Below, piece by piece: positions 1 to 64,000 of a stretch of DNA of 64,000 nucleotides. How positions within the stretch are numbered: position 1 is the first letter of the stretch; every line of letters begins with the position of its first letter. The position numbers and the translations under genes are program-made. This DNA is from Marinifilum caeruleilacunae (GTDB lineage Bacteria > Bacteroidota > Bacteroidia > Bacteroidales > Marinifilaceae), in the NCBI RefSeq assembly GCF_013141825.1, contig NZ_RZNH01000017.1, positions 34,617-98,616 of the forward strand. The letters are read 5' to 3'. The notes beneath the pieces were generated by a model that was given only the letters and a program-made list of their open reading frames with translations, did not search any database and had not been told where the DNA came from.

Positions 1-2028
1 AACAAAAAACAGGAGGAGCTCTTCGATCATCAAAAAATGAGCGAAGCGCTAAGCACTTATACTGGTACAGAGTTAAAAGCTTATGAACTCAAATTAAAAC
101 AGTTAAAGCTTAAGAATCAAAGCAAACTCGAGTTTGCTCTTGATACTTTCCTGCTTTCGGTCGATCTGAAAACTTACAATGTATCGAAGCGAGAGAAAGA
201 AAAAAAATATCGCAGTCAGGAACTGCTTTCACCAAACAAAGAGAAAATTGCTTTTATTAAAGATTATAACCTATTCCTAAAATCGGGAGATGAAGAGAAA
301 CAATTGACTACTGATGGGAATGCAGAATTGAGTTATGGAACCTCAATTTCTTGGTATTTCGTGAAAAACGAAAGTCAGAACCAAAAAATGGAATACGAGA
401 TTGATGCCTATTGGTCGCCTGACTCACGATACCTGATTTGTGCAAAATACAACCGAAAGCATACACAAAAGTTGTTCATGTACAAATCGACTCCGAAAGA
501 AGGGTTCAGAGCCGAAGTGTATTCCTACGAAAGACCCATTGCCGGCGATAAAGACCTGACAAGGGTTTCCTATGTGGTTTTTGATACACAAACAGGCAAA
601 ACCATAGATTGTGATCTTCCTGAAAACGCCACTTTCCTGGAGTATGGATTTCAGTGGAAATCGAACACAAGAGCATATACACTTCGCTATTATAGAGGTT
701 ATCAGAAAAGAGAACTCATAGAGTTGGATGTGGCAACGGGTAAGAGCAGAAGCATCGTTTCGGAAACTGCAGATACTTACGTTGATCCAAACATGCACAT
801 TTACAAAGTGAACAAAGAGTCTGATGATGTGATTTGGACGTCGGAAAAGGATGGCTGGCATCACTTGTATCGCTATAGTTATGAATCAGCAAGTTTAAAA
901 AATCAGATCACGAAAGGAGAATTTGTAGTAAGAGAAATTTGCAAAGTGGATTACAAAAAGAAAAAAATCTACTTCAGAGCAAATGGAAAGGAAGAAGGAG
1001 ATCCATACTACACCTACCTCTACTCCATTAATTTTGATGGAAGCGGAATGAAACTCTTATCGCCAGAGAATGCATTTCATAGCTGCAGAATAAGTCCAAA
1101 CGGCAAATATATTTTCGACAATTATTCTCGTGTTGATCTTCCCGATCGATTTGTAATCAGAAGTGCTAAAAGTGGGAAAAGGGTGATGGATATTGCTGAA
1201 ACCGATATCCAGGACATTCTAAAAATGGGTTGGAAAGCTCCCGAAATGTACTCGGTAAAGGGCCGTGACAATGAAACCGATATTTATGGTGTGATTTACA
1301 GACCATTTAATTTGGATGCTACAAAAACCTACCCTGTTCTTGATGGCACCTACTCGGGACCACAAACCATACGCACTCCAAAAACTTTTCGCCGCGGCCT
1401 AATTAATATGGATGTGCCAATGGCTCAGATTGGTTTTGTTGTGGTAACAGTTGATGGTATGGGATCTGCCTTCAGATCGAAAAAATTTCACGATGTTTCC
1501 TATAAAAACCTTGGGGATATTGGGGCACCTGATCATATCAAAGCCATTAAAGACCTGGCAAAAAAATATCCATACATGGATATAGAAAATGTTGGGATTT
1601 ATGGCCATTCTGCTGGAGGTTACGATGCTACTCATGCATTACTGGCTCATCCTGATTTCTACAAAGTTGGTGTTTCATCAGCAGGGAATCATGACCACAG
1701 AAGTGCAAAGGCCTGGTGGCCCGAATTGTACATGGGTTTCCCTGCAGGAAAACATTACGATGAACAGTCAAACTTTTTTATGGCAGACAAGCTGGAAGGA
1801 AAGCTATTATTGGTTCATGGAAATATGGATAACAATGTAAATCCGGCTGCTTCTATTCGAATGGCCGATGAGCTGATTAAAGCCAATAAGGATTTTGAAT
1901 TGATTCTTCTGCCCGGCAAAGATCATGGAACTTGTTATTACGATACATATTTTATTCGCAAACGCTGGGACTTCTTTGTAAATTACCTGATGCACAAACA
2001 TGCTCCAAAAGAGTTCAAAATTAACTAA
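1..2028 (+). CDS. S9 family serine peptidase (DPP IV/acylaminoacyl-peptidase type), 5' end outside window
   Basis: Secreted or periplasmic prolyl-oligopeptidase-clan peptidase. The frame is open from base 1 to the first Met at 37, and that Met is not followed by a signal peptide, so the true start lies to the left of the window. The N-terminal half is a beta-propeller of the DPPIV_N type (WTSEKDGWHHLY near 838-873). The C-terminal alpha/beta-hydrolase domain has the nucleophile motif GHSAGG (Ser codon 1609-1611), the acid in HGNMDNN and the histidine in GKDHGTCYY. The Glu-pair motif DWVYEEE that marks true DPP IV, seen in the gene at 53594-55771, is not found, so its exact specificity is open. 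It is followed after 10 nt by a hydroxyproline dehydratase-like gene, in what looks like one peptide-degradation operon. Confidence 0.9.
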   Translation, partial: NKKQEELFDHQKMSEALSTYTGTELKAYELKLKQLKLKNQSKLEFALDTFLLSVDLKTYNVSKREKEKKYRSQELLSPNKEKIAFIKDYNLFLKSGDEEKQLTTDGNAELSYGTSISWYFVKNESQNQKMEYEIDAYWSPDSRYLICAKYNRKHTQKLFMYKSTPKEGFRAEVYSYERPIAGDKDLTRVSYVVFDTQTGKTIDCDLPENATFLEYGFQWKSNTRAYTLRYYRGYQKRELIELDVATGKSRSIVSETADTYVDPNMHIYKVNKESDDVIWTSEKDGWHHLYRYSYESASLKNQITKGEFVVREICKVDYKKKKIYFRANGKEEGDPYYTYLYSINFDGSGMKLLSPENAFHSCRISPNGKYIFDNYSRVDLPDRFVIRSAKSGKRVMDIAETDIQDILKMGWKAPEMYSVKGRDNETDIYGVIYRPFNLDATKTYPVLDGTYSGPQTIRTPKTFRRGLINMDVPMAQIGFVVVTVDGMGSAFRSKKFHDVSYKNLGDIGAPDHIKAIKDLAKKYPYMDIENVGIYGHSAGGYDATHALLAHPDFYKVGVSSAGNHDHRSAKAWWPELYMGFPAGKHYDEQSNFFMADKLEGKLLLVHGNMDNNVNPAASIRMADELIKANKDFELILLPGKDHGTCYYDTYFIRKRWDFFVNYLMHKHAPKEFKIN

Positions 2029-2038
2029 TCGATTGGCT

Positions 2039-3079
2039 ATGAAAATTACAGATAATTGGAAGTGGCAAGCTCCACAGGATTGGTTAAAAATTAAAACCAT
2101 TGATCTTCATACAGGAGGCGAGCCTTTAAGAGTATACACCAGTGGTCTACCTGAAATAAAAGGAAATACCATCCTGGAAAAGAGACGATATTTTAGAGAT
2201 CATTTCGATTACATTAGAACGGGAACCATGTGGGAACCTCGCGGACATGCAGATATGTACGGAGCGATTATTACCGAAGCAACTACTGATGATGGTGATT
2301 TTGGTACCTTCTTTCTGCACAACGAAGGTTACAGCACCATGTGTGGCCATGCCATGATCGCACTGGTTACATTGGTTTTAGATACCGGAATGATTGTGCG
2401 CGATGAGCAAAATCCGATCATTAAAATTGATGCGCCTCCGGGTAGAATTACCTGTAAAGCATTTCGAAAAAACGGAAAAGTTGAAAAGGTGAGTTTTCAG
2501 AACGTTCCTTCTTTTATGCCTTTAAAAGATCAAATTGTTGATGTTCCCGGAATTGGGAAAGTAAAATTTGATATTGGCTATGGTGGTGCTTTTTATGCCT
2601 ATGTGCAAGCCGAAGATTTGGGTTTACAACTGGATGAAAAGGATTACAACCGATTGATTGATTATGGCCGAAAAATCAAATATGCTGTTATGGATCAGTT
2701 TGAAATCAAACATCCTATCGAAGAAGATCTGAGTTTCCTGTATGGAACCATTTTCATTGGAGAAGCCAAAGACCCAAAACATCACAGTAGGAACGTGTGC
2801 ATTTTTGCCGAGGGCGAAGTAGATCGCTCTTCAACAGGTTCGGGTGTTAGCGGCCGAGCAGCCATCCATTTTGCCAAAGGAGAGTTAGCCATGAATGAGG
2901 AGATTATCATTGAGAGTATTCTGGGAACATGTATGAGTGTGAAAGTTCTGGAAACTTGTAATTACGAAGGCATTGATGCCATTATCCCGGAAGTGAGCGG
3001 AACTGCCTCCATTACGGGGCAAAATGAATTCTATTTCGATCCTAATGATCCATTAAAGGATGGATTTATTTTCAGATAA
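2039..3079 (+). CDS. Proline racemase family protein, probably trans-3-hydroxy-L-proline dehydratase
   Basis: 346 aa, cytoplasmic. The frame is open back to 2000, but the ATG at 2039 (MKITDNWKWQ) avoids overlap with the preceding gene and fits the family N-terminus. The first catalytic motif MCGHA has Cys102. The second motif, which is a Cys in proline racemase and 4-hydroxyproline epimerase, reads DRSSTGSGVSGR with Thr266. A Cys/Thr pair is the signature of trans-3-hydroxy-L-proline dehydratases (human L3HYPDH, archaeal and bacterial homologues), which make delta-1-pyrroline-2-carboxylate. Seen: the Thr substitution. Inferred: dehydratase rather than racemase activity. Its place between secreted peptidases suggests use of collagen-like peptides. 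Confidence 0.85.
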   Translation: MKITDNWKWQAPQDWLKIKTIDLHTGGEPLRVYTSGLPEIKGNTILEKRRYFRDHFDYIRTGTMWEPRGHADMYGAIITEATTDDGDFGTFFLHNEGYSTMCGHAMIALVTLVLDTGMIVRDEQNPIIKIDAPPGRITCKAFRKNGKVEKVSFQNVPSFMPLKDQIVDVPGIGKVKFDIGYGGAFYAYVQAEDLGLQLDEKDYNRLIDYGRKIKYAVMDQFEIKHPIEEDLSFLYGTIFIGEAKDPKHHSRNVCIFAEGEVDRSSTGSGVSGRAAIHFAKGELAMNEEIIIESILGTCMSVKVLETCNYEGIDAIIPEVSGTASITGQNEFYFDPNDPLKDGFIFR

Positions 3080-3094
3080 TAACAAAAACGAATC

Positions 3095-4390
3095 ATGAAC
3101 AAACTAAGAACTAAAATTTTCTCACTTCTCTTTGTACTAAGCATTGGTCTTGCTGCATGTACTCAACCAAAGAGCCTGGTAGAGCGACTTGAACAGCTGC
3201 CCGATGTAACAGTGCAAAAAATAAGCGGAGATACAAGCTACACAGAATATTACGAGCTATACTTTACGCAGCCTTTAGATCATGAAAACCCTGAAGCCGG
3301 AACTTTCAAACAAAGAGTTCTGTTGGGACATCATGCCATTGAAAAACCAATGGTGGTTGAAATTCAGGGATACAATATCTGGACCGAAAGAGCCGGAGAA
3401 TTAAGCAAGCTTTTGGATGCCAACCAGCTTACCATTGAGCATCGATATTTTAAAAATTCAATGCCTGATAGTCTTGATTGGAAATATCTGAACATTAAAC
3501 AAGCTGCAGCTGATCAACACAAAGTGATACAGGCACTGAAGAATATTTATCAGAACAAATGGATTACCACAGGAATTAGCAAGGGTGGACAAACCACAAT
3601 TTACCACCGCTTTTTCTATCCAAATGATGTGGATGTAAGTGTGCCTTATGTAGCACCTCATAACCTGGCTCGTGAAGACAAAAGAATTCACGAACACCTT
3701 GCCAGTGTTGGCAGTAAGGAATGCCGTGATAAAATTTATGACTTTCAATTGGCCTGTTTCAAAAACAAGAAAAACATGCTTCCATTGGCAAAAGCTCATG
3801 CCGAAGAAAAAGGCTATTCTTTCTCGATGGGACTTGAAAAAGCGCTTGACCTATCCATTTTGGAATATTCGTTTGCCTTCTGGCAATGGGGAGGAACAAA
3901 ATGTGAAGACATTCCTTCTTCTGATACTGAAGCTTCAGTATTATTCCAACACCTGGTACGCGTTTCGGGTATGGATTTCTTCGACGAGATCAGTCTAAAG
4001 CCTAGCCTTGCTTTCTACCACCAGGCATTGAGCCAAATTGGCATGTACAGCTATGAGATAGAACCCTTCAAGGCATATTTGGACTATGAAGAGGATTTGA
4101 CTTTTGATCATGTTTTCCCAAATGAACCAATCAGGAAATTTAATCCGGAAGCCATGATTGAAGTGAACCAATGGCTTCAATCTGATGCAGAAAGAATGCT
4201 TTTCATTTATGGTGAATGGGATACCTGGTCGGCTACAGCTGTTGATCTAAAAGAGAATACTAAATGTAAGAAATTTGTGAACCCGGAAGGGGCGCATGGC
4301 ACCCGCATAAGACACTTTCCTCCTGAAATGAAAAAGGAGATTATCAAGACATTGGAGAAATGGCTGGAGATGCCAATTGCCAATGAATAA
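3095..4390 (+). CDS. S37/PS-10-type serine aminopeptidase, lipoprotein
   Basis: 431 aa. The N-terminus is a lipoprotein signal (hydrophobic run then LAAC, Cys22), so the enzyme is probably anchored in the outer membrane or periplasm. The body matches the S28/S37 tripeptidyl-aminopeptidase-like group: nucleophile motif GISKGGQT with Ser162, acid in YGEWDTWS (Asp376), and base in GAHGTR (His401). Known family members release N-terminal peptides, often from proline-containing substrates. It starts 15 nt after the hydroxyproline dehydratase gene and shares its transcription direction. I cannot separate S28 from S37 naming without a profile search. Confidence 0.85.
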   Translation: MNKLRTKIFSLLFVLSIGLAACTQPKSLVERLEQLPDVTVQKISGDTSYTEYYELYFTQPLDHENPEAGTFKQRVLLGHHAIEKPMVVEIQGYNIWTERAGELSKLLDANQLTIEHRYFKNSMPDSLDWKYLNIKQAAADQHKVIQALKNIYQNKWITTGISKGGQTTIYHRFFYPNDVDVSVPYVAPHNLAREDKRIHEHLASVGSKECRDKIYDFQLACFKNKKNMLPLAKAHAEEKGYSFSMGLEKALDLSILEYSFAFWQWGGTKCEDIPSSDTEASVLFQHLVRVSGMDFFDEISLKPSLAFYHQALSQIGMYSYEIEPFKAYLDYEEDLTFDHVFPNEPIRKFNPEAMIEVNQWLQSDAERMLFIYGEWDTWSATAVDLKENTKCKKFVNPEGAHGTRIRHFPPEMKKEIIKTLEKWLEMPIANE

Positions 4391-4460
4391 TTAGCAATGA
4401 ATGATTAAAAACAGAGAACTTGAGATAACATACAGCTTCTCGAAACCAATTTCTGAAAAG

Positions 4461-6089
4461 ATGAAAAAACTAATCATACTAACAATTTTTGCTTGCCTGA
4501 TACTTCCGAAAAGTCATGCATGTACCGATATTGTAGCCGGTAAAAAAGCAACAGTAGATGGTTCTGTAATTACTTCGCATACTTATGGTGGTAACGATAC
4601 CAGGATAAGAGTGGTACATGGTAAGAAATTTCCTGCTGGTTCTAAAGCACCTGTGTACTACGGACTGCAAGAGATCAATGGCGGACTGGAAGAATATGGC
4701 GAAATTCTGGGCTATGTGCCACAGGTTCAACAAACCTACACCTATTTCCATTCTGCCTACTCGCACATGAATGAGTTTCAGTTGGCAATTGCAGAAAGTA
4801 CCTTGAGCCAGAAGAAAGAACTACAGGTTGACAGAGATTCTGGCAAGCAGATCATGACAGTAGAGCAAGCTCAGATTTTTGCTCTACAAAGATGCAAAAC
4901 AGCTCGTGAAGCGATTAAGCTGATTACTTCGCTGATGGAGGAATATGGTTTTCTGCCTTCCTGCGGACCAGAATCGGAAGCACTATGTATTGCAGATCCT
5001 GACGAAGTATGGGTATTGGAAATTGTAGCGGTTGGAAAAGACTGGGAGCCAAATTCAGGCAAATCGGGAGCCATTTGGGCTGCGCAAAGAGTACCCGACG
5101 ATCATATTGCCATTGTACCCAACTGGAGCATTATCAAGGAGATTGATTTAAGTCAACCTGAATGGTTCATGGCTTCGAAGAACTACAAGCAAGTAGCCAT
5201 CGATCATGGATGGTACGATCCGAAATCGGGGAAACCATTTATCTGGCAGGAAGCCTACAGCCCAACATTGCGTGAATGGTCGAGCGGAAGATTCTGGCTA
5301 TTTTACTCAAAATATGCACCGAATTACAAAGACTGGCCTGATCGTAAATTGAGCGATCCGTTTACCGGACAAGATGCCTATCATCAATATGTTGAAGATA
5401 TTTCTATCTACCCTTTTTCTGTGAAGCCGGAGAAAAAAATATCTGTTCGGGATATTATGGAATTCCAGCGCTCTACCTTCGAAGGAACCATTTACGACAA
5501 AACATCGGATCCCGATTGGTATATACCTAACAAGGAAGGCAAATTGGTGAAAAGTCCACTAACTACTCCTTTCCCAACAAAGGCAATGCGCGAATTACTC
5601 GATATTACCAATCGTAGAAATGTATCTAAAGGTAATTATGGTATGATTTGCCAGCTGCGATCATGGCTGCCAGATCCTATAGGTGGGATTTACTGGGTAT
5701 TCCAGGATAACCAGTATACTTCGCCATATGTTCCAATTTATTGTGGAACGCAGGAAATTCATGAGTCTTATAAAATTTATGACCCGAACCAGTACGATCC
5801 AAGATCGGCTCGCTGGGCCATCGATTTTGTGGATAACCTGCTCTATTTAAGATGGCAGGATGCTGTACAGGATATGTTTACAATGAGAGAGCCATTGCAA
5901 GAAGATTTTTTCAAGCAGATTGAAGAAAATGACAAGCAAGCCAAAAAACTATATGATAAAAGCCCTAAAAAGGCGAAGGAATTCCTGACCGAAAAGTGTC
6001 ATGAAAACATGCAAAAAGTGTTGGATGTATACAATGAAATCAGGAATACATTAATTACCAAATACACAAACAACAAACACGGATCGTAA
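4461..6089 (+). CDS. C69 family dipeptidase (N-terminal nucleophile hydrolase)
   Basis: 542 aa from the ATG at 4461 (MKKLIILTIF). An in-frame ATG at 4401 would add 20 polar residues before the signal peptide and is less likely. After the signal peptide (cut after ...KSHA) the mature protein begins with Cys21 in CTDIVAGKKATVDGS. This is the catalytic N-terminal Cys of the C69 (formerly U34) peptidases, which cleave dipeptides. No processing other than signal cleavage seems needed to expose it. It is the last gene of the operon, with a strong hairpin at 6106-6155 after it. Confidence 0.9.
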   Translation: MKKLIILTIFACLILPKSHACTDIVAGKKATVDGSVITSHTYGGNDTRIRVVHGKKFPAGSKAPVYYGLQEINGGLEEYGEILGYVPQVQQTYTYFHSAYSHMNEFQLAIAESTLSQKKELQVDRDSGKQIMTVEQAQIFALQRCKTAREAIKLITSLMEEYGFLPSCGPESEALCIADPDEVWVLEIVAVGKDWEPNSGKSGAIWAAQRVPDDHIAIVPNWSIIKEIDLSQPEWFMASKNYKQVAIDHGWYDPKSGKPFIWQEAYSPTLREWSSGRFWLFYSKYAPNYKDWPDRKLSDPFTGQDAYHQYVEDISIYPFSVKPEKKISVRDIMEFQRSTFEGTIYDKTSDPDWYIPNKEGKLVKSPLTTPFPTKAMRELLDITNRRNVSKGNYGMICQLRSWLPDPIGGIYWVFQDNQYTSPYVPIYCGTQEIHESYKIYDPNQYDPRSARWAIDFVDNLLYLRWQDAVQDMFTMREPLQEDFFKQIEENDKQAKKLYDKSPKKAKEFLTEKCHENMQKVLDVYNEIRNTLITKYTNNKHGS

Positions 6090-6102
6090 AGATCCACACT
6101 TC

Positions 6103-6157
6103 ATGAAAAGGGCAATCCGGTTAGGGTTGTGGTAATTGTTACCGGATTCCCTTTTCT
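6103..6157 (+). terminator. Hairpin terminator after the peptidase operon
   Basis: Arms 6106-6121 and 6140-6155 pair almost completely (AAAAGGG..AATCCGGT with ACCGGATT..CCCTTTT), with a long loop. The U-tract is short. It separates the C69 gene from the beta-galactosidase. Confidence 0.75.
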
Positions 6158-6232
6158 ACTCAAACTTTAAATTATTAAACGCAAATAGACATGTGTTTTG
6201 GAAAGAAAAACATTGCCATGTCTGAGATCTAA

Positions 6233-9388
<3,156 letters not shown>

Positions 9389-9465
9389 AAGTAACACTTT
9401 GTCGGATCTCTTAGGATTCGGCAGAGTTAATCTATTATCAGATATACAAAATATTGATTTTATAT

Positions 9466-9478
9466 CCCCGAAAGGGGG
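9466..9478 (+). repeat. GNRA-loop hairpin in the lacZ-GH63 spacer
   Basis: CCCC-GAAA-GGGG forms a small stable stem capped by a GAAA tetraloop, ending 14 nt before the ATG of the GH63 gene. It may influence translation start or RNA stability of the downstream cistron. Confidence 0.45.
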
Positions 9479-9492
9479 CAACAAATAATACA

Positions 9493-11526
9493 ATGAAACT
9501 TACATACATTAGTTTAATTGCAGGCATTATTTCTCTTTCATCCTGCCTGAATCCTTCGGCAGGTAAAAAGGAGAAGCAAGCAGTAGATTTTCAGGAGCAG
9601 TACAGCAATGTGCTCAATATACAAGGGATTCCGGCAAAACAATATGATTTAAAACCTTTTGGTTTTTCTGATTTAGGTGCGTGGCACGGATATGCTTTGC
9701 CACATCAGGACAGTACAGATTACTATGGAGGATTTGCGGGTCCGTTGAGCATGAAAATGTGGGGACAATGGTTGGGCAAAAACCTATCTCAACTGGTATT
9801 GACCGATGCGACTACAAATCAGCAAATAGATTTGACCAAGGCAAAAGCTGAAATGATTTACAAACCAGGAATGCTGCAGCAAAAATTACAGTTGCCAAAA
9901 CTTACAATAGACATTCAGCTTGTATTTGCCAGCAACAGAACTTCGCTGATTCACACTTCGGTGCTCAACACTTCGAAAGAGGAAAAGCAAATTAAAATAG
10001 GCTGGAAAGGGCAATTGTTCGAGAAAGAGTTGCAATTGGCCAAGAATGCAAATGGAGTTCAGGTAAACTACGAAAAAAGTGATGAGATTTTCCTGATTCA
10101 AAACCAGGATAAAAAAGAAGTGAGCATTACCAAAGACAAGCTTTCTTACCAAATGGACCTGAAGGAAGTTCAATCATTAAAAGCTGGCGAAAAAACTGTA
10201 GTTACACTTCTTCACTCCCATTATTTTAACGAGCAGGAAAAACTTGCCGAAGCCGGACTTTTAAAAACTTATTTGAGTAATCCTGAACAAGTTTTTACGG
10301 ATAATAAATTGCGTTGGAACGGATATTTAAGCGAAGCTTTAAGCAGTGAAACTGAACTGTTAGAGCAGGAAAAAAACAGACGCCTTGCCGTAAAATGTGT
10401 TCAAACCTTACTCACCAACTGGCGCTCTCCTGCCGGCGATTTACAGCACGATGGAGTATTTCCTTCGGCGGCATATCAAGGTTTTTACGGATTTTGGTCG
10501 TGGGATAGCTGGAAACAGGCAGTTGCATTGGTTCGTTTTAATCCTGAACTGGCAAAAAGCAATATCCTGTCTATGTTTCAATACCAGGATGAAATGGGAA
10601 TGGTAGCAGATTGTGTGTACTTCGATCCGAGAGAAAACAACTGGAGAGACACCAAAGCACCATTGGCAGCATGGGCGGTTCTGGAAATTTACAAGAAAAC
10701 CAATGACCTGGATTTTGTTCGAAACATGTATCCTAAATTGGTAAAATACCATGAGTGGTGGTACCAATATCGCGATCACGATCAGAATGGTTTATGTGAA
10801 TATGGCTCGACCGATGGAACCATTATCGCTGCCAAGTGGGAAAGCGGTATGGACAATGCGGTGCGTTTCGACGATGCTAAAATGCTTCAGAATAACGATC
10901 ATGGATGGTCGATGGATCAGGAATCGGTAGATTTAAATGCATACTTGTTTGCCGAAAAAGAACAATTGGCGCAGTTGGCCAGTTTGTTGGAAAAGAAAGA
11001 AGAAGCAAGAAACTTTTACGCACAGGCAAACCTATTGAAAGACAGAATTGCCAAAGAATTTTATGATGCTGATAAAGGATTCTTTTACGATAGAGCCATT
11101 AAAACAGGCAAATTATTAACTGTACAACAAGGACCGGAAGGTTGGATTCCTTTGTATACAAAAATCGCAAACCAGGAGCAGGCAAAGGGAGTTAAATCCT
11201 TATTAACAGACAGTACAAAGTTCGCAACTAAAGTCCCCTTTCCTACCCTGGTGGCCGATCATCACAAGTTTAATCCTTTAAAAGGATATTGGCGTGGCCC
11301 GGTGTGGTTAGATCAGGCTTACTTTGGGATTCAGGCTTTGAAAAACTACGGATACAAACAGGAAGCTGACGCATTAACACAAAAACTACTGCACAATGCA
11401 GAAGGCTTATTGCAAGATGCTCCTATCCGTGAAAACTATCACCCAATTACTGGTGAGGGATTAAATGCAAATCATTTTTCGTGGTCGGCTGCACATTATT
11501 TAATGTTACTAACCGACGAAAATTAA
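9493..11526 (+). CDS. GH63 family glucosidase (YgjK-like), lipoprotein
   Basis: 677 aa from the ATG at 9493. The frame extends to 9454, but only this start gives a lipoprotein signal (IISLSSC, Cys17). The C-terminal two thirds is an (alpha/alpha)6 barrel. The motif YGFWSWDSWKQA (Asp338) corresponds to the general-acid motif GFWAWDTWKQA of E. coli YgjK. YWRGPVWLDQ and the C-terminal ENYHPITGEG (likely carrying the general base Glu) also match. Known relatives hydrolyse alpha-glucosidic bonds by inversion; YgjK itself prefers Glc-alpha-1,3-Glc-type sugars. It shares direction with the beta-galactosidase upstream and ends at a strong terminator. Confidence 0.85.
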   Translation: MKLTYISLIAGIISLSSCLNPSAGKKEKQAVDFQEQYSNVLNIQGIPAKQYDLKPFGFSDLGAWHGYALPHQDSTDYYGGFAGPLSMKMWGQWLGKNLSQLVLTDATTNQQIDLTKAKAEMIYKPGMLQQKLQLPKLTIDIQLVFASNRTSLIHTSVLNTSKEEKQIKIGWKGQLFEKELQLAKNANGVQVNYEKSDEIFLIQNQDKKEVSITKDKLSYQMDLKEVQSLKAGEKTVVTLLHSHYFNEQEKLAEAGLLKTYLSNPEQVFTDNKLRWNGYLSEALSSETELLEQEKNRRLAVKCVQTLLTNWRSPAGDLQHDGVFPSAAYQGFYGFWSWDSWKQAVALVRFNPELAKSNILSMFQYQDEMGMVADCVYFDPRENNWRDTKAPLAAWAVLEIYKKTNDLDFVRNMYPKLVKYHEWWYQYRDHDQNGLCEYGSTDGTIIAAKWESGMDNAVRFDDAKMLQNNDHGWSMDQESVDLNAYLFAEKEQLAQLASLLEKKEEARNFYAQANLLKDRIAKEFYDADKGFFYDRAIKTGKLLTVQQGPEGWIPLYTKIANQEQAKGVKSLLTDSTKFATKVPFPTLVADHHKFNPLKGYWRGPVWLDQAYFGIQALKNYGYKQEADALTQKLLHNAEGLLQDAPIRENYHPITGEGLNANHFSWSAAHYLMLLTDEN

Positions 11527-11606
11527 TAAAACAACAACAACAAACACCGCTCAATACATTTGAGCACATTTTTAGTTTCTTAGTAGTAGAATAGTTAATT
11601 TGTGAT

Positions 11607-11646
11607 CACCTCGGTTTTCCTTTTGGAAGACTGGGGTGTTTTTTTA
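11607..11646 (+). terminator. Intrinsic terminator after the GH63 gene
   Basis: 14-bp stem (11607-11620 with 11625-11638, including G-U pairs), TTTT loop, followed by a run of T. Confidence 0.85.
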
Positions 11647-11737
11647 TTAAACATTTACAAAACTTATCATTTGTTTTGACATATGATTATTGTTACTTTA
11701 ATTCCTTAAAAATCGACAAAACATCTATTTAAATTCT

Positions 11738-12571
11738 ATGAAACAAATTGAAACATGCAAATCCTGTGAAAATCGTAAATTCGATACACAACAAGGGATT
11801 CTCTGCTCATTAACTGATGCCAAACCAATTTTTGAAGAGATTTGCTCCGACTATGTTCAAGATGAAAAAACGATCCAAAAAAAACTGGAAGTCAGCAAAT
11901 TCATCCTTCCTAATCAAAAGCTGGCTAATGCTCTAATGTGGGTGATGTGGTTGGTTCTTGCCACTCAATTATTGGGTATGCTGTCACACTACATGCAGTA
12001 TAATTTGCTTACATCAGCTTTAAATGGTGAAACTGTAACCACACAAATGGCAGAAGACAATGATATCAGACATACATTAATTATGCTGGTTCATTATTTA
12101 GCTTTTATTGGTTCAGCAGTTTTATTTGCCATATGGTTTTATCGAGGCTATAAAAATTACCATACCAGATTTAAACACCCCTCGTATAATAAAAGTTGGG
12201 CCATTTGGGGTTGGATTGTTCCCATTGCCAGCCTTTTTATTCCATACAAAATTATGAATGAGATGTATAATGATTCCAAAAAGAAACTGCTTGAATTCTC
12301 GGAGGATTACTCTTTTATCAACATGACAAGCTTAATTACTTTTTGGTGGGTACTATGGATTCTTTCAAACTTTGTGAGTAATATCGTATCTAAATTCTTT
12401 GAAGACGAAGAGACAATACAAGGTTTAATTGATTACTCTATGGCCGAAATGATATTAGGAGTTTTCTTTATTCCTGCCGCTATTATCACATTTAAACTAA
12501 TCAAAGATTACTCTTTTATAGAAGAAAAATTAACAGCTTTTGAAGCTGAGGAATTGACCTTGCATTCTTAA
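11738..12571 (+). CDS. DUF4328-type membrane protein with N-terminal four-Cys motif
   Basis: 277 aa. The N-terminus holds four cysteines (7, 10, 23, 36) in the pattern CxxCxNRxFD..G.LCSLT...C. This recurs in Bacteroidota membrane proteins and looks like a small metal-binding or redox module. Four hydrophobic segments follow (about 68-88, 113-135, 157-180, 203-225 and a last one near 240). The stretch WAIWGWIVPIASLFIPYKIM is the hallmark of DUF4328. Function unknown. A second small membrane protein starts 10 nt downstream. Confidence 0.75.
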   Translation: MKQIETCKSCENRKFDTQQGILCSLTDAKPIFEEICSDYVQDEKTIQKKLEVSKFILPNQKLANALMWVMWLVLATQLLGMLSHYMQYNLLTSALNGETVTTQMAEDNDIRHTLIMLVHYLAFIGSAVLFAIWFYRGYKNYHTRFKHPSYNKSWAIWGWIVPIASLFIPYKIMNEMYNDSKKKLLEFSEDYSFINMTSLITFWWVLWILSNFVSNIVSKFFEDEETIQGLIDYSMAEMILGVFFIPAAIITFKLIKDYSFIEEKLTAFEAEELTLHS

Positions 12572-12581
12572 TCTTATTTCA

Positions 12582-13079
12582 ATGAAAAAAGTAGAAATTA
12601 TTGTAATTATAGGAGTATTAACTGGTTTGTTATTCAAATATCTTGAATTAGCATATGCAGGAATAATTCTCTCTGTTTCAATTCACATTTTAGCCGTATT
12701 TTACTTTTTATTTTATTTAAACAGCAAAGATCCATTATCAAATAAAATCAGAAAGTTAATCGTTAAAAATGATGTAAAAGCATCGCTTGAAACAATGATT
12801 TCCAGTTATGCTCTGCCCTTATTATTAATCTCGGTATTGTTTAAATTGATGCATTATCCTTATGCTAGTCTTCTTTTTAATATTGGCATAACAGCTTGTT
12901 CTCTTGCATTAATTATCACATTCATTAAATATCAAAAAAACAAGAGTTTATATTTAAAAAGCCTCCTACTCAGACTCATTATCATTGGAGCGATAGGAAT
13001 ATTAACAACTCTTGTCCAGAATGATACACAGCCCGATTTGAGAGACTTAAATCCCGATAGGCTTGAGACTAAAAATTGA
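12582..13079 (+). CDS. Small membrane protein with two GldL-like hairpins, function unknown
   Basis: 165 aa with four to five predicted membrane segments. It shows an internal duplication: GLLFKYLELAYAGIILSVSI (about 15-34) and SVLFKLMHYPYASLLFNIGI (about 84-103) align with the common core LFK..(h)....A..L. The second copy resembles the membrane hairpin of the gliding/T9SS protein GldL (LFK.LH.PGA), without the GldL cytoplasmic tail. The similarity is by eye only. Placement 10 nt after the DUF4328-type gene suggests co-expression. Confidence 0.65.
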   Translation: MKKVEIIVIIGVLTGLLFKYLELAYAGIILSVSIHILAVFYFLFYLNSKDPLSNKIRKLIVKNDVKASLETMISSYALPLLLISVLFKLMHYPYASLLFNIGITACSLALIITFIKYQKNKSLYLKSLLLRLIIIGAIGILTTLVQNDTQPDLRDLNPDRLETKN

Positions 13080-13178
13080 GCCTCACCTTATTTACTCTTA
13101 AGCAAAGTCAGTACTGATACAAATAAAAAGTCTTTAATTTCAGTTGTAAAAAGAATCTCAATAGAGGGATTTCAAACA

Positions 13179-13206
13179 AAAAGGAGCACCAAACGATGCT
13201 CCTTTT
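13179..13206. terminator. Bidirectional terminator between convergent genes
   Basis: AAAAGGAGCA (13179-13188) pairs with TGCTCCTTTT (13197-13206). A/T runs on both sides let it serve both the + strand membrane genes and the - strand flotillin gene. Confidence 0.85.
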
Positions 13207-13226
13207 CTTATGATTTAGAAATCTGC

Positions 13227-14648
13227 TTATTCCTCATCTTTGTTTTCCTGATCGGTAACATCTTCGAAATCTACAGTTTCCTTGTTTTCTTCTACCTTTT
13301 TCCCAAGATAAGTAGGCAATTCCATACCAGCCATTTTAAACAATTCTTCCATTGGAGGAATCGATCCCATCATGCCTTGCATAAAGTTCGCAGTTGATGT
13401 TTTACCATCCTTGCCGTTCCCATTTTCCCAAACAGTAACCTTATCAATCTTGATGTTCTTAATTGCTTCAACCTGGGTAGAAACCAGTTCTGGCAATTTG
13501 TCTGCAATCATTAACATTACAGCATCTTTAGCATCGTCACCGGCTGCATTCACAATCTTATCGAAACCTTCAGCTTGCTTACTCAAAATCTCGTAGATCC
13601 CTTTCGCTTCTGCTTCCATCTTCATGTAAATTGCATCTGCCTCCCCTTTCGCATGACGACGAGTTTGTTCCGCAATCGCTTCTGCAGCAATCTCAATCTT
13701 TTCTTTATCGATTTGTGCAGGTACAACGATATCTGCTGTCTGCGATGCTTTATCACGAATTGCACGGGCAGCCTCGGCTTTTTGCTCAGCCGAATACGCT
13801 TCCTCTAATGCTCGTGCCGAAGCAACTTTCTCTGCTGCAACTGCCAATCGTTCAGCTTCTGCTTCTTTCTCACGTCTGTCTGCATCAGAGTTTGCAACCG
13901 TAATTTTAGCGGTATTCTCCCCTTCAACAGCCGAAGCATCTGCAGCAGCTACCTGTACACGTTGCTCTTGCAATGCATTTGCCTCACCAATGGAACCATC
14001 ACGGTTTTTCTCAGCTACGCTCTTCTTCGCGTCATTAATCGCTTTTGCAGCAGCTTCCTTACCCAAAGCTTCGATATATCCCGATTCATCGTTGATATCC
14101 GTTACGTTTACGTTGATCAGCTTCAAACCAATCTTCTTCAATTCCGCCTCTACATTAGATGATACAGCAGCAAGGAACTTATCACGGTTGCTGTTAATCT
14201 CCTCGATATCCATGGTAGCCACAACCAAACGCAACTGACCAAAAATGATATCTTTTGCAAGATTACTGATATCTACCTGCGATAATCCCAGAAGACGCTC
14301 AGCAGCATTGGTCATTACGCCAGATTCTGTTGAAACACCTACAGTAAATCTCGAAGGCACATCAACACGAATGTTCTGCTTACTCAAAGCATTTGTCAGG
14401 TTAATTTCGATCGAAATTGGTGTAAGATCAAGGAAAGCATAATCCTGAATGATTGGCCATACAAATGCCGCACCACCATGAATACACTTGGCCGAGCGCG
14501 ATTCTGCGCCACCACCTTTTCCTACTTTACCGTACACAACCAATACCCGGTCGGACGGACAGCGCTTGTATCTCTTAAAGAAGGATACAATAAGGACAAA
14601 TACGAATATTACTGCAGCAGTAATTAAAAGAACTATATATTCTCCCAT
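13227..14648 (-). CDS. Flotillin family membrane scaffold protein (FloT/YuaG-like)
   Basis: 473 aa. One N-terminal membrane segment (about 4-24) is followed by an SPFH/band-7 domain (about 30-190) and a long Ala/Glu-rich coiled coil (about 200-350, with EA and AEA repeats such as EKEAEAERLAVAAEKVA). The C-terminus is acidic. This is the flotillin plan; bacterial flotillins organise fluid membrane microdomains. The NfeD-type partner gene lies 41 nt upstream, as in the Bacillus yuaF-yuaG operon, which supports the call. Confidence 0.9.
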   Translation of the reverse strand: MGEYIVLLITAAVIFVFVLIVSFFKRYKRCPSDRVLVVYGKVGKGGGAESRSAKCIHGGAAFVWPIIQDYAFLDLTPISIEINLTNALSKQNIRVDVPSRFTVGVSTESGVMTNAAERLLGLSQVDISNLAKDIIFGQLRLVVATMDIEEINSNRDKFLAAVSSNVEAELKKIGLKLINVNVTDINDESGYIEALGKEAAAKAINDAKKSVAEKNRDGSIGEANALQEQRVQVAAADASAVEGENTAKITVANSDADRREKEAEAERLAVAAEKVASARALEEAYSAEQKAEAARAIRDKASQTADIVVPAQIDKEKIEIAAEAIAEQTRRHAKGEADAIYMKMEAEAKGIYEILSKQAEGFDKIVNAAGDDAKDAVMLMIADKLPELVSTQVEAIKNIKIDKVTVWENGNGKDGKTSTANFMQGMMGSIPPMEELFKMAGMELPTYLGKKVEENKETVDFEDVTDQENKDEE

Positions 14649-14689
14649 AATGTTTTGTTATTTAATAGGGTTTAACGTTTATAAATTGA

Positions 14690-15274
14690 TTATCCGATTG
14701 GGTATACAACCAAAATTTGATCGTTTAGAATTTCGATAACTTCAACTACAGCACCGGTTTTAATGTCTTTTTCGGCGTCGGTTATTGCGTCGAGTGTTTG
14801 TAATCCTTGTACCTGAATTTGAATTTTACCCATGCCTTTTCTTGAAGCCGGGATGGTGAGGTAGACATTGCCAACTTTACCAATGGCATTGTTTAGATTT
14901 AGGGTTCCTTCTTCGGTAAGTTTTCCCATAAAATACATGATTGAGGCCATAATAACCATCATAATCAGACCTGCGATGGTGGCAATAAAAGTTGCCAGTC
15001 CTGGGCCAAACCCCATGTGCAGACAGATAATTCCGGTCCAACCAAAAATGGTAAAAAATGCTATCAGGTTCTTTAATGTCAGAAACTGAAAGTCGATTCC
15101 TGTATCTCCCGACACATCTGCATCTCCATCGGCTGCAACATCATCAACATCACCCCCTAAAAAGGTCATCACCATTTGAATGAGAAACAGCACTGAAAAT
15201 GGAACGGAGATCCCCCAGTATATCTTTTCAACGATATCCATGGCAGTCCACCAATCAGAAATTTGTAGTATCAT
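14690..15274 (-). CDS. NfeD-family membrane protein (YuaF-like)
   Basis: 194 aa. Three membrane segments are visible (about 20-42, 72-90, 95-118), with an Asp-rich loop between the first two (GGDVDDVAADGDADVSGD). A C-terminal OB-fold-like domain (about 125-194) includes IGKVGNVYLTIPASRKGMGKI and ends in VVYPIG. The short NfeD class without a protease domain partners flotillins. An alternative start at 15241 (MDIVEKIYW) would give 183 aa and is equally plausible. It is first in a two-gene operon with flotillin. Confidence 0.85.
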   Translation of the reverse strand: MILQISDWWTAMDIVEKIYWGISVPFSVLFLIQMVMTFLGGDVDDVAADGDADVSGDTGIDFQFLTLKNLIAFFTIFGWTGIICLHMGFGPGLATFIATIAGLIMMVIMASIMYFMGKLTEEGTLNLNNAIGKVGNVYLTIPASRKGMGKIQIQVQGLQTLDAITDAEKDIKTGAVVEVIEILNDQILVVYPIG

Positions 15275-15339
15275 AATTATTGATTTTGATTTGATCTAAA
15301 ATAACAAGAATTATTGACCTAACAGTGATTATGCTTAGC

Positions 15340-15390
15340 TGTTTTTTGCTTTTTAGTTGTATTCTAAATTTCACATGTTTTTTGCTTTTT
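15340..15390. repeat. Two 15-bp direct repeats upstream of the nfeD-flotillin pair
   Basis: TGTTTTTTGCTTTTT occurs at 15340-15354 and again at 15376-15390, 36 bp apart centre to centre, about 65 bp upstream of the NfeD start. It could be a regulator site or simple A/T-rich sequence. Confidence 0.4.
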
Positions 15391-15435
15391 TTTAAGGGAT
15401 AAAATGATCTTGCCAAAACCCAGCCTTCATAACAA

Positions 15436-15467
15436 CAAAAAGAGGCCACCAAACTGGCAGCCTCTTC
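15436..15467 (-). terminator. Terminator after the M16 peptidase gene
   Basis: On the - strand AAGAGGC..TGCCA pairs with TGG..GCCTCTT, followed by a run of U. It lies about 30 nt past the M16 stop codon. Confidence 0.8.
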
Positions 15468-15495
15468 TATTATTTTAAAAGTGAAGTCGGAAATC

Positions 15496-18318
15496 TTATT
15501 GTTTTGGTGACATTACCACCTCAACTTTTCCTGGTTTTGTAAAGTATTTCTTAGCAAACTTCTCTACTTTTTCTTTGCTGATCGAATTGATCATTTTTTC
15601 GTAGTCTTCAACAGACATCACGCTTTCGTCGTATCTGTAGTAACGATTAATTGCATTGATCCAATAACCATTCTTACGAAGATTTTCCTGGTATTCCTTC
15701 ACAAAGTTTTTCTTGGCTTCAACCAGGTCATCCTCTTTAATTCCCTTGGTAAACAGCGCCTGAATTTCATCGTACACAATTCCTTTCAACTTGTCTGCTT
15801 TAGCAGGATCAGTATCGAAACGAACAATTAAATTGTATTCTTCGCGAGGGAATTTATCTACATAAGCTCTAACACCTACACCATAAGTTCCACCTTCTTG
15901 TTCGCGAATTACATCGGTATATCTTTTATCCAACAATTCAGAAACAACATTCATCATAATACGATTCTCTCTTGTGTATTTGATATCACCGTGAAGGTCG
16001 ATGTGAATGGTAGTTTTAGGCGTTTCCATTGCTCTTGAAAAATGGTTGTAAGTATCTTTTTCAGGATAATCTACTCCATTGTCTTTCCAGTTTTCTTCAC
16101 GATCGATATCCTTAATGCTTCCAATGTATGTTTCAATCATTGGTTTTGCTTTCGCGATATCAATATTACCTACAAATACAAAGGTAAAGTCGCTTGCATC
16201 CACAAATCTTTCCTGGTATACTCGTTTCATGGTTTCAAGATCCAAACTTTCAATCATTTTGGTGTTGAACAAGATGGTTCTTGGGTGATGATCGGTTGTT
16301 GTAGTTGAAACAGAATCTCTAAATGCTTTATTTACATCGGTTCCCATATTTGCCACATAAGCCTTGTATCTTCCTTTTAATGCAGTAAAAGCATCATTAT
16401 CGAAGCGAGGCGCTACAAAATACATGTGCAACAATTGAAGCATGGTTTCAAAATCCTTAACCGACGAATTTCCATTAAATCCTTCGCTTAATTCGCTGAT
16501 ATAAGGAGCAACACGCACCGATTTACCCGTTAATAACTTTTGAAGACTTGTTTGGTCGAATTTGCCCAATCCAAAGTTTGCGATGAATCCACCGGCCATT
16601 TCTGCTGAAGCAAGATCTTCAACTGCATAAAGTGAATTACCACCTGTACTGAAGGCTTGCATGCGAATTTCATTCTCTTTAAAATCGGTCTTTTTCACAA
16701 CAACTTTTGCACCATTAGCCAAAGTCCATTCTGTAGCTTCAAATGCATCAAGTTTTGCTTCTTTACTTACATTTCCGGCTTTAGGAGTTTCAGCAATTAA
16801 AGGTTCGGTAATTACCTTATCAACGTAAGGTTTTAATTCAGCCTTTTTCACCTTATCAACAACGGCTAATAGTTGTTCTTCGCTTGGCAGTTCTACACCT
16901 TCTTTTTCTGGAGCAGTAAAGGTAATTATGATATTCTCTTTGGTCATCCACTTTTTAGAGAATGCATTCACTTCCTCAGCTGTAATACCTGGCAACAATT
17001 TTTTCATTGCTTCGAACTCGAATTCGATACCTGGAGCTGGTTCGTTTACCAAATAATGTCTTGTATAACCTCGCACCAAACGGTCGTTATTTTGCTTGTT
17101 ACGATCTTTATATTGCTTTTCAACCCTGCTCAACATTTCGGTTTTAGCTCTTTCCAACTCAGTTGCTACAACGCCATGTTTGTTGGCTCTTTCAATCTCC
17201 TTAAGGAAGGTTTCAATACCCCCAAGCAAATTGTCTTCTTTCAATGTAACACTATTGTGATATACATCCATTTTACGAGCACGGTTGTAATATGCTCCAA
17301 ATGCATTAATAAAGGGCGCATTTCCTTTCTGAAGCAGTTCATTTAAACGATTACCCAAAATGCTGGAATGCAAATTCTCGATAATTGAATTGCGATAGTA
17401 CTGCAAGTTTTTCTCCTTAAAAGGAGTTGCTTTGTGCTTGTAGAAAATATCGAATTTGTAGTTGCTAACTTCCGGATCGGTAATAATTCCTACAATTGCC
17501 TCTTTGTTACCAGGAACATCGTAATATACTCTTTCCTTTGGATTTTCAACTGCAGGAATATGAGCAAACATTTCTTTGATTTTCTGTTCAAACTTCTCAG
17601 CGTCAATATCTCCTACAACAATAATTGCCTGAAGGTCTGTACGATACCAATCGTGATAAAAATCGCGAATTACCTTGTGATCGAAGTTATTAATCACATC
17701 AAGGCTACCAATCACATCGCGTTTCGCATACTTTGAACCTTTGTAAATTACTTTACTTTGCTCCAAATAAGCACGCATACCACCCGATCTTCTGGTTCTC
17801 CACTCTTCGCGAATTACGCCACGTTCACTATCAATTTCTTCTCCTTCAAGGCTAAGATAATTCGACCAATCGTGCAATACCAATAGTGCCGAATCCAAAA
17901 GATTCTCGTTCGAGGTTGGAATATTACTTAAATTGTAAACCGTTTCGTCAACATTGGTATAGGCATTAATATTACGTCCAAATGCAACACCATATTTTTC
18001 AAGGTAATTCAGCACACCTTTTCCTGGAAAATTTTCTGTTCCATTAAAGGCCATATGCTCTAAAAAGTGAGCCAATCCATTCTGATCGTCATTTTCGAGA
18101 ATTGCACCTACATTCTGCACAATATAAAAACTCGCACGATCCTTTGGTTCTTCGTTATGCCTTACATAATAAGTAAGTCCATTCTCTAGTTTTCCGGTTC
18201 TGACATTAGGGTCTAAGGGCAATTCAGAACTTCCATTTTTTTGAGCAGACAGCATTGCTGTTCCTGCCAGGAGTAAAGTACCGCAAAGCGTGGCTTTACC
18301 GAGTAAATTTTTAATCAT
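15496..18318 (-). CDS. M16 family zinc metallopeptidase (two-unit pitrilysin type)
   Basis: 940 aa with a signal peptide (cut near AMLSAQ), so periplasmic. The zinc site is the inverted motif HFLEH (His84, Glu87, His88). The downstream zinc-ligand Glu is expected about 75 residues on, in the EGEEIDSERGVIREEWR stretch. The protein has two homologous M16 halves (about 30-480 and 510-935), and only the first half carries the zinc motif, as in pitrilysin-like enzymes. These enzymes degrade peptides up to a few kDa. It is monocistronic, bounded by terminators on both sides. Confidence 0.93.
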   Translation of the reverse strand: MIKNLLGKATLCGTLLLAGTAMLSAQKNGSSELPLDPNVRTGKLENGLTYYVRHNEEPKDRASFYIVQNVGAILENDDQNGLAHFLEHMAFNGTENFPGKGVLNYLEKYGVAFGRNINAYTNVDETVYNLSNIPTSNENLLDSALLVLHDWSNYLSLEGEEIDSERGVIREEWRTRRSGGMRAYLEQSKVIYKGSKYAKRDVIGSLDVINNFDHKVIRDFYHDWYRTDLQAIIVVGDIDAEKFEQKIKEMFAHIPAVENPKERVYYDVPGNKEAIVGIITDPEVSNYKFDIFYKHKATPFKEKNLQYYRNSIIENLHSSILGNRLNELLQKGNAPFINAFGAYYNRARKMDVYHNSVTLKEDNLLGGIETFLKEIERANKHGVVATELERAKTEMLSRVEKQYKDRNKQNNDRLVRGYTRHYLVNEPAPGIEFEFEAMKKLLPGITAEEVNAFSKKWMTKENIIITFTAPEKEGVELPSEEQLLAVVDKVKKAELKPYVDKVITEPLIAETPKAGNVSKEAKLDAFEATEWTLANGAKVVVKKTDFKENEIRMQAFSTGGNSLYAVEDLASAEMAGGFIANFGLGKFDQTSLQKLLTGKSVRVAPYISELSEGFNGNSSVKDFETMLQLLHMYFVAPRFDNDAFTALKGRYKAYVANMGTDVNKAFRDSVSTTTTDHHPRTILFNTKMIESLDLETMKRVYQERFVDASDFTFVFVGNIDIAKAKPMIETYIGSIKDIDREENWKDNGVDYPEKDTYNHFSRAMETPKTTIHIDLHGDIKYTRENRIMMNVVSELLDKRYTDVIREQEGGTYGVGVRAYVDKFPREEYNLIVRFDTDPAKADKLKGIVYDEIQALFTKGIKEDDLVEAKKNFVKEYQENLRKNGYWINAINRYYRYDESVMSVEDYEKMINSISKEKVEKFAKKYFTKPGKVEVVMSPKQ

Positions 18319-18595
18319 CTAATTTCTGTTTTGGTGATTTGATTAAATATGAATATACAACATAAGTGTAATCCTTTCCTAAAATAACGAAACATATGGT
18401 TATTTAACAATTATCTTTACATTTTTTAACGCTTTACAGAAACTTAATTTCACGCTTACCTCCTCGATTCAAACACCTTTAAACCTGCCTGTTTTACATA
18501 GAAAAGCAGTTGCTACTTTTACTTTTTAATACCTGTAATTAAGGATAATATATACCTGTTCTAAATTAATATGTCAAACAATTTAGAATTTATTA
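18319..18595. other. Intergenic region, M16 upstream region
   Basis: A/T-rich, with no convincing gene. A near-consensus -7 box on the - strand (TATGTTTC at about 18388-18395, consensus TAnnTTTG) may belong to the M16 promoter, but no good -33 element was found. Confidence 0.35.
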
Positions 18596-18628
18596 CAAAA
18601 AAAAGGAGCATCAACACTGATGCTCCTT
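18596..18628 (-). terminator. Terminator after the tricorn-like protease gene
   Basis: Perfect 11-bp stem AAGGAGCATCA (18603-18613) with TGATGCTCCTT (18618-18628), then a U-run on the - strand. Confidence 0.9.
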
Positions 18629-18647
18629 CAAAATATATAAATGAATC

Positions 18648-21600
18648 TTATTTGATATCTTCTTCAATCCATTCCGACCTGTTTGGATCGGCTGGTGGTG
18701 TTACTTTTTTCTTTGCTGGTCGACTTTCCAGTTCTTTCATTAATTCCTCAACGGCACGTTTAACACAAGGATCAATTCCTTTCGCTACCAAATGAGGCTC
18801 ATCATAAACTTCAATATCAGGATAAACACCAATACCTTCAATAATCCAGTTTTGGTTTTCGTCGAAAATACCAAAGCGAGGAACAGCAATGTATCCGCCA
18901 TCAACAAGTCCGGCATTGCCCGACATTCCTACTAATCCTCCCCAGGTACGGGTTCCGATAAGCTTACCCAAGCCTTTTTTACGGAAGAAATATGGGAATG
19001 CATCGCCGCCAGAAGAGGAGTAATGATTAATTAGCATAGCCTTTGGTCCATCATGAGCTACTCCAGGAGTTTTCCACGGTTCTAATCCACGCAAGTGCCA
19101 GTAAGAAAGCACATCGCGATCTAGTAAGTCTGCCATATGATCTGGAATAAATCCTCCTCCATTGTACCTGTCATCAATAATCAATGCTTCCTTATCGTGA
19201 TAAGCATACATTCCGCGGTGCAATTCACGATTTCCTTCGACAGCCGTATTCGGAACATGAATGTATCCAATTTTTCCTCCCGATAATTTTTCAACCATAG
19301 CACGACGTTCGTTCACCCAATCAAGGTAAAGCAATTCCATTTCGCTGGCAATTGGTTTAATGGTATAGGTCTTTGCTCCTTCGGTTCCCGGCTTAGTGTT
19401 CACCGTAATTTCTACTCTCTTTCCAACTGTATTTTCAAGATATAGATAAGGATTTACCTTTGTCGTTACATCCTTGCCGTTGATCTTGATTAAATACATT
19501 CCTTCTTTCACATCCACACCTTGTTCGGTTAATGGAGAGCGTCGACTTGGGTTCCAGTTTTCACCATCGAAAATTTTAGAAATGATGTATCTTTTATTTG
19601 CCAGATCAGCTTTTAATTTGGCACCCAGTAATCCTGTTTGTACTCTTTTTACCTTCTCGAAATCGCCATAATTCACATAAGCATGCCCGGTGTTGGTTTC
19701 CGAGATAATCTCACCCAGGATATAATCCAAATCGGCACGGTGACTTACATCCTGAATCATTGGTTCGTAATCGGCCTTAATTTTGGCCCAATCAACACCA
19801 TGAATGTTTTCCACATAGAAGTAATCTCTGAAAATTCTCCAACCATCGGTATAGATTTGCTTCCACTCTTTAACAGGATCAATCTTCATTTCCATATCAT
19901 CAAGATCCAAAGCTCCTGCTTTAGCAGCCTGGCCTTTCGATAGGTCTGTAATTCCGTATGTAGAACCCGAACGGTACATGATTTTCTTACCGTTTCCTGT
20001 TAATTCGTATGAAGAAACAGACTTTAAGATTACCTCATCCTTTTCTTTTTTCAGAAGATAATGATGCAAACTGCCACCGGTTCTATATAAGATTCCATCA
20101 TCGGTAGCTTCCAATGCGCTATAGTTTCCTGATGATAACGGGAATGCAGTAATTCTATCATTGATCCCATCAAAATCGATTTTCACTTTTAGCTTTTTCT
20201 CTTCGGAAGTATTTGTTTTTCCTTTTTTCTTCGATTTCGCTTCTTCTTTTACCTCTTCCTTGTACTCCTCTACATCGTTCTTTAATGGGAACAATTTTGG
20301 ACCATTGGCTTGCAAAGCCATTGCATAAATGCGAGTTGCATTATTGTAAAGGTAGTTGAATTCGAAGCTTGAAAAATCGAGGTTGAAATCACGATTTGAG
20401 AAGAAGAAAATGAAGTTTCCATCTTTTGAGAATACAGGTGATGAATCGCTGAAGGTATCATTGGTTAAGGCATACTTTTTTCCTGTAGAGATTTGATATA
20501 CCCAAATGGCACCTTGTCCGTTAGAACTGTCTTTTACATAGGCAATCCAATCGGAATCCGGTGAAACCGAAAAATCTCTGATTTCATTTCTCTCTGCCTG
20601 ATCAACCACTTTGATTACACCACTTGCAACATCAAGTAATTTTAATTTCAAACTGCGATCGAAGAATAACATGTGCTTGCTATCCTTTGTCCATATTGGC
20701 TGATACATCCACGACGAAGATCCTTTGGTAATTTGTTTTGCCTTTGCACCTTCTTTGTTCTCTAACAAATACACTTCGTATTCTCCGGTAGCATCAGAAT
20801 AGTACGAAATGTACTTCCCGTTTGGCGACCAGCTTGGCGACATTTCTCTTACACCTTGGGTTTGAGTTAAGTTAATGGTAGTTCCATTCTTTGCCGGCAC
20901 AGAGAAAATATCTCCACGAGCATCGAATAAGGCACGTTTACCAGAAGGAGAAACTGTCCAGTTTTCAATAAATCCTTTTACATTTTTATAGAAAGGTAAA
21001 GTGTTTGGGTTATCGAAATTGATGTTTACAACCACACGTTTTTCTTCACCAGTTTCAAGGTTTAATTTGTAAATATGACCCCCATTTTCGTATGCCAATT
21101 GTCCGTTTTCACCCGATGGCCACATCACATCAAAGTTCTTGTGATTGGTCATTTGAGTCAACTCTTTGCTGTCTACATCGTACTTGTAAATATTTAATTT
21201 TAAATCGCGATCGGAAGCAAAATAAATGGCATTCTTGTACCATGAAGGAATCTGATCGGAACCCACAAATTTGGTAATTCTCTCGGATTGATCATTCTCT
21301 AAATCGTAAATCCAAAGGTCGGCAGCACGTCCTCCTTTATACCTCTTCCAGGTACGGAATTCACGGCTAATCGGAGCAAAACACATTTTTGTTGCATCGG
21401 GTGAGAAAACACCAAATCCACCTTCCGGAATTTGAAGTTCTTCTTCCATTCCACCATCAATACCCACTTTAAAGTATTTACCATTTCTCTCGCCAAAGGC
21501 AGTACGGTTCATACGTACCAAAATTGATTTGCTGTCTGGTGTCCAGTCCAAAACTACATTATCAAACCCACCACGTGGAGGCATTAAGCCAACCGAATTG

Positions 21601-21926
21601 TAGTAAGTCAATTGTTTTGGTGTACCTCCGGTTGCAGGCATTACATACACTTGTCTGCTTCCCGAGTATTCGCCCGAAAAGGCAATCCACTGTCCATCAG
21701 GAGAGATTTTAGGGAACAATTCCATTCCCATATGAGAGGTTAAACGTGTAGCATCACCACCATTGGCATTCACTGTCCAAATGTCGCCTGCATACACAAA
21801 GGCAATTAAATCTTTATTGATATCGGGATATCGCAATAATCGAACATCCTCTTTTGCCTGAGCATTCCAAAAAATGCTTATAAAAGCCAAACACAACAAG
21901 CTGGCTTTTAAACTGAATCTTAGCAT
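18648..21926 (-). CDS. Tricorn-like S41 serine protease
   Basis: 1092 aa from the ATG at 21926, chosen because it gives a clean signal peptide (MLRFSLKASLLCLAFISIFWNAQA). The frame extends upstream to 22028 without one. Order: a WD/PD40-type six- and seven-blade beta-propeller region (about 25-600, with many SPDGxxIAF-type strands), a linker rich in Lys/Glu (about 590-615), a PDZ domain (about 770-850) and the S41 core. The nucleophile is Ser972 in SSSGGDAF, matching tricorn AGSDGD. GTRTWGGLVG follows, as in tricorn. It is an exported protease/peptidase acting on oligopeptides. It has its own terminator and is not in the glucan operon. Confidence 0.92.
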   Translation of the reverse strand: MLRFSLKASLLCLAFISIFWNAQAKEDVRLLRYPDINKDLIAFVYAGDIWTVNANGGDATRLTSHMGMELFPKISPDGQWIAFSGEYSGSRQVYVMPATGGTPKQLTYYNSVGLMPPRGGFDNVVLDWTPDSKSILVRMNRTAFGERNGKYFKVGIDGGMEEELQIPEGGFGVFSPDATKMCFAPISREFRTWKRYKGGRAADLWIYDLENDQSERITKFVGSDQIPSWYKNAIYFASDRDLKLNIYKYDVDSKELTQMTNHKNFDVMWPSGENGQLAYENGGHIYKLNLETGEEKRVVVNINFDNPNTLPFYKNVKGFIENWTVSPSGKRALFDARGDIFSVPAKNGTTINLTQTQGVREMSPSWSPNGKYISYYSDATGEYEVYLLENKEGAKAKQITKGSSSWMYQPIWTKDSKHMLFFDRSLKLKLLDVASGVIKVVDQAERNEIRDFSVSPDSDWIAYVKDSSNGQGAIWVYQISTGKKYALTNDTFSDSSPVFSKDGNFIFFFSNRDFNLDFSSFEFNYLYNNATRIYAMALQANGPKLFPLKNDVEEYKEEVKEEAKSKKKGKTNTSEEKKLKVKIDFDGINDRITAFPLSSGNYSALEATDDGILYRTGGSLHHYLLKKEKDEVILKSVSSYELTGNGKKIMYRSGSTYGITDLSKGQAAKAGALDLDDMEMKIDPVKEWKQIYTDGWRIFRDYFYVENIHGVDWAKIKADYEPMIQDVSHRADLDYILGEIISETNTGHAYVNYGDFEKVKRVQTGLLGAKLKADLANKRYIISKIFDGENWNPSRRSPLTEQGVDVKEGMYLIKINGKDVTTKVNPYLYLENTVGKRVEITVNTKPGTEGAKTYTIKPIASEMELLYLDWVNERRAMVEKLSGGKIGYIHVPNTAVEGNRELHRGMYAYHDKEALIIDDRYNGGGFIPDHMADLLDRDVLSYWHLRGLEPWKTPGVAHDGPKAMLINHYSSSGGDAFPYFFRKKGLGKLIGTRTWGGLVGMSGNAGLVDGGYIAVPRFGIFDENQNWIIEGIGVYPDIEVYDEPHLVAKGIDPCVKRAVEELMKELESRPAKKKVTPPADPNRSEWIEEDIK

Positions 21927-21992
21927 ATTATAAAAGTATTTGTGATTTGTAGGAAACAATTTTCCATGCATAGAAAATTGATGTAGTGAAGC

Positions 21993-22030
21993 TACAAAAA
22001 AAGTGGCATCCTTCGAGAAGAATGCCACTT
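21993..22030 (-). terminator. Terminator of the glucan utilisation operon
   Basis: Stem 22001-22014 with 22017-22030 (AAGTGGCATcCTTC / GAAGaATGCCACTT), followed on the - strand by a run of U. It starts 21 nt after the GH97 stop codon. Confidence 0.88.
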
Positions 22031-22051
22031 AAAATATTGTTAAAGTATGAA

Positions 22052-24169
22052 CTAGTTCATTTCCATCAAACTAATTGCAGCTCCACCTCCTGCTGCCAGC
22101 TTCAATTTCAATTCGCTGGAACGATCAACTTCCATTTTTTCAATTTTAAATTCTGTCGGATTTTTATCCCAATGAGCATTATCGCCATCTAAATAAAGTG
22201 TTGCCATGAATTTTTTGCCTTCCGGTAAAAAGTCAAGCTTGATATTCATCTCTCTTTCATTTTCATCGGTAATGGCACCCACAAACCAATTGTTCGATTC
22301 ACGATCCTGACGCGCTATGCTCACAAAATCGCCAATTTCACCATTCAATACTTTTGTTTGTTCCCAGTTAACAGCAACATCGCGAATAAACTGAAAAGCA
22401 TCGTTTCCTTTATAGCTTTCAATTAAATCCGGAACCATTTGAATTGGGCTGTTAATTACAACATACAAAGCCAATTGATGTGCCAAAGTTGTGTTTACCT
22501 GATTCTCCTTTTTATAAGGTTCCAATTTAATATTAAAGATACCAGGTGTATAATCGATAGGACCCGATAACATTCTTGTAAATGCAACAATTGGCAAATG
22601 CTCGGGTGGGTTTCCACCGTCGGCAGACCATGCATTAAATTCCTGTCCGCGAAGACCTTCACGTGCAATTGCATTCGGGTAGGTTCTGCGCAAACCAGTT
22701 GCTTTGATTGGTTCGTGCGCATTGATTGCAATCTTGTTTTCAGCACCCTTAAGCAATGCCCTGCGATAATGATTTACCATCCATTGTCCGTGATGGAATT
22801 CTCCTTTAGGAATAATTTTACCCACATAACCTGTTTTCACAGAATGAATTCCCAAAGCGTTCATCATGTGATAAGCCGTATCCATTTGTTGATCGTAAGT
22901 ACGTGGAGCTGCTGATGTTTCGTGATGCATGATTAATTCCACACCTTTTTCTTTACCGTAACGAACCACTTCTTTCAAATCGTAATCAGGATAAGGCGTT
23001 ACAAAATCGAAAACTCCTTCACGATCTTCAAAGCCAATCCAATGTTCCCATCCGGTGTTCCAGCCTTCAACCAAAATACCACCAATATTGTTTTCAGATG
23101 CAAAATCGATTAATTCCTTTGCATATTCGGTAGTTGCACCATGTCGGCCATGAGCTTTTAAACCTGTTGCTGAATTCATATCTTGAGATGCGCCATAATC
23201 CCAGGTTCTGGTTCCCAGGTGCATATCCCACCAAATTCCAACATATTTCATGGGTTTAAAATAATCTACATCACCAAGTTTATTGGGTTCGTTCAGGTTA
23301 ACAATCAAATCTGATTCAATCAAATCACCAGCTTTTTCAGCAATTTGAATGGTTCTCCAAGGCGTATTAAAAGGCAAACTTCGTTTTACTTTGTAATCGT
23401 TGTTTAAGGAACCTACCAAACAAGCTTCCCACATCAAATCTTTTTGATTCACTTTCAATGTCATTCCTGAATAATCTGTCAGGTTTGCCTCGTGAAAACT
23501 CAGGTAAATTCCCTCATCAGTTTTCATGGTAACCGGAGTATTTACCGCATTATTGGGTATAGATGTTTGAGCAAGACTAGCGTGGTTTCTCAAACTAGTA
23601 GCATCAATCTCAGAGAACATTGTGGTATTGTACAGGTGCTCGTAGATATCCCAGTCTCCAGGTATCCACCAGGTTTTATGATCGCCGGTAAGATTAAACT
23701 GCGTATTCTCTTCGGTGATTAACACTTCCTTCATTCCTTCCTGTTCAGGAAATTCATATCGGAATCCCAATCCATCGTTGTACACTTTAAATACAAGATT
23801 CATTTTTCTGTTTGGAGCCTGTTCTTCCTCCAAATAAAGTTTTAACTGATTGAACTGGTCTACTACAACTCGTTTTTCTCCCCACTGCATTTCCCAGTTA
23901 GAGTCGCCAGTGCTACTTTCAGAATTCACAATTTTCCATCCTTTTTCGATAGAAGGCATGTTCTTAAAATCGAAACCCATACTCGAAGGCTCGATCACCT
24001 GCTTTCCATTAAAGGAAACCTGGTACACCGCTTGTCCTTCTACCATACTCACTTCCACGCCAATTTTACCATCGGGCGATGATACTTTGCTTGTCATTTT
24101 CCCATTGGTGCATGATGCGAATATCATCAATACACCAATCAATAAACTTTGAATCGCTCTAAAATTCAT
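22052..24169 (-). CDS. GH97 alpha-glucosidase, SusB-type inverting, lipoprotein
   Basis: 705 aa. The lipoprotein signal ends at IFASC (Cys20). The length and motifs match SusB (738 aa). MHHETSA (Glu417), NAHEPIKATG (Glu486) and GQEFN (Glu510) line up with SusB Glu439, Glu508 and Glu532 at a constant offset of 22. At the position where retaining GH97 alpha-galactosidases have an Asp nucleophile, this protein has VKTGYVG. It is therefore predicted to be an inverting alpha-glucosidase that releases glucose from maltooligosaccharides. Last gene of the susC-susD-susE-GH97 cluster. The hairpin at 24235-24265 separates it from susE. Confidence 0.92.
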   Translation of the reverse strand: MNFRAIQSLLIGVLMIFASCTNGKMTSKVSSPDGKIGVEVSMVEGQAVYQVSFNGKQVIEPSSMGFDFKNMPSIEKGWKIVNSESSTGDSNWEMQWGEKRVVVDQFNQLKLYLEEEQAPNRKMNLVFKVYNDGLGFRYEFPEQEGMKEVLITEENTQFNLTGDHKTWWIPGDWDIYEHLYNTTMFSEIDATSLRNHASLAQTSIPNNAVNTPVTMKTDEGIYLSFHEANLTDYSGMTLKVNQKDLMWEACLVGSLNNDYKVKRSLPFNTPWRTIQIAEKAGDLIESDLIVNLNEPNKLGDVDYFKPMKYVGIWWDMHLGTRTWDYGASQDMNSATGLKAHGRHGATTEYAKELIDFASENNIGGILVEGWNTGWEHWIGFEDREGVFDFVTPYPDYDLKEVVRYGKEKGVELIMHHETSAAPRTYDQQMDTAYHMMNALGIHSVKTGYVGKIIPKGEFHHGQWMVNHYRRALLKGAENKIAINAHEPIKATGLRRTYPNAIAREGLRGQEFNAWSADGGNPPEHLPIVAFTRMLSGPIDYTPGIFNIKLEPYKKENQVNTTLAHQLALYVVINSPIQMVPDLIESYKGNDAFQFIRDVAVNWEQTKVLNGEIGDFVSIARQDRESNNWFVGAITDENEREMNIKLDFLPEGKKFMATLYLDGDNAHWDKNPTEFKIEKMEVDRSSELKLKLAAGGGAAISLMEMN

Positions 24170-24234
24170 AACAGATTGATACTTTTATAAAATTGAAAAA
24201 ATCCATATGGTAACTACCACTGGAATATAAATTT

Positions 24235-24265
24235 AGGATGTTCGTCTCAAAAAGACGAACATCCT
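24235..24265. repeat. Perfect 13-bp inverted repeat between susE-like and GH97
   Basis: AGGATGTTCGTCT (24235-24247) pairs with AGACGAACATCCT (24253-24265) around a CAAAA loop; flanking ATTTAG/CTAAAT adds partial pairing. On the - strand no U-run follows, so it is more likely a processing or partial-termination element that lowers GH97 relative to susCD. Confidence 0.7.
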
Positions 24266-24337
24266 GAACTAAATTTCTAATTTATCTCACCTAAGGCTAA
24301 TAAGGGTGAAATTTCTTTATCACTAAGGATGTAACTT

Positions 24338-25042
24338 TTAATTTTTGTTCAGTTCATAATCGAACTTTGTTCCTAAAATCAATTTGACTGTATAATTCCC
24401 ACTTTCAGGAACCTGAATTGAACCAGGATCTGATTCCGATTCGAATAGTCTCAAAGACAAACTTCCATCAACTACTCCAAATTGTGGAGCCCATTGATCA
24501 TTTGCTCTGAATTTTAACCATTCTCCACCAATCAAATCAAGCGTTACAGAATAAATGTATTCTCCATTCTCCGACGATTCCAGGCTCATGTCGGTATCTT
24601 CGCCCCAACCTCCCGGGGTTGCACTTCCAATTGCACCCCAGCTGTTAATGGCTACAAATGATACTGATCTTGAGGTGGTATCAGTTCTGAAAAAATAGGT
24701 GCCCGGAGTATCGTTAAAATTGATTGCCTCTCCATCAATTACAAACTCATCAGCCGAATTCAGACCAAATTTTGTTGAATTAGGCAGCTCTGCCGTTGAA
24801 TTGTTTTCCTGGCTCACAAGAATACTGCCGCCTGCCAGTTCCATAAATTTTGTTGCCTGGCCAACAACACTACCAGGAACCATCAAACCTCCATTCTCTA
24901 GTTCAGGAAATGGTGTTGCATCTCCCGAAACATAGTATCCATTGTAGATTTCCATTACTTGTGGAGCATCTACATCATCATCGCAAGAATACAATGAAAC
25001 ACTTGCAACAATTGCTAATATTAATATTGTCAGTTTATTCAT
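24338..25042 (-). CDS. SusE/SusF-like outer-membrane glycan-binding lipoprotein (short form)
   Basis: 234 aa from the ATG at 25042 (MNKLTILILA); the frame reaches 25060. Lipobox SLYSC (Cys17) followed by DDDVDAP, an acidic stretch typical of surface-exported Bacteroidota lipoproteins. The motif IGSATPGGWGEDTDM near 135-150 is the SusE/SusF carbohydrate-binding-module signature (W and aromatic-rich, beta-sandwich). SusE and SusF are about 390 and 480 aa with two or three binding domains. This one has room for about two modules and no obvious N-terminal Ig domain. It follows susD by 33 nt and probably captures alpha-glucan at the surface. Confidence 0.85.
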   Translation of the reverse strand: MNKLTILILAIVASVSLYSCDDDVDAPQVMEIYNGYYVSGDATPFPELENGGLMVPGSVVGQATKFMELAGGSILVSQENNSTAELPNSTKFGLNSADEFVIDGEAINFNDTPGTYFFRTDTTSRSVSFVAINSWGAIGSATPGGWGEDTDMSLESSENGEYIYSVTLDLIGGEWLKFRANDQWAPQFGVVDGSLSLRLFESESDPGSIQVPESGNYTVKLILGTKFDYELNKN

Positions 25043-25075
25043 TTCTAAATCATTTTTCAATTCTTAATACCTCTT

Positions 25076-26560
25076 TTAGTTCAAATTTGGATTGCTATCA
25101 ATTGCCCATTGAGGTATCGGAAACAAATGATTTACTTCGGTATCCGGAGATTTCTCCCACCATGATTCCGTGAAACTTCCAAATCGGATTAAATCCTGAC
25201 GGCGATGTGCTTCGCACCACATCTCTCTTCCTCTCTCATCCAGAAGGTTATCAAGGGTTATGTCAGCATCATCCCATGCACTGGCACCTGCAGCTGTTCT
25301 AATATCATTAATTTCCGATTTAGCCACAGCCAGACTTCCGCCCACTTTTCTCAGTTCACATTCTGCTTTCATCAATTTGAAATCGGCCAAACGGAAAATT
25401 GGCAAATCATTACTTAGGTTATCTTTTACACCGCTTTTGATTTCAAATTTCACCATTCTTGCACCCGAGAATCGAATCTCTGCTGATGAAAACGAAGCAT
25501 CCATTCTTAGTGCAGGAACCTCTTTTGTAAAGATTACAGGAGCGTTACCAGCATCGGCGTCAAGCAAAGCCTCTCCTGTCGATGAGAATTGTTGCCCCAA
25601 CAGCAATCCTGCTCTTCGTGCATCATTGTCTTCAAAGAAATCGACCAATCTTTCTTGCGCACAGAAGCCATTCCAAAATGTTGTTCTGGCATTAAAGGTT
25701 GCGGTGTTTGTATAGTGCAAAGTTCTTCGGTGAAGAATAAATCCCTGGTAGTTGTCCTCATCGTAAGGTACGGTGAAAATGTTCTCTGGAGAATTCTGAT
25801 TCTCTGTAACAAATGCACCCAGTCTGTTCGACTCTAGGCTGTACGGACCATTAATGATCAGATCACAATAGTTTTCGCATTCTTCCCACATCGGGCTTCC
25901 AGTATACACTTCGGCATTTAAGTACAATTTTGCCAATAGGGCGTAAGCTGTATATTCATTTACCGAACTTGTTGAAGATCCACTAAGGTCGCCAATTACA
26001 CTTTCAATATCAGCAATAATATTATTGAAAACGGTAGCTCTGCTTGCCTTTTCAGGAGCTTCAGGAGCATCCGAAAAGCTTGTTACATAAGGTACATCGC
26101 CATAGTTATCAATCAACAGGTAATAATAGTAGGCACGTAAAACCTTCATTTGAGCCACAGCATTTTTCGAAGCTTCGGCATCGCCAAGGTATTCAATTGC
26201 CTTATTACACTCGGTTACCCCGTTGTAAAAATTACGCCACATGTTGTTCACATATTCGTGATTGTTATCCCAGGTGTGCGTATGAAGAGCTCTCCACTTT
26301 CCTCCATCGTCCCAGTCGGAACCACGAGTTGGTGCTACAATAAGGTCGGAAGTAATTTCTTGTGCAAACCACCAACCACCATCGATATGAGATTGCAATT
26401 GGGCGTAAGCATTATTTGTTATCAGTTGCGCCTGAGTTTCATTCTCAGGATATTCGTCTGCCAACAGTTCACTATATACTTCATCAGTCAAGTCGGTACA
26501 TGAAGCAAACATTGCAATAATGGCCAGAAGTCCAAATATTTTAATTTTCATCTTGTTCAT
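25076..26560 (-). CDS. SusD/RagB-like starch-binding outer-membrane lipoprotein
   Basis: 494 aa with lipobox AMFASC (Cys21). The SusD plan is visible: N-terminal TPR-type helices (ITNNAYAQLQSHIDGGWWFAQEI, NKAIEYLGDAEASKNAVAQMKVLRAYYYYLLIDNYGDVPYV in pieces), a variable glycan-binding region, and the C-terminal RagB motif RGREMWCEAHRRQDLIRFGSF ending near LFPIPQWAIDSNPNLN. It forms the lid on the SusC transporter. It lies 67 nt downstream of susC. Confidence 0.95.
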   Translation of the reverse strand: MNKMKIKIFGLLAIIAMFASCTDLTDEVYSELLADEYPENETQAQLITNNAYAQLQSHIDGGWWFAQEITSDLIVAPTRGSDWDDGGKWRALHTHTWDNNHEYVNNMWRNFYNGVTECNKAIEYLGDAEASKNAVAQMKVLRAYYYYLLIDNYGDVPYVTSFSDAPEAPEKASRATVFNNIIADIESVIGDLSGSSTSSVNEYTAYALLAKLYLNAEVYTGSPMWEECENYCDLIINGPYSLESNRLGAFVTENQNSPENIFTVPYDEDNYQGFILHRRTLHYTNTATFNARTTFWNGFCAQERLVDFFEDNDARRAGLLLGQQFSSTGEALLDADAGNAPVIFTKEVPALRMDASFSSAEIRFSGARMVKFEIKSGVKDNLSNDLPIFRLADFKLMKAECELRKVGGSLAVAKSEINDIRTAAGASAWDDADITLDNLLDERGREMWCEAHRRQDLIRFGSFTESWWEKSPDTEVNHLFPIPQWAIDSNPNLN

Positions 26561-26581
26561 TTTTCTAGTTAAGCATTTGAC

Positions 26582-26601
26582 AATCTGCCTTTCGGCGGAT
26601 T
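26582..26601. repeat. Small hairpin in the susC-susD spacer
   Basis: AATCTGCC pairs with GGCGGATT around a TTTC loop (one G-U pair). It may be an RNA processing or stability element between susC and susD. Confidence 0.45.
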
Positions 26602-26627
26602 ACTTAATCCCATTCAGTTCATTTTGC

Positions 26628-29555
26628 TTAAAAACCTACTTTCATCCCAAAAGTGAAAGTTTTGGTTTTTGGATAGATATCGTACATGTCCAAACCAAGG
26701 TTCTGATAGCCACCATAACTTGATTCTGGATCGATTCCGGAATACTTGGTAAGCGTGAACAAATTGTTTGAGCTTACATACATTCTACAATTGCTTAACC
26801 ACTTGATTTTACTTACATCGAAGTTGTAACCTAAAGTCACGTTGTCTAAACGAATGAATGATCCATCCTCGATGTAGTAATCTGAAAACTTAGGAGCATC
26901 TGAAAGAATTGGAGCCAAAGTCATCGCATCTTTTAATGCATTTCTGTTTGGAAGCATGTTTGGATTGCCCAGAATCATACGGGTAACATTCAATACATCG
27001 CCACCAACCACTGCTCTTAATGAGAAGTTTAAATCCCAGTTTTTATAAGTGATATTGTTGGTCCAACTCATGGTGAAATCAGGCAAAGCATGTCCAATTA
27101 CCTGGCGGTCTTCATCTCTTTGTTCCTTGGTAATGTTTCCATCTTTGTCGTAGAACAACCACTGTCCATTCTGATCGATTCCAGCATGTTTCCATCCATA
27201 GAAGGTTCCCAGCTCGCGTCCCGGCTCAATCAACTGGGTCCATACACCAACCATACCTCTACCACTAATCCATGAAGTGTGCATATTATCCAGTGAATAA
27301 GTATCATCCGATAGTGAAACTACTTCCTGCTTGTTTGTTGAGAATGAATAAGTTGATTTCCAGGTGAAATTTTGAGTACGAATAGGATTAGCAGTAAGGT
27401 TAATTTCCAAACCTTTGTTCGAAATTTCTCCTGCATTGGCATAAATTCTATCGTATCTGTTTGGAGGAACCGGAACAGCATATTCTGCAAGCAAATCATC
27501 GGTTGTTTTGTCGTAAACATCAATCGAACCGGTTAATTTGTTATTGAACAGTGCGAAATCCAAACCAAAGTTCCATTCCCTGTTTTCTTCCCATTTCAAA
27601 TCGGGATTTGCATTGCTCGATTGCTGAATAATTAAAGTTTCTTCTCCTGTAGTAGGATCTAAAGTTCTACCTCCTGTACCAATTCTTGCAATATCATGAT
27701 AGTTGCCAATTTCCTGGTTACCAGTCACACCAAATCCAACTCTTAACTTTAACTGCTCAATCCATTGGGCATTTTCCATAAATTTCTCGCTAGAAATATC
27801 CCAGGCGGTAGAGAATGATGGAAACCATCCCCACTCATTGTTATCACCAAATCTTGAAGATCCATCGCGACGAATGGTTGCTGTCAGGTAATATTTTGAG
27901 TCGTAGTTGTAAACCGCTCTACCAATAAAAGAGATTAAACGGCTTCTCTGTTTCCATGATTCAATATCCTGAGGAAGAACATCGTTAGCAAATCTCAAGT
28001 TATCAGCGCCAACTTCGTCTGATAATAAATCTCTCCCTTGAGCCGCAAAACTTGTGCTCTTATCCTCTTGCCACGAGTAACCTCCCAATAAATTCACATT
28101 GTGCTTTTCCTTAAATACTTTGTTGTACTTAAGCGTAGCTTCAATCATTTTGGTATCGCTGTTGTTATAGCCTCTTCGTGCGTATCCGCCATCACTTGAA
28201 GTGATTTGGTAGGAAGGACGGTGGAACCAGGTTTCATCATCATCTTTTCGATAAGAGATATTTAGCCCAGCTTCCAGGCCATCGATAATTTCAAGATCGG
28301 CTTTTGCATTGGCAAGATATCTTTTGGCATCTCTCTCATTTTTAATCTGATTGATCAAAGCCAAAGGATTCGAATTCTCAAAATCGTTTACTTCATAGTA
28401 AGATCCATCTTCCCTGTAAACCGGATAGGTTGGGTTTCGCGAGAAAGTTTGAAACAAAACTGCTTCACCATTGTTGCCACTGGTTTGAACGTAGTTGTTA
28501 TTTTCAAATGTACCAGAAAGGTTTACACTCAATGTCAGTTTGTCGTTCAATCCTTTTTGCATGGCATTCAATCGAACAATGGCTCTTTCTCTATCGGTTC
28601 CTCTTACGACACCCTCGAAATTGGTGTAGGCAATACTTGCTCTGTAAGTATGGTCATCTCCACCTCCACTCATCGAAATATTGTGAGATTGAGACATTCC
28701 TGTTCTGAAAACCTCATCCTGCCAATCGGTATCGGCACCACCATCGTCAAGTGTTAATCCATTTTCGCTGGCATATTCACGAATTTCGGCTGCGCTTAAC
28801 AAATCTAATTCATTGGCAACAACATCGGAAGATATGTAACCTGAATAAAAGATTCTGCCTTTTTGATTTTGTTTTCCTTGTTTGGTGGTAATAATAATAA
28901 CACCAGTTGCACCACGAGAACCATAAATGGCTGCAGAAGATGCATCTTTTAATACGTTAAACGATTCAATATCTTCAACTGCAACAGTGGTAGGATCAAC
29001 TCCAGGAACTCCATCGACTACATACAAAGGCGATGTTCCTGAGAAAAAACCAGCAGTACCACGAATTTGAACATTAAAGCCAGCATTTGGGTCACCCCCT
29101 TTTTTGCTAATGTTTACACCGGCAACCTTACCCATAATTCCCTGGATAGGATCCTGTAGCACTCCCTGCTGAAGATCGTCAGCTCCAACATTCATTACAG
29201 CTCCGGTTTTATCCTTTTTTCTTTGTACGCCATAACCTACAACAACTACCTGTTCCAGGTTCATAACATCCGGTTCCATGAAAACTTCAACGTTTTCGGT
29301 TCCGAGCACCTCAACCTCCTGGTTGATAAATCCAACAAAAGAAAAGACCAAAAATTGACCTTTATCGGCATTTAGAGTAAATACTCCGTCAAAGTCTGTT
29401 GCCGTACCCGATGTGGTACCTTTAACAACAACGGAAACTCCCGGTAAAGGTTCACCATTGGAAGCGTCCAGAACCTTTCCTTTTATTTCCTGAGTTTGAG
29501 CAAACATTCCTATCGATAGAAACATTGCCCAAAACAACAATAATAATTTTCTCAT
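26628..29555 (-). CDS. SusC/RagA-type TonB-dependent outer-membrane transporter
   Basis: 975 aa. Order: signal peptide (cut after GMFAQ), carboxypeptidase-regulatory-like domain (QEIKGKVLDASNGEPLPGVSVVVKG in pieces, about 22-105), TonB plug (about 115-230, with VVVGYGVQRKKDKTGAV and YVVDGVPG), and a 22-strand beta-barrel to a terminal aromatic residue (FTFGMKVGF). It imports oligosaccharides with SusD. The length is close to B. thetaiotaomicron SusC (about 1000). No N-terminal signal-transduction (STN) domain is present, consistent with control by a SusR-like protein rather than an anti-sigma factor. First gene of the glucan operon. Confidence 0.96.
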   Translation of the reverse strand: MRKLLLLFWAMFLSIGMFAQTQEIKGKVLDASNGEPLPGVSVVVKGTTSGTATDFDGVFTLNADKGQFLVFSFVGFINQEVEVLGTENVEVFMEPDVMNLEQVVVVGYGVQRKKDKTGAVMNVGADDLQQGVLQDPIQGIMGKVAGVNISKKGGDPNAGFNVQIRGTAGFFSGTSPLYVVDGVPGVDPTTVAVEDIESFNVLKDASSAAIYGSRGATGVIIITTKQGKQNQKGRIFYSGYISSDVVANELDLLSAAEIREYASENGLTLDDGGADTDWQDEVFRTGMSQSHNISMSGGGDDHTYRASIAYTNFEGVVRGTDRERAIVRLNAMQKGLNDKLTLSVNLSGTFENNNYVQTSGNNGEAVLFQTFSRNPTYPVYREDGSYYEVNDFENSNPLALINQIKNERDAKRYLANAKADLEIIDGLEAGLNISYRKDDDETWFHRPSYQITSSDGGYARRGYNNSDTKMIEATLKYNKVFKEKHNVNLLGGYSWQEDKSTSFAAQGRDLLSDEVGADNLRFANDVLPQDIESWKQRSRLISFIGRAVYNYDSKYYLTATIRRDGSSRFGDNNEWGWFPSFSTAWDISSEKFMENAQWIEQLKLRVGFGVTGNQEIGNYHDIARIGTGGRTLDPTTGEETLIIQQSSNANPDLKWEENREWNFGLDFALFNNKLTGSIDVYDKTTDDLLAEYAVPVPPNRYDRIYANAGEISNKGLEINLTANPIRTQNFTWKSTYSFSTNKQEVVSLSDDTYSLDNMHTSWISGRGMVGVWTQLIEPGRELGTFYGWKHAGIDQNGQWLFYDKDGNITKEQRDEDRQVIGHALPDFTMSWTNNITYKNWDLNFSLRAVVGGDVLNVTRMILGNPNMLPNRNALKDAMTLAPILSDAPKFSDYYIEDGSFIRLDNVTLGYNFDVSKIKWLSNCRMYVSSNNLFTLTKYSGIDPESSYGGYQNLGLDMYDIYPKTKTFTFGMKVGF

Positions 29556-29748
29556 AATTCTTTTTAATAGAGTTAGTACTTCAACGCGTCAGCTTCATTT
29601 AGAAGCAAAATTTGATGTATTCAAAACCGATTTCCCAATTCCGGCCGAAATCAAAATCATGCTGCAGACAATGATTTTACAATTTCGCAGATCAAAGAAA
29701 CCCTGGCTGACATTGAAATACTAAATACCTATAAAGAATATAGACGAA

Positions 29749-29793
29749 AAAAGATCACACAAATAGCTATACTGCTATATATGTGATCTTTAT
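29749..29793 (-). terminator. Terminator after the susR-like gene
   Basis: AAAAGATCACA (29749-29759) pairs with TGTGATCTTTT, and an inner ATAGC/GCTAT stem extends the hairpin; a U-run follows on the - strand. Confidence 0.85.
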
Positions 29794-29844
29794 ATATTTT
29801 ATTAAAGTTGGAAAATATAGACGATATATTGACAAAAATTAAGG

Positions 29845-31458
29845 CTAAACGGACTTAATTTCCATGATTTTGAGATCAAAATCTTCATTGGCAATAAGCG
29901 AACGATTCTTGATTTTAGTTTTGTAAGTATAAATGGTATTCACCGAAAAATTTAGAATACTTGCAATTTTTTCATTGTCGTTTACACCCAATCTGATTAA
30001 TGCAAATATTCGTAAATCTGTGTTGAGACTTTGCGAATCTTTCAATTGAATTTGATCCTCTTCGCTGAACAGTTGATTGAATCGATTTACAAAATCAGGG
30101 AATAGTTTCAAGAAGATCCTGTCGAAATCCTCAAACAAATTCTGACGCTCCTTCTTGGAATTGTAATTTTTCAATTCCATTTCGATGGCATCGTATTGCT
30201 TCGTTAACAGCTGTCGCGATATTGCCTTTTTAAAAGCTTCCAGTTTCTCAATAAATTGAGAACTGAAATTGAAATAGTAACCTACATATTCTTCTTTTAT
30301 TCGACTTACCTCTCGAAGCATGTCATTTACTTCCTGTAAGTTTTTGTTTGCAATTAATGCTTCTTTTCGGGCTTTCTTAATTTCTCTTAATTGTCGGTAA
30401 ACAATAGCTATAAACAGAACAATTAACAAGGCAACGAAGACTACAGCAATGGCCACATAGCGCATTACATTCTTTTCTTGTTCTACCTTATTCAGCATTG
30501 CAGCCTCAATATCAGGTTTGATATATGAAATTTCCAACCTCCTGGCATGACTGCCAAAAAAATTTGCATCGTTTTGGGCATGTTCGATAAACTGATAAGC
30601 TCTCTCTACACTGCCTTCGTAATGTAAGAGCTCTGCCAACACTTTGGCTGCAACAGTTTCCGTTGTGGCCGATTTTATATCATTAATGGTAGCTTTCAGC
30701 AGATAATATTTTGCCTTTTCGTTATCAAAAAATCTTGAATAAGCGATACCCAATCCGCAATTACATATGGCCTGTTCATGATCGTTTAACTTGTGTTCGT
30801 TCAACAATTTATTATAAAAGAAAATCGCTTCGTCGTTTTTATTGGAAATCAAACTACTTAGCGCTTTGGCCAAAAGATAATCAAAAGAGTTCGGGTCTCC
30901 TTCCTGAAAAATTTTCTCACAAAACTGATGTCCCAACTCTCTGTATTTTGGCTGATAATATCCCCAGCGAGAATTGGATAAATCATAGTAAGATCTATAA
31001 GCGACCGTGTAGAATCGAATTTTCTTACTGCCTTCCAGGTGTCGGTATTCAATGGTTTCCAAAGTATCGATGGTTTCTTTGAACAAACCTTTTAAGAGAA
31101 GGATTAATGACAGGTTTGATTTTGCCTCTGCAATTTTTGTCTTATCATTTAACTGGTAAGCTAGTTTTATAGATTTGGAAGCATAATGAAAGGCAGAATC
31201 ATAAACGAATGACTCATACTCCCTTGTCAGGATATCCGACAAGCGATACTCCTCCTCAAATTTTTGGTCTCGTGCAAATTGATTCAAAGAATCGGTAAGA
31301 ACAGACAATCTGTACTTCTTCTCTTGAATGATACTATCTCTTACTTCAAGATAATGTTCAGCCTCGACAAGTTTTTCTTCCAAGGACCCCATTTGTCCAA
31401 AGGAAATTTGAATACAGCATAATTGAATGAGGATGGAAAGGAGGAAGAATCTTCGCAT
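29845..31458 (-). CDS. SusR-like membrane transcription regulator with TPRs and C-terminal HTH
   Basis: 537 aa. Order: signal peptide/first membrane segment (1-21), periplasmic helical region with TPR-like pairs (about 30-320), transmembrane helix (about 333-357, RYVAIAVVFVALLIVLFIAI), coiled coil, then a C-terminal LuxR-like HTH (about 480-530) with RLGVNDNEKIASILNFSVNT and YTYKTKIKNRS. This is the plan of B. thetaiotaomicron SusR (DUF6377 class), which binds maltose outside and activates sus genes. It lies directly upstream of susC on the same strand, but a terminator separates them, so it is probably the local activator with its own transcript. Confidence 0.88.
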   Translation of the reverse strand: MRRFFLLSILIQLCCIQISFGQMGSLEEKLVEAEHYLEVRDSIIQEKKYRLSVLTDSLNQFARDQKFEEEYRLSDILTREYESFVYDSAFHYASKSIKLAYQLNDKTKIAEAKSNLSLILLLKGLFKETIDTLETIEYRHLEGSKKIRFYTVAYRSYYDLSNSRWGYYQPKYRELGHQFCEKIFQEGDPNSFDYLLAKALSSLISNKNDEAIFFYNKLLNEHKLNDHEQAICNCGLGIAYSRFFDNEKAKYYLLKATINDIKSATTETVAAKVLAELLHYEGSVERAYQFIEHAQNDANFFGSHARRLEISYIKPDIEAAMLNKVEQEKNVMRYVAIAVVFVALLIVLFIAIVYRQLREIKKARKEALIANKNLQEVNDMLREVSRIKEEYVGYYFNFSSQFIEKLEAFKKAISRQLLTKQYDAIEMELKNYNSKKERQNLFEDFDRIFLKLFPDFVNRFNQLFSEEDQIQLKDSQSLNTDLRIFALIRLGVNDNEKIASILNFSVNTIYTYKTKIKNRSLIANEDFDLKIMEIKSV

Positions 31459-31563
31459 TCTTAATTACAATTGGTTTAACAAAACAACCTGTAAATTTAA
31501 ACAAATATTTACGCTATGTGAAAGAAATCCGGATTTCTAATTCACAAGACCTGTTCTTAAGTA

Positions 31564-31598
31564 CAAAAGGCACAATTTGAATTACAAATCGTGCCTTT
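31564..31598 (-). terminator. Terminator after the deacetylase gene
   Basis: AAAGGCACAATTT (31566-31578) pairs with AAATCGTGCCTTT (31586-31598) with one mismatch. The U-tract is moderate. Confidence 0.75.
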
Positions 31599-31620
31599 AC
31601 TCTATTACTATCTTCTTGTT

Positions 31621-32535
31621 TTAATCTATTCGTATTTTCTCTTGGGGCTGAATTTCAATCATTTTCCCATTGATTCGAAGCCATAAAACAAGACTGGAAT
31701 TATTAAGCAGTTCATTCTTGCCGGAAATGGATCTAATGGCCTTTATATATTCAACAAATTCACCAGCTGTTGCACTCCAAAGCTCATTTGTATTTTTTAA
31801 TTCCAGGCAGATATTCTCAAAATACTCCCAATTGTTATTTTCCTGATTTCCATCAAACTCCCAACTGTGCCCCCAAATGTGAAACAGTATTGGTTTCTGG
31901 GCTGATTTTGAAGTGAAATCTGGTAAAAACTCATTCGCCTGGCTATGATGGCAAGTTGGATTCCAAAGCAGGAAATTATTAGATAGTTCGAAAGTTTCAG
32001 TATCATTTATGGTTCTGGCATTGCTAATGCCGCGTCTCTTTAAAAGTTCTCTTGCCTCCTGTTTATACTCACCAAAAGGATAGGCAAAACTTACTATTTT
32101 CTTTTTACTGATATTAGATAAAGCTTCGATATTGGTTCTGATTTCCAGGTCAATTTCATCCTTTGTTAATTCCGGCAAATGAGGATGTGTATGTGTATGA
32201 GCCGAAATTTCATGTCCCTGGTAAATTCTGCTGATCTGCTCCTCGTTTAAATATCTTCCGCTCTTTCCAATCAGATTTTTCAACCAATTCACATTCTTCC
32301 CAAAATAGGCAGAGTTCAGGTTAAAAGTTCCTTTCAAACCATATTGATTCAGCATTGCCACCAGTATGGAATCTTGCTGCAAGCCATCATCATAGCTCAA
32401 AATAAGGGCTTTCATTTTTCCATTGGGATAAGCAAACATGCCTTCCCGATAGATTTTCTCACCCATTGTTTCTTGTGCAAAAAGAGTAGAGCTTAGTAGC
32501 AAAAGCCATATCAATTGAAACAGAATTATTCTCAT
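31621..32535 (-). CDS. Secreted polysaccharide deacetylase (CE4/NodB type)
   Basis: 304 aa with a signal peptide (cut after STLFAQ). The NodB motifs are present: LSYDDG (catalytic and metal Asp pair, about 48-53) and HEISAHTHTHPHL, containing the metal-binding HxxxH. SFAYPFGEYKQEA is the third conserved motif. It removes acetyl groups from a polysaccharide or peptidoglycan; the substrate is not evident. It begins 12 nt after an esterase gene, so the two probably act together on an acylated glycan. Confidence 0.88.
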   Translation of the reverse strand: MRIILFQLIWLLLLSSTLFAQETMGEKIYREGMFAYPNGKMKALILSYDDGLQQDSILVAMLNQYGLKGTFNLNSAYFGKNVNWLKNLIGKSGRYLNEEQISRIYQGHEISAHTHTHPHLPELTKDEIDLEIRTNIEALSNISKKKIVSFAYPFGEYKQEARELLKRRGISNARTINDTETFELSNNFLLWNPTCHHSQANEFLPDFTSKSAQKPILFHIWGHSWEFDGNQENNNWEYFENICLELKNTNELWSATAGEFVEYIKAIRSISGKNELLNNSSLVLWLRINGKMIEIQPQEKIRID

Positions 32536-32547
32536 AAATTCGATCTT

Positions 32548-33636
32548 TTACTTTTCGTATTGTAAACCAGCTGCCACTGTTGGCAATACCTTATGGTACA
32601 TTTGATGTGTAAACATACTGCCATGATCTCCCTGGTTGAGTTCAAAGCTATGTGATATTTTGTGATCTTTCAACAAATTGGCATAAGAAATCGATCCATC
32701 AACAATCCAGGCAAAACCATCGTTGTAGCCACAATCAATGCTCAAAAGCTTCAATTGATTCAAATTCTTTTGATACCTGGCAATTTCCTCATTCAACCCA
32801 CCAAAGCCTTGCTCCCATTTCAACCAGGTGTCTTTATCAACAATAGTGTCTTTATTCACAATTCGAATTGGATAATCGAAATAAGGCGCTTTTTCAGGGT
32901 TTGGGGCAAATGCCATTCCATATGCCAGGGTGAATTCAATATTCCAATCCTGTATCTCACCCACATATTTTAGATAGGCTTTGTGTGCCTCTTCCGGCGA
33001 TAATTTATCCAGGCTCTTAATAAGGCTAAGAATTGGATCAATTGTTCCCCCATTTTTGAAAATCTGGCAATTGCCCAAACCATCTTCATCAAATAGTCCC
33101 GGGCTCATTGCATATGCCAATTGATAAACTTCCGGGTGCAACATGGCTAAGTTCAATACGCCAAATCCTCCCATCGACATACCTATTAAAGCTCTAGAAT
33201 CTGCATTTTTCAGAGTGCGATAACTTGTATCCATAAAACGGACCACATCCTTCACCACAAAATCCTCCCAGTTTCCTGTTACTGGTGAATTCACATAAAA
33301 GCTACCTCTAAAGCTATAATCGCCAGTAATTTGTACAAATATGATTTCAGGAATTTGTCGATTTTGAATCAATGAGTCTACCAGGTTTGCCACATAGCCA
33401 CTTTGATCAATTCCTCCTCCATATCCTTCAAGGAAGTATACAACCGGATAATTGCTTTTGGAAGTAGGGTAAGATGGTGGTAAGTAAATGCCGATCTGTT
33501 TATCGGGATGATATCCCAACGCATTTTCCTGTAAAGAATGGGCCTCAATATTTTTGACGCTCCACTCTCCTCTTAAATTGTTCTCCGCATGGCTTGTAAA
33601 AGCAATCAGGCAGAATAAGAATAATGGCAATCTCAT
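32548..33636 (-). CDS. Putative esterase, alpha/beta hydrolase (PF00756 type)
   Basis: 362 aa with a signal peptide (cut after TSHA). The nucleophile elbow is GMSMGGFG (Ser about 154) and the histidine is in NQGDHGSMFTHQM near the C-terminus. The fold matches the esterase D/feruloyl esterase/antigen-85 group. HPDKQIGIYLPPSYPTSKSNYPVVYFLEG is the usual N-terminal strand region of this family. Paired with the deacetylase downstream, it may remove ester substituents from plant or algal polysaccharide. Starch-locus membership is unlikely since a terminator separates it from the susR-like gene. Confidence 0.85.
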   Translation of the reverse strand: MRLPLFLFCLIAFTSHAENNLRGEWSVKNIEAHSLQENALGYHPDKQIGIYLPPSYPTSKSNYPVVYFLEGYGGGIDQSGYVANLVDSLIQNRQIPEIIFVQITGDYSFRGSFYVNSPVTGNWEDFVVKDVVRFMDTSYRTLKNADSRALIGMSMGGFGVLNLAMLHPEVYQLAYAMSPGLFDEDGLGNCQIFKNGGTIDPILSLIKSLDKLSPEEAHKAYLKYVGEIQDWNIEFTLAYGMAFAPNPEKAPYFDYPIRIVNKDTIVDKDTWLKWEQGFGGLNEEIARYQKNLNQLKLLSIDCGYNDGFAWIVDGSISYANLLKDHKISHSFELNQGDHGSMFTHQMYHKVLPTVAAGLQYEK

Positions 33637-33810
33637 TTTGATAAAGTTTAGTTAGACTTCGTTTGAGTCGACTAAATAATAACATTAGATTGCCTAATAA
33701 TAATTTCTTAGATGAGATATAGAATGCAAAAAGGACATTCCAAAGCTTAATTGCTGACATTGTGCAACTTATAACAAACCCTCTTACCCAACAATATAGA
33801 TACAATTCGA

Positions 33811-33838
33811 AAAAAAACCCCATCAAGTTGATGGGGCC
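33811..33838 (-). terminator. Terminator after the tldE-like gene
   Basis: CCCCATCAA (33818-33826) pairs with TTGATGGGG (33828-33836), followed by seven U on the - strand. Confidence 0.92.
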
Positions 33839-33864
33839 TTATTAGATTGATATAATTTTTACGA

Positions 33865-35181
33865 TTACAATCCGCTAAAATCTACTCCTTCGAATAGCAT
33901 ACTTGGAGTTTGCCATGAACGATCGGTTAAAGGATCATTTCCTACAGCTACCAATTGATTCCAGATTTCTTTGTGATTACCAGTAATATTCATTCCTGAA
34001 ATAGGATGAATCACTTCACCATTTTTCACATAAAAACCTTCCACACCAACAGAAAAATCACCAGTGGCAGGATTTGAGTTACCACCATTAAAACCAGTAA
34101 CCAAAATACCCTCTTTCATTTCTCGCGTTAAGCCATTAAGATCTTTGCTGCCTTTTTCGAAAATTAAATTGGATGGAGAACCTGTAGTTGGCTGCATCTC
34201 TAATTTTTTTCCGTAGTAATTTCCAATGTAATAGGTTTTAAGAATTCCATTTTCAATCACTGTCATTTCTTTGGAAGCCAATCCATCTCTGTCGAAAAGA
34301 CGAGAATTACGTCCCGACTCAATAAATGGATTATCAACAATAGTTAACACATCAGAAGCTACTTTCTGGCCAATTTTACCTTCCATAAAGGAACGCTTTT
34401 GTTGCAAATTATATCCATACAATGGTTGAAGCAATGAACTGAATACTCTACCTACCGAGCGATTCTCGATCAGCATGTCCATTTTACCTGATTTAATTTT
34501 CTTCGCCCCAATTTTTTGTAGTGCTCTTTCAACTGCAATTTTTCCAACTCCTTCCGGATTCAGTTGATCCCAGAAACGGGTTGCCATATAATGACCAGCA
34601 GAAGGTCTGCTGTCGCCACCGTTGATTGACGCACCTGCACTTACATAGAAAGAAGTTGATTCGTTGAATCCTTCAACTCCATTACTCATTACCATATAAC
34701 CTCTTGATGATCCATCGCCATAAGAACCTGAAACGGTAATAATTCTATCGTCCATTCCAATAGTTTCGGCTTCAACTTTCATGGCTGCTTCGATCTTCTC
34801 GCGAGGATCAACAGCATCGTAAGTCGAGTCTGATAATTTCAAATCTTTCTCTTCGCCGTTGTAACATAGCTCGCGATCTGGTAAGGATCTGTATTTATCC
34901 TCGGCCAAATAGTTGGTTGCTAAAATTGCTTCTTTAATGAATCTTTCAAGCTCTGGCTTATTCAAACGGTTGGTAGAATGTGTTGAATATCTGCCATTCA
35001 CATATAGCTTAATACTCAAGCCACTTTCAATCGACTCCTGAATTTTATCGATTTTTTGTTCTCTAATCTCAACATCAGATTGTTTTGAGTCGTATACAGA
35101 AACTGAAACCTCATTCGCTCCATTTTCCTTTGCATATTTGGAAGCCCAATGGGCCAATTCCATTTTTTTATTGTCTTTCAT
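33865..35181 (-). CDS. TldE/PmbA family metalloprotease subunit
   Basis: 438 aa, no signal peptide. It has the TldD/PmbA fold but lacks the HExxxH zinc motif, which marks it as the TldE (PmbA) subunit. Typical segments are QKRSFMEGKIGQKVASDVLTIVDNP and VSVGVEGFYVKNGEVIHPISGMNITGN in the C-terminal half. In E. coli TldE pairs with TldD to proteolyse unfolded peptides such as microcin B17 precursor and CcdA. The partner gene lies 40 nt upstream. The partner carries an export signal and this one does not, which is odd. Confidence 0.9.
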   Translation of the reverse strand: MKDNKKMELAHWASKYAKENGANEVSVSVYDSKQSDVEIREQKIDKIQESIESGLSIKLYVNGRYSTHSTNRLNKPELERFIKEAILATNYLAEDKYRSLPDRELCYNGEEKDLKLSDSTYDAVDPREKIEAAMKVEAETIGMDDRIITVSGSYGDGSSRGYMVMSNGVEGFNESTSFYVSAGASINGGDSRPSAGHYMATRFWDQLNPEGVGKIAVERALQKIGAKKIKSGKMDMLIENRSVGRVFSSLLQPLYGYNLQQKRSFMEGKIGQKVASDVLTIVDNPFIESGRNSRLFDRDGLASKEMTVIENGILKTYYIGNYYGKKLEMQPTTGSPSNLIFEKGSKDLNGLTREMKEGILVTGFNGGNSNPATGDFSVGVEGFYVKNGEVIHPISGMNITGNHKEIWNQLVAVGNDPLTDRSWQTPSMLFEGVDFSGL

Positions 35182-35221
35182 TGATTCTTCTTTTTAATTG
35201 ATAAATGATACTACAATGCAA

Positions 35222-36757
35222 CTATGCATTAACTCCACCAACTGTAAGTTTCGAAACTTTAATGGTTGGTAATCCAAGTGATACAGGAACACCTTGTCCG
35301 CTCTTACCACATGTCCAGGTACTGCAGTCCATTTTAAAATCGTTGGCTACCATTTCAATTTCGGCCAATGATTCAGGACCATTACCAATCAGGTTGATAT
35401 CCTTAATTGGTTGAGTCAGTTTTCCATTTTCAATTAAATAGCCCGATTTCACGTAGAATGTAAAATCTCCAGCTCCAATTTTCACCTCTCCATTGGTGAA
35501 TGAATCAACAAATACACCTTCTTTTACGCTGGCAATAATTTCCTCTTTGGTATGAGGACCATTTTCCATATAGGTATTTCTCATACGAGGAAGCGGTGCA
35601 TATCTGAAGGATTCTCTTCTACCATTTCCTGTAGGATCTACACCATAATGCTTGGCGCTGATTCTATCGTGAATGTAGCTTGTTAACACACCATCTGTAA
35701 CCAGATTGGTTTTTTGCGTATCAATACCTTCATCATCAATGTTTACCGAACCTCTAATATTTGGATTGGTTCCATCATCAACGATAGTAACGAAATCCTT
35801 ACCAATCTTCTTACCCATTTTATCGGAGAAGATAGAAGTTTCCTTGCGGTTGAAATCGGCCTCGAAGGCGTGACCAATGGCTTCGTGAAGAAGAATACCT
35901 GAGCTACCTGCAGCAAGAACAACAGGCATTTCACCAGCTTTTGGTTTGCCGGCAAGGAACTGACGCTTTGCTCCTTTAACTGCCTCATTGGCAATCTCAT
36001 CAAGCAATTCATCAGTTAAGTATTCGAATCCTACTCTCATTGAACGAGCCGAATAGAAATCTTCTTTTTTATCTCCATCGATCATTACACAGCTAGCTGT
36101 TAAGCTAAACATTGGTCGGTAGTCGAAACTCAAAATCCCTTCCGAATTGGCAAACAAAACATAGCTCGACTCATCGTTCAGGTATACCTGTACTTTATCT
36201 ACTTTTTCGTCAAGAGCAAAAATCTTGTCGTTTAGTTTTTGTAGGTAAGGAATTTTCTGCTTGATGGAAACATCTTCCCATGCAGTTTTAAATTTGTAGT
36301 AATCTGGATGCGTTTTTTCATTTAAGTTAATCGAAGGAAAATCTTTACTTTCATTCGCGATGCTGGCAGCTGTCTTTGCCACCTTTAACATGGCTTCAAG
36401 ACTTACTTCTTCAGAAAAAGCATATCCTGTCTGGTCGCCTTTTAAAACCCTAACACCTACTCCATAATCGATGTTAGAACCTGCGCGATTCACTTCATTA
36501 TCCATTAATGCTACATTATTGGAAAGCGTATGCTCAAAATACAGGTCGCAATAGTCTCCACCTCGTGATAAGGCTTCGGCCATTACCTTTTGTAACATTT
36601 CTCTGGTTACACCAAAGTGTTCCAGGTACTCTCCCAATCCTGATTGGTCGGTTAACCGATTACAACCAAAACTTAAAAATGATGGTAGAATCGCCATTCC
36701 TGCAAGAGATACAGACCCTGTACGGATAAATTCTCTTCTTGAAACTTCATTATTCAT
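35222..36757 (-). CDS. TldD family metalloprotease with Tat lipoprotein-type leader
   Basis: 511 aa from the ATG at 36757; the frame extends to 36805. The N-terminus MNNEVSRREFIRTGSVSLAG has a twin-arginine motif (SRREFIR) and a hydrophobic stretch, ending in FLSFGC, a possible lipobox Cys. The catalytic zinc motif is HEAIGH (in ILLHEAIGHAFEADFN), as in TldD (HExxxH with a later Cys/His ligand). Family enzymes are cytoplasmic in E. coli, so a Tat leader implies periplasmic action here. It is first in a two-gene unit with the TldE-like gene. Confidence 0.9.
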   Translation of the reverse strand: MNNEVSRREFIRTGSVSLAGMAILPSFLSFGCNRLTDQSGLGEYLEHFGVTREMLQKVMAEALSRGGDYCDLYFEHTLSNNVALMDNEVNRAGSNIDYGVGVRVLKGDQTGYAFSEEVSLEAMLKVAKTAASIANESKDFPSINLNEKTHPDYYKFKTAWEDVSIKQKIPYLQKLNDKIFALDEKVDKVQVYLNDESSYVLFANSEGILSFDYRPMFSLTASCVMIDGDKKEDFYSARSMRVGFEYLTDELLDEIANEAVKGAKRQFLAGKPKAGEMPVVLAAGSSGILLHEAIGHAFEADFNRKETSIFSDKMGKKIGKDFVTIVDDGTNPNIRGSVNIDDEGIDTQKTNLVTDGVLTSYIHDRISAKHYGVDPTGNGRRESFRYAPLPRMRNTYMENGPHTKEEIIASVKEGVFVDSFTNGEVKIGAGDFTFYVKSGYLIENGKLTQPIKDINLIGNGPESLAEIEMVANDFKMDCSTWTCGKSGQGVPVSLGLPTIKVSKLTVGGVNA

Positions 36758-36821
36758 AAAAACGTGTTTAAGGTTAGGGTTTTCTTTGATTTTATTGGCA
36801 GTCAAAAGTTAAGGTTTTTTA

Positions 36822-36853
36822 TTGTCATAATAAAATGATTTTCTGTAAATTCG
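36822..36853 (+). promoter_or_regulatory. Candidate promoter for the prolyl oligopeptidase gene
   Basis: TTG at 36822-36824, 21-nt spacer, then TAAATTCG at 36846-36853. This fits the Bacteroidota -33/-7 pattern (TTTG-N19-21-TAnnTTTG) with one mismatch in the -7 box. The start codon is 42 nt downstream. Confidence 0.5.
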
Positions 36854-36895
36854 CTTCTTCTTAACATACTAAAAACTTAAATTAACTTTATACTC

Positions 36896-38983
36896 ATGAT
36901 TAAACCTTTAACACGATTATTAAGCTTTCTATGCTTAGTTTGTGGTACTGAACAAATCAAGGCGCAAGCTCTTGAATATCCTACCTGCCCAAAACATACG
37001 GTAACCGACACTTTTTTTAATCAATACCTGGTTACAGAAAATTACAGATGGCTGGAAGATGTTAGAAGCCAAAACGTAATCGACTGGATTAATGCCGAAA
37101 ACAAAATGTCGTCTAAATTCCTTACAAAAGCATCTGCCAAATACAACTCAAAAGCACTCATACAAAAGTATGCGCATGTAGATGGTTTTCATGCTGTAAA
37201 AAGTGGAAAATACTACTTTGCCAAATATGTTAGAAATAAGATGGCGAATGCTGCCCTTTATTTGGGTGAGAGTCCGAACAGTATCGATCAGGTGATTGTA
37301 GATCCTAACTTCAAAAATGGCAAAGATAATGTTAGCCTGGCAGGCTATAGTGTTTCTAAAAACTCCAACTATTTGGCCTATGCTATTACACGAAATGGAA
37401 CCGACTGGAGAGAAATTAAGGTGGTAAGTTTGCCTTCTGGAAACGAAAAGGGTGATCATATCAAAGGGGTAAAATACTCTTCATTGGCCTGGAAAGACGA
37501 TGGTTTTTTCTATTCCAGATATCCAAACAAAGGAGAGTTTTATACCGCAATTGGTGAGGAAGTATACTACCATAAATTGGGCGAGTCACAAGATCAGGAC
37601 AAGTTGATTTTTAAGAGGAAAGATCCTACCAATAAGTTTTCGTTTCAGACCACTTCTAACGAAAGATATTTCATTTTACAAGAGGAAACCAGGACATGTT
37701 TCAACTACTTTTTTATCGATTATGAATCTGAAAATCCATACCTGCGACCATTGTTAATGAAGCAGAGAAGAAGCATTTCATTTATCGACAGCCAGGATGG
37801 AAAGCTGATCGCCCTGGCAGGTGAAAAATCGAATGGTAGATCTGTGGTAGAAATTGATCCGTACAATCCATATCAATGGAGACAAATTGTAGCTCCTTTA
37901 CAAAATGGCGTGCTTTTGAATTGCTATGTTAAAACAGATCGCTTGTTGCTAAGCTATCAAACCAACCAGCATCCAATTCTTAAGGTATTCGACTATTCAG
38001 GGAAACAATTGTTCAATATGGATTTCCCGAATGGTAGTTCCATCTATGGTTTCTCAGGCGAAAAAGAAGATGAAAATTTAATCTTCTACAGAGAACAATA
38101 TACCATGCCGTCCATCTCCTATCATTTTAATATCAAAACATTCGAAGTAAAGTATGGTGAGGCTGTAAACATTACATTCAATTTTAAAAATTACGTTACA
38201 GAATCGGTTACTTACGCCATTAACGATAGCATAAGTATTCCTATGAACCTGGTATACAAAAAAGGTTTAAAGCGCGATGGAAATAATCCATGTTTGTTAA
38301 AAGCTTATGGCGGATTTGGATCAATTTCATCGCCCGATTTTGACCCGGGAATTGTTTACTTTATTGAGAAAGGTGGAGTGTATGCCTTTGCCAATGTAAG
38401 GGGCGGTGGAGATTTAGGTCTTGAATGGTCGATGGCAGGAAAAAGATTGCAAAAACAAAATACTTTTGATGATTTTAATGCTGCGGCGGAGTATTTAATC
38501 AAAGAAAAATATACCTCACCTAGTAAACTTGCCATAACAGGTGCTTCGCACGGAGGATTGGTTGTAGCTGCAGCTGCAATTCAACGTCCTGACCTTTACA
38601 AAGCAGTAATTCCTGTTGTTGGAGTAACCGATATGCTCCGATTAGAGCATTTCACTGTTGGCGTATTACATCGGGACGAATTTGGAACTGTAGCAGACTC
38701 TACCGATTTCGTAAACCTACGCAGCTATTCTCCGCTTCACAATATCAACAAAGATGTGAATTACCCTTCTATGCTGGTAATGACTTCGGAAAATGATGAC
38801 AGGGTTCCACCTTTGCATTCTTACAAATTCGTGGCAGAGTTACAAAACCGGGAGGCTCAAAAAAATCCAATCCTCTTGAGAGTGGAAAAAGATGCAGGCC
38901 ATTACGGTGGAACGAACTATACTTCACGAGTTCAGTTCAAGGCCAATTTGTATGATTATATTTTAAAAACCCTGGAGGAATAA
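36896..38983 (+). CDS. Prolyl oligopeptidase (S9A)
   Basis: 695 aa with a signal peptide (cut after EQIKAQ). N-terminal S9A region (YRWLEDVRSQNVIDWINAEN), seven-blade propeller (about 75-410) and C-terminal hydrolase domain. The catalytic triad is Ser551 in GASHGG, Asp in SENDDRVPPLHSYKF and His in KDAGHYGGT. It cleaves peptides after proline. It is single-gene, and divergent from the TldD gene. Together with the DPP IV and S37-type genes it gives the cell several proline-directed peptidases. Confidence 0.94.
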   Translation: MIKPLTRLLSFLCLVCGTEQIKAQALEYPTCPKHTVTDTFFNQYLVTENYRWLEDVRSQNVIDWINAENKMSSKFLTKASAKYNSKALIQKYAHVDGFHAVKSGKYYFAKYVRNKMANAALYLGESPNSIDQVIVDPNFKNGKDNVSLAGYSVSKNSNYLAYAITRNGTDWREIKVVSLPSGNEKGDHIKGVKYSSLAWKDDGFFYSRYPNKGEFYTAIGEEVYYHKLGESQDQDKLIFKRKDPTNKFSFQTTSNERYFILQEETRTCFNYFFIDYESENPYLRPLLMKQRRSISFIDSQDGKLIALAGEKSNGRSVVEIDPYNPYQWRQIVAPLQNGVLLNCYVKTDRLLLSYQTNQHPILKVFDYSGKQLFNMDFPNGSSIYGFSGEKEDENLIFYREQYTMPSISYHFNIKTFEVKYGEAVNITFNFKNYVTESVTYAINDSISIPMNLVYKKGLKRDGNNPCLLKAYGGFGSISSPDFDPGIVYFIEKGGVYAFANVRGGGDLGLEWSMAGKRLQKQNTFDDFNAAAEYLIKEKYTSPSKLAITGASHGGLVVAAAAIQRPDLYKAVIPVVGVTDMLRLEHFTVGVLHRDEFGTVADSTDFVNLRSYSPLHNINKDVNYPSMLVMTSENDDRVPPLHSYKFVAELQNREAQKNPILLRVEKDAGHYGGTNYTSRVQFKANLYDYILKTLEE

Positions 38984-38996
38984 ATTCATCCCAAAT

Positions 38997-39036
38997 AAAA
39001 AAGCGATATTACCAATCAGGCAATATCGCTTTTTTG
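38997..39036. terminator. Bidirectional terminator between prolyl oligopeptidase and ilvA
   Basis: AAAAAAGCGATATT (38997-39010) pairs perfectly with AATATCGCTTTTTT (39022-39035). A and T runs on both sides serve both strands; it also ends the leu-ilvA operon. Confidence 0.92.
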
Positions 39037-39057
39037 TGATTGTTATAAAAATAGAAC

Positions 39058-40290
39058 TTACACGATAAACTGAAACAAATCAGTTTTGTCATTCAGGTAT
39101 TCGAAAACAAAATTTCGCTCGGTCATTCTCTCTTGCAACCTGTGTAAGTCCTCAGGCTTCCGAACTTCAATCCCAATTACCGCTGGTCCTTTTTCCCGGC
39201 TATGTTTTTTGTAATACTCAAAATGAGTGATATCATCGCCCTGATCCAAAACATCGTTTACAAACTCTTTAAGTGCTCCTGATCGTTGCGGAAAACGAAC
39301 AATAAAATAATGCTTTAAGCCTTCGTACAACAAACTGCGCTCTTTAATTTCTTCCATGCGTGTGATATCGTTATTGCTACCACTTAGAATGCATACAACA
39401 TTCTTTCCCTTTATTTGATCCGATATCAATTCCAGGGCTGCAATTGACAATGCTCCGGCAGGTTCTGCAACTATCGCATCTTCATTATACAATCGAAGAA
39501 TTGTTGAACAAATTAAGCCCTCGGGAACCACAACAATATCATCCAAAACTTTTTCACAAATTCGCCAGGTAAGATCTCCCACTTTTTGTACAGCTGCTCC
39601 ATCAACAAATCGATCTATGCTGTCCAGTGAAATATTCTCTTTTTGCTCAAAAGCAGATTTCATGGAAGGTGCACCTTCAGGTTCTACTCCAATAATTTTG
39701 GTTTGCGGACTAAATTCTTTAATCCAGGCTCCCAGGCCAGAGGCCAAACCTCCTCCTCCAATTGGCACGATAATGTAATCGATCGGATCGGAACAATCTT
39801 GCAAAACCTCCAATCCAATGGTTCCTTGTCCTTCAATAATTTTCGGATCGTCGAAAGGATGAATGAAAGTTTTTCCATGCTCTTTCGCATCGGCTAATGC
39901 CTGATTTGAAGCATCGTCGAAAGTATCTCCCGTAAGAATAACCTCAACAAACTCACCACCAAACATTTTTACCTGCTTAATTTTTTGGCGAGGCGTTGTT
40001 TCCGGCATATAAATAACACCCGAACAGTTCAACTTCCTACAGGAATAAGCTACACCCTGTGCATGATTTCCAGCACTGGCACAAACAATTCCCTTCTCGA
40101 GTTGCTCCTTGCCAAGTCCGGCTATCTTATTGTAAGCTCCTCTTATTTTGTAAGATCTTACCATTTGAAGATCTTCACGCTTTAAGCGGATATTGGCAGC
40201 ATATTTCAAAGACAGGTTCATATTTTTCAGCACAGGTGTAGTTTCAACCACCTCCTGTACAGTTCGGCCTGCCTTTACAATATCCGCCAT
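39058..40290 (-). CDS. ilvA: Threonine ammonia-lyase (threonine dehydratase), biosynthetic
   Basis: 410 aa from the ATG at 40290 (MADIVKAGRTVQEVV). The open frame reaches 40392 and would overlap leuB, so the internal start is preferred. The PLP lysine is in MVRSYKIRGAYNK (Lys about 48). GGGGLASGLG is the phosphate-binding loop. A single C-terminal ACT-like regulatory domain (about 325-410) is shorter than the double one of E. coli IlvA. It makes 2-oxobutanoate for isoleucine. It is the last gene of the leu operon, so it shares the leader 3 attenuator. A cimA-like gene in the same operon offers a second source of 2-oxobutanoate. Confidence 0.95.
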   Translation of the reverse strand: MADIVKAGRTVQEVVETTPVLKNMNLSLKYAANIRLKREDLQMVRSYKIRGAYNKIAGLGKEQLEKGIVCASAGNHAQGVAYSCRKLNCSGVIYMPETTPRQKIKQVKMFGGEFVEVILTGDTFDDASNQALADAKEHGKTFIHPFDDPKIIEGQGTIGLEVLQDCSDPIDYIIVPIGGGGLASGLGAWIKEFSPQTKIIGVEPEGAPSMKSAFEQKENISLDSIDRFVDGAAVQKVGDLTWRICEKVLDDIVVVPEGLICSTILRLYNEDAIVAEPAGALSIAALELISDQIKGKNVVCILSGSNNDITRMEEIKERSLLYEGLKHYFIVRFPQRSGALKEFVNDVLDQGDDITHFEYYKKHSREKGPAVIGIEVRKPEDLHRLQERMTERNFVFEYLNDKTDLFQFIV

Positions 40291-40361
40291 TTTTGGATAA
40301 TAATGTTCTGATTTTTTTGTCACTTTTCCCCCTTTGTGATTAAACAGCCACAGCTTTTTAT

Positions 40362-41432
40362 TTACGCTTTTTCTATATATTCTGCCAACCAATCTCCTAC
40401 TTCGGATGTTGAGTAAGCTTTCTTTCCGTCGGCAATATCTTCCGTTACCACGCCAGCTTCCAACGATTGGTCAACAGCTTCACGAATCAAGGCTCCTTCT
40501 TTCATCATGCCAAATGCATATTCGAACATCATTGCTGCAGAAAGTACAGTTGCACAAGGATTTGCAATATTTTTTCCTGCCGCCTGAGGATAAGATCCAT
40601 GAATTGGTTCAAACACCGAAGTATGAACCCCTATAGATGCTGATGGTAACATTCCCATTGATCCGGAAATTACACTTGCCTCATCGGTAAGAATATCTCC
40701 AAACATGTTTTCAGTAACCATTACATCAAATCGCTTTGGCCAGGTAATAATCTGCATGGCAGCATTATCTACAAACATGTATTCCACTTCGATATCCGGG
40801 TAATCGGGAGCTACTTTTTGCCCGATTTCTCTCCATAATCTCGAGGTAGCCAATACATTTGCCTTATCTACAATGGTTAGTTTCTTTCTTCTTTTTCCGG
40901 CATATTCAAAACCCAAACGAATAATTCTCTCAATTTCTTCGGCTGTATAAACGCAAGAATCGTAGGCGGTTTGTCCATCCTCACTTCTTCCTTGTGGGCG
41001 ACCGAAATAAATTCCTCCAGTCAACTCACGGATACACATAAAATCAGCACCATCAACCAATTCTGTTTTCAGTGGCGATTTGTGAATCAAGGATTTAAAA
41101 GTATTTACCGGGCGAAGGTTTGCATACAAACCCAGGGTTTTTCTCATTTTTAACAATCCTTGCTCAGGGCGAACCTTGGCCGAAGGATCATTATCAAACT
41201 TGGGATGACCGATTGCTCCAAAAAGAACTGCATCTGAGTTCATACACAATTCATGAGTTTCAGCAGGATAAGGATCTCCCACCTGATCGATTGCCGTTGC
41301 ACCAACCAAAGCTTCGGTATATTCAAACTTGTGCCCAAATTTCTTTGTAATTGCATTGCAAACTTTTTTTGCCTGTTCTACAATTTCTGGTCCTATACCA
41401 TCTCCGGCTAATACTGCTATTTTATAAGTCAT
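40362..41432 (-). CDS. leuB: 3-isopropylmalate dehydrogenase
   Basis: 356 aa, the normal length. The isocitrate/isopropylmalate dehydrogenase motifs are clear: [12 protein letters not shown] at the start, [15 protein letters not shown], and [25 protein letters not shown] (metal-binding Asp residues). It oxidatively decarboxylates 3-isopropylmalate with NAD in leucine synthesis; LeuB-type enzymes can also act on 3-methylmalate in the citramalate route. It lies 63 nt after the leuA2 (cimA-like) gene. Confidence 0.97.
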
Positions 41433-41495
41433 TGTTTTGTTAGATTTAAGAAATCAGATGAGACTTGAATTGTAACTGTCATCATCTATTTGTGT

Positions 41496-43064
41496 TTATT
41501 TATTGTTGTTCACTGATAAGGGTTCACTATAACTGCTATTTTGCTGCTCCATAAGGTTCAACATTCTCGCTGTTGCTTTAATGGCAGCTTCAACCTGGTC
41601 TGGATCCAATCCCCTGGTCTTAAACTCCTTTCCTTTAAAATCCCAGGTAATTAAAGTTTCTACCAAAGCATCGGTTTTACCTCCAGGCGGAATTCTAACG
41701 AAATAATCTTTCAAAACGGGACGCTCTTTTCCCAACTTCTCGTATACACTCCAAATGGCGTTCATAAAAGCATCGTATTGTCCATCTCCCGAGGCCGTTC
41801 CCTCGTGCATTTGCCCATTAACTTCGATGTTAACAGAAGCAAAAGGTCTCATTCCCTTCGATAAGGACAATGAATAATGCTTGATGAGAATTGGCATCTC
41901 TTCCATGCTTTGATTTAAAACATCAGAAACAATGTAAGGAAGATCTTCTGTGGTAACTGTTTCCTTCTTATCGCCAAGCTCTATCACCTTCTGAGTCACC
42001 TTTTTCATGGTTTCCTCTTCCAGGGTCATTCCTAATTCTTCCAGGTTTTTCTTGATATTTGCCTTGCCCGATGTTTTCCCTAAAGCATACTTTCGTTCAC
42101 GACCAAATCGTTCTGGCATTAAACGGTTAAAGTACAAGTCGTCTTTTGAATCACCATCGGCATGAACTCCACAGGTTTGCGTAAATACATTCTCGCCTAC
42201 CAATGGTTTATTGGCCGGAATTCGAACCCCCGAGAAGGTCTCCACGATTCTACTTACCGTATTGATTTTCTCTTCATTTACATTGATTTTTCGAGCCAGA
42301 TGATCTTTAATCACTCCAACCACTGAGGCCAATGGAGCATTTCCTGCTCTCTCTCCCAAGCCATTTACTGTGGTATGAATTCCGTTTACACCTGCCAATA
42401 CAGATGAATATACATTGGCCAATGCCAAATCGTAATCGTTATGGGCATGAAAATCAAAATGTAGTTTTGGATATCTTTCACGACAAGCATAGCAAAAATC
42501 AAATGCCTGAACCTGGTTCATTACTCCCAAAGTATCAGGCAACATAAACCTTTGAATGTTTTCATTCTGCAGTTCATCCAAGAGATACCAAACATAGTCT
42601 CTTGAAGTTAACATTCCATTCGACCAATCCTCAAGGTAAAGATTCACCTTTATGCCTAATTTTTCGGCGTAAGCAACCGCGTCCTTCACATCCTGAACAT
42701 GCTGTCCCGGCGTTTTTCGCAACTGCCCCTGAAGGTGCTTTAACGACCCTTTCGATAAAAGATTCACGACACGTGCACCACTTTTATAAATCCAATCCAG
42801 CGAAGCTCTCCCATCAATAAATCCAAGTACCTCGATTTTATCAATCATACCATTTTCATCGGCCCATTTGGTAATTTTCTTTACCGCCTGAAATTCTCCT
42901 TCTGATACTCTCGCGGAAGCAACTTCCAATCGATCTACTTTAACGGATTGCAACAAGAGTTTGGCAACACCCAACTTTTCATTGGCATTGAAACTCACTC
43001 CCGAAGTCTGCTCACCATCCCTGAGGGTGGTGTCCATTATTTCTAAGCTACGCAGTTCGTTCAT
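41496..43064 (-). CDS. Second LeuA-type synthase, possibly (R)-citramalate synthase
   Basis: 522 aa. HMGL-like TIM barrel with the metal site [17 protein letters not shown] and HAHNDYDLALAN, followed by a LeuA dimer/regulatory domain (about 385-510). It differs from the true LeuA downstream of leader 3 ([13 protein letters not shown]...CHNDLGMA). Such paralogues inside Bacteroidota leu operons are annotated variously as LeuA2 or citramalate synthase. If it uses pyruvate, with LeuCD and LeuB it would make 2-oxobutanoate without threonine. Seen: paralogy and domain content. Inferred: citramalate activity. Confidence 0.75.
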   Translation of the reverse strand: MNELRSLEIMDTTLRDGEQTSGVSFNANEKLGVAKLLLQSVKVDRLEVASARVSEGEFQAVKKITKWADENGMIDKIEVLGFIDGRASLDWIYKSGARVVNLLSKGSLKHLQGQLRKTPGQHVQDVKDAVAYAEKLGIKVNLYLEDWSNGMLTSRDYVWYLLDELQNENIQRFMLPDTLGVMNQVQAFDFCYACRERYPKLHFDFHAHNDYDLALANVYSSVLAGVNGIHTTVNGLGERAGNAPLASVVGVIKDHLARKINVNEEKINTVSRIVETFSGVRIPANKPLVGENVFTQTCGVHADGDSKDDLYFNRLMPERFGRERKYALGKTSGKANIKKNLEELGMTLEEETMKKVTQKVIELGDKKETVTTEDLPYIVSDVLNQSMEEMPILIKHYSLSLSKGMRPFASVNIEVNGQMHEGTASGDGQYDAFMNAIWSVYEKLGKERPVLKDYFVRIPPGGKTDALVETLITWDFKGKEFKTRGLDPDQVEAAIKATARMLNLMEQQNSSYSEPLSVNNNK

Positions 43065-43185
43065 TCTTGTGTTATTTTGTGAATGAGTTAATTTGTGAAT
43101 TCGAAAAAAAACATCATTGTTATTTGCAACTGACCCTAAACTAATTAGCTAATTGACGAAGTCACAAAATCACAATTTTGCAAAT

Positions 43186-43767
43186 TTACTCCTCCTCAAA
43201 TTCTTCTATATTTTCTTTTTTATTTAAGAGGTAATCGATGTCATCAAATCCATTCAACAAGCAGTTTTTCTTGTAAGGATTAATTTCAAATTCCTCTTTC
43301 ACTCCATTCAGTGATATGCTTTGTTCTTCAAGGTTAACAAGCAATTTCTGATTGTTATCTTCTTCAACTGCAGCAAAAACTTTGCTTAAAAACTCTGGAG
43401 ATACAACCACTGGTAGCACACCATTATTTAAGGCATTGTTTCTAAAAATATCTGCAAAGAAACTGCTGACAACCACCTTAAATCCATAATCGTGTACAGC
43501 CCATGCAGCATGTTCTCTTGAGGAACCACTTCCGAAATTTTTTCCGGCTACTAAAATTTGTCCAGAATATTTCGGATTGTTCAGAACGAAATCCTTGTTT
43601 TCCGATCCATCTGCAGCATACCTCCAGTCTCTAAATAAGTTCTCTCCAAAACCTTCACGACTTGTTGCTTTTAGGAATCGTGCAGGAATAATCTGGTCTG
43701 TATCTACATTTTCGATAGGAAGAGGTACATAACCCGACTCTAAAACGGTAAATTTATCTATTGGCAT
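43186..43767 (-). CDS. leuD: 3-isopropylmalate dehydratase small subunit
   Basis: 193 aa from the ATG at 43767 ([32 protein letters not shown] in parts). The frame continues to 43836, but the family starts here. The swivel domain motifs [14 protein letters not shown] and [16 protein letters not shown] are intact. It forms the isomerase with LeuC, whose stop codon lies 83 nt upstream. Confidence 0.96.
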
Positions 43768-43850
43768 TTTTTCATCTTTTAAGCAATTAGCGAACTGATC
43801 GTAATAGTTTCCAAGATCATCTTCAGCTAATAGCATTTGTACATTCTTTA

Positions 43851-45251
43851 TTAAAACAAGTCTCTTGGATCTGTAATTACACCAGTAACAGCTGCTGCTG
43901 CCGCGGTTAACGGACTGGCTAAAAGTGTTCTTGATCCCGGACCTTGTCTTCCCTCAAAATTTCTGTTCGAAGTAGAAACACTATATTTTCCAGCAGGAAT
44001 TTTATCATCATTCATTGCCAGGCATGCCGAACATCCAGGCTGACGCAATTCAAAACCTGCTTTTTCCAATACTTCTACCAATCCTTCTTCCTGGGCTTGT
44101 TTTTCTACCTGCTTTGAACCTGGTACAATCCATGCCGTTACAGAATCGGCTTTTTTCTTGCCTTTAACAACAGAGGCCAACATTCTTAAATCTTCGATTC
44201 TACCATTGGTACAACTGCCTACAAAAACATAGTCTACTTTCTTGCCCAACAATTGATCTCCCAGGCCAAAGCCCATGTATTCCAATGACTTTTTGAATGT
44301 TGGAAGTTCTGAAGCTTCCACTTCTTCAGCAGTTGGGATACTTCCCGAAATTCCTGTCCCCATTCCCGGATTCGTACCATAGGTCAGCATAGGTTCAATC
44401 TCCTCTGCCTTAAAAGTGTATTCTTTATCGAAAACTGCTCCCTCATCGCTTTTTAATTCTTTCCATTTGGCAACAGCTTTATCCCATTCTTCACCTTTGG
44501 GTGCAAACTCACGGCCTTTTACATATTCGAAAGTAGTATCGTCTGGAGCTATCATTCCTCCACGAGCTCCCATTTCGATGCTCATGTTGCACACAGTCAT
44601 CCTACCTTCCATACTCAAGTTGCGAACTGCCGATCCTGCATACTCCACAAAATACCCGGTTGCTCCACCTGTTCCCAGTTGAGAAATCACGTAAAGTGTT
44701 AGGTCTTTTGCTGTAACTCCTTTTTGCAATTCTCCATCAACAGTAATTCGCATTTTTTTAGGTTTTGGCTGAAGAATACACTGAGTAGCCAAGACCATTT
44801 CAACTTCCGAAGTTCCAATCCCAAAAGCAACGGCTCCAAAAGCTCCATGAGTAGAGGTATGACTATCGCCACAAACCATTGTCATGCCAGGTTGTGTATG
44901 TCCAAGTTCAGGGCCCACAACATGTACAATCCCATTTTTAGGGTGGTTCAGACCATAAAGTGTAATATCATTCTTCTCACAATTTGCACTTAAGGTTTCT
45001 ACCTGCTTTCTTGATAACTCATCCTGAATGGTCAGGTGCTGATTTTCGGTAGGAATGTTATGATCGGGCGTCGCAACAGTTTTTTCAGGTCGGAAAACTT
45101 TAAGGCCACGTGCCTCAAGACCTGCAAATGCCTGCGGACTGGTTACCTCATGTATCAAATGTTTATCGATATACAATACACTAGGACCTCCATCGATTTT
45201 CTCAACCACATGAGCATCCCATACTTTATCAAATAATGTTTTTGGTTCCAT
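43851..45251 (-). CDS. leuC: 3-isopropylmalate dehydratase large subunit
   Basis: 466 aa. Aconitase-family motifs: [24 protein letters not shown] in pieces, and the three [4Fe-4S] cysteines in GSCTNGR and [10 protein letters not shown]. It isomerises 2-isopropylmalate to 3-isopropylmalate. Length is typical (about 465). It lies 47 nt after leuA. Confidence 0.97.
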
Positions 45252-45298
45252 TTTTATTAAGATATTGGCAATATTCTTTATTTTTTTCTATTCAATTT

Positions 45299-46795
45299 CT
45301 AGTAAACCACTTTCGATAGCGCATCTACCAAGGCTTCAACCGAAGCAGTAATAATATCAACATTGGCTCCAAATCCGTAAACCACTTTTCCATTGTGTTC
45401 CAACTGAACATGAACTTTTCCAAGGTCATCGCTTCCACGTGTTAATGCCTGTACAAGGAATTCTCCCAATGTGAATTTTTGTTTGATCAGTTTCTTTACT
45501 GCGTTGAAACAGGCATCGATCGGACCATTTCCTTCGGCTGTTGCAGCACAACTTTCACCTTTTATTTTAAGATGAACTGTTGCCATTGGTATGGTCGATT
45601 TACCTGATACTACCTGTAACAATTCCAACTCTACAGTTTTGTCAAGATTCTCTTTTTCTCCCATCAACTCGGCAAGATCTTTCTCGCTTAAGTTCTTACG
45701 CTGATCAGCCATAACCAGGAATCTAGAATAAGCGTCATCCAACTCCTCTTTCGACAAGTTATAACCCATCTGTTCCAGGTGATGATTCAATGCTGCACGA
45801 CCACTACGCGCTGTCAATACGATAGCCGATTCCTGAATTCCAACTTCAACCGGATCAATAATTTCGTAGTTCTCCCTGTTTTTCAATACTCCATCCTGGT
45901 GGATTCCAGAAGAGTGCGCAAAAGCGTTACGACCTACAATAGCCTTGTTGGCCTGTACCGGCATGTTCATTAATGATGATACCAGGCGACTGGCTCCATA
46001 AATCTCTTTTGTATTGATATCGGTATGCAATGGCAAATCATGATGAGTTTTTACAGCCATTACAACCTCTTCCAAAGAAGTGTTCCCTGCGCGCTCTCCA
46101 ATACCATTAATGGTAACCTCAACCTGGCGAGCTCCGTTAATTACGCCGCTAAGAGAATTGGCTGTTGCCATCCCCAAATCGTTATGACAGTGAGTAGAAA
46201 GAACTGCTTTGTGCACATTGGAAACATTTTCCATTAGGTATTTGATTTTTGCACCATATTCAGCTGGCAAACAGTAACCGGTTGTATCAGGAATATTAAT
46301 TACAGTTGCTCCTGCAGCAATTACAGCTTCTACAACTCTTGCCAAATATGCATTGTCCGATCGGCCTGCATCCTCTGCATAAAACTCAACATCCTCCACA
46401 TAACGTTTTGCATATTTTACAGCTCGAACTGCTCGTTCTAAAATTTCTTCAGGATTCGAATTTAATTTTGACTTGATATGATATGGTGAAGTTCCAATTC
46501 CGGTATGGATTCTTCCTCGCTTTGCAAATTTGAGTGCTTCGGCAGCAACATCTATGTCTTTTTCAACCGCACGTGTCAATGCACAAATGGTTGGATTACT
46601 TACTGCTTTAGCGATCTCGACGACCGATTGAAAATCCCCTGGACTTGAAACCGGAAAGCCAGCTTCAATTACATCAACACCTAAGGCCTCAAGTGTTTTT
46701 GCCACTTCAATCTTTTCAATAGTATTCAATTGGCAGCCTGGCACTTGTTCACCATCGCGCAATGTTGTGTCGAAAATAAATAACTTGTCACTCAT
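45299..46795 (-). CDS. leuA: 2-isopropylmalate synthase
   Basis: 498 aa. HMGL-like barrel (about 1-270) with [15 protein letters not shown] and [15 protein letters not shown] metal sites, a linker with [15 protein letters not shown], and a LeuA regulatory domain (about 370-498) that binds leucine for feedback inhibition. It makes the first committed step of leucine synthesis. It is the first structural gene after the leader 3 attenuator, whose terminator lies about 45 nt upstream of the start codon. Confidence 0.96.
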
Positions 46796-46838
46796 TTTTT
46801 CGTGTTTTGATAACTTGGTTAATTGTTAGTTTTTGTTG

Positions 46839-46873
46839 TAAAAAAAAAGTTCCTCCATTTTGGAAGAACTTTG
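46839..46873 (-). terminator. Attenuator terminator in front of leuA
   Basis: On the - strand AAAGTTCTTCC (46862-46872) pairs with GGAGGAACTTT (46846-46856, one G-U pair), followed by a U-run. It sits between the leader 3 gene and leuA. The 5' arm segment TCTTCC can alternatively pair with GGAAGA (46912-46917), which lies inside the leader gene. Confidence 0.9.
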
Positions 46874-46900
46874 CATTATGATCATTCTATCTTTCTCAGA

Positions 46901-46990
46901 TTATAACACAGTCTTCCTATTCGATCTTCTAATAATAATGAGATCAAGAATGAGAATTAAACCAATAATTAATGAACTTGCGTACATCAT
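46901..46990 (-). CDS. leu operon leader peptide (leader 3)
   Basis: 29-codon gene starting at the ATG at 46990 (a tandem ATG ATG) and ending at TAA 46901-46903. The peptide contains LIIGLILILDLIII followed by a basic tail RRSNRK. It has 6 Leu and 7 Ile codons but only one Val, near the end. It stands between a TACGTTTG promoter box and an intrinsic terminator, upstream of leuA. This is the plan of a ribosome-stalling leader: scarcity of charged Leu or Ile tRNA stalls the ribosome, frees GGAAGA late in the gene and blocks the terminator. Too short for gene callers. Confidence 0.9.
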   Translation of the reverse strand: MMYASSLIIGLILILDLIIIRRSNRKTVL

Positions 46991-47036
46991 GATTTGAGTC
47001 TGTGTTACTATTTTAGTCTGATTTTTAAATCCTGAA

Positions 47037-47044
47037 CAAACGTA
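47037..47044 (-). promoter_or_regulatory. Candidate -7 box of the leu-ilvA operon promoter
   Basis: TACGTTTG matches TAnnTTTG exactly, 46 nt before the leader 3 start codon. The -33 element is weak (TTG at 47069-47071, spacer 24). Confidence 0.6.
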
Positions 47045-47162
47045 AAAACTAATGTCAACGAGAAAAAACAATTTATCTCAACAAGCTACGATATTCAAAG
47101 CAATTCAAATGTTTTTTTTCTACCACCTACAAGTCCACATCCTACTCATTTACTTGTAATTA

Positions 47163-47267
47163 AACACATTTTCAACGAATCAAAATATGGGATCTTCAAG
47201 CCATTTCGAACTTGAGTTTTGAGTGATCATGTGAATGAGAAAACTTGAAAAGCAACACATTTTCAAC
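47163..47267. repeat. 14-bp direct repeat downstream of ilvC
   Basis: AACACATTTTCAAC is found at 47163-47176 and 47254-47267. The function is unknown; one copy lies inside the hairpin at 47231-47277. Confidence 0.5.
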
Positions 47268-47277
47268 TCCCATTCAC
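47231..47277 (-). terminator. Possible 3'-end hairpin of the ilvDBNC transcript
   Basis: GTGAATG (47231-47237) with CATTCAC (47271-47277), and inside it TTGAAAA (47245-47251) with TTTTCAA (47260-47266). It lies about 25-70 nt past the ilvC stop. There is no clear U-run, so termination may be partial. Confidence 0.45.
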
Positions 47278-47302
47278 ACAATTACTACTTTACCTAACTA
47301 CA

Positions 47303-48349
47303 CTAGCTATTTTCCGGGCGAAGCTTACGAACCGCTGTTCCAGCTTGCCACATTTCGCTTTCGCGAAGTTCCTTCAATTCTTCTTCCAACTTTACACGAT
47401 AGTTTTCCTCGCTATTCGAGTCTATCGAACGCTGTGCCTCGTTTCCTGCAGATACTTCATTATAAAGCTTTTCGAAAACTGGCTTGGTAGCATCACGGAA
47501 CGGTTTCCACCAATCCAATGCTCCACGCTGCGCTGTGGTTGATGTATTTGCATACATCCAATCCATTCCGTTTTCGGCTACCAAAGGCATCAAACTCTGA
47601 GTCAATTCCTCAACGGTTTCGTTAAAAGCCTCCGATGGTGAGTGTCCATTTGCACGAAGCACTTCATACTGTGCTGCAAAAATTCCCTGTATACATCCCA
47701 TCAATGTTCCACGCTCGCCTGTTAGGTCTGAATATACCTCTCTCTTAAAGGTAGTTTCGAACAAATATCCTGAGCCTACACCAATCCCCAAGGCTACTAC
47801 TCTGTCAAAAGCTTTTCCTGTAGCATCCTGGAAAATTGCGTACGATGAGTTCAAACCTCTTCCTTCCAGGAACATTCTTCTCAAGCTGGTTCCCGAACCT
47901 TTAGGGGCAACCAAAATTACATCAACATCGGCCGGAGGAACAATTCCTGTGCGTTCTTTATATGTGATCCCAAATCCGTGCGAGAAATACAAAGCTTTCC
48001 CTGGAGTCAAATATTTTTTCACTGTTGGCCATACTGCAATCTGCCCTGCATCCGAAAGCAAATATTGAATGATTGTTGCCTTCTCCAAAGCTTCTTCAAT
48101 TTCGAAAAGCGTTTCTCCTGGTACCCAACCATCAGCAACGGCCTTATCCCAGGTCTTCGATTCTTTACGCTGACCAATAATTACATTAAAACCGTTATCC
48201 TTTAGGTTTAACGATTGACCTGGTCCTTGTACACCATAACCAATAATTGCAATGGTTTCTTCTTTTAATACTTCGCGAGCTTTTTCCAATGGAAATTCCT
48301 CACGAGTTACAACTTGTTCTTCTACGCCGCCAAAATTAATTGTTGCCAT
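47303..48349 (-). CDS. ilvC: Ketol-acid reductoisomerase
   Basis: 348 aa, class I short form plus a C-terminal tail. The Rossmann motif is IGYGVQGPGQS, and the cofactor loop IGQRKESKTWDKA has Arg/Lys/Ser residues that fit NADPH. Mg-binding and catalytic residues lie in the knotted C-terminal domain (DLTGERGTLMG, with the acidic residues that bind Mg). It converts 2-acetolactate and 2-aceto-2-hydroxybutyrate in the Val/Leu and Ile branches. It is the last gene of ilvDBNC and lies 71 nt after ilvN. Confidence 0.96.
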   Translation of the reverse strand: MATINFGGVEEQVVTREEFPLEKAREVLKEETIAIIGYGVQGPGQSLNLKDNGFNVIIGQRKESKTWDKAVADGWVPGETLFEIEEALEKATIIQYLLSDAGQIAVWPTVKKYLTPGKALYFSHGFGITYKERTGIVPPADVDVILVAPKGSGTSLRRMFLEGRGLNSSYAIFQDATGKAFDRVVALGIGVGSGYLFETTFKREVYSDLTGERGTLMGCIQGIFAAQYEVLRANGHSPSEAFNETVEELTQSLMPLVAENGMDWMYANTSTTAQRGALDWWKPFRDATKPVFEKLYNEVSAGNEAQRSIDSNSEENYRVKLEEELKELRESEMWQAGTAVRKLRPENS

Positions 48350-48420
48350 TTTTAAATTTTTTTATTCTGGTTAAATAATATTAGATATTCTATCAATTGC
48401 AGAGGTTTAGCCCTGCTTGT

Positions 48421-48936
48421 TTAGTGTGATAATTCTTTCAAATAACTTGTAAATTCTTTTTTCTGACAGGAAACAGCTACTCGTCCCGATCTTGCAAACT
48501 GCAGTACTCCGTATTGTTCCAACTCGTTGAACAGTTCCTGATTTTCTGCTTTGTAACCAACTCTTTCGATCACCAAAAAATCCGGATTTACTGTAAGTAT
48601 CTTTGCATTCTGTCTTCGAATTAAAGCTTCAAGGTTTCCATTCAATTTGGGAGAGTTGGCAATTTTAAAAAGTGCTACTTCCTGGTGAACGATATCATCG
48701 GCTTCAAAATAAAGCGCCTTAAATACGCCGATAATTTTTTCAAGCTGGCGAACCACGTTCTCAATCTTCTTTTCTTCAGAGAAGACTACAATGGTATATC
48801 TCGAAACACCTTTTACTTCAGATTCTGAAACCGTTAAACTTTCGATATTTATTTTTCGTCGCGAGAAAACTATCGTTACCTCATTCAACAATCCTATATT
48901 GTTTTCGGAAAAAACCGTTATTGTATATTCTTTCAT
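48421..48936 (-). CDS. ilvN: Acetolactate synthase regulatory (small) subunit
   Basis: 171 aa. An N-terminal ACT domain (about 3-75; ITVFSENNIGLLNEVTIVFSRRKINIESL in parts) and a C-terminal ACT-like domain match the long small-subunit class (IlvH type). It confers valine feedback on IlvB. It lies 86 nt after ilvB. Confidence 0.93.
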   Translation of the reverse strand: MKEYTITVFSENNIGLLNEVTIVFSRRKINIESLTVSESEVKGVSRYTIVVFSEEKKIENVVRQLEKIIGVFKALYFEADDIVHQEVALFKIANSPKLNGNLEALIRRQNAKILTVNPDFLVIERVGYKAENQELFNELEQYGVLQFARSGRVAVSCQKKEFTSYLKELSH

Positions 48937-49022
48937 TTCAATTAGATTTTGAGATTTTACCTCTGAGATGGTTTGGAATACCTATTTTATCTCATTCATC
49001 ATTAATAATTAATCATTGAAAA

Positions 49023-50777
49023 TTATTCAAGTCTCATGTCAGAAACTGCTGCCCCAGGAGCAATCATTGGCAATACATTGCTTTCTGTTTCAACAACAAC
49101 TTCAAGGAAATATGCGCCAGGAAAATCCAGCATCTCCTGAATCGCATCTTGCAATTCTTCACGCTTACTAACCCTTCTGGCTTTAATTCCATATCCTTCA
49201 ACAATCTTTACAAAATCCGGATTGTCCATTTCCGTGTAAGAGAATCTTTGTTCAAAAAACAGATCCTGCCACTGACGAACCATTCCAAGGAAAGAGTTGT
49301 TCAATACAATCGATTTTACAGGCAACTTGTATTGACGAATTACCGCTAGTTCCTGTATGGTCATCTGAAATCCACCATCACCAGATACCGAAACTACCGT
49401 TGCATTTGGATCTGCAATTTGGGCTCCAATTGCCGCTGGCATTCCAAATCCCATGGTTCCCAAACCTCCCGAAGTAACCTGTGTATTCGGATTTTTGAAT
49501 TTGTAATACCTGGCACTTGTCATTTGGTGCTGACCTACATCGGTACACAGAATGGCTTCTCCATTGGTTTTTTCCGATAAGCTGTCGATTACCTCGGCCA
49601 TATTGATTCGCTCACGACTCGAATGGGTCTGCTTTTCAATTACTTTATCAAATTCCAATTGATAATAATCTTTAAAAGTTTGCATCCATTCTTCCCTGTA
49701 ATCACCGTTTACTTTGGTATTCAATGCATGTAATGCTTGTTTGGCATCGGCCAATACAGGTACATCAACAGTAATATTCTTATTGTGCTCCGATCGATCG
49801 ATATCGATATGAATAATTTTTGCCTGTTTGGCATATTTTGAGGTATCACCTGTTACACGATCATCGAAACGCATTCCAACTGCAATCAACACATCACATT
49901 CATTGGTATTCATGTTCGGACCATAATTTCCGTGCATTCCAAGCATTCCAACATACAATGGATGATCGGTAGGGAAAGCCGACAAGCCCAACAATGTACA
50001 GGCTACTGGTATTTGAGTCTTCTCCACAAATTCCATAAACTCCTGCTCGGCACCCGACAATAGAATTCCCTGTCCAGCCAAAATCAAAGGCTTCTTTGCA
50101 GCATTGATCAATTCAGCTGCCGCTGATATTTCATCCATATTCAACTTGGGTACAGGTTGATAAGATCTAAGTCCCTTACATCTTTCGTATTTGTACTCGG
50201 CTTTTTGCACCTGGGCATCTTTTGTAATGTCGATCAAAACTGGTCCCGGACGACCTGTACGTGCAATGTAAAATGCCTTTGCAATTACTTCTGCTACTTC
50301 TTCCACTTTCGTGATTTGGAAGTTCCACTTGGTAACTGGCATCGAAAGACCAACCATATTGGTTTCCTGAAAAGCATCTGTTCCCAATAATCCACTTGGC
50401 ACCTGACCTGTAATTACAACCATTGGTGTAGAATCCAAATATGCATCGGCAAGGCCTGTCAGCAAGTTGGTTGCTCCCGGACCCGAAGTTGTGAAGCAAA
50501 CACCTGGTTTCTTTGTAATTCTGGCATATGCCTGGGCACTATGGGTTGCACCTTGCTCATGACGTGACATATAGTGTTTCAATTCTTTCTGATAATCGTA
50601 CAATGCATCGTACACTGGCATGATTGCTCCGCCGATATATCCAAACATGGTATCAACACCTTCCTGAATTAAACTTCGAACCAATATTTCTGCACCCGAT
50701 AAGATTTCGGTGGTCTTATTCATCTCTTTGATATTTTCGGTTTTTGTTGCTGTTTCCATCTTGTTAAGTTTTTGCAT
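49023..50777 (-). CDS. ilvB: Acetolactate synthase catalytic (large) subunit
   Basis: 584 aa. Thiamine diphosphate enzyme with the catalytic Glu in RHEQGATHSAQAYAR, FAD-binding middle domain, and the ThDP/Mg motif GDGGFQMTIQELAVIRQYKLPVKSIVLNN in pieces. It condenses pyruvate with pyruvate or 2-oxobutanoate. The longest frame starts one base after the ilvD stop codon. An internal ATG at 50759 (METATKTEN) or 50720 (MNKTTEILSGAEILV) would remove residues not seen in the family, so the exact start is uncertain. Confidence 0.96.
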   Translation of the reverse strand: MQKLNKMETATKTENIKEMNKTTEILSGAEILVRSLIQEGVDTMFGYIGGAIMPVYDALYDYQKELKHYMSRHEQGATHSAQAYARITKKPGVCFTTSGPGATNLLTGLADAYLDSTPMVVITGQVPSGLLGTDAFQETNMVGLSMPVTKWNFQITKVEEVAEVIAKAFYIARTGRPGPVLIDITKDAQVQKAEYKYERCKGLRSYQPVPKLNMDEISAAAELINAAKKPLILAGQGILLSGAEQEFMEFVEKTQIPVACTLLGLSAFPTDHPLYVGMLGMHGNYGPNMNTNECDVLIAVGMRFDDRVTGDTSKYAKQAKIIHIDIDRSEHNKNITVDVPVLADAKQALHALNTKVNGDYREEWMQTFKDYYQLEFDKVIEKQTHSSRERINMAEVIDSLSEKTNGEAILCTDVGQHQMTSARYYKFKNPNTQVTSGGLGTMGFGMPAAIGAQIADPNATVVSVSGDGGFQMTIQELAVIRQYKLPVKSIVLNNSFLGMVRQWQDLFFEQRFSYTEMDNPDFVKIVEGYGIKARRVSKREELQDAIQEMLDFPGAYFLEVVVETESNVLPMIAPGAAVSDMRLE

Positions 50778-50778
50778 G

Positions 50779-52614
50779 CTACAATTGACGTATTGCTCCT
50801 TTATCTGCCGAGGAGACTAATTTTGCATAAGCCTGGAGGGCTTTCGAGACGACTCGACCTCTTCCTCTTGGTGTATATGCTTTTGTTCCAAAACTCTCCT
50901 CTTCGGCTCTTCTTTTTTGAAGTTCTTCCTCCGAAATGCAGACATTAATACTTCTGTTTGGAATACTAATTTCGATTGGGTCGCCATCCTGAATCAGTGC
51001 AATTGCACCTCCAGCGCCTGCTTCTGGCGAGACATGTCCGATCGACAAACCTGAGGTTCCCCCTGAAAATCTTCCATCTGTAATTAGTGCACATTTGGCT
51101 CCCAGTCCCATCGATTTCAGGTAGGAAGTTGGGTAAAGCATTTCCTGCATTCCCGGTCCTCCCGATGGTCCTTCATAACGAATTACCACTACATCGCCAG
51201 CATTGACTTTTTTGGTGAGGATGGCTTCACAAGCATCTCGCTGCGATTGATAAACCTTTGCAGTTCCTTTGAAGTTAAATACCTCTTCGGCTACTCCTGC
51301 AGTCTTCACCACACAACCATCAGGAGCTATATTTCCAAACAAAACTGCCAATCCTCCATCCTGTGTATAAGCATTCTCCATACTTCTGATGCAGCCATTT
51401 TCCCTGTCATCATCCAAATCGGGGTAAACTTCGTTTTGAGAAGCAAAACTTAGATTTCTTCCGCGTCTTCCCGGACTTGAATAATAGGTTGACAAGGCTT
51501 TATCGCTAACTGAATTCGATTTTAGATTGTACTCGTCCAATGCCGCCTTTAAATTTGGATAGTCAACTCGTCCAACGCTGGTATTCAGTAAACCGCCATC
51601 AGCCAGTTCGCCAAGAATACTCATAATTCCACCGGCACGATTCACATCTTCGATGTAGTACTTGTCGGAATTTGGTGCCACTTTACACAGGTTGGGCGTT
51701 TTTCGCGACAATTCATCCATGTCTTTCATCGTGAATTCTACTCCTGCCTCGCTGGCAATGGCTAGCAGGTGAAGAACCGTATTGGTCGATCCTCCCATGG
51801 CAATATCCAAAGTCATTGCATTTTTGAAAGCTTCGAAACTTGCAACCGATCTTGGCAATACGCTCGCATCTCCATCGCGGTAGTATGCATTGGTGATCTT
51901 TACGATACATTCCGCAGCATCCATAAACAAGCGTTTGCGATTTGCATGGGTGGCCAGGACCGTTCCATTTCCAGGCAGTGCCAATCCTAATGCCTCGTTC
52001 AGGCAATTCATCGAATTGGCCGTAAACATGCCGGAACATGAACCGCATGTAGGACAAGCTGATTCCTCAATCTCCTGCAAACGTTCATCGCTCACACTCT
52101 CGTCGCCCGCTTTCACCATAGCATCTACCAAATCGAGTTTTTCTCCTTTCGATTCTCCGGCTTCCATTGGTCCTCCCGATACAAAAACCGTTGGGATATT
52201 TAGCCTCATGGCGGCCATCATCATTCCTGGTGTAATTTTATCGCAATTCGAAATACAAATCATCGCATCTACCTTGTGTGCATTACACACATATTCAACG
52301 CTATCGGCTATCACCTCTCTCGAAGGTAATGAGTACAACATCCCATCATGTCCCATTGCAATTCCATCGTCGATGGCAATGGTATTGAACTCAGCAGCAA
52401 AGCAACCCGATTTCTCAATTTCCTGCTTTACCATCTGTCCAACATCCTTTAAATGAACGTGTCCCGGAACAAATTGCGTAAAAGAATTTACCACAGCAAT
52501 TACAGGTTTGCCAAACATTTCCTCTTTCATTCCGTTGGCACGCCAAAGACTCCTGGCTCCTGCCATTCTTCGCCCCTGTGTGGTTTGCTTACTGCGTAAC
52601 TGATTTTTATACAT
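50779..52614 (-). CDS. ilvD: Dihydroxy-acid dehydratase
   Basis: 611 aa, the long form. The three Fe-S ligand cysteines are in [27 protein letters not shown] and the preceding SxC motif region. [21 protein letters not shown] near the C-terminus contains the catalytic Ser. It dehydrates 2,3-dihydroxyisovalerate and its methylvalerate analogue. First structural gene of ilvDBNC, with the attenuator terminator (52693-52725) about 80 nt upstream. Confidence 0.97.
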
Positions 52615-52692
52615 TCGGTTAATAGTTTACTTCGTTTATCCTTATTTCGTGTTTGTTTTCATTTTTCAATTCTTTCCTGATTTTTTCAGATC

Positions 52693-52725
52693 AAAAAAAA
52701 GCGCCCTTCCGTTTGGGAAGGGCGC
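52693..52725 (-). terminator. Second attenuator terminator in front of ilvD
   Basis: On the - strand GCGCCCTTCCC pairs with GGAAGGGCGC (10-11 bp, AAAC loop), followed by eight U. A competing pairing is available with the leader 2 gene: GGGAAG (52767-52772) with CTTCCC, then two mismatches, then GTGC (52761-52764) with GCGC. Confidence 0.93.
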
Positions 52726-52749
52726 TCATAAATTCGTTTTAATCCGAAG

Positions 52750-52839
52750 TTATTGTGTATGCACGTCTTCCCTGATCCTCATTTTAATAATGACGATAGA
52801 AATAATAATGACGATAATGACTACGTTAAATGATAACAT
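52750..52839 (-). CDS. ilv operon leader peptide 2
   Basis: 29-codon gene, ATG at 52839, TAA at 52750-52752. The peptide carries the run VVIIVIIISIVII (residues 6-18), then KMRIREDVHTQ. It has 9 Ile and 5 Val codons and one Leu, far above chance. It lies after a first leader/terminator and before the second terminator and ilvD. The tail codons AGG GAA GAC GTG C can pair with the 5' arm of the terminator at 52693-52725. It thus fits a ribosome-mediated attenuator sensing charged Ile and Val tRNA. Too short for gene callers. Confidence 0.93.
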   Translation of the reverse strand: MLSFNVVIIVIIISIVIIKMRIREDVHTQ

Positions 52840-52853
52840 ACAATAACCTGATC

Positions 52854-52884
52854 AAAAAAAAGCCCCTTCGTTTGAAGAGGCTTT
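52854..52884 (-). terminator. First attenuator terminator of the ilv operon
   Basis: On the - strand AAAGCCTCTTC (52874-52884) pairs with GAAGGGGCTTT (52859-52869, one G-U pair), AAAC loop, then a U-run (52854-52861). The 5' arm segment AAGCCTC can pair instead with GAGGCTT (52926-52932) in the leader 1 gene. Confidence 0.92.
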
Positions 52885-52913
52885 AGATATTTTGTAAAAT
52901 TTTATTCCGTTTA

Positions 52914-52994
52914 CTAAAACATGCGAAGCCTCGTTCCGTGTCCAAGAAGGACGCGAATAATGACGTTAATAATAATGACATTGCTTAAAGGCAT
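52914..52994 (-). CDS. ilv operon leader peptide 1
   Basis: 26-codon gene, ATG at 52994, TAG at 52914-52916. The peptide has NVIIINVIIRVLLG (residues 5-18) and a basic tail GTRLRMF. It has 5 Ile, 3 Val and 4 Leu codons. It is the first of two in-series leaders in front of ilvD, and the ilv promoter lies about 90 nt upstream. The tail segment GAGGCTT (52926-52932) is complementary to the 5' arm of the terminator at 52854-52884. The mixed Ile/Val/Leu content suggests sensing of all three amino acids. Confidence 0.9.
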   Translation of the reverse strand: MPLSNVIIINVIIRVLLGHGTRLRMF

Positions 52995-53069
52995 GTTGTT
53001 CAATTTTTAATTTGTTTTTAATTTTGTCAACGAACATTTACAATCTCTCTTTCGATCTGATTACGTTGA

Positions 53070-53115
53070 CAAATCTATGTGACAAATGTATGTGAAAAAA
53101 TCTTTTTTTTCCAAA
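53070..53115 (-). promoter_or_regulatory. ilvDBNC promoter region
   Basis: On the - strand TTTG (53112-53115), a 21-nt spacer, then TACATTTG (53083-53090) match the Bacteroidota -33/-7 consensus. A second -7-like box TAGATTTG (53070-53077) follows. The two boxes share the core TTTGTCA as a short direct repeat. Confidence 0.7.
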
Positions 53116-53260
53116 TCCTACGATTTTCAATTGTGTTTTTCAAGAAACATATCTTCTAAATAACAAGCACAACACTCTGTATTACAGGGTATTTTATTTT
53201 TAAAGATTTTTCTGAAAAATGTAAGTCCCAGTTCTCATTTTCAGGTAAAAAGATATTTTA

Positions 53261-53289
53261 TGCAAAGCTTTGCATCGATCAAAATCGAT
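53261..53289. promoter_or_regulatory. Palindrome cluster upstream of the ilv promoter
   Basis: A perfect 14-bp palindrome TGCAAAGCTTTGCA (53261-53274) overlaps ATCGAT (53274-53279), which is repeated at 53284-53289. It lies about 150 bp upstream of the ilv -33 element and could be a regulator site. Confidence 0.4.
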
Positions 53290-53330
53290 ATCATTTACAT
53301 CCAAAATTGATTCATGATCTACTAAAGTAT

Positions 53331-53356
53331 AAAAAAGAGCTCCCCAGCGAGAGCTC
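53331..53356 (-). terminator. Orphan terminator hairpin
   Basis: GAGCTC (53351-53356) and GAGCTC (53337-53342) pair, followed on the - strand by six U. No gene longer than about 20 codons lies between it and the DPP IV terminator at 53506-53535, so it may end a small RNA or another leader. Confidence 0.7.
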
Positions 53357-53505
53357 AAACAACAACAATAACCTAAACTAATGAATTCATCTGATTTCAA
53401 TATTCAGACATAAGTACATTACAAATATCTGGAATGCCATTGCCTTTTATGTTCTCTTAGTATGAAGTGTGTATTAAATTTAGCTTGCCTTTTGAATTAA
53501 AAAAT

Positions 53506-53535
53506 AAAAGAGGTGCAATAAATTGCACCTCTTTC
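53506..53535 (-). terminator. Terminator after the DPP IV gene
   Basis: AAAGAGGTGCAAT pairs with ATTGCACCTCTTT around a short loop, followed by a U-rich stretch on the - strand. Confidence 0.92.
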
Positions 53536-53593
53536 CCCCACTTATCTGATCTACCAACAGATTCCTTATTGGTAACTGATAATTCTAAATTGT

Positions 53594-55771
53594 TTAAAGG
53601 TTAGCCTTTAAAAAGTCTACCATTTTGGTAAACAAGTGCAACCTGGTTTGTCCTCCGTATATTCCATGATTACGGTTGGTATACAAGTGCATCTCAAATT
53701 TTTTGTTGTGTTGAACCAAGACTTCGGCCAATTCCAAGGTATTCTGAACGTGAACATTATCATCCGAAGTTCCATGTATCAGCAAAAATTTCCCTTTCAA
53801 TTGATCTGCAAAATTGATAGGCGCATAATTGTCATATCCTTCCGGATTTTCCTGTGGTGTGCGCAGGTAACGTTCCGAATAGATGCTATCGTAATAACGA
53901 TATGTGGTTACAGGTGCAACTGCAATTCCTGCCGCAAATACATCTGCTCCGCGAAACATACATAGCGATGACATCTGTCCTCCAAAACTCCAGCCATATA
54001 CACCAATTTTATCGGCTGCAATAAATGTTTGTGTGGCCATATATTTTCCCGTCTCAATCAGGTCGATTGCCTCAAGGTTTTGGATTTGCATGTAAGTACA
54101 TTTTTTAAATGCCTCACCTCGCCCACCAGTTCCGCGATTGTCAACCACCACAACAATAAAACCTTCCTGTGCCAAATATTCCAACCAATCGAACTGATAA
54201 CGATCCAATACTTTCTGAGATCCTGGCCCGCCATAAAAATGCAGCAAAGCAGGATATTCCTTTGTCTCGTCAAAGTTAACAGGTTTCATCATCCAAGCGT
54301 TCAATCTTACTCCTTCCGAAGTTTCGAAAGAGAAGAATTCGCGCTTTGGAATTTCGTATTCCTGTAATTTCTGGCTCAAATCCTTATTGTCTTCCAATAT
54401 TCGAATTTGTTTGCCTTTAGAGTTGTGCAAGCTAACAATAGTCGGTACTCCATTGGCAGAAAAGTAATTGATAAAATATTTGAATCCTTTGCTAAAATTT
54501 GCTGCATTGCTTCCAGCTTTACTGGTCAATTTCTGAGTCTTTTTACCTTTGATACCGACCGAATAAATTTCTCTTTGAAGGGGATTAAGAGCCGCTGCCT
54601 GATAATAGAATAATTTCTTTTCTTCGTCGAAACCAAGATACTTGCTCACCTCCCACTTTCCTTTTGTAACCTGGCGAACCAACTCACCTTTCATATCATA
54701 CAAATAGATATGGTTAAAACCTGATTTTTCACTTGTAAGTATAAAGTGTTTGTTGTCTTTTAAGAAGGTTAAATCATCGTTTACATCAACCCAGGCTTTG
54801 TTCTTTTCTTCATATAAAAGGTGTGTTTTGCCTGTTTCCGCATTCGCCAATAGCAGTTCGTAATGATTCTGGTGGCGATTCATTCTCACCACACTTAATA
54901 CCTCAGGGTCTTGTGTCCATTTAATTCTTGGAATGTATTGATCTGTTTCCTCTCCTACATCGATGGTAGAAGTTTTTTTACTCTCCAAATCATATACATG
55001 AACACTTACAATTGAGTTATCTTCTCCTGCTTTTGGATACTTGAAAGTATAATTTTCAGGATACAAGGCATTTTCGCGTTTTTCTGGATTCATGCCTTTA
55101 TAAACAGTCATATTAAACTGCTTTACCCGGCTTTCATCGAATCGCATGTAGGCAATGCGTTTGCCATCAGGCGACCATTGATAAGCCTGCCAAAAAGAAA
55201 ATTCTTCTTCATAAACCCAATCGGGAGCACCATTAATGATATGATTGTATTTTCCGTCGAAGGTGAACTGTGTTTCTTCACCGCTTTTCAAATCTTTTAC
55301 AAACAAGTTGTTCTTTCTAAAGAAGCAAACCATATCGCCGGATGGCGAAAAATCGGCCAATTGCAATCTGCCATCTGACAATTTTTCAAGTGTCTTTTTA
55401 TCTCTGTCGTACACAAAAAATTCTGCAGAAAAAGAATGACGATAAATGTTCTGTCGCTTGGTGGTCAAAAGAATCTTTCTTTCATCGGCAGAGAATTGAT
55501 AACCATCAATCTGTTTCAATTGATGGCTTCCCATATCCGATAAGTTAAAAATGCTTTGTTCAAATTCTCCCGTAGCGTAAGCGTATTGTTCTATTTTTGT
55601 GGCCTTCTTTAAAACGGTATAGCTTTCTCCACTGTTCATCGAACGCAATCCGTAAACCGATTTTGCCCGAAATGTTCCCTTGTTGGTGATATCTTCAAGG
55701 GTAAAACTTTTTTGTGCCTGAACACATGTTGCACACAAAAAAGCAATGAAAAGGATTGTTAGTTTTTTCAT
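53594..55771 (-). CDS. Dipeptidyl peptidase IV (S9B)
   Basis: 725 aa with a signal peptide (cut after CVQAQ). The eight-blade propeller (about 70-480) carries the Glu-pair motif DWVYEEE that binds the substrate N-terminus in DPP IV. The hydrolase domain has Ser595 in GWSFGG, Asp in HGTSDDNVHVQ and His in NRNHGIYGG. It releases X-Pro and X-Ala dipeptides from N-termini in the periplasm. It stands alone between terminators. Because it has the Glu pair, it is a truer DPP IV than the S9 gene at the left window edge. Confidence 0.95.
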   Translation of the reverse strand: MKKLTILFIAFLCATCVQAQKSFTLEDITNKGTFRAKSVYGLRSMNSGESYTVLKKATKIEQYAYATGEFEQSIFNLSDMGSHQLKQIDGYQFSADERKILLTTKRQNIYRHSFSAEFFVYDRDKKTLEKLSDGRLQLADFSPSGDMVCFFRKNNLFVKDLKSGEETQFTFDGKYNHIINGAPDWVYEEEFSFWQAYQWSPDGKRIAYMRFDESRVKQFNMTVYKGMNPEKRENALYPENYTFKYPKAGEDNSIVSVHVYDLESKKTSTIDVGEETDQYIPRIKWTQDPEVLSVVRMNRHQNHYELLLANAETGKTHLLYEEKNKAWVDVNDDLTFLKDNKHFILTSEKSGFNHIYLYDMKGELVRQVTKGKWEVSKYLGFDEEKKLFYYQAAALNPLQREIYSVGIKGKKTQKLTSKAGSNAANFSKGFKYFINYFSANGVPTIVSLHNSKGKQIRILEDNKDLSQKLQEYEIPKREFFSFETSEGVRLNAWMMKPVNFDETKEYPALLHFYGGPGSQKVLDRYQFDWLEYLAQEGFIVVVVDNRGTGGRGEAFKKCTYMQIQNLEAIDLIETGKYMATQTFIAADKIGVYGWSFGGQMSSLCMFRGADVFAAGIAVAPVTTYRYYDSIYSERYLRTPQENPEGYDNYAPINFADQLKGKFLLIHGTSDDNVHVQNTLELAEVLVQHNKKFEMHLYTNRNHGIYGGQTRLHLFTKMVDFLKANL

Positions 55772-56172
55772 TGTTGATTCATTTTAAAATAGTGCTTCTC
55801 TCCCAAATGATGCTAGGAGCCGACACTAAATTACTTCCAGTAAGTTTCTGATTGATTATGTTTTTTATCTGCCACGACAGGCAAATTAGTGACCTCTGAT
55901 TGAGATCCTAAACTTGCACTGAATCAACAAATCCAGCATTCATAAAGACCCTTGTAAGATCTGTTTTGTCGTATGAGTTTACTCTCTTGCATAAGTACGG
56001 TAAAGCTAGGAATTTTCCTCATTCAAAATTCTATACTTGTTTGTCTTCGTATCGATTTATAATGATTCTAATTAGCTTGTCGAATTTATGAAAATGCTTT
56101 CGCATTTAAACCACACAACAACATGGTACAATTTGTTTTTTTAATGCCCTGTTTTCTACAGCCATAAGGCAT
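55772..56172. other. Intergenic region upstream of DPP IV
   Basis: About 400 bp with no coding signal. It should hold the DPP IV promoter on the - strand, but no exact TAnnTTTG box with a -33 partner was found. Confidence 0.4.
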
Positions 56173-56204
56173 ATAAAAAAGAGACACAATTAGATGTGTC
56201 TCTT
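56173..56204 (-). terminator. Terminator after the BCKDH-flavodoxin operon
   Basis: GAGACACA (56181-56188) pairs with TGTGTCTC (56195-56202), with flanking A/T pairs and a U-run on the - strand. Confidence 0.9.
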
Positions 56205-56226
56205 CATTATCATTGGATTGTGTTGC

Positions 56227-56736
56227 CTAATTGAATTCTGTTTTTAATTGTTCAACCCAATCTTTAATTCTGTCATCGGTTAATGCAGCCTGGTTTTCAA
56301 TATCCAAAGGTAAACCAAGGAATTTGTTATCGCGAAGAGCCGCCGAACGTTCAAAAGTGAATCCTTCTGTTGAAGTTAATCCAATCACTTTGGCGCCTCT
56401 TTCTTCGAGAGCCCTGGCAAGAATGCCAATCGCATCTACAAAATTCTCAGGATAACCAACCTGATCTCCCAGGCCAAACAGTGCAACCGTTTTGCCTTTC
56501 AATTTCAGGTCTTCAATGGCTGGCATAAACTCATCCCAGTAATTTGGTAATTCTCCATCGAACCATGTTGGAACTCCCAAAACCATATTGTCATAGCTCA
56601 GGAAAGTTTCTTCATCTATCTCTTCAACATTTACATTTTCTACCTCGGCAGAATCGTTAAATGCCTTTTTTATTTTTTCAGCATTCTTAGCTGTTTTGTT
56701 TGTATTGAAACTATAGAATAATCCTATCTTCTTCAT
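56227..56736 (-). CDS. Flavodoxin, long-chain type
   Basis: 169 aa. The FMN phosphate loop is FYSFNTNKTAKNAEKI (a variant of T/SxTGxT), the 50s loop is GVPTWFDGELP with Trp, and the 90s loop is LGDQVGYPENF. The roughly 20-residue insertion GLTSTEGFTFERSAALRDNKFLGL in the last strand marks the long-chain class. It carries single electrons at low potential. It lies 17 nt after the E1 gene of branched-chain 2-oxoacid dehydrogenase, which is unusual. Confidence 0.92.
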   Translation of the reverse strand: MKKIGLFYSFNTNKTAKNAEKIKKAFNDSAEVENVNVEEIDEETFLSYDNMVLGVPTWFDGELPNYWDEFMPAIEDLKLKGKTVALFGLGDQVGYPENFVDAIGILARALEERGAKVIGLTSTEGFTFERSAALRDNKFLGLPLDIENQAALTDDRIKDWVEQLKTEFN

Positions 56737-56753
56737 CTGTTTCAGTATTTGTA

Positions 56754-58844
56754 TTAATAATCCAACAGGTCTTTGGCTGCTGCATAAATCTTATCGTTGT
56801 TAGGAAGAATGGCTCTTTCCAAAATTCTGTTGAAGCCCACAGGTGTAAAGGTTGAACCCACACGTTTTACTGGTGCATCTAACTTTTCGAAAGCTTCTTC
56901 TGTAATCATGGCTGAAATTTCGGCCCCAAAACCAGAGAATACCTTGTCTTCGTGAACAACAAGTACCTTATTTGTTTTCTCTACCGATTTTAATACCGTT
57001 TCCTTGTCAAGTGGAATCAATGAACGCAAGTCGATTACTTCTACCTGTTTTCCGGTTTCCTCTGCCAATTTATCGGCCACCTCAACACACATATGCGTTG
57101 TATTTCCGTAGGTAATCACCGTTAGGTCAGCACCTTCTCTACGTACACGTGCCTTTCCAAAAGGAACTTCGAAATCATCTGGTACCGGAGCGGCAGCTTT
57201 CGGATCGTTATACAAAGCCTTAGGCTCCATGAACACAGTCATCCCTTTCGAACGCATACTTGTTCTGATTAATCCTGCAGCATCATCGGCGTAAGAAGGA
57301 TAAACAATTCTAACTCCAGGCAAGGTAGTTAGTGCACCTTCGATATTTTGTGAGTGGTACAATCCTCCACCAATGTAACCCCCCGAAGCCAAACGTACTG
57401 TAATGTTTGGAGAGAACTGACCTTTTGATCTCCAGTAATCGTGAGTAGTATCAACGAACTGCTCCATTGCCGGCCAGAAATAATCAGCAAACTCGGCTCC
57501 TTCAACAACAATTCTGATTTTATCGTTGAAACGGCTCATTCCATTGGCTGTTCCCATGATAAAATCTTCGGCAATTGGAGCATTAAAAACTCTCTCTTTA
57601 CCAAACTCTTGCTGCATTCCTTTCGAAACGTTGAAGATTCCTCCTTTGTCTTTATTGGCGATATCCTGTCCCCAAATATAGGTGTCAGGATTGTGACGGA
57701 ACTCTGCTTTTAAAGTTTCGTTCAAACCTTCAATCAGCTTCTTCTCATTTCCTGTATAATCATGTAATCCTTCCGGATATTTTTCAGAAACATAAGCTTC
57801 AGGCAGAACAAAATCGTAAATAGATGCAGGATCAGGATCTGGAGCAGTCAAACCTGCTTTGTGAGCCTTTTTTACCTCTAACTTCACTTCAGCTTCGATG
57901 GCCTGAAGTTCTTCTTCGGTAAATCGCTTGTAGCGAACCAACATGCGGCGGTACTTTGCCAGTGGATCGTATTCTTTCACGTAATTCAACTCAGCATTGT
58001 CGCGATACAATTCATGGCGATCGGAGTTGGAATGTGATCCCATTCTAACACAGTTTGCCTGAACAATTACCGGAATTGAGTTTGCCATTGCATACTCTTT
58101 TGCTTCTAGCATTGCATTCATGGAATCGAATACATCTTTACCATTACAATGAATGATTTTCAAGTATTTTAAACCTCGGAAATTATCGGCCACCTTACGA
58201 TTTGCCGTTTGATCTTTCTTTGGTACTGAAATTCCGTATCCGTTATCCTGGAATACAAAAACTACGGGCAATTGTTCATTGGTAGCTCCGTTTATCGCCT
58301 CATAAACATATCCTTCCGATACTGAAGATTCTCCCTGCGAACTGAATACAACACCTTCGTGTTTGTATTTCTTCATTGCACGACCAACACCAACTGCATG
58401 CAGCGTATGATTTCCTGTACAAGAAGAAACATTGTGAATGTTCCATTCTGGTTTGGCAAAGTGATTCGACATGTGTCGTCCACCTCCAGCAACATCTGTA
58501 TCTTTCGAAATTCCGTTATAGATTACCTCTTCGGCTGTTAAGCCTGCCGAAATAGAGGTAAGCATATCTCTATAGTAAGGGAATAGATGATCTGTTTCCT
58601 TATCGAACACCTGCCCAATAGCCAGCTGAATTCCATCATGCCCTGCATAAGGCGCGTGGTAAGACCAACCAATTGCTTGCTTTAAATAGTTCGGTGCTTT
58701 CTCATCTAATGCTCTACCAAGAGTCATTAAATGATACCAACGACCCAACAATTCCTTGGAAGTGTTCTTAATATTAAATTTTTTCGTCTCGGTCATTTCA
58801 TTATTGTTTTCTTTCTCAACTGAAGTAAGTTCTAATGCTTCCAT
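56754..58844 (-). CDS. Branched-chain 2-oxoacid dehydrogenase E1, fused alpha and beta subunits
   Basis: 696 aa. The alpha part (about 20-345) has the ThDP motif region SQGESSVSEGYVYEAINGA and VFQDNGYGIS. The beta part (about 370-696) has EDFIMGTANGMSRFNDKIRIVVEGAEFADYFWPAMEQ and the C-terminal transketolase domain with VIDLRSLIPLDKETV. Fusion of alpha and beta is common in Bacteroidota. It decarboxylates the oxoacids of Val, Leu and Ile and passes the acyl group to E2, giving branched acyl-CoA for iso/anteiso fatty acids. Start 2 nt after the E2 stop; a later ATG at 58796 is possible. No E3 gene is in the window. Confidence 0.93.
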   Translation of the reverse strand: MEALELTSVEKENNNEMTETKKFNIKNTSKELLGRWYHLMTLGRALDEKAPNYLKQAIGWSYHAPYAGHDGIQLAIGQVFDKETDHLFPYYRDMLTSISAGLTAEEVIYNGISKDTDVAGGGRHMSNHFAKPEWNIHNVSSCTGNHTLHAVGVGRAMKKYKHEGVVFSSQGESSVSEGYVYEAINGATNEQLPVVFVFQDNGYGISVPKKDQTANRKVADNFRGLKYLKIIHCNGKDVFDSMNAMLEAKEYAMANSIPVIVQANCVRMGSHSNSDRHELYRDNAELNYVKEYDPLAKYRRMLVRYKRFTEEELQAIEAEVKLEVKKAHKAGLTAPDPDPASIYDFVLPEAYVSEKYPEGLHDYTGNEKKLIEGLNETLKAEFRHNPDTYIWGQDIANKDKGGIFNVSKGMQQEFGKERVFNAPIAEDFIMGTANGMSRFNDKIRIVVEGAEFADYFWPAMEQFVDTTHDYWRSKGQFSPNITVRLASGGYIGGGLYHSQNIEGALTTLPGVRIVYPSYADDAAGLIRTSMRSKGMTVFMEPKALYNDPKAAAPVPDDFEVPFGKARVRREGADLTVITYGNTTHMCVEVADKLAEETGKQVEVIDLRSLIPLDKETVLKSVEKTNKVLVVHEDKVFSGFGAEISAMITEEAFEKLDAPVKRVGSTFTPVGFNRILERAILPNNDKIYAAAKDLLDY

Positions 58845-58846
58845 AA

Positions 58847-60145
58847 TTAAATAGATCTATTGATATCAAATTCTTCAAGGTAGTCTGCTATTTTTCTTAA
58901 GAATGCTCCTCCAAGCGCTCCATCTACAACTCTATGATCGTAAGACAGGGATAGGAACATTTTTTGTCGTGCAACGATTACATCGCCTGCCGGAGTTTCC
59001 ATAACAGCCGGTTTTTTCTCAATGGTTCCAACTGCAAGAATGGCTACCTGTGGCTGGTTAATAATTGGTGTACCCATTACATTTTTAAATGATCCAAAAT
59101 TGGAGATTGTAAAGGTTCCACCCTGAATATCGTCGGGATTCAACTTGTTAGTTCTTGCATCATCAGCCAGTTTATTCATATCGTTTGCCAGGCCAATTAA
59201 GTTTTTGTGATCGGCATTTTTCACTACTGGTACAATGAGGTTATTGCTTGGCAATGCTACCGCAACTCCAATATTAATATCCTTTTTCAAGATGATATTG
59301 TAACCATCAACCGAAGCATTAATTCCAGGGAATTCGCGTAGAGATTTTGCAACGGCTTCGATGATAATTGGCATGAAGGTAAGTTTGGTTTTCTCTTTCT
59401 TATAGAATTCATCCTTTACCTTATTTCTCCAGTTTACCATATCGGTTACATCGGCTTCTACCATTGCAGTAACGTGAGGAGAAGTTTGTTTCGACATTAC
59501 CATATGGTCGGCAATGATTCTTCTCATGCGATCCATTTCCACAATCTGATCCTGTGCACCAATAGACATTGAAACAGTTGGCTTTTCTATCTCTTGTTTT
59601 GCTGGTTGAGGTGAACTTGCAGCAGCTTTCTCAACAGGAGCAACTACCGATCCATTTCTTTGCGACAGGTAATTTAATACATCTTGCTTTTGAACTCTAC
59701 CATCTTTTCCATGTCCTTGAATTGAATCCAGTTCCTGAACTGATATATTTTCATTTCTGGCAATGCTTTTCACCAATGGTGAATAGAATCGACCACTTTG
59801 CGATGTAAAATCTTCAACCACTTCTGCTACCACAGGTTCCTCAACAAGTACTTCCTGTTTAGTACTTTGTTCTGCTACCGGACTCTCTTCCGCATCATCT
59901 GCGTCGCCCATAGCAATAACAGCAACAACTTCTCCAACAGGAACCAAATCGTCCTCTTTGAATCGGATCTCAACAATCTTTCCTTCTACCGGAGAGGGTA
60001 TTTCCGAATCAACTTTGTCTGTTGCAATTTCAAAAAGCACATCATCTTCTTCAACCTGATCGTTTAGTTTCACGAACATCTTTGTGATAGTAGCCTCTTG
60101 CACACTCTCACCCATTTTGGGCATTAGAATTTCAAAGCTAGACAT
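58847..60145 (-). CDS. 2-oxoacid dehydrogenase E2, lipoyl acyltransferase
   Basis: 432 aa. One N-terminal lipoyl domain (about 2-78) with the lipoylated Lys44 in EIATDKVDSEIPSP, an E3-binding domain (about 120-157, YSPLVKSIARNENISVQELDSI), and the catalytic acyltransferase core (about 195-430) ending in SYDHRVVDGALGGAFLRKI with the catalytic His. With the fused E1 it forms the branched-chain oxoacid dehydrogenase. It is first in the operon E2-E1-flavodoxin. Confidence 0.93.
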   Translation of the reverse strand: MSSFEILMPKMGESVQEATITKMFVKLNDQVEEDDVLFEIATDKVDSEIPSPVEGKIVEIRFKEDDLVPVGEVVAVIAMGDADDAEESPVAEQSTKQEVLVEEPVVAEVVEDFTSQSGRFYSPLVKSIARNENISVQELDSIQGHGKDGRVQKQDVLNYLSQRNGSVVAPVEKAAASSPQPAKQEIEKPTVSMSIGAQDQIVEMDRMRRIIADHMVMSKQTSPHVTAMVEADVTDMVNWRNKVKDEFYKKEKTKLTFMPIIIEAVAKSLREFPGINASVDGYNIILKKDINIGVAVALPSNNLIVPVVKNADHKNLIGLANDMNKLADDARTNKLNPDDIQGGTFTISNFGSFKNVMGTPIINQPQVAILAVGTIEKKPAVMETPAGDVIVARQKMFLSLSYDHRVVDGALGGAFLRKIADYLEEFDINRSI

Positions 60146-60181
60146 ATAACTTATCGTTTAATATTTATACTCATATTTAAA

Positions 60182-60193
60182 TGTATCGATACA
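60182..60193. promoter_or_regulatory. Perfect 12-bp palindrome upstream of the BCKDH operon
   Basis: TGTATCGATACA lies 37-48 bp upstream of the E2 start codon, overlapping a near-consensus -7 box (TACATTTA) on the - strand. A repressor site is possible. Confidence 0.4.
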
Positions 60194-60397
60194 AATATAT
60201 CATTTTATTCTTATTTAGACTTGTTTAATATTGAATATTTTGTAATCTCGACATTGCAATTTTTTATCAGCATATAGATTTTAAAAATTCCTAATACTTT
60301 TAAAATCTGACAAGTCCAGTTTTTACGGGAAATACCAGACTTTAAAGTCTTCTATAATTAATTACAAATAACTAAAGGAATTGTTAGCATTTTGACT

Positions 60398-60405
60398 TAA
60401 TTTTG
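60398..60405 (+). promoter_or_regulatory. Candidate -7 box for the START-like gene
   Basis: TAATTTTG matches TAnnTTTG exactly and ends 19 nt before the ATG, which would give a very short 5' untranslated region. Confidence 0.5.
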
Positions 60406-60424
60406 CAGCACAAATCAGAATCTC

Positions 60425-60808
60425 ATGAAAGAATTTACCTATCAGTTTACGATTAGCGCTAGTCAGGAAGAAGTTTACAATGCCTTAACCAATTCATTTC
60501 AAATTGAACTATGGACCGGTTATCCAGCTACCATGGATGATAAAGTTGGAACCATTTTTTCTTTGTGGGAAGGTGATATTTCGGGTTGCAACCTGGAAAT
60601 GGTGAAGGACTATAAAATTGTTCAGGAGTGGTTTTTTGGTGAGACTGAGCATCCGTCTATCGTTACAATGCTATTGAAAAAGGCAGGAAAAGACACTCGA
60701 ATTGAATTGACTCACACCAACATTCCTGCTGATGCCTACGATGAAATTGTAGAAGGCTGGAAAGAGTACTATTTGGATTCGGTAAAGAATTTTCTGGAAT
60801 TCTATTAA
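60425..60808 (+). CDS. START/SRPBCC (AHSA1-like) domain protein
   Basis: 127 aa, cytoplasmic, single domain. The N-terminus FTYQFTISASQEEVYNALTN and the C-terminal helix EGWKEYYLDSVKNFLEFY frame the helix-grip fold seen in AHSA1-type proteins, where a hydrophobic cavity binds a ligand. The stretch KDYKIVQEWFFGETEHPSIVTMLL is the typical middle. Ligand and role unknown. It has its own promoter-like box and a shared terminator. Confidence 0.85.
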   Translation: MKEFTYQFTISASQEEVYNALTNSFQIELWTGYPATMDDKVGTIFSLWEGDISGCNLEMVKDYKIVQEWFFGETEHPSIVTMLLKKAGKDTRIELTHTNIPADAYDEIVEGWKEYYLDSVKNFLEFY

Positions 60809-60843
60809 TGTTTTTTTGCTCTAATCGTATTTTAAGGGCAAAG

Positions 60844-60880
60844 AAAAAGCGCAGGAATGAATCAATTCCTGCGCTTTTTT
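60844..60880. terminator. Bidirectional terminator between the START-like and S4 genes
   Basis: AAAAAGCGCAGGAAT (60844-60858) pairs perfectly with ATTCCTGCGCTTTTT (60865-60879). Confidence 0.93.
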
Positions 60881-60898
60881 TATGTTGGTTTATAAGTA

Positions 60899-61105
60899 TT
60901 ATTCTACAATAATTACCTCATCGAATATTTCGATTTTATCGCCTGGTCGGATCTTGGCTCTTTTCCTGGTTTCTACTTCACCATTGCGAAGAACAATTCC
61001 ATCTTCCACAAAAATTTTCGCTTGAGCTCCACTCTCGCTTAGGCTAGTCGCTTTTAGCAGCTTAATTAACTCAATGTATTCGGTATCTAATTTAAATGTG
61101 ATCAT
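60899..61105 (-). CDS. Small S4-domain RNA-binding protein (YbcJ-like)
   Basis: 68 aa, almost entirely one S4 domain: EYIELIKLLKATSLSESGAQAKIFVEDG followed by NGEVETRKRAKIRPGDKIEIFDE. The pattern of helices then G-x-V-x-x-R-x(2-3)-K-I-x-x-G-D matches small S4 proteins such as E. coli YbcJ. It probably binds structured RNA, perhaps in ribosome or tRNA work. It lies 42 nt after the SpmAB gene. Confidence 0.9.
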   Translation of the reverse strand: MITFKLDTEYIELIKLLKATSLSESGAQAKIFVEDGIVLRNGEVETRKRAKIRPGDKIEIFDEVIIVE

Positions 61106-61147
61106 GTTTTCAATTTTTTGAGCAACAAAAGTAAGTCAAATCAAATT

Positions 61148-62380
61148 CTAATGAAAGAATAAATAGGCAATAAAAATAGCAGCTATAATTCCGGCAAAAT
61201 CGGCAATTAAACCACAGGTTACTGCATAACGCGTGTTCTTAATTCCAACAGCACCAAAGTACACTGCAATTATATAAAAGGTTGTATCGGTTGCTCCCTG
61301 AAGGGTCGAGGCCAATCTTCCCACAAAGCTATCTGCTCCATGTGTGGTCATAGCATCTACCATCATACCACGGGCTCCACTGCCACTTAAAGGTTTCATC
61401 ATGGCTGTTGGCAAGGCTTCAACAAAATCCGGGTCAACCGATAGGAAGAGGCAAAGTCTTCTCATACCTTCCACAAAAAGATCCATAGTTCCGGAGGCTC
61501 TAAATACACCGATGGCCACCAAAATGGCTATCAGATAAGGAATAATTTTAACGGCAATATTAAATCCTTCTTTTGCTCCATCAATAAAGCTCTCATAAAC
61601 ATTCACCCTGTTTTTGGCTGCCAAAAGAATAAAAGAAATAATGATCCCAAAAAGAAAAACATTACTTACCACGGTAGAAATACTTGTAATCTGCTCCTTT
61701 TCCAAGCTTGAAAAGTAAGCTATAATTCCAATAATAATTGCTGTTAACCCACCCAAATATGCCAGTATGGTTCTGTCCCATAGTTTAATTTTCTGAACGA
61801 TCGACACACTAATTAAGCCGGCAATGGTAGAGAAATAAGTAGCCAGGAGAATTGGTATAAAAATATCGGATGGATTTGCAGCTCCCAACTGGGCGCGATA
61901 CACCATGATGGAAATTGGAATAATCGTTAATCCCGATGTATTCAAAACCAGGAACATGATTTGAGCATTGGAAGCCTTATCCTTGGTTGGATTGGCTTCC
62001 TGCATTTCCTTCATGGCCTTTAAACCAAGCGGTGTAGCTGCATTATCAAGCCCGAGCATATTGGCAGCAAGGTTCATCATAATTGACCCATGAGCAGGGT
62101 GACTTTTAGGCAATTCAGGGAAAAGCTTGTTAAAGAAAGGTCCGATCAGTTTGGAAAAAACCTTTACAATTCCCCCCTTCTCTCCAATCTTCATAATCCC
62201 CAACCACAGGGTTAGTACTCCGGTTAAACCCAAAGAGATATCGAAACCTGTTTTGGCCATACTAAAGGTGGAATCAATCATAGCGGGGAATACATCCATG
62301 TCTCCCCAAAAAATCAATTTGATCAATCCAACAACAAAAGCAATTAGAAAGAAGAAAATAAATAGGTAGTTTAATGCCAT
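61148..62380 (-). CDS. SpmA-SpmB fusion, nucleoside-recognition-domain membrane protein
   Basis: 410 aa with about ten membrane segments. The N-terminal half resembles SpmA (GLTGVLTLWLGIMKIGEKGG, HPAHGSIMMNLAANMLGLDNAATPLGL in parts). The C-terminal half resembles SpmB (GFNIAVKIIPYLIAILVAIGVFRASG, PLSGSGARGMMVDAM, TLQGATDTTFYIIAVYFGAVGI). In spore-formers the two are separate; Bacteroidota that do not sporulate carry the fusion. Transported substrate unknown. It starts 30 nt after the repeat-protein gene and is probably co-transcribed with it. Confidence 0.9.
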   Translation of the reverse strand: MALNYLFIFFFLIAFVVGLIKLIFWGDMDVFPAMIDSTFSMAKTGFDISLGLTGVLTLWLGIMKIGEKGGIVKVFSKLIGPFFNKLFPELPKSHPAHGSIMMNLAANMLGLDNAATPLGLKAMKEMQEANPTKDKASNAQIMFLVLNTSGLTIIPISIMVYRAQLGAANPSDIFIPILLATYFSTIAGLISVSIVQKIKLWDRTILAYLGGLTAIIIGIIAYFSSLEKEQITSISTVVSNVFLFGIIISFILLAAKNRVNVYESFIDGAKEGFNIAVKIIPYLIAILVAIGVFRASGTMDLFVEGMRRLCLFLSVDPDFVEALPTAMMKPLSGSGARGMMVDAMTTHGADSFVGRLASTLQGATDTTFYIIAVYFGAVGIKNTRYAVTCGLIADFAGIIAAIFIAYLFFH

Positions 62381-62410
62381 ATGGTGTTCTTAATAGAATG
62401 AATTACAAAA

Positions 62411-64000
62411 TTACTTTTTAGTCTGCTTAGATTGAATCATTTTTAGTTTTTCTTTCGGATAATCTTCGCCTGGTTTCACCTGTAGTGCCTTTTTGTAATA
62501 AAATCTCGCCACAGTCAGGTTTCCTTTATCGAAGGCAGCATCTGCCTTTTCAATCAATTCACGGTACTCTTTATCTGCCTTTTCGTTCTTCTTTGATTGT
62601 AACAGGTCATCAATCTTTTTCAACTGATTTTTAGGATATTTCTCCTTGGCATTCAAACTTATCGCCTTATTGTAATAAAACTTGGCCACAGCGTATTGCT
62701 TTGCAGATAACTCCTTATCTCCCCTGGCAATTAATTGTTTGTACTCTTCAGACAGTTCTGAAATTTTTCCTTCACGAATTAGCTTATCAATTTCCTTCAA
62801 TTGTTTCTTCGGATATTCTCTTTCAAACATTCTCAGGGCTCTCTCATACATCACTTTCGATACAGTAAATTGAGAGGATTGAAATGCCTTGTCGGCTTTT
62901 TGAATTAAATCGGCATATTCTTTTTCCTTGATAATGGAAAGTTTCTTCTCAAAGTTTGTTGGATTCGAGGCAATGGCTTCCTGTTCCGCATTTTTCAGTG
63001 CCTGCAATCTTTTCTTTATTTCATCGAGCTGATCTTTTGGATATTGCTCTTTTGGCTTGATTTCCAAAGCAGCCTTATAATGGTGTCTGGCAACACTGAA
63101 TTGCTCCTTTTTAAAGAATTCTTCAGCTTTTTCCAGCTCTTCGCTATATCGTAAATTCAACTCTTGTTCTTTTCTGTCGGCAATTGCTTTTCGTTCTAAA
63201 ATCACTTCAATTCTTTTGATCTGATTTTTTGGATACGATTGTTTTGGCATTACATCCGATGCCTCCTGGTATTTTAGTAAGGCAAAATCGTATTCCTCAT
63301 TGCCGAACTGCTTGTCTGCAATCTCAATTAACCTTTCGTACTCTCGTTTTTTGGCCGATTTCTCGTTCTCTATTCTTGCCATTTCGGCCAATATCGCTTC
63401 AATTTCATCAATCTTACTTTGCGGATATTGTTCTTCCGGCTTCAACTCCAGTGCCGCATGATAATCTCTGGCTGAGGCATTCCATTTCTCCTCTTCAAAA
63501 TACTCATCTGCAGATTGAATCAGCTTCAAATATTTCGTCTCATTTGCCTGTTGCTGAGCCAGAAGTTTGGCTTGCTCTTCAGCCTTTCTTTTTTGTTCTG
63601 CCAGCAGATCCGAAATTTTCTTCAATTGCTCCCTTGGATATCGTTCTGCAGGTTTCATATTAAGGGCATCTTTATAAGATTCACGCGCCAAACTGAATTC
63701 CTGATTTTCAAACTGTGCATCTGCTGTAGTAATTACAGAAGCATACTTGTCATCCAGCAATTTTTGTTCGGCTGCAAGACGAGCTGCTTCTTCAGCATCA
63801 CGTTTCTGCTTTGCCAGTAAATTATCAATCTTTACAATCTGATTTTTCGGATACTGCTCCTCTGATTTCAAACTCAATGCCTCGGTGTAGCTTGTCTTTG
63901 AAGATGCGTAATCAGCAGATTCGAATTGTGAATCAGCTCTTGCAATTAATGACGCATACCTGTCATCCAATGCTTTTTTCTCAGCTGCCAACCTAGCTGC
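62411..64000 (-). CDS. Tandem-repeat helical protein, 5' end outside window
   Basis: At least 526 aa; the frame is open to the right edge with no ATG start inside the window. It consists of eight visible repeats of 60-70 residues with the pattern Y..LI..AD..F....Y..AR..Y..AL.LKP.E.YPK.QL..I..LL. The YP-containing turn recurs as QYPKNQ, RYPREQ, QYPQSK, SYPKNQ, QYPKDQ, EYPKKQ, KYPKNQ and DYPKEK. Linkers are Ala/Glu/Lys-rich and likely coiled coil. Each repeat looks like two TPR-type helix pairs. Such proteins in Bacteroidota are usually periplasmic scaffolds; that role is inference. Confidence 0.85.
   Translation of the reverse strand, partial: AARLAAEKKALDDRYASLIARADSQFESADYASSKTSYTEALSLKSEEQYPKNQIVKIDNLLAKQKRDAEEAARLAAEQKLLDDKYASVITTADAQFENQEFSLARESYKDALNMKPAERYPREQLKKISDLLAEQKRKAEEQAKLLAQQQANETKYLKLIQSADEYFEEEKWNASARDYHAALELKPEEQYPQSKIDEIEAILAEMARIENEKSAKKREYERLIEIADKQFGNEEYDFALLKYQEASDVMPKQSYPKNQIKRIEVILERKAIADRKEQELNLRYSEELEKAEEFFKKEQFSVARHHYKAALEIKPKEQYPKDQLDEIKKRLQALKNAEQEAIASNPTNFEKKLSIIKEKEYADLIQKADKAFQSSQFTVSKVMYERALRMFEREYPKKQLKEIDKLIREGKISELSEEYKQLIARGDKELSAKQYAVAKFYYNKAISLNAKEKYPKNQLKKIDDLLQSKKNEKADKEYRELIEKADAAFDKGNLTVARFYYKKALQVKPGEDYPKEKLKMIQSKQTKK

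Follow-up and report, generated by a model that had tools for sequence, protein, structure and literature searches.

Leader-peptide attenuators predicted in series upstream of ilvDBNC, with a third before the leu genes, in Marinifilum caeruleilacunae and related Marinifilaceae

Leader-peptide attenuation is textbook knowledge for enteric bacteria, in which the ilvGMEDA, ilvBN and leu operons have one attenuator each. The 64,000-nucleotide stretch of Marinifilum caeruleilacunae DNA that we analyzed (the window, to which all positions refer) raises the question why ilvDBNC should be preceded by two. A first-pass annotation had claimed that two small genes of 26 and 29 codons with runs of Ile and Val codons lie one after the other upstream of ilvD, each followed by an intrinsic terminator of its own. 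Our analysis suggests that both units, LP1-T1 and LP2-T2, are ribosome-mediated transcription attenuators that would act in series as an AND gate on ilvDBNC, and that a third, LP3-T3, stands before leuACD-cimA-leuB-ilvA. Judging from sequence comparisons and RNA folding, we regard this reading as very probable.

All features lie on the minus strand, in the order promoter-like pair, stem-loop, LP1, T1, LP2, T2, ilvD, ilvB, ilvN, ilvC, LP3, T3, leuA, leuC, leuD, CimA-like gene, leuB, ilvA. Both small genes upstream of ilvD are where the annotation had placed them. LP1 (52994-52914, with ATG at 52994 and the stop codon ending at 52914) encodes the 26-residue peptide MPLSNVIIINVIIRVLLGHGTRLRMF, in which codons 6-17 form a run of Val, Ile and Leu, and LP2 (52839-52750) encodes the 29-residue peptide MLSFNVVIIVIIISIVIIKMRIREDVHTQ, with a run of Val and Ile at codons 6-18. 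The claimed terminators are likewise present, on the same strand and ahead of ilvD. T1 (52884-52859) and T2 (52727-52699) each consist of strands 3 and 4 of their module, with an 8-T run that starts within the stem. The genes behind them are ilvD, for dihydroxy-acid dehydratase (50779-52614; NF009103 and TIGR00110, both above cut-off), ilvB, for the acetolactate synthase large subunit (49023-50777; TIGR00118), ilvN, for the small subunit (48421-48936; TIGR00119 above cut-off, NF008864 slightly below), and ilvC, for ketol-acid reductoisomerase (47303-48349; TIGR00465). Chance does not readily produce such an arrangement: dinucleotide shuffling of the 480 nt upstream of ilvD gave no leader plus terminator unit in 300 trials, and 1000 shuffles gave no ATG-initiated ORF in which I, L or V filled 10 of 12 positions, versus two observed there. 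A bidirectional terminator serving a plus-strand gene was also considered and was rejected, as inspection by eye revealed no plus-strand T run after the hairpins.

The leader would start at a predicted main promoter, P1 (53115-53083), with a -33 element TTTG (53115-53112), a 21-nt spacer and a -7 element TACATTTG (53090-53083). The elements TTTG and TAYATTTG are aligned in 23 core loci, and we take P1, as well as the predicted promoter P3 described below, to belong to the Bacteroidota promoter type TTTG/TAnnTTTG. The promoter-like pair of this type seen in the leader sits upstream of LP1, the gap between T1 and LP2 having been read by eye; a scan for sigma-70-type promoters gave weak minus-strand matches at 52927-52899 and 52829-52802, near LP2, which count somewhat against the serial reading. 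In that reading, both attenuators would be carried on a single leader RNA, about 460 nt long, ahead of ilvDBNC.

Just past the predicted start site, the 5' untranslated region can form a stem-loop (53073-53023) with a 10-bp stem (TTTGTCAACG/CGTTGACAAA) and a 31-nt loop, for which the minimum free energy is -14.2 (z -2.5 and -3.2). The first 22 bases have one exact match in the genome of M. caeruleilacunae and one match with three mismatches. Few stretches of the leader are as conserved as this stem-loop, and among the loci examined it is confined to this clade. Control could thus be imagined to lie here, with an RNA aptamer, a T-box or a protein acting on the stem-loop and the small ORFs being mere accessories. 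However, no Rfam family, and hence no T-box or riboswitch family, reaches its gathering threshold anywhere in the window, and relatives with a single leader lack the stem-loop: apart from three weak partial matches, it is missing from the 202 loci numbered above L044. We therefore consider control through the stem-loop very improbable.

If LP1-T1 and LP2-T2 are attenuators, their RNA should be able to adopt two alternative structures, depending on the position of the ribosome. In module 1, a hairpin 1:2 (52957-52935; TTCG.GTCC/GGAC.CGGA) is predicted ahead of the antiterminator strand 2, GAGGCTT (52932-52926), which lies within LP1 codons 21-23. The equivalent elements in module 2 are hairpin 1:2 at 52797-52775 (ATCGTCATT/AATGAGGAT) and strand 2, GGGAAGACGTGC, at 52772-52761, within LP2 codons 23-27. 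We folded window RNA cut just past strand 3 and allowed no pairs under a ribosome footprint, for which we chose the region between 17 nt upstream and 11 nt downstream of the first base of the A-site codon, with the A site at codon 6 through to the stop. The computed probability of the antiterminator for LP1 is 0.98 at codons 6-17, 0.82 at codon 18, 0.19 at codon 19 and 0 from codon 20. For LP2 it is 1.00 at codons 6-19, 0.65 at codon 20 and 0-0.02 thereafter, and for LP3 0.92 at codons 6-21, 0.26 at codon 22 and 0 from codon 23. The ends of the three runs (codons 6-17, 6-18 and 7-20) coincide with the flip of the switch in all three modules. Hence, in the folds, each module has an alternative antiterminator that begins with a 5' strand directly after the regulatory codons, which adds to the other features of the broad class of leader-peptide attenuators that are present here, a cognate-codon ORF and an intrinsic terminator upstream of the first structural gene.

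The predicted switch differs from the three-state model known from trp. Folds of ribosome-free window RNA give the antiterminator (2:3) probabilities of 0.98, 1.00 and 0.91 in modules 1, 2 and 3, so untranslated leaders should be read through, unlike in trp. Moreover, hairpin 1:2 adjoins the core of strand 2 and does not exclude the antiterminator in folds of window RNA. Being compatible with 2:3, it does not fit the trp scheme, and neither competition between 1:2 and 2:3 nor superattenuation is seen in the window folds. When five masked states per module were computed on full-length RNA, the terminator won in four of five for module 1, the exception being a stall near codon 12, and in five of five for modules 2 and 3. 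Because the terminator dominates on full-length RNA, the switch would have to be kinetic, a situation that truncation before strand 4 imitates; the full-length result is as expected of a kinetic choice, but is not proof of one.

A comparison of ilvD upstream regions in related Marinifilaceae and other Bacteroidales had been suggested as a check on the annotation, and its outcome agrees with it. We found IlvD in 61 of the 116 relatives searched and used the upstream DNA of all 61 (L001-L030 and L111-L141, a few of them clipped at contig ends). Twenty-two loci with an IlvD identity of at least 84% form a core clade (the next locus has 72%), with Marinifilum, Ancylomarina, Labilibaculum and Marinifilaceae MAGs as named counterparts. 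Two leader plus terminator units are present in 22/22 core loci, and both leaders with their Ile/Val runs are conserved throughout; T1 was detected or aligned in every one. The modules of L008 and L013 are identical. From the last stem base of T1 to the ATG of LP2, the distance is 19-23 nt in all 22. The constant pair and its spacing, the alternative helices in the folds and the positions of the runs make two leader-peptide attenuators in series, as the annotation had proposed, the best supported reading of the locus.

Beyond the core clade, the picture is different. The remaining 39 of the 61 regions comprise 24 with one unit, one with one unit after a spurious call was dropped, three with two and 11 with none. 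Among the named loci, which are the best 80 of 571 in a genome collection and whose 14 core members include several of the same contigs as the 22 above, all 14 core loci have two units, while the 66 others comprise 45 with one, four with two and 17 with none. An order-wide search detected IlvD in at least 168 of 393 genomes, and 105 new upstream regions from it were examined (L142-L166 and 80 more): 73 have one unit, two have one after dropping, two have two and 28 have none. Overall, the 206 distinct non-core regions divide into 139 with one unit, three with one after dropping, nine with two and 55 with none, two of these 55 offering less than 200 nt of sequence to scan. Of 31 regions with little coding sequence, 19 were trimmed by position instead of alignment. 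On these counts, one predicted ILV leader upstream of ilvD is usual in the Bacteroidales examined; core Marinifilaceae regularly have two, and other lineages only sporadically.

The non-core loci with two units are those of Sunxiuqinia (L063), Mangrovibacterium (L069) and Prolixibacteraceae (L083), as well as L062, L112, L136, L139, L245 and, doubtfully, L155, in which the two units are widely separated. Outside the core, the automatic scan made 12 calls of at least two units; three of them (L129, L209 and L212) were judged spurious by eye and counted apart, since their first "leader" lacks a clear ILV run or resembles the tail of an upstream gene. L138 and L140 may carry two units, yet they fall below the unit rule. 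When the two-unit label (24 rows, including the doubtful L155) is mapped on a quickly built IlvD tree with 117 rows, it needs five changes, at least four of which are forced by well-supported branches, although horizontal transfer or missed units could alter this count. Two-unit arrangements outside the core clade probably have a separate origin.

The conservation data also bear on the idea that LP1 and LP2 are independent small proteins, for instance membrane peptides or Ibs-like type I toxins, which have come to lie before ilvD by chance. Both are strongly hydrophobic, with 22-29 residues, and hydrophobic peptide genes do occur in tandem in the Ibs/Sib toxins. Yet the pair precedes ilvD in all 22 core loci, and the terminators can pair with the end of the peptide gene itself. 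At the codon level, it is the synonymous codon GTC that is favoured, and not merely valine. In addition, most of the other Bacteroidales regions examined have a single ILV-rich leader plus terminator in the corresponding position, flanked by other residues. We give the small-protein explanation hardly any weight.

Are both modules functional? Compensatory changes support module 2, in counts of two-sided changes that are inflated by related rows. Its antiterminator has 94.8% of cells paired, compared with 41-64% in slid controls, and three pairs changed on both sides; 9/500 shuffles reach its covariation score, 23/500 its number of two-sided pairs and 148/500 its number of further pair types. 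Two pairs of hairpin 1:2 changed on both sides, and one pair of the hairpin is broken in 13/21 rows including the window; its covariation score is reached by 0/500 shuffles and its two-sided pair count by 34/500. For T2, 98.9% of cells are paired and two pairs changed on both sides, with 0/500 shuffles reaching the covariation score, 99/500 the two-sided pairs and 497/500 the further types. The antiterminator of module 1 has 87.9% of cells paired, compared with 33-64% in slid controls, but it shows no two-sided changes and 500/500 shuffles do as well, so covariation lends it no support. The outer pairs of hairpin 1:2 of module 1 fail in this register in L002-L005 and L032. In module 3, the antiterminator is invariant over 13 rows and therefore uninformative.

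Modules 1 and 2 also look like copies of each other. They share a GTCATTATTATT...CGTCATTATT run, shifted by one codon, and the motif AAACGAAWTTA (with at most one mismatch) occurs between stop codon and terminator in 15/22 first modules, 21/22 second modules and 0/136 single-leader relatives. The shared run and this motif suggest that the two modules arose by tandem duplication. Similarity over the whole module beats all 200 mononucleotide shuffles in eight of ten loci, the exceptions being L018 (equalled by 2/200) and L020 (14/200). Most of the non-coding matches fall within T runs and the stems of the terminators, and the likeness could also be due to codon runs and terminators having converged.

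Copies need not both work. LP2-T2 could be the sole working attenuator, with LP1-T1 a duplicated relic or a fixed partial terminator that senses nothing, and both the lack of compensatory changes in the module 1 antiterminator and the resemblance of the modules are compatible with this. However, the frame, the run, the GTC bias and the terminator of LP1 are kept in 22/22 core loci, which argues against a relic, since a relic would decay. Among 20 distinct rows, six of the seven antiterminator pairs are kept in at least 19 (the seventh is broken in 16), and the folds with a masked ribosome give LP1 a clean switch. A single working attenuator at LP2 therefore seems unlikely, although less so than the two explanations rejected above, and we continue with two attenuators in series.

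The annotation covered the leaders of ilvD; the third unit and the leu half of the cluster are additional to it. LP3 (46990-46901; 29 codons, MMYASSLIIGLILILDLIIIRRSNRKTVL) lies between ilvC and leuA and has a run of Leu and Ile at codons 7-20. It is followed by the terminator T3 (46872-46846), whose strand 3, TCTTCC (46867-46862), can alternatively pair with GGAAGA (46917-46912) within LP3. The gap between ilvC and leuA was readable in 12 of the 14 named core loci, and LP3 and a terminator are present in 12/12, plus the window. In the other loci of this comparison in which leuA follows ilvC, no leader was found in 14 gaps of 14-57 nt and one of 281 nt; in the rest, leuA is beyond the locus or located elsewhere. 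The gap also contains a predicted internal promoter, P3 (47037-47071), with TTG at 47071-47069, a 24-nt spacer and a -7 element TACGTTTG at 47044-47037. The pattern AATTGTTTT...TAnGTTTG is found in 12/13 rows, the stretch excised for L031 being without that region. Because of this promoter-like site, LP3 may work on a separate transcript in addition to read-through from ilvC.

Downstream of T3 are leuA (45299-46795), leuC (43851-45251), leuD (43186-43836), a CimA-like gene (41496-43064, between leuD and leuB), leuB (40362-41432) and ilvA (39058-40392). The CimA-like gene scores 663 bits against the model for (R)-citramalate synthase, below its cut-off of 950, and the name is therefore to be taken as a lead. 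Such an enzyme would feed isoleucine synthesis via the leu enzymes.

The products of ilvDBNC make valine and isoleucine as well as the precursor of leucine, and those of leuACDB make leucine and, together with citramalate synthase, isoleucine. The residues of the leaders match these pathways. In 21/22 core loci, the LP1 run contains Val and Ile, plus Leu adjoining strand 2. The LP2 run has no Leu in 16/22 and a single CTA codon in 6/22, and the LP3 run consists of Leu and Ile, with no Val, in 13/13. The amino acids of each leader thus fit the genes behind it, as far as sequence can tell. The suggestion that separate amino acids might gate expression holds up in part: Leu is present in the LP1 run in 21/22 loci and absent from the LP2 run in 16/22, the remaining six LP2 runs having one Leu codon. 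In Sunxiuqinia, both leaders mix Val, Ile and Leu, so a division of labour between the leaders is not general.

The leaders are also biased in their choice of codons. GTC is the rarest Val codon in the long ORFs of the window (30/1144 Val codons, 2.6%), but it accounts for 49/55 Val codons in LP1 and 57/94 in LP2 (20 core loci, with L013 and L015 left out). Before the hairpin strand, the fractions are 33/39 for LP1 and 42/64 for LP2 over 22 loci. The leaders of 49 other Bacteroidales loci have 81 GTC among 178 Val codons, compared with 24.5 expected from their own genes, and CTC makes up 21/61 Leu codons in LP3, compared with 2.7% in long ORFs of named core loci. The retention of GTC may partly be due to the run being built of GTCATTATT repeats.

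A search of the M. caeruleilacunae genome revealed at least three Val tRNA genes, all with anticodon TAC, among 75 tRNA matches that were all checked with ARAGORN; as 150 of 500 first-look candidates were scored, a Val tRNA could have been missed. The single-contig relative G016 also has at least three Val tRNA genes, all TAC, among 68 of 84 matches checked (the 16 omitted were five long-armed genes and eleven matches that scored the same as repeats checked before). According to the sections of PMC1183508 drawn on here, an attenuator is sensitive only if its regulatory codons are rare and are served by a suitable isoacceptor. If the single kind of Val tRNA that we found is the only one, selective charging cannot act, and only codon rarity and slow wobble reading could. 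The TAC-anticodon tRNA would decode GTC by wobble only, and stalling at this rarest of Val codons should therefore be very sensitive to the supply of valine.

Together, our data suggest the following model. RNA polymerase would make the leader RNA while a ribosome translates the small gene. When charged tRNA for the codons in the run is plentiful, the ribosome would reach the end of the small gene and cover strand 2, so that strands 3 and 4 could form the terminator. A ribosome stalled on the run would leave strand 2 free to pair with strand 3, and the polymerase would read through. With two such switches in series, expression of ilvDBNC would be the product of two read-through chances. Shortage of isoleucine or valine would open both switches, and shortage of leucine mainly the first, so that only a partial response to leucine would be expected. 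At the leu genes, LP3 would add a switch that responds to Leu and Ile; through the CimA-like enzyme, these genes would also serve isoleucine. A stronger version of the model would have a code of three gates, each leader sensing precisely those amino acids that its genes make, a multiplied AND response, sensing of valine via GTC without a G34 tRNA, by slow wobble and not by isoacceptor charging, and several origins of serial ILV attenuators in Bacteroidales. We advance this full set of claims tentatively, as possible rather than probable.

How does this proposal compare with known systems? The predicted attenuators resemble those of the enteric ilv and leu operons in the short ORF with cognate codons, the alternative between antiterminator and terminator, and the terminator before the first biosynthetic gene. 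They differ from the single enteric attenuators in that two are in series and a third lies inside the cluster, in that hairpin 1:2 leaves 2:3 possible in the folds, and in that valine is specified mostly by its rarest codon while the Val tRNA genes found are of one kind. The enteric ilvGMEDA, ilvBN and leu operons are listed as attenuator-controlled in the cited part of PMC1183508. The sources for two Firmicutes, Staphylococcus aureus (PMC5794164) and Listeria with Rli60 (PMC5864092), describe, in the portions used, a leader with branched-chain codons and a terminator before ilvD of an ilv-leu operon, as seen here, with support from reporters or mutants; unlike here, there is one leader in each, and start-codon mutants of Rli60 behaved as super-attenuators, an effect that our folds do not predict. 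In Mycobacterium tuberculosis ilvB1NC, a two-state model has been put forward in which a ribosome that has reached the stop codon covers the antiterminator, and one stalled on branched-chain codons leaves it free (PMC13236596, from the excerpts used). The folds of our modules behave in a similar two-state manner, with read-through expected for a ribosome-free leader, but the M. tuberculosis leader is single in those excerpts and stands in a different phylum and gene order.

The closest precedents for a serial arrangement are of other kinds. The excerpted text of PMC3641672 presented the tandem attenuators mgtM and mgtP of Salmonella mgtCBR in 2012 as "a singular example". These are two short ORFs in series in one leader that respond to independent signals, and LP1 and LP2, whose order, spacing and strand fit, would resemble them if one transcript carries both. 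The signals in mgtCBR are ATP and proline, however, and its structures are unlike intrinsic terminators, whereas T1 and T2 look like intrinsic terminators; moreover, the leaders described here are specific for amino acids and precede the corresponding biosynthetic genes, in another phylum. The same excerpts cite the tandem riboswitches of Bacillus clausii metE as two terminating regulators that act independently in series on one transcript, but those bind their metabolite directly and involve no translation. Until its own case from the Firmicutes, a 2010 survey (PMC2965389) knew, in the portion used, of leader-peptide systems in Proteobacteria and Actinobacteria only; the Staphylococcus and Listeria cases came later. 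A transcript map of Bacteroides thetaiotaomicron (PMC7366714) mentions, in the part used, short ORFs reminiscent of leader peptides. Our literature search, mostly of open-access papers represented by parts of their text, found no leader-peptide attenuators in series before amino-acid genes, and none are described in the available portions of PMC4974804, PMC4117421, PMC4122931, PMC5794164, PMC5864092 and PMC13236596. Within this literature, we therefore take the serial arrangement as a new form of known attenuation.

The proposal seems worth pursuing, as attenuators in series are a well-defined system in which to test how the effects of independent terminators multiply. The combination of GTC codons and TAC anticodons likewise tests the theory of synonymous codon choice in attenuators, as given in the cited sections of PMC1183508. 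For the bacteria themselves, leader-peptide attenuation appears to be a widespread form of ilv gene control in Bacteroidales, and in one family the attenuators appear to be arranged one behind the other and divided between amino acids. If the proposed gating is right, the ilv-leu pathway of these bacteria would switch on stepwise, according to which amino acid is short.
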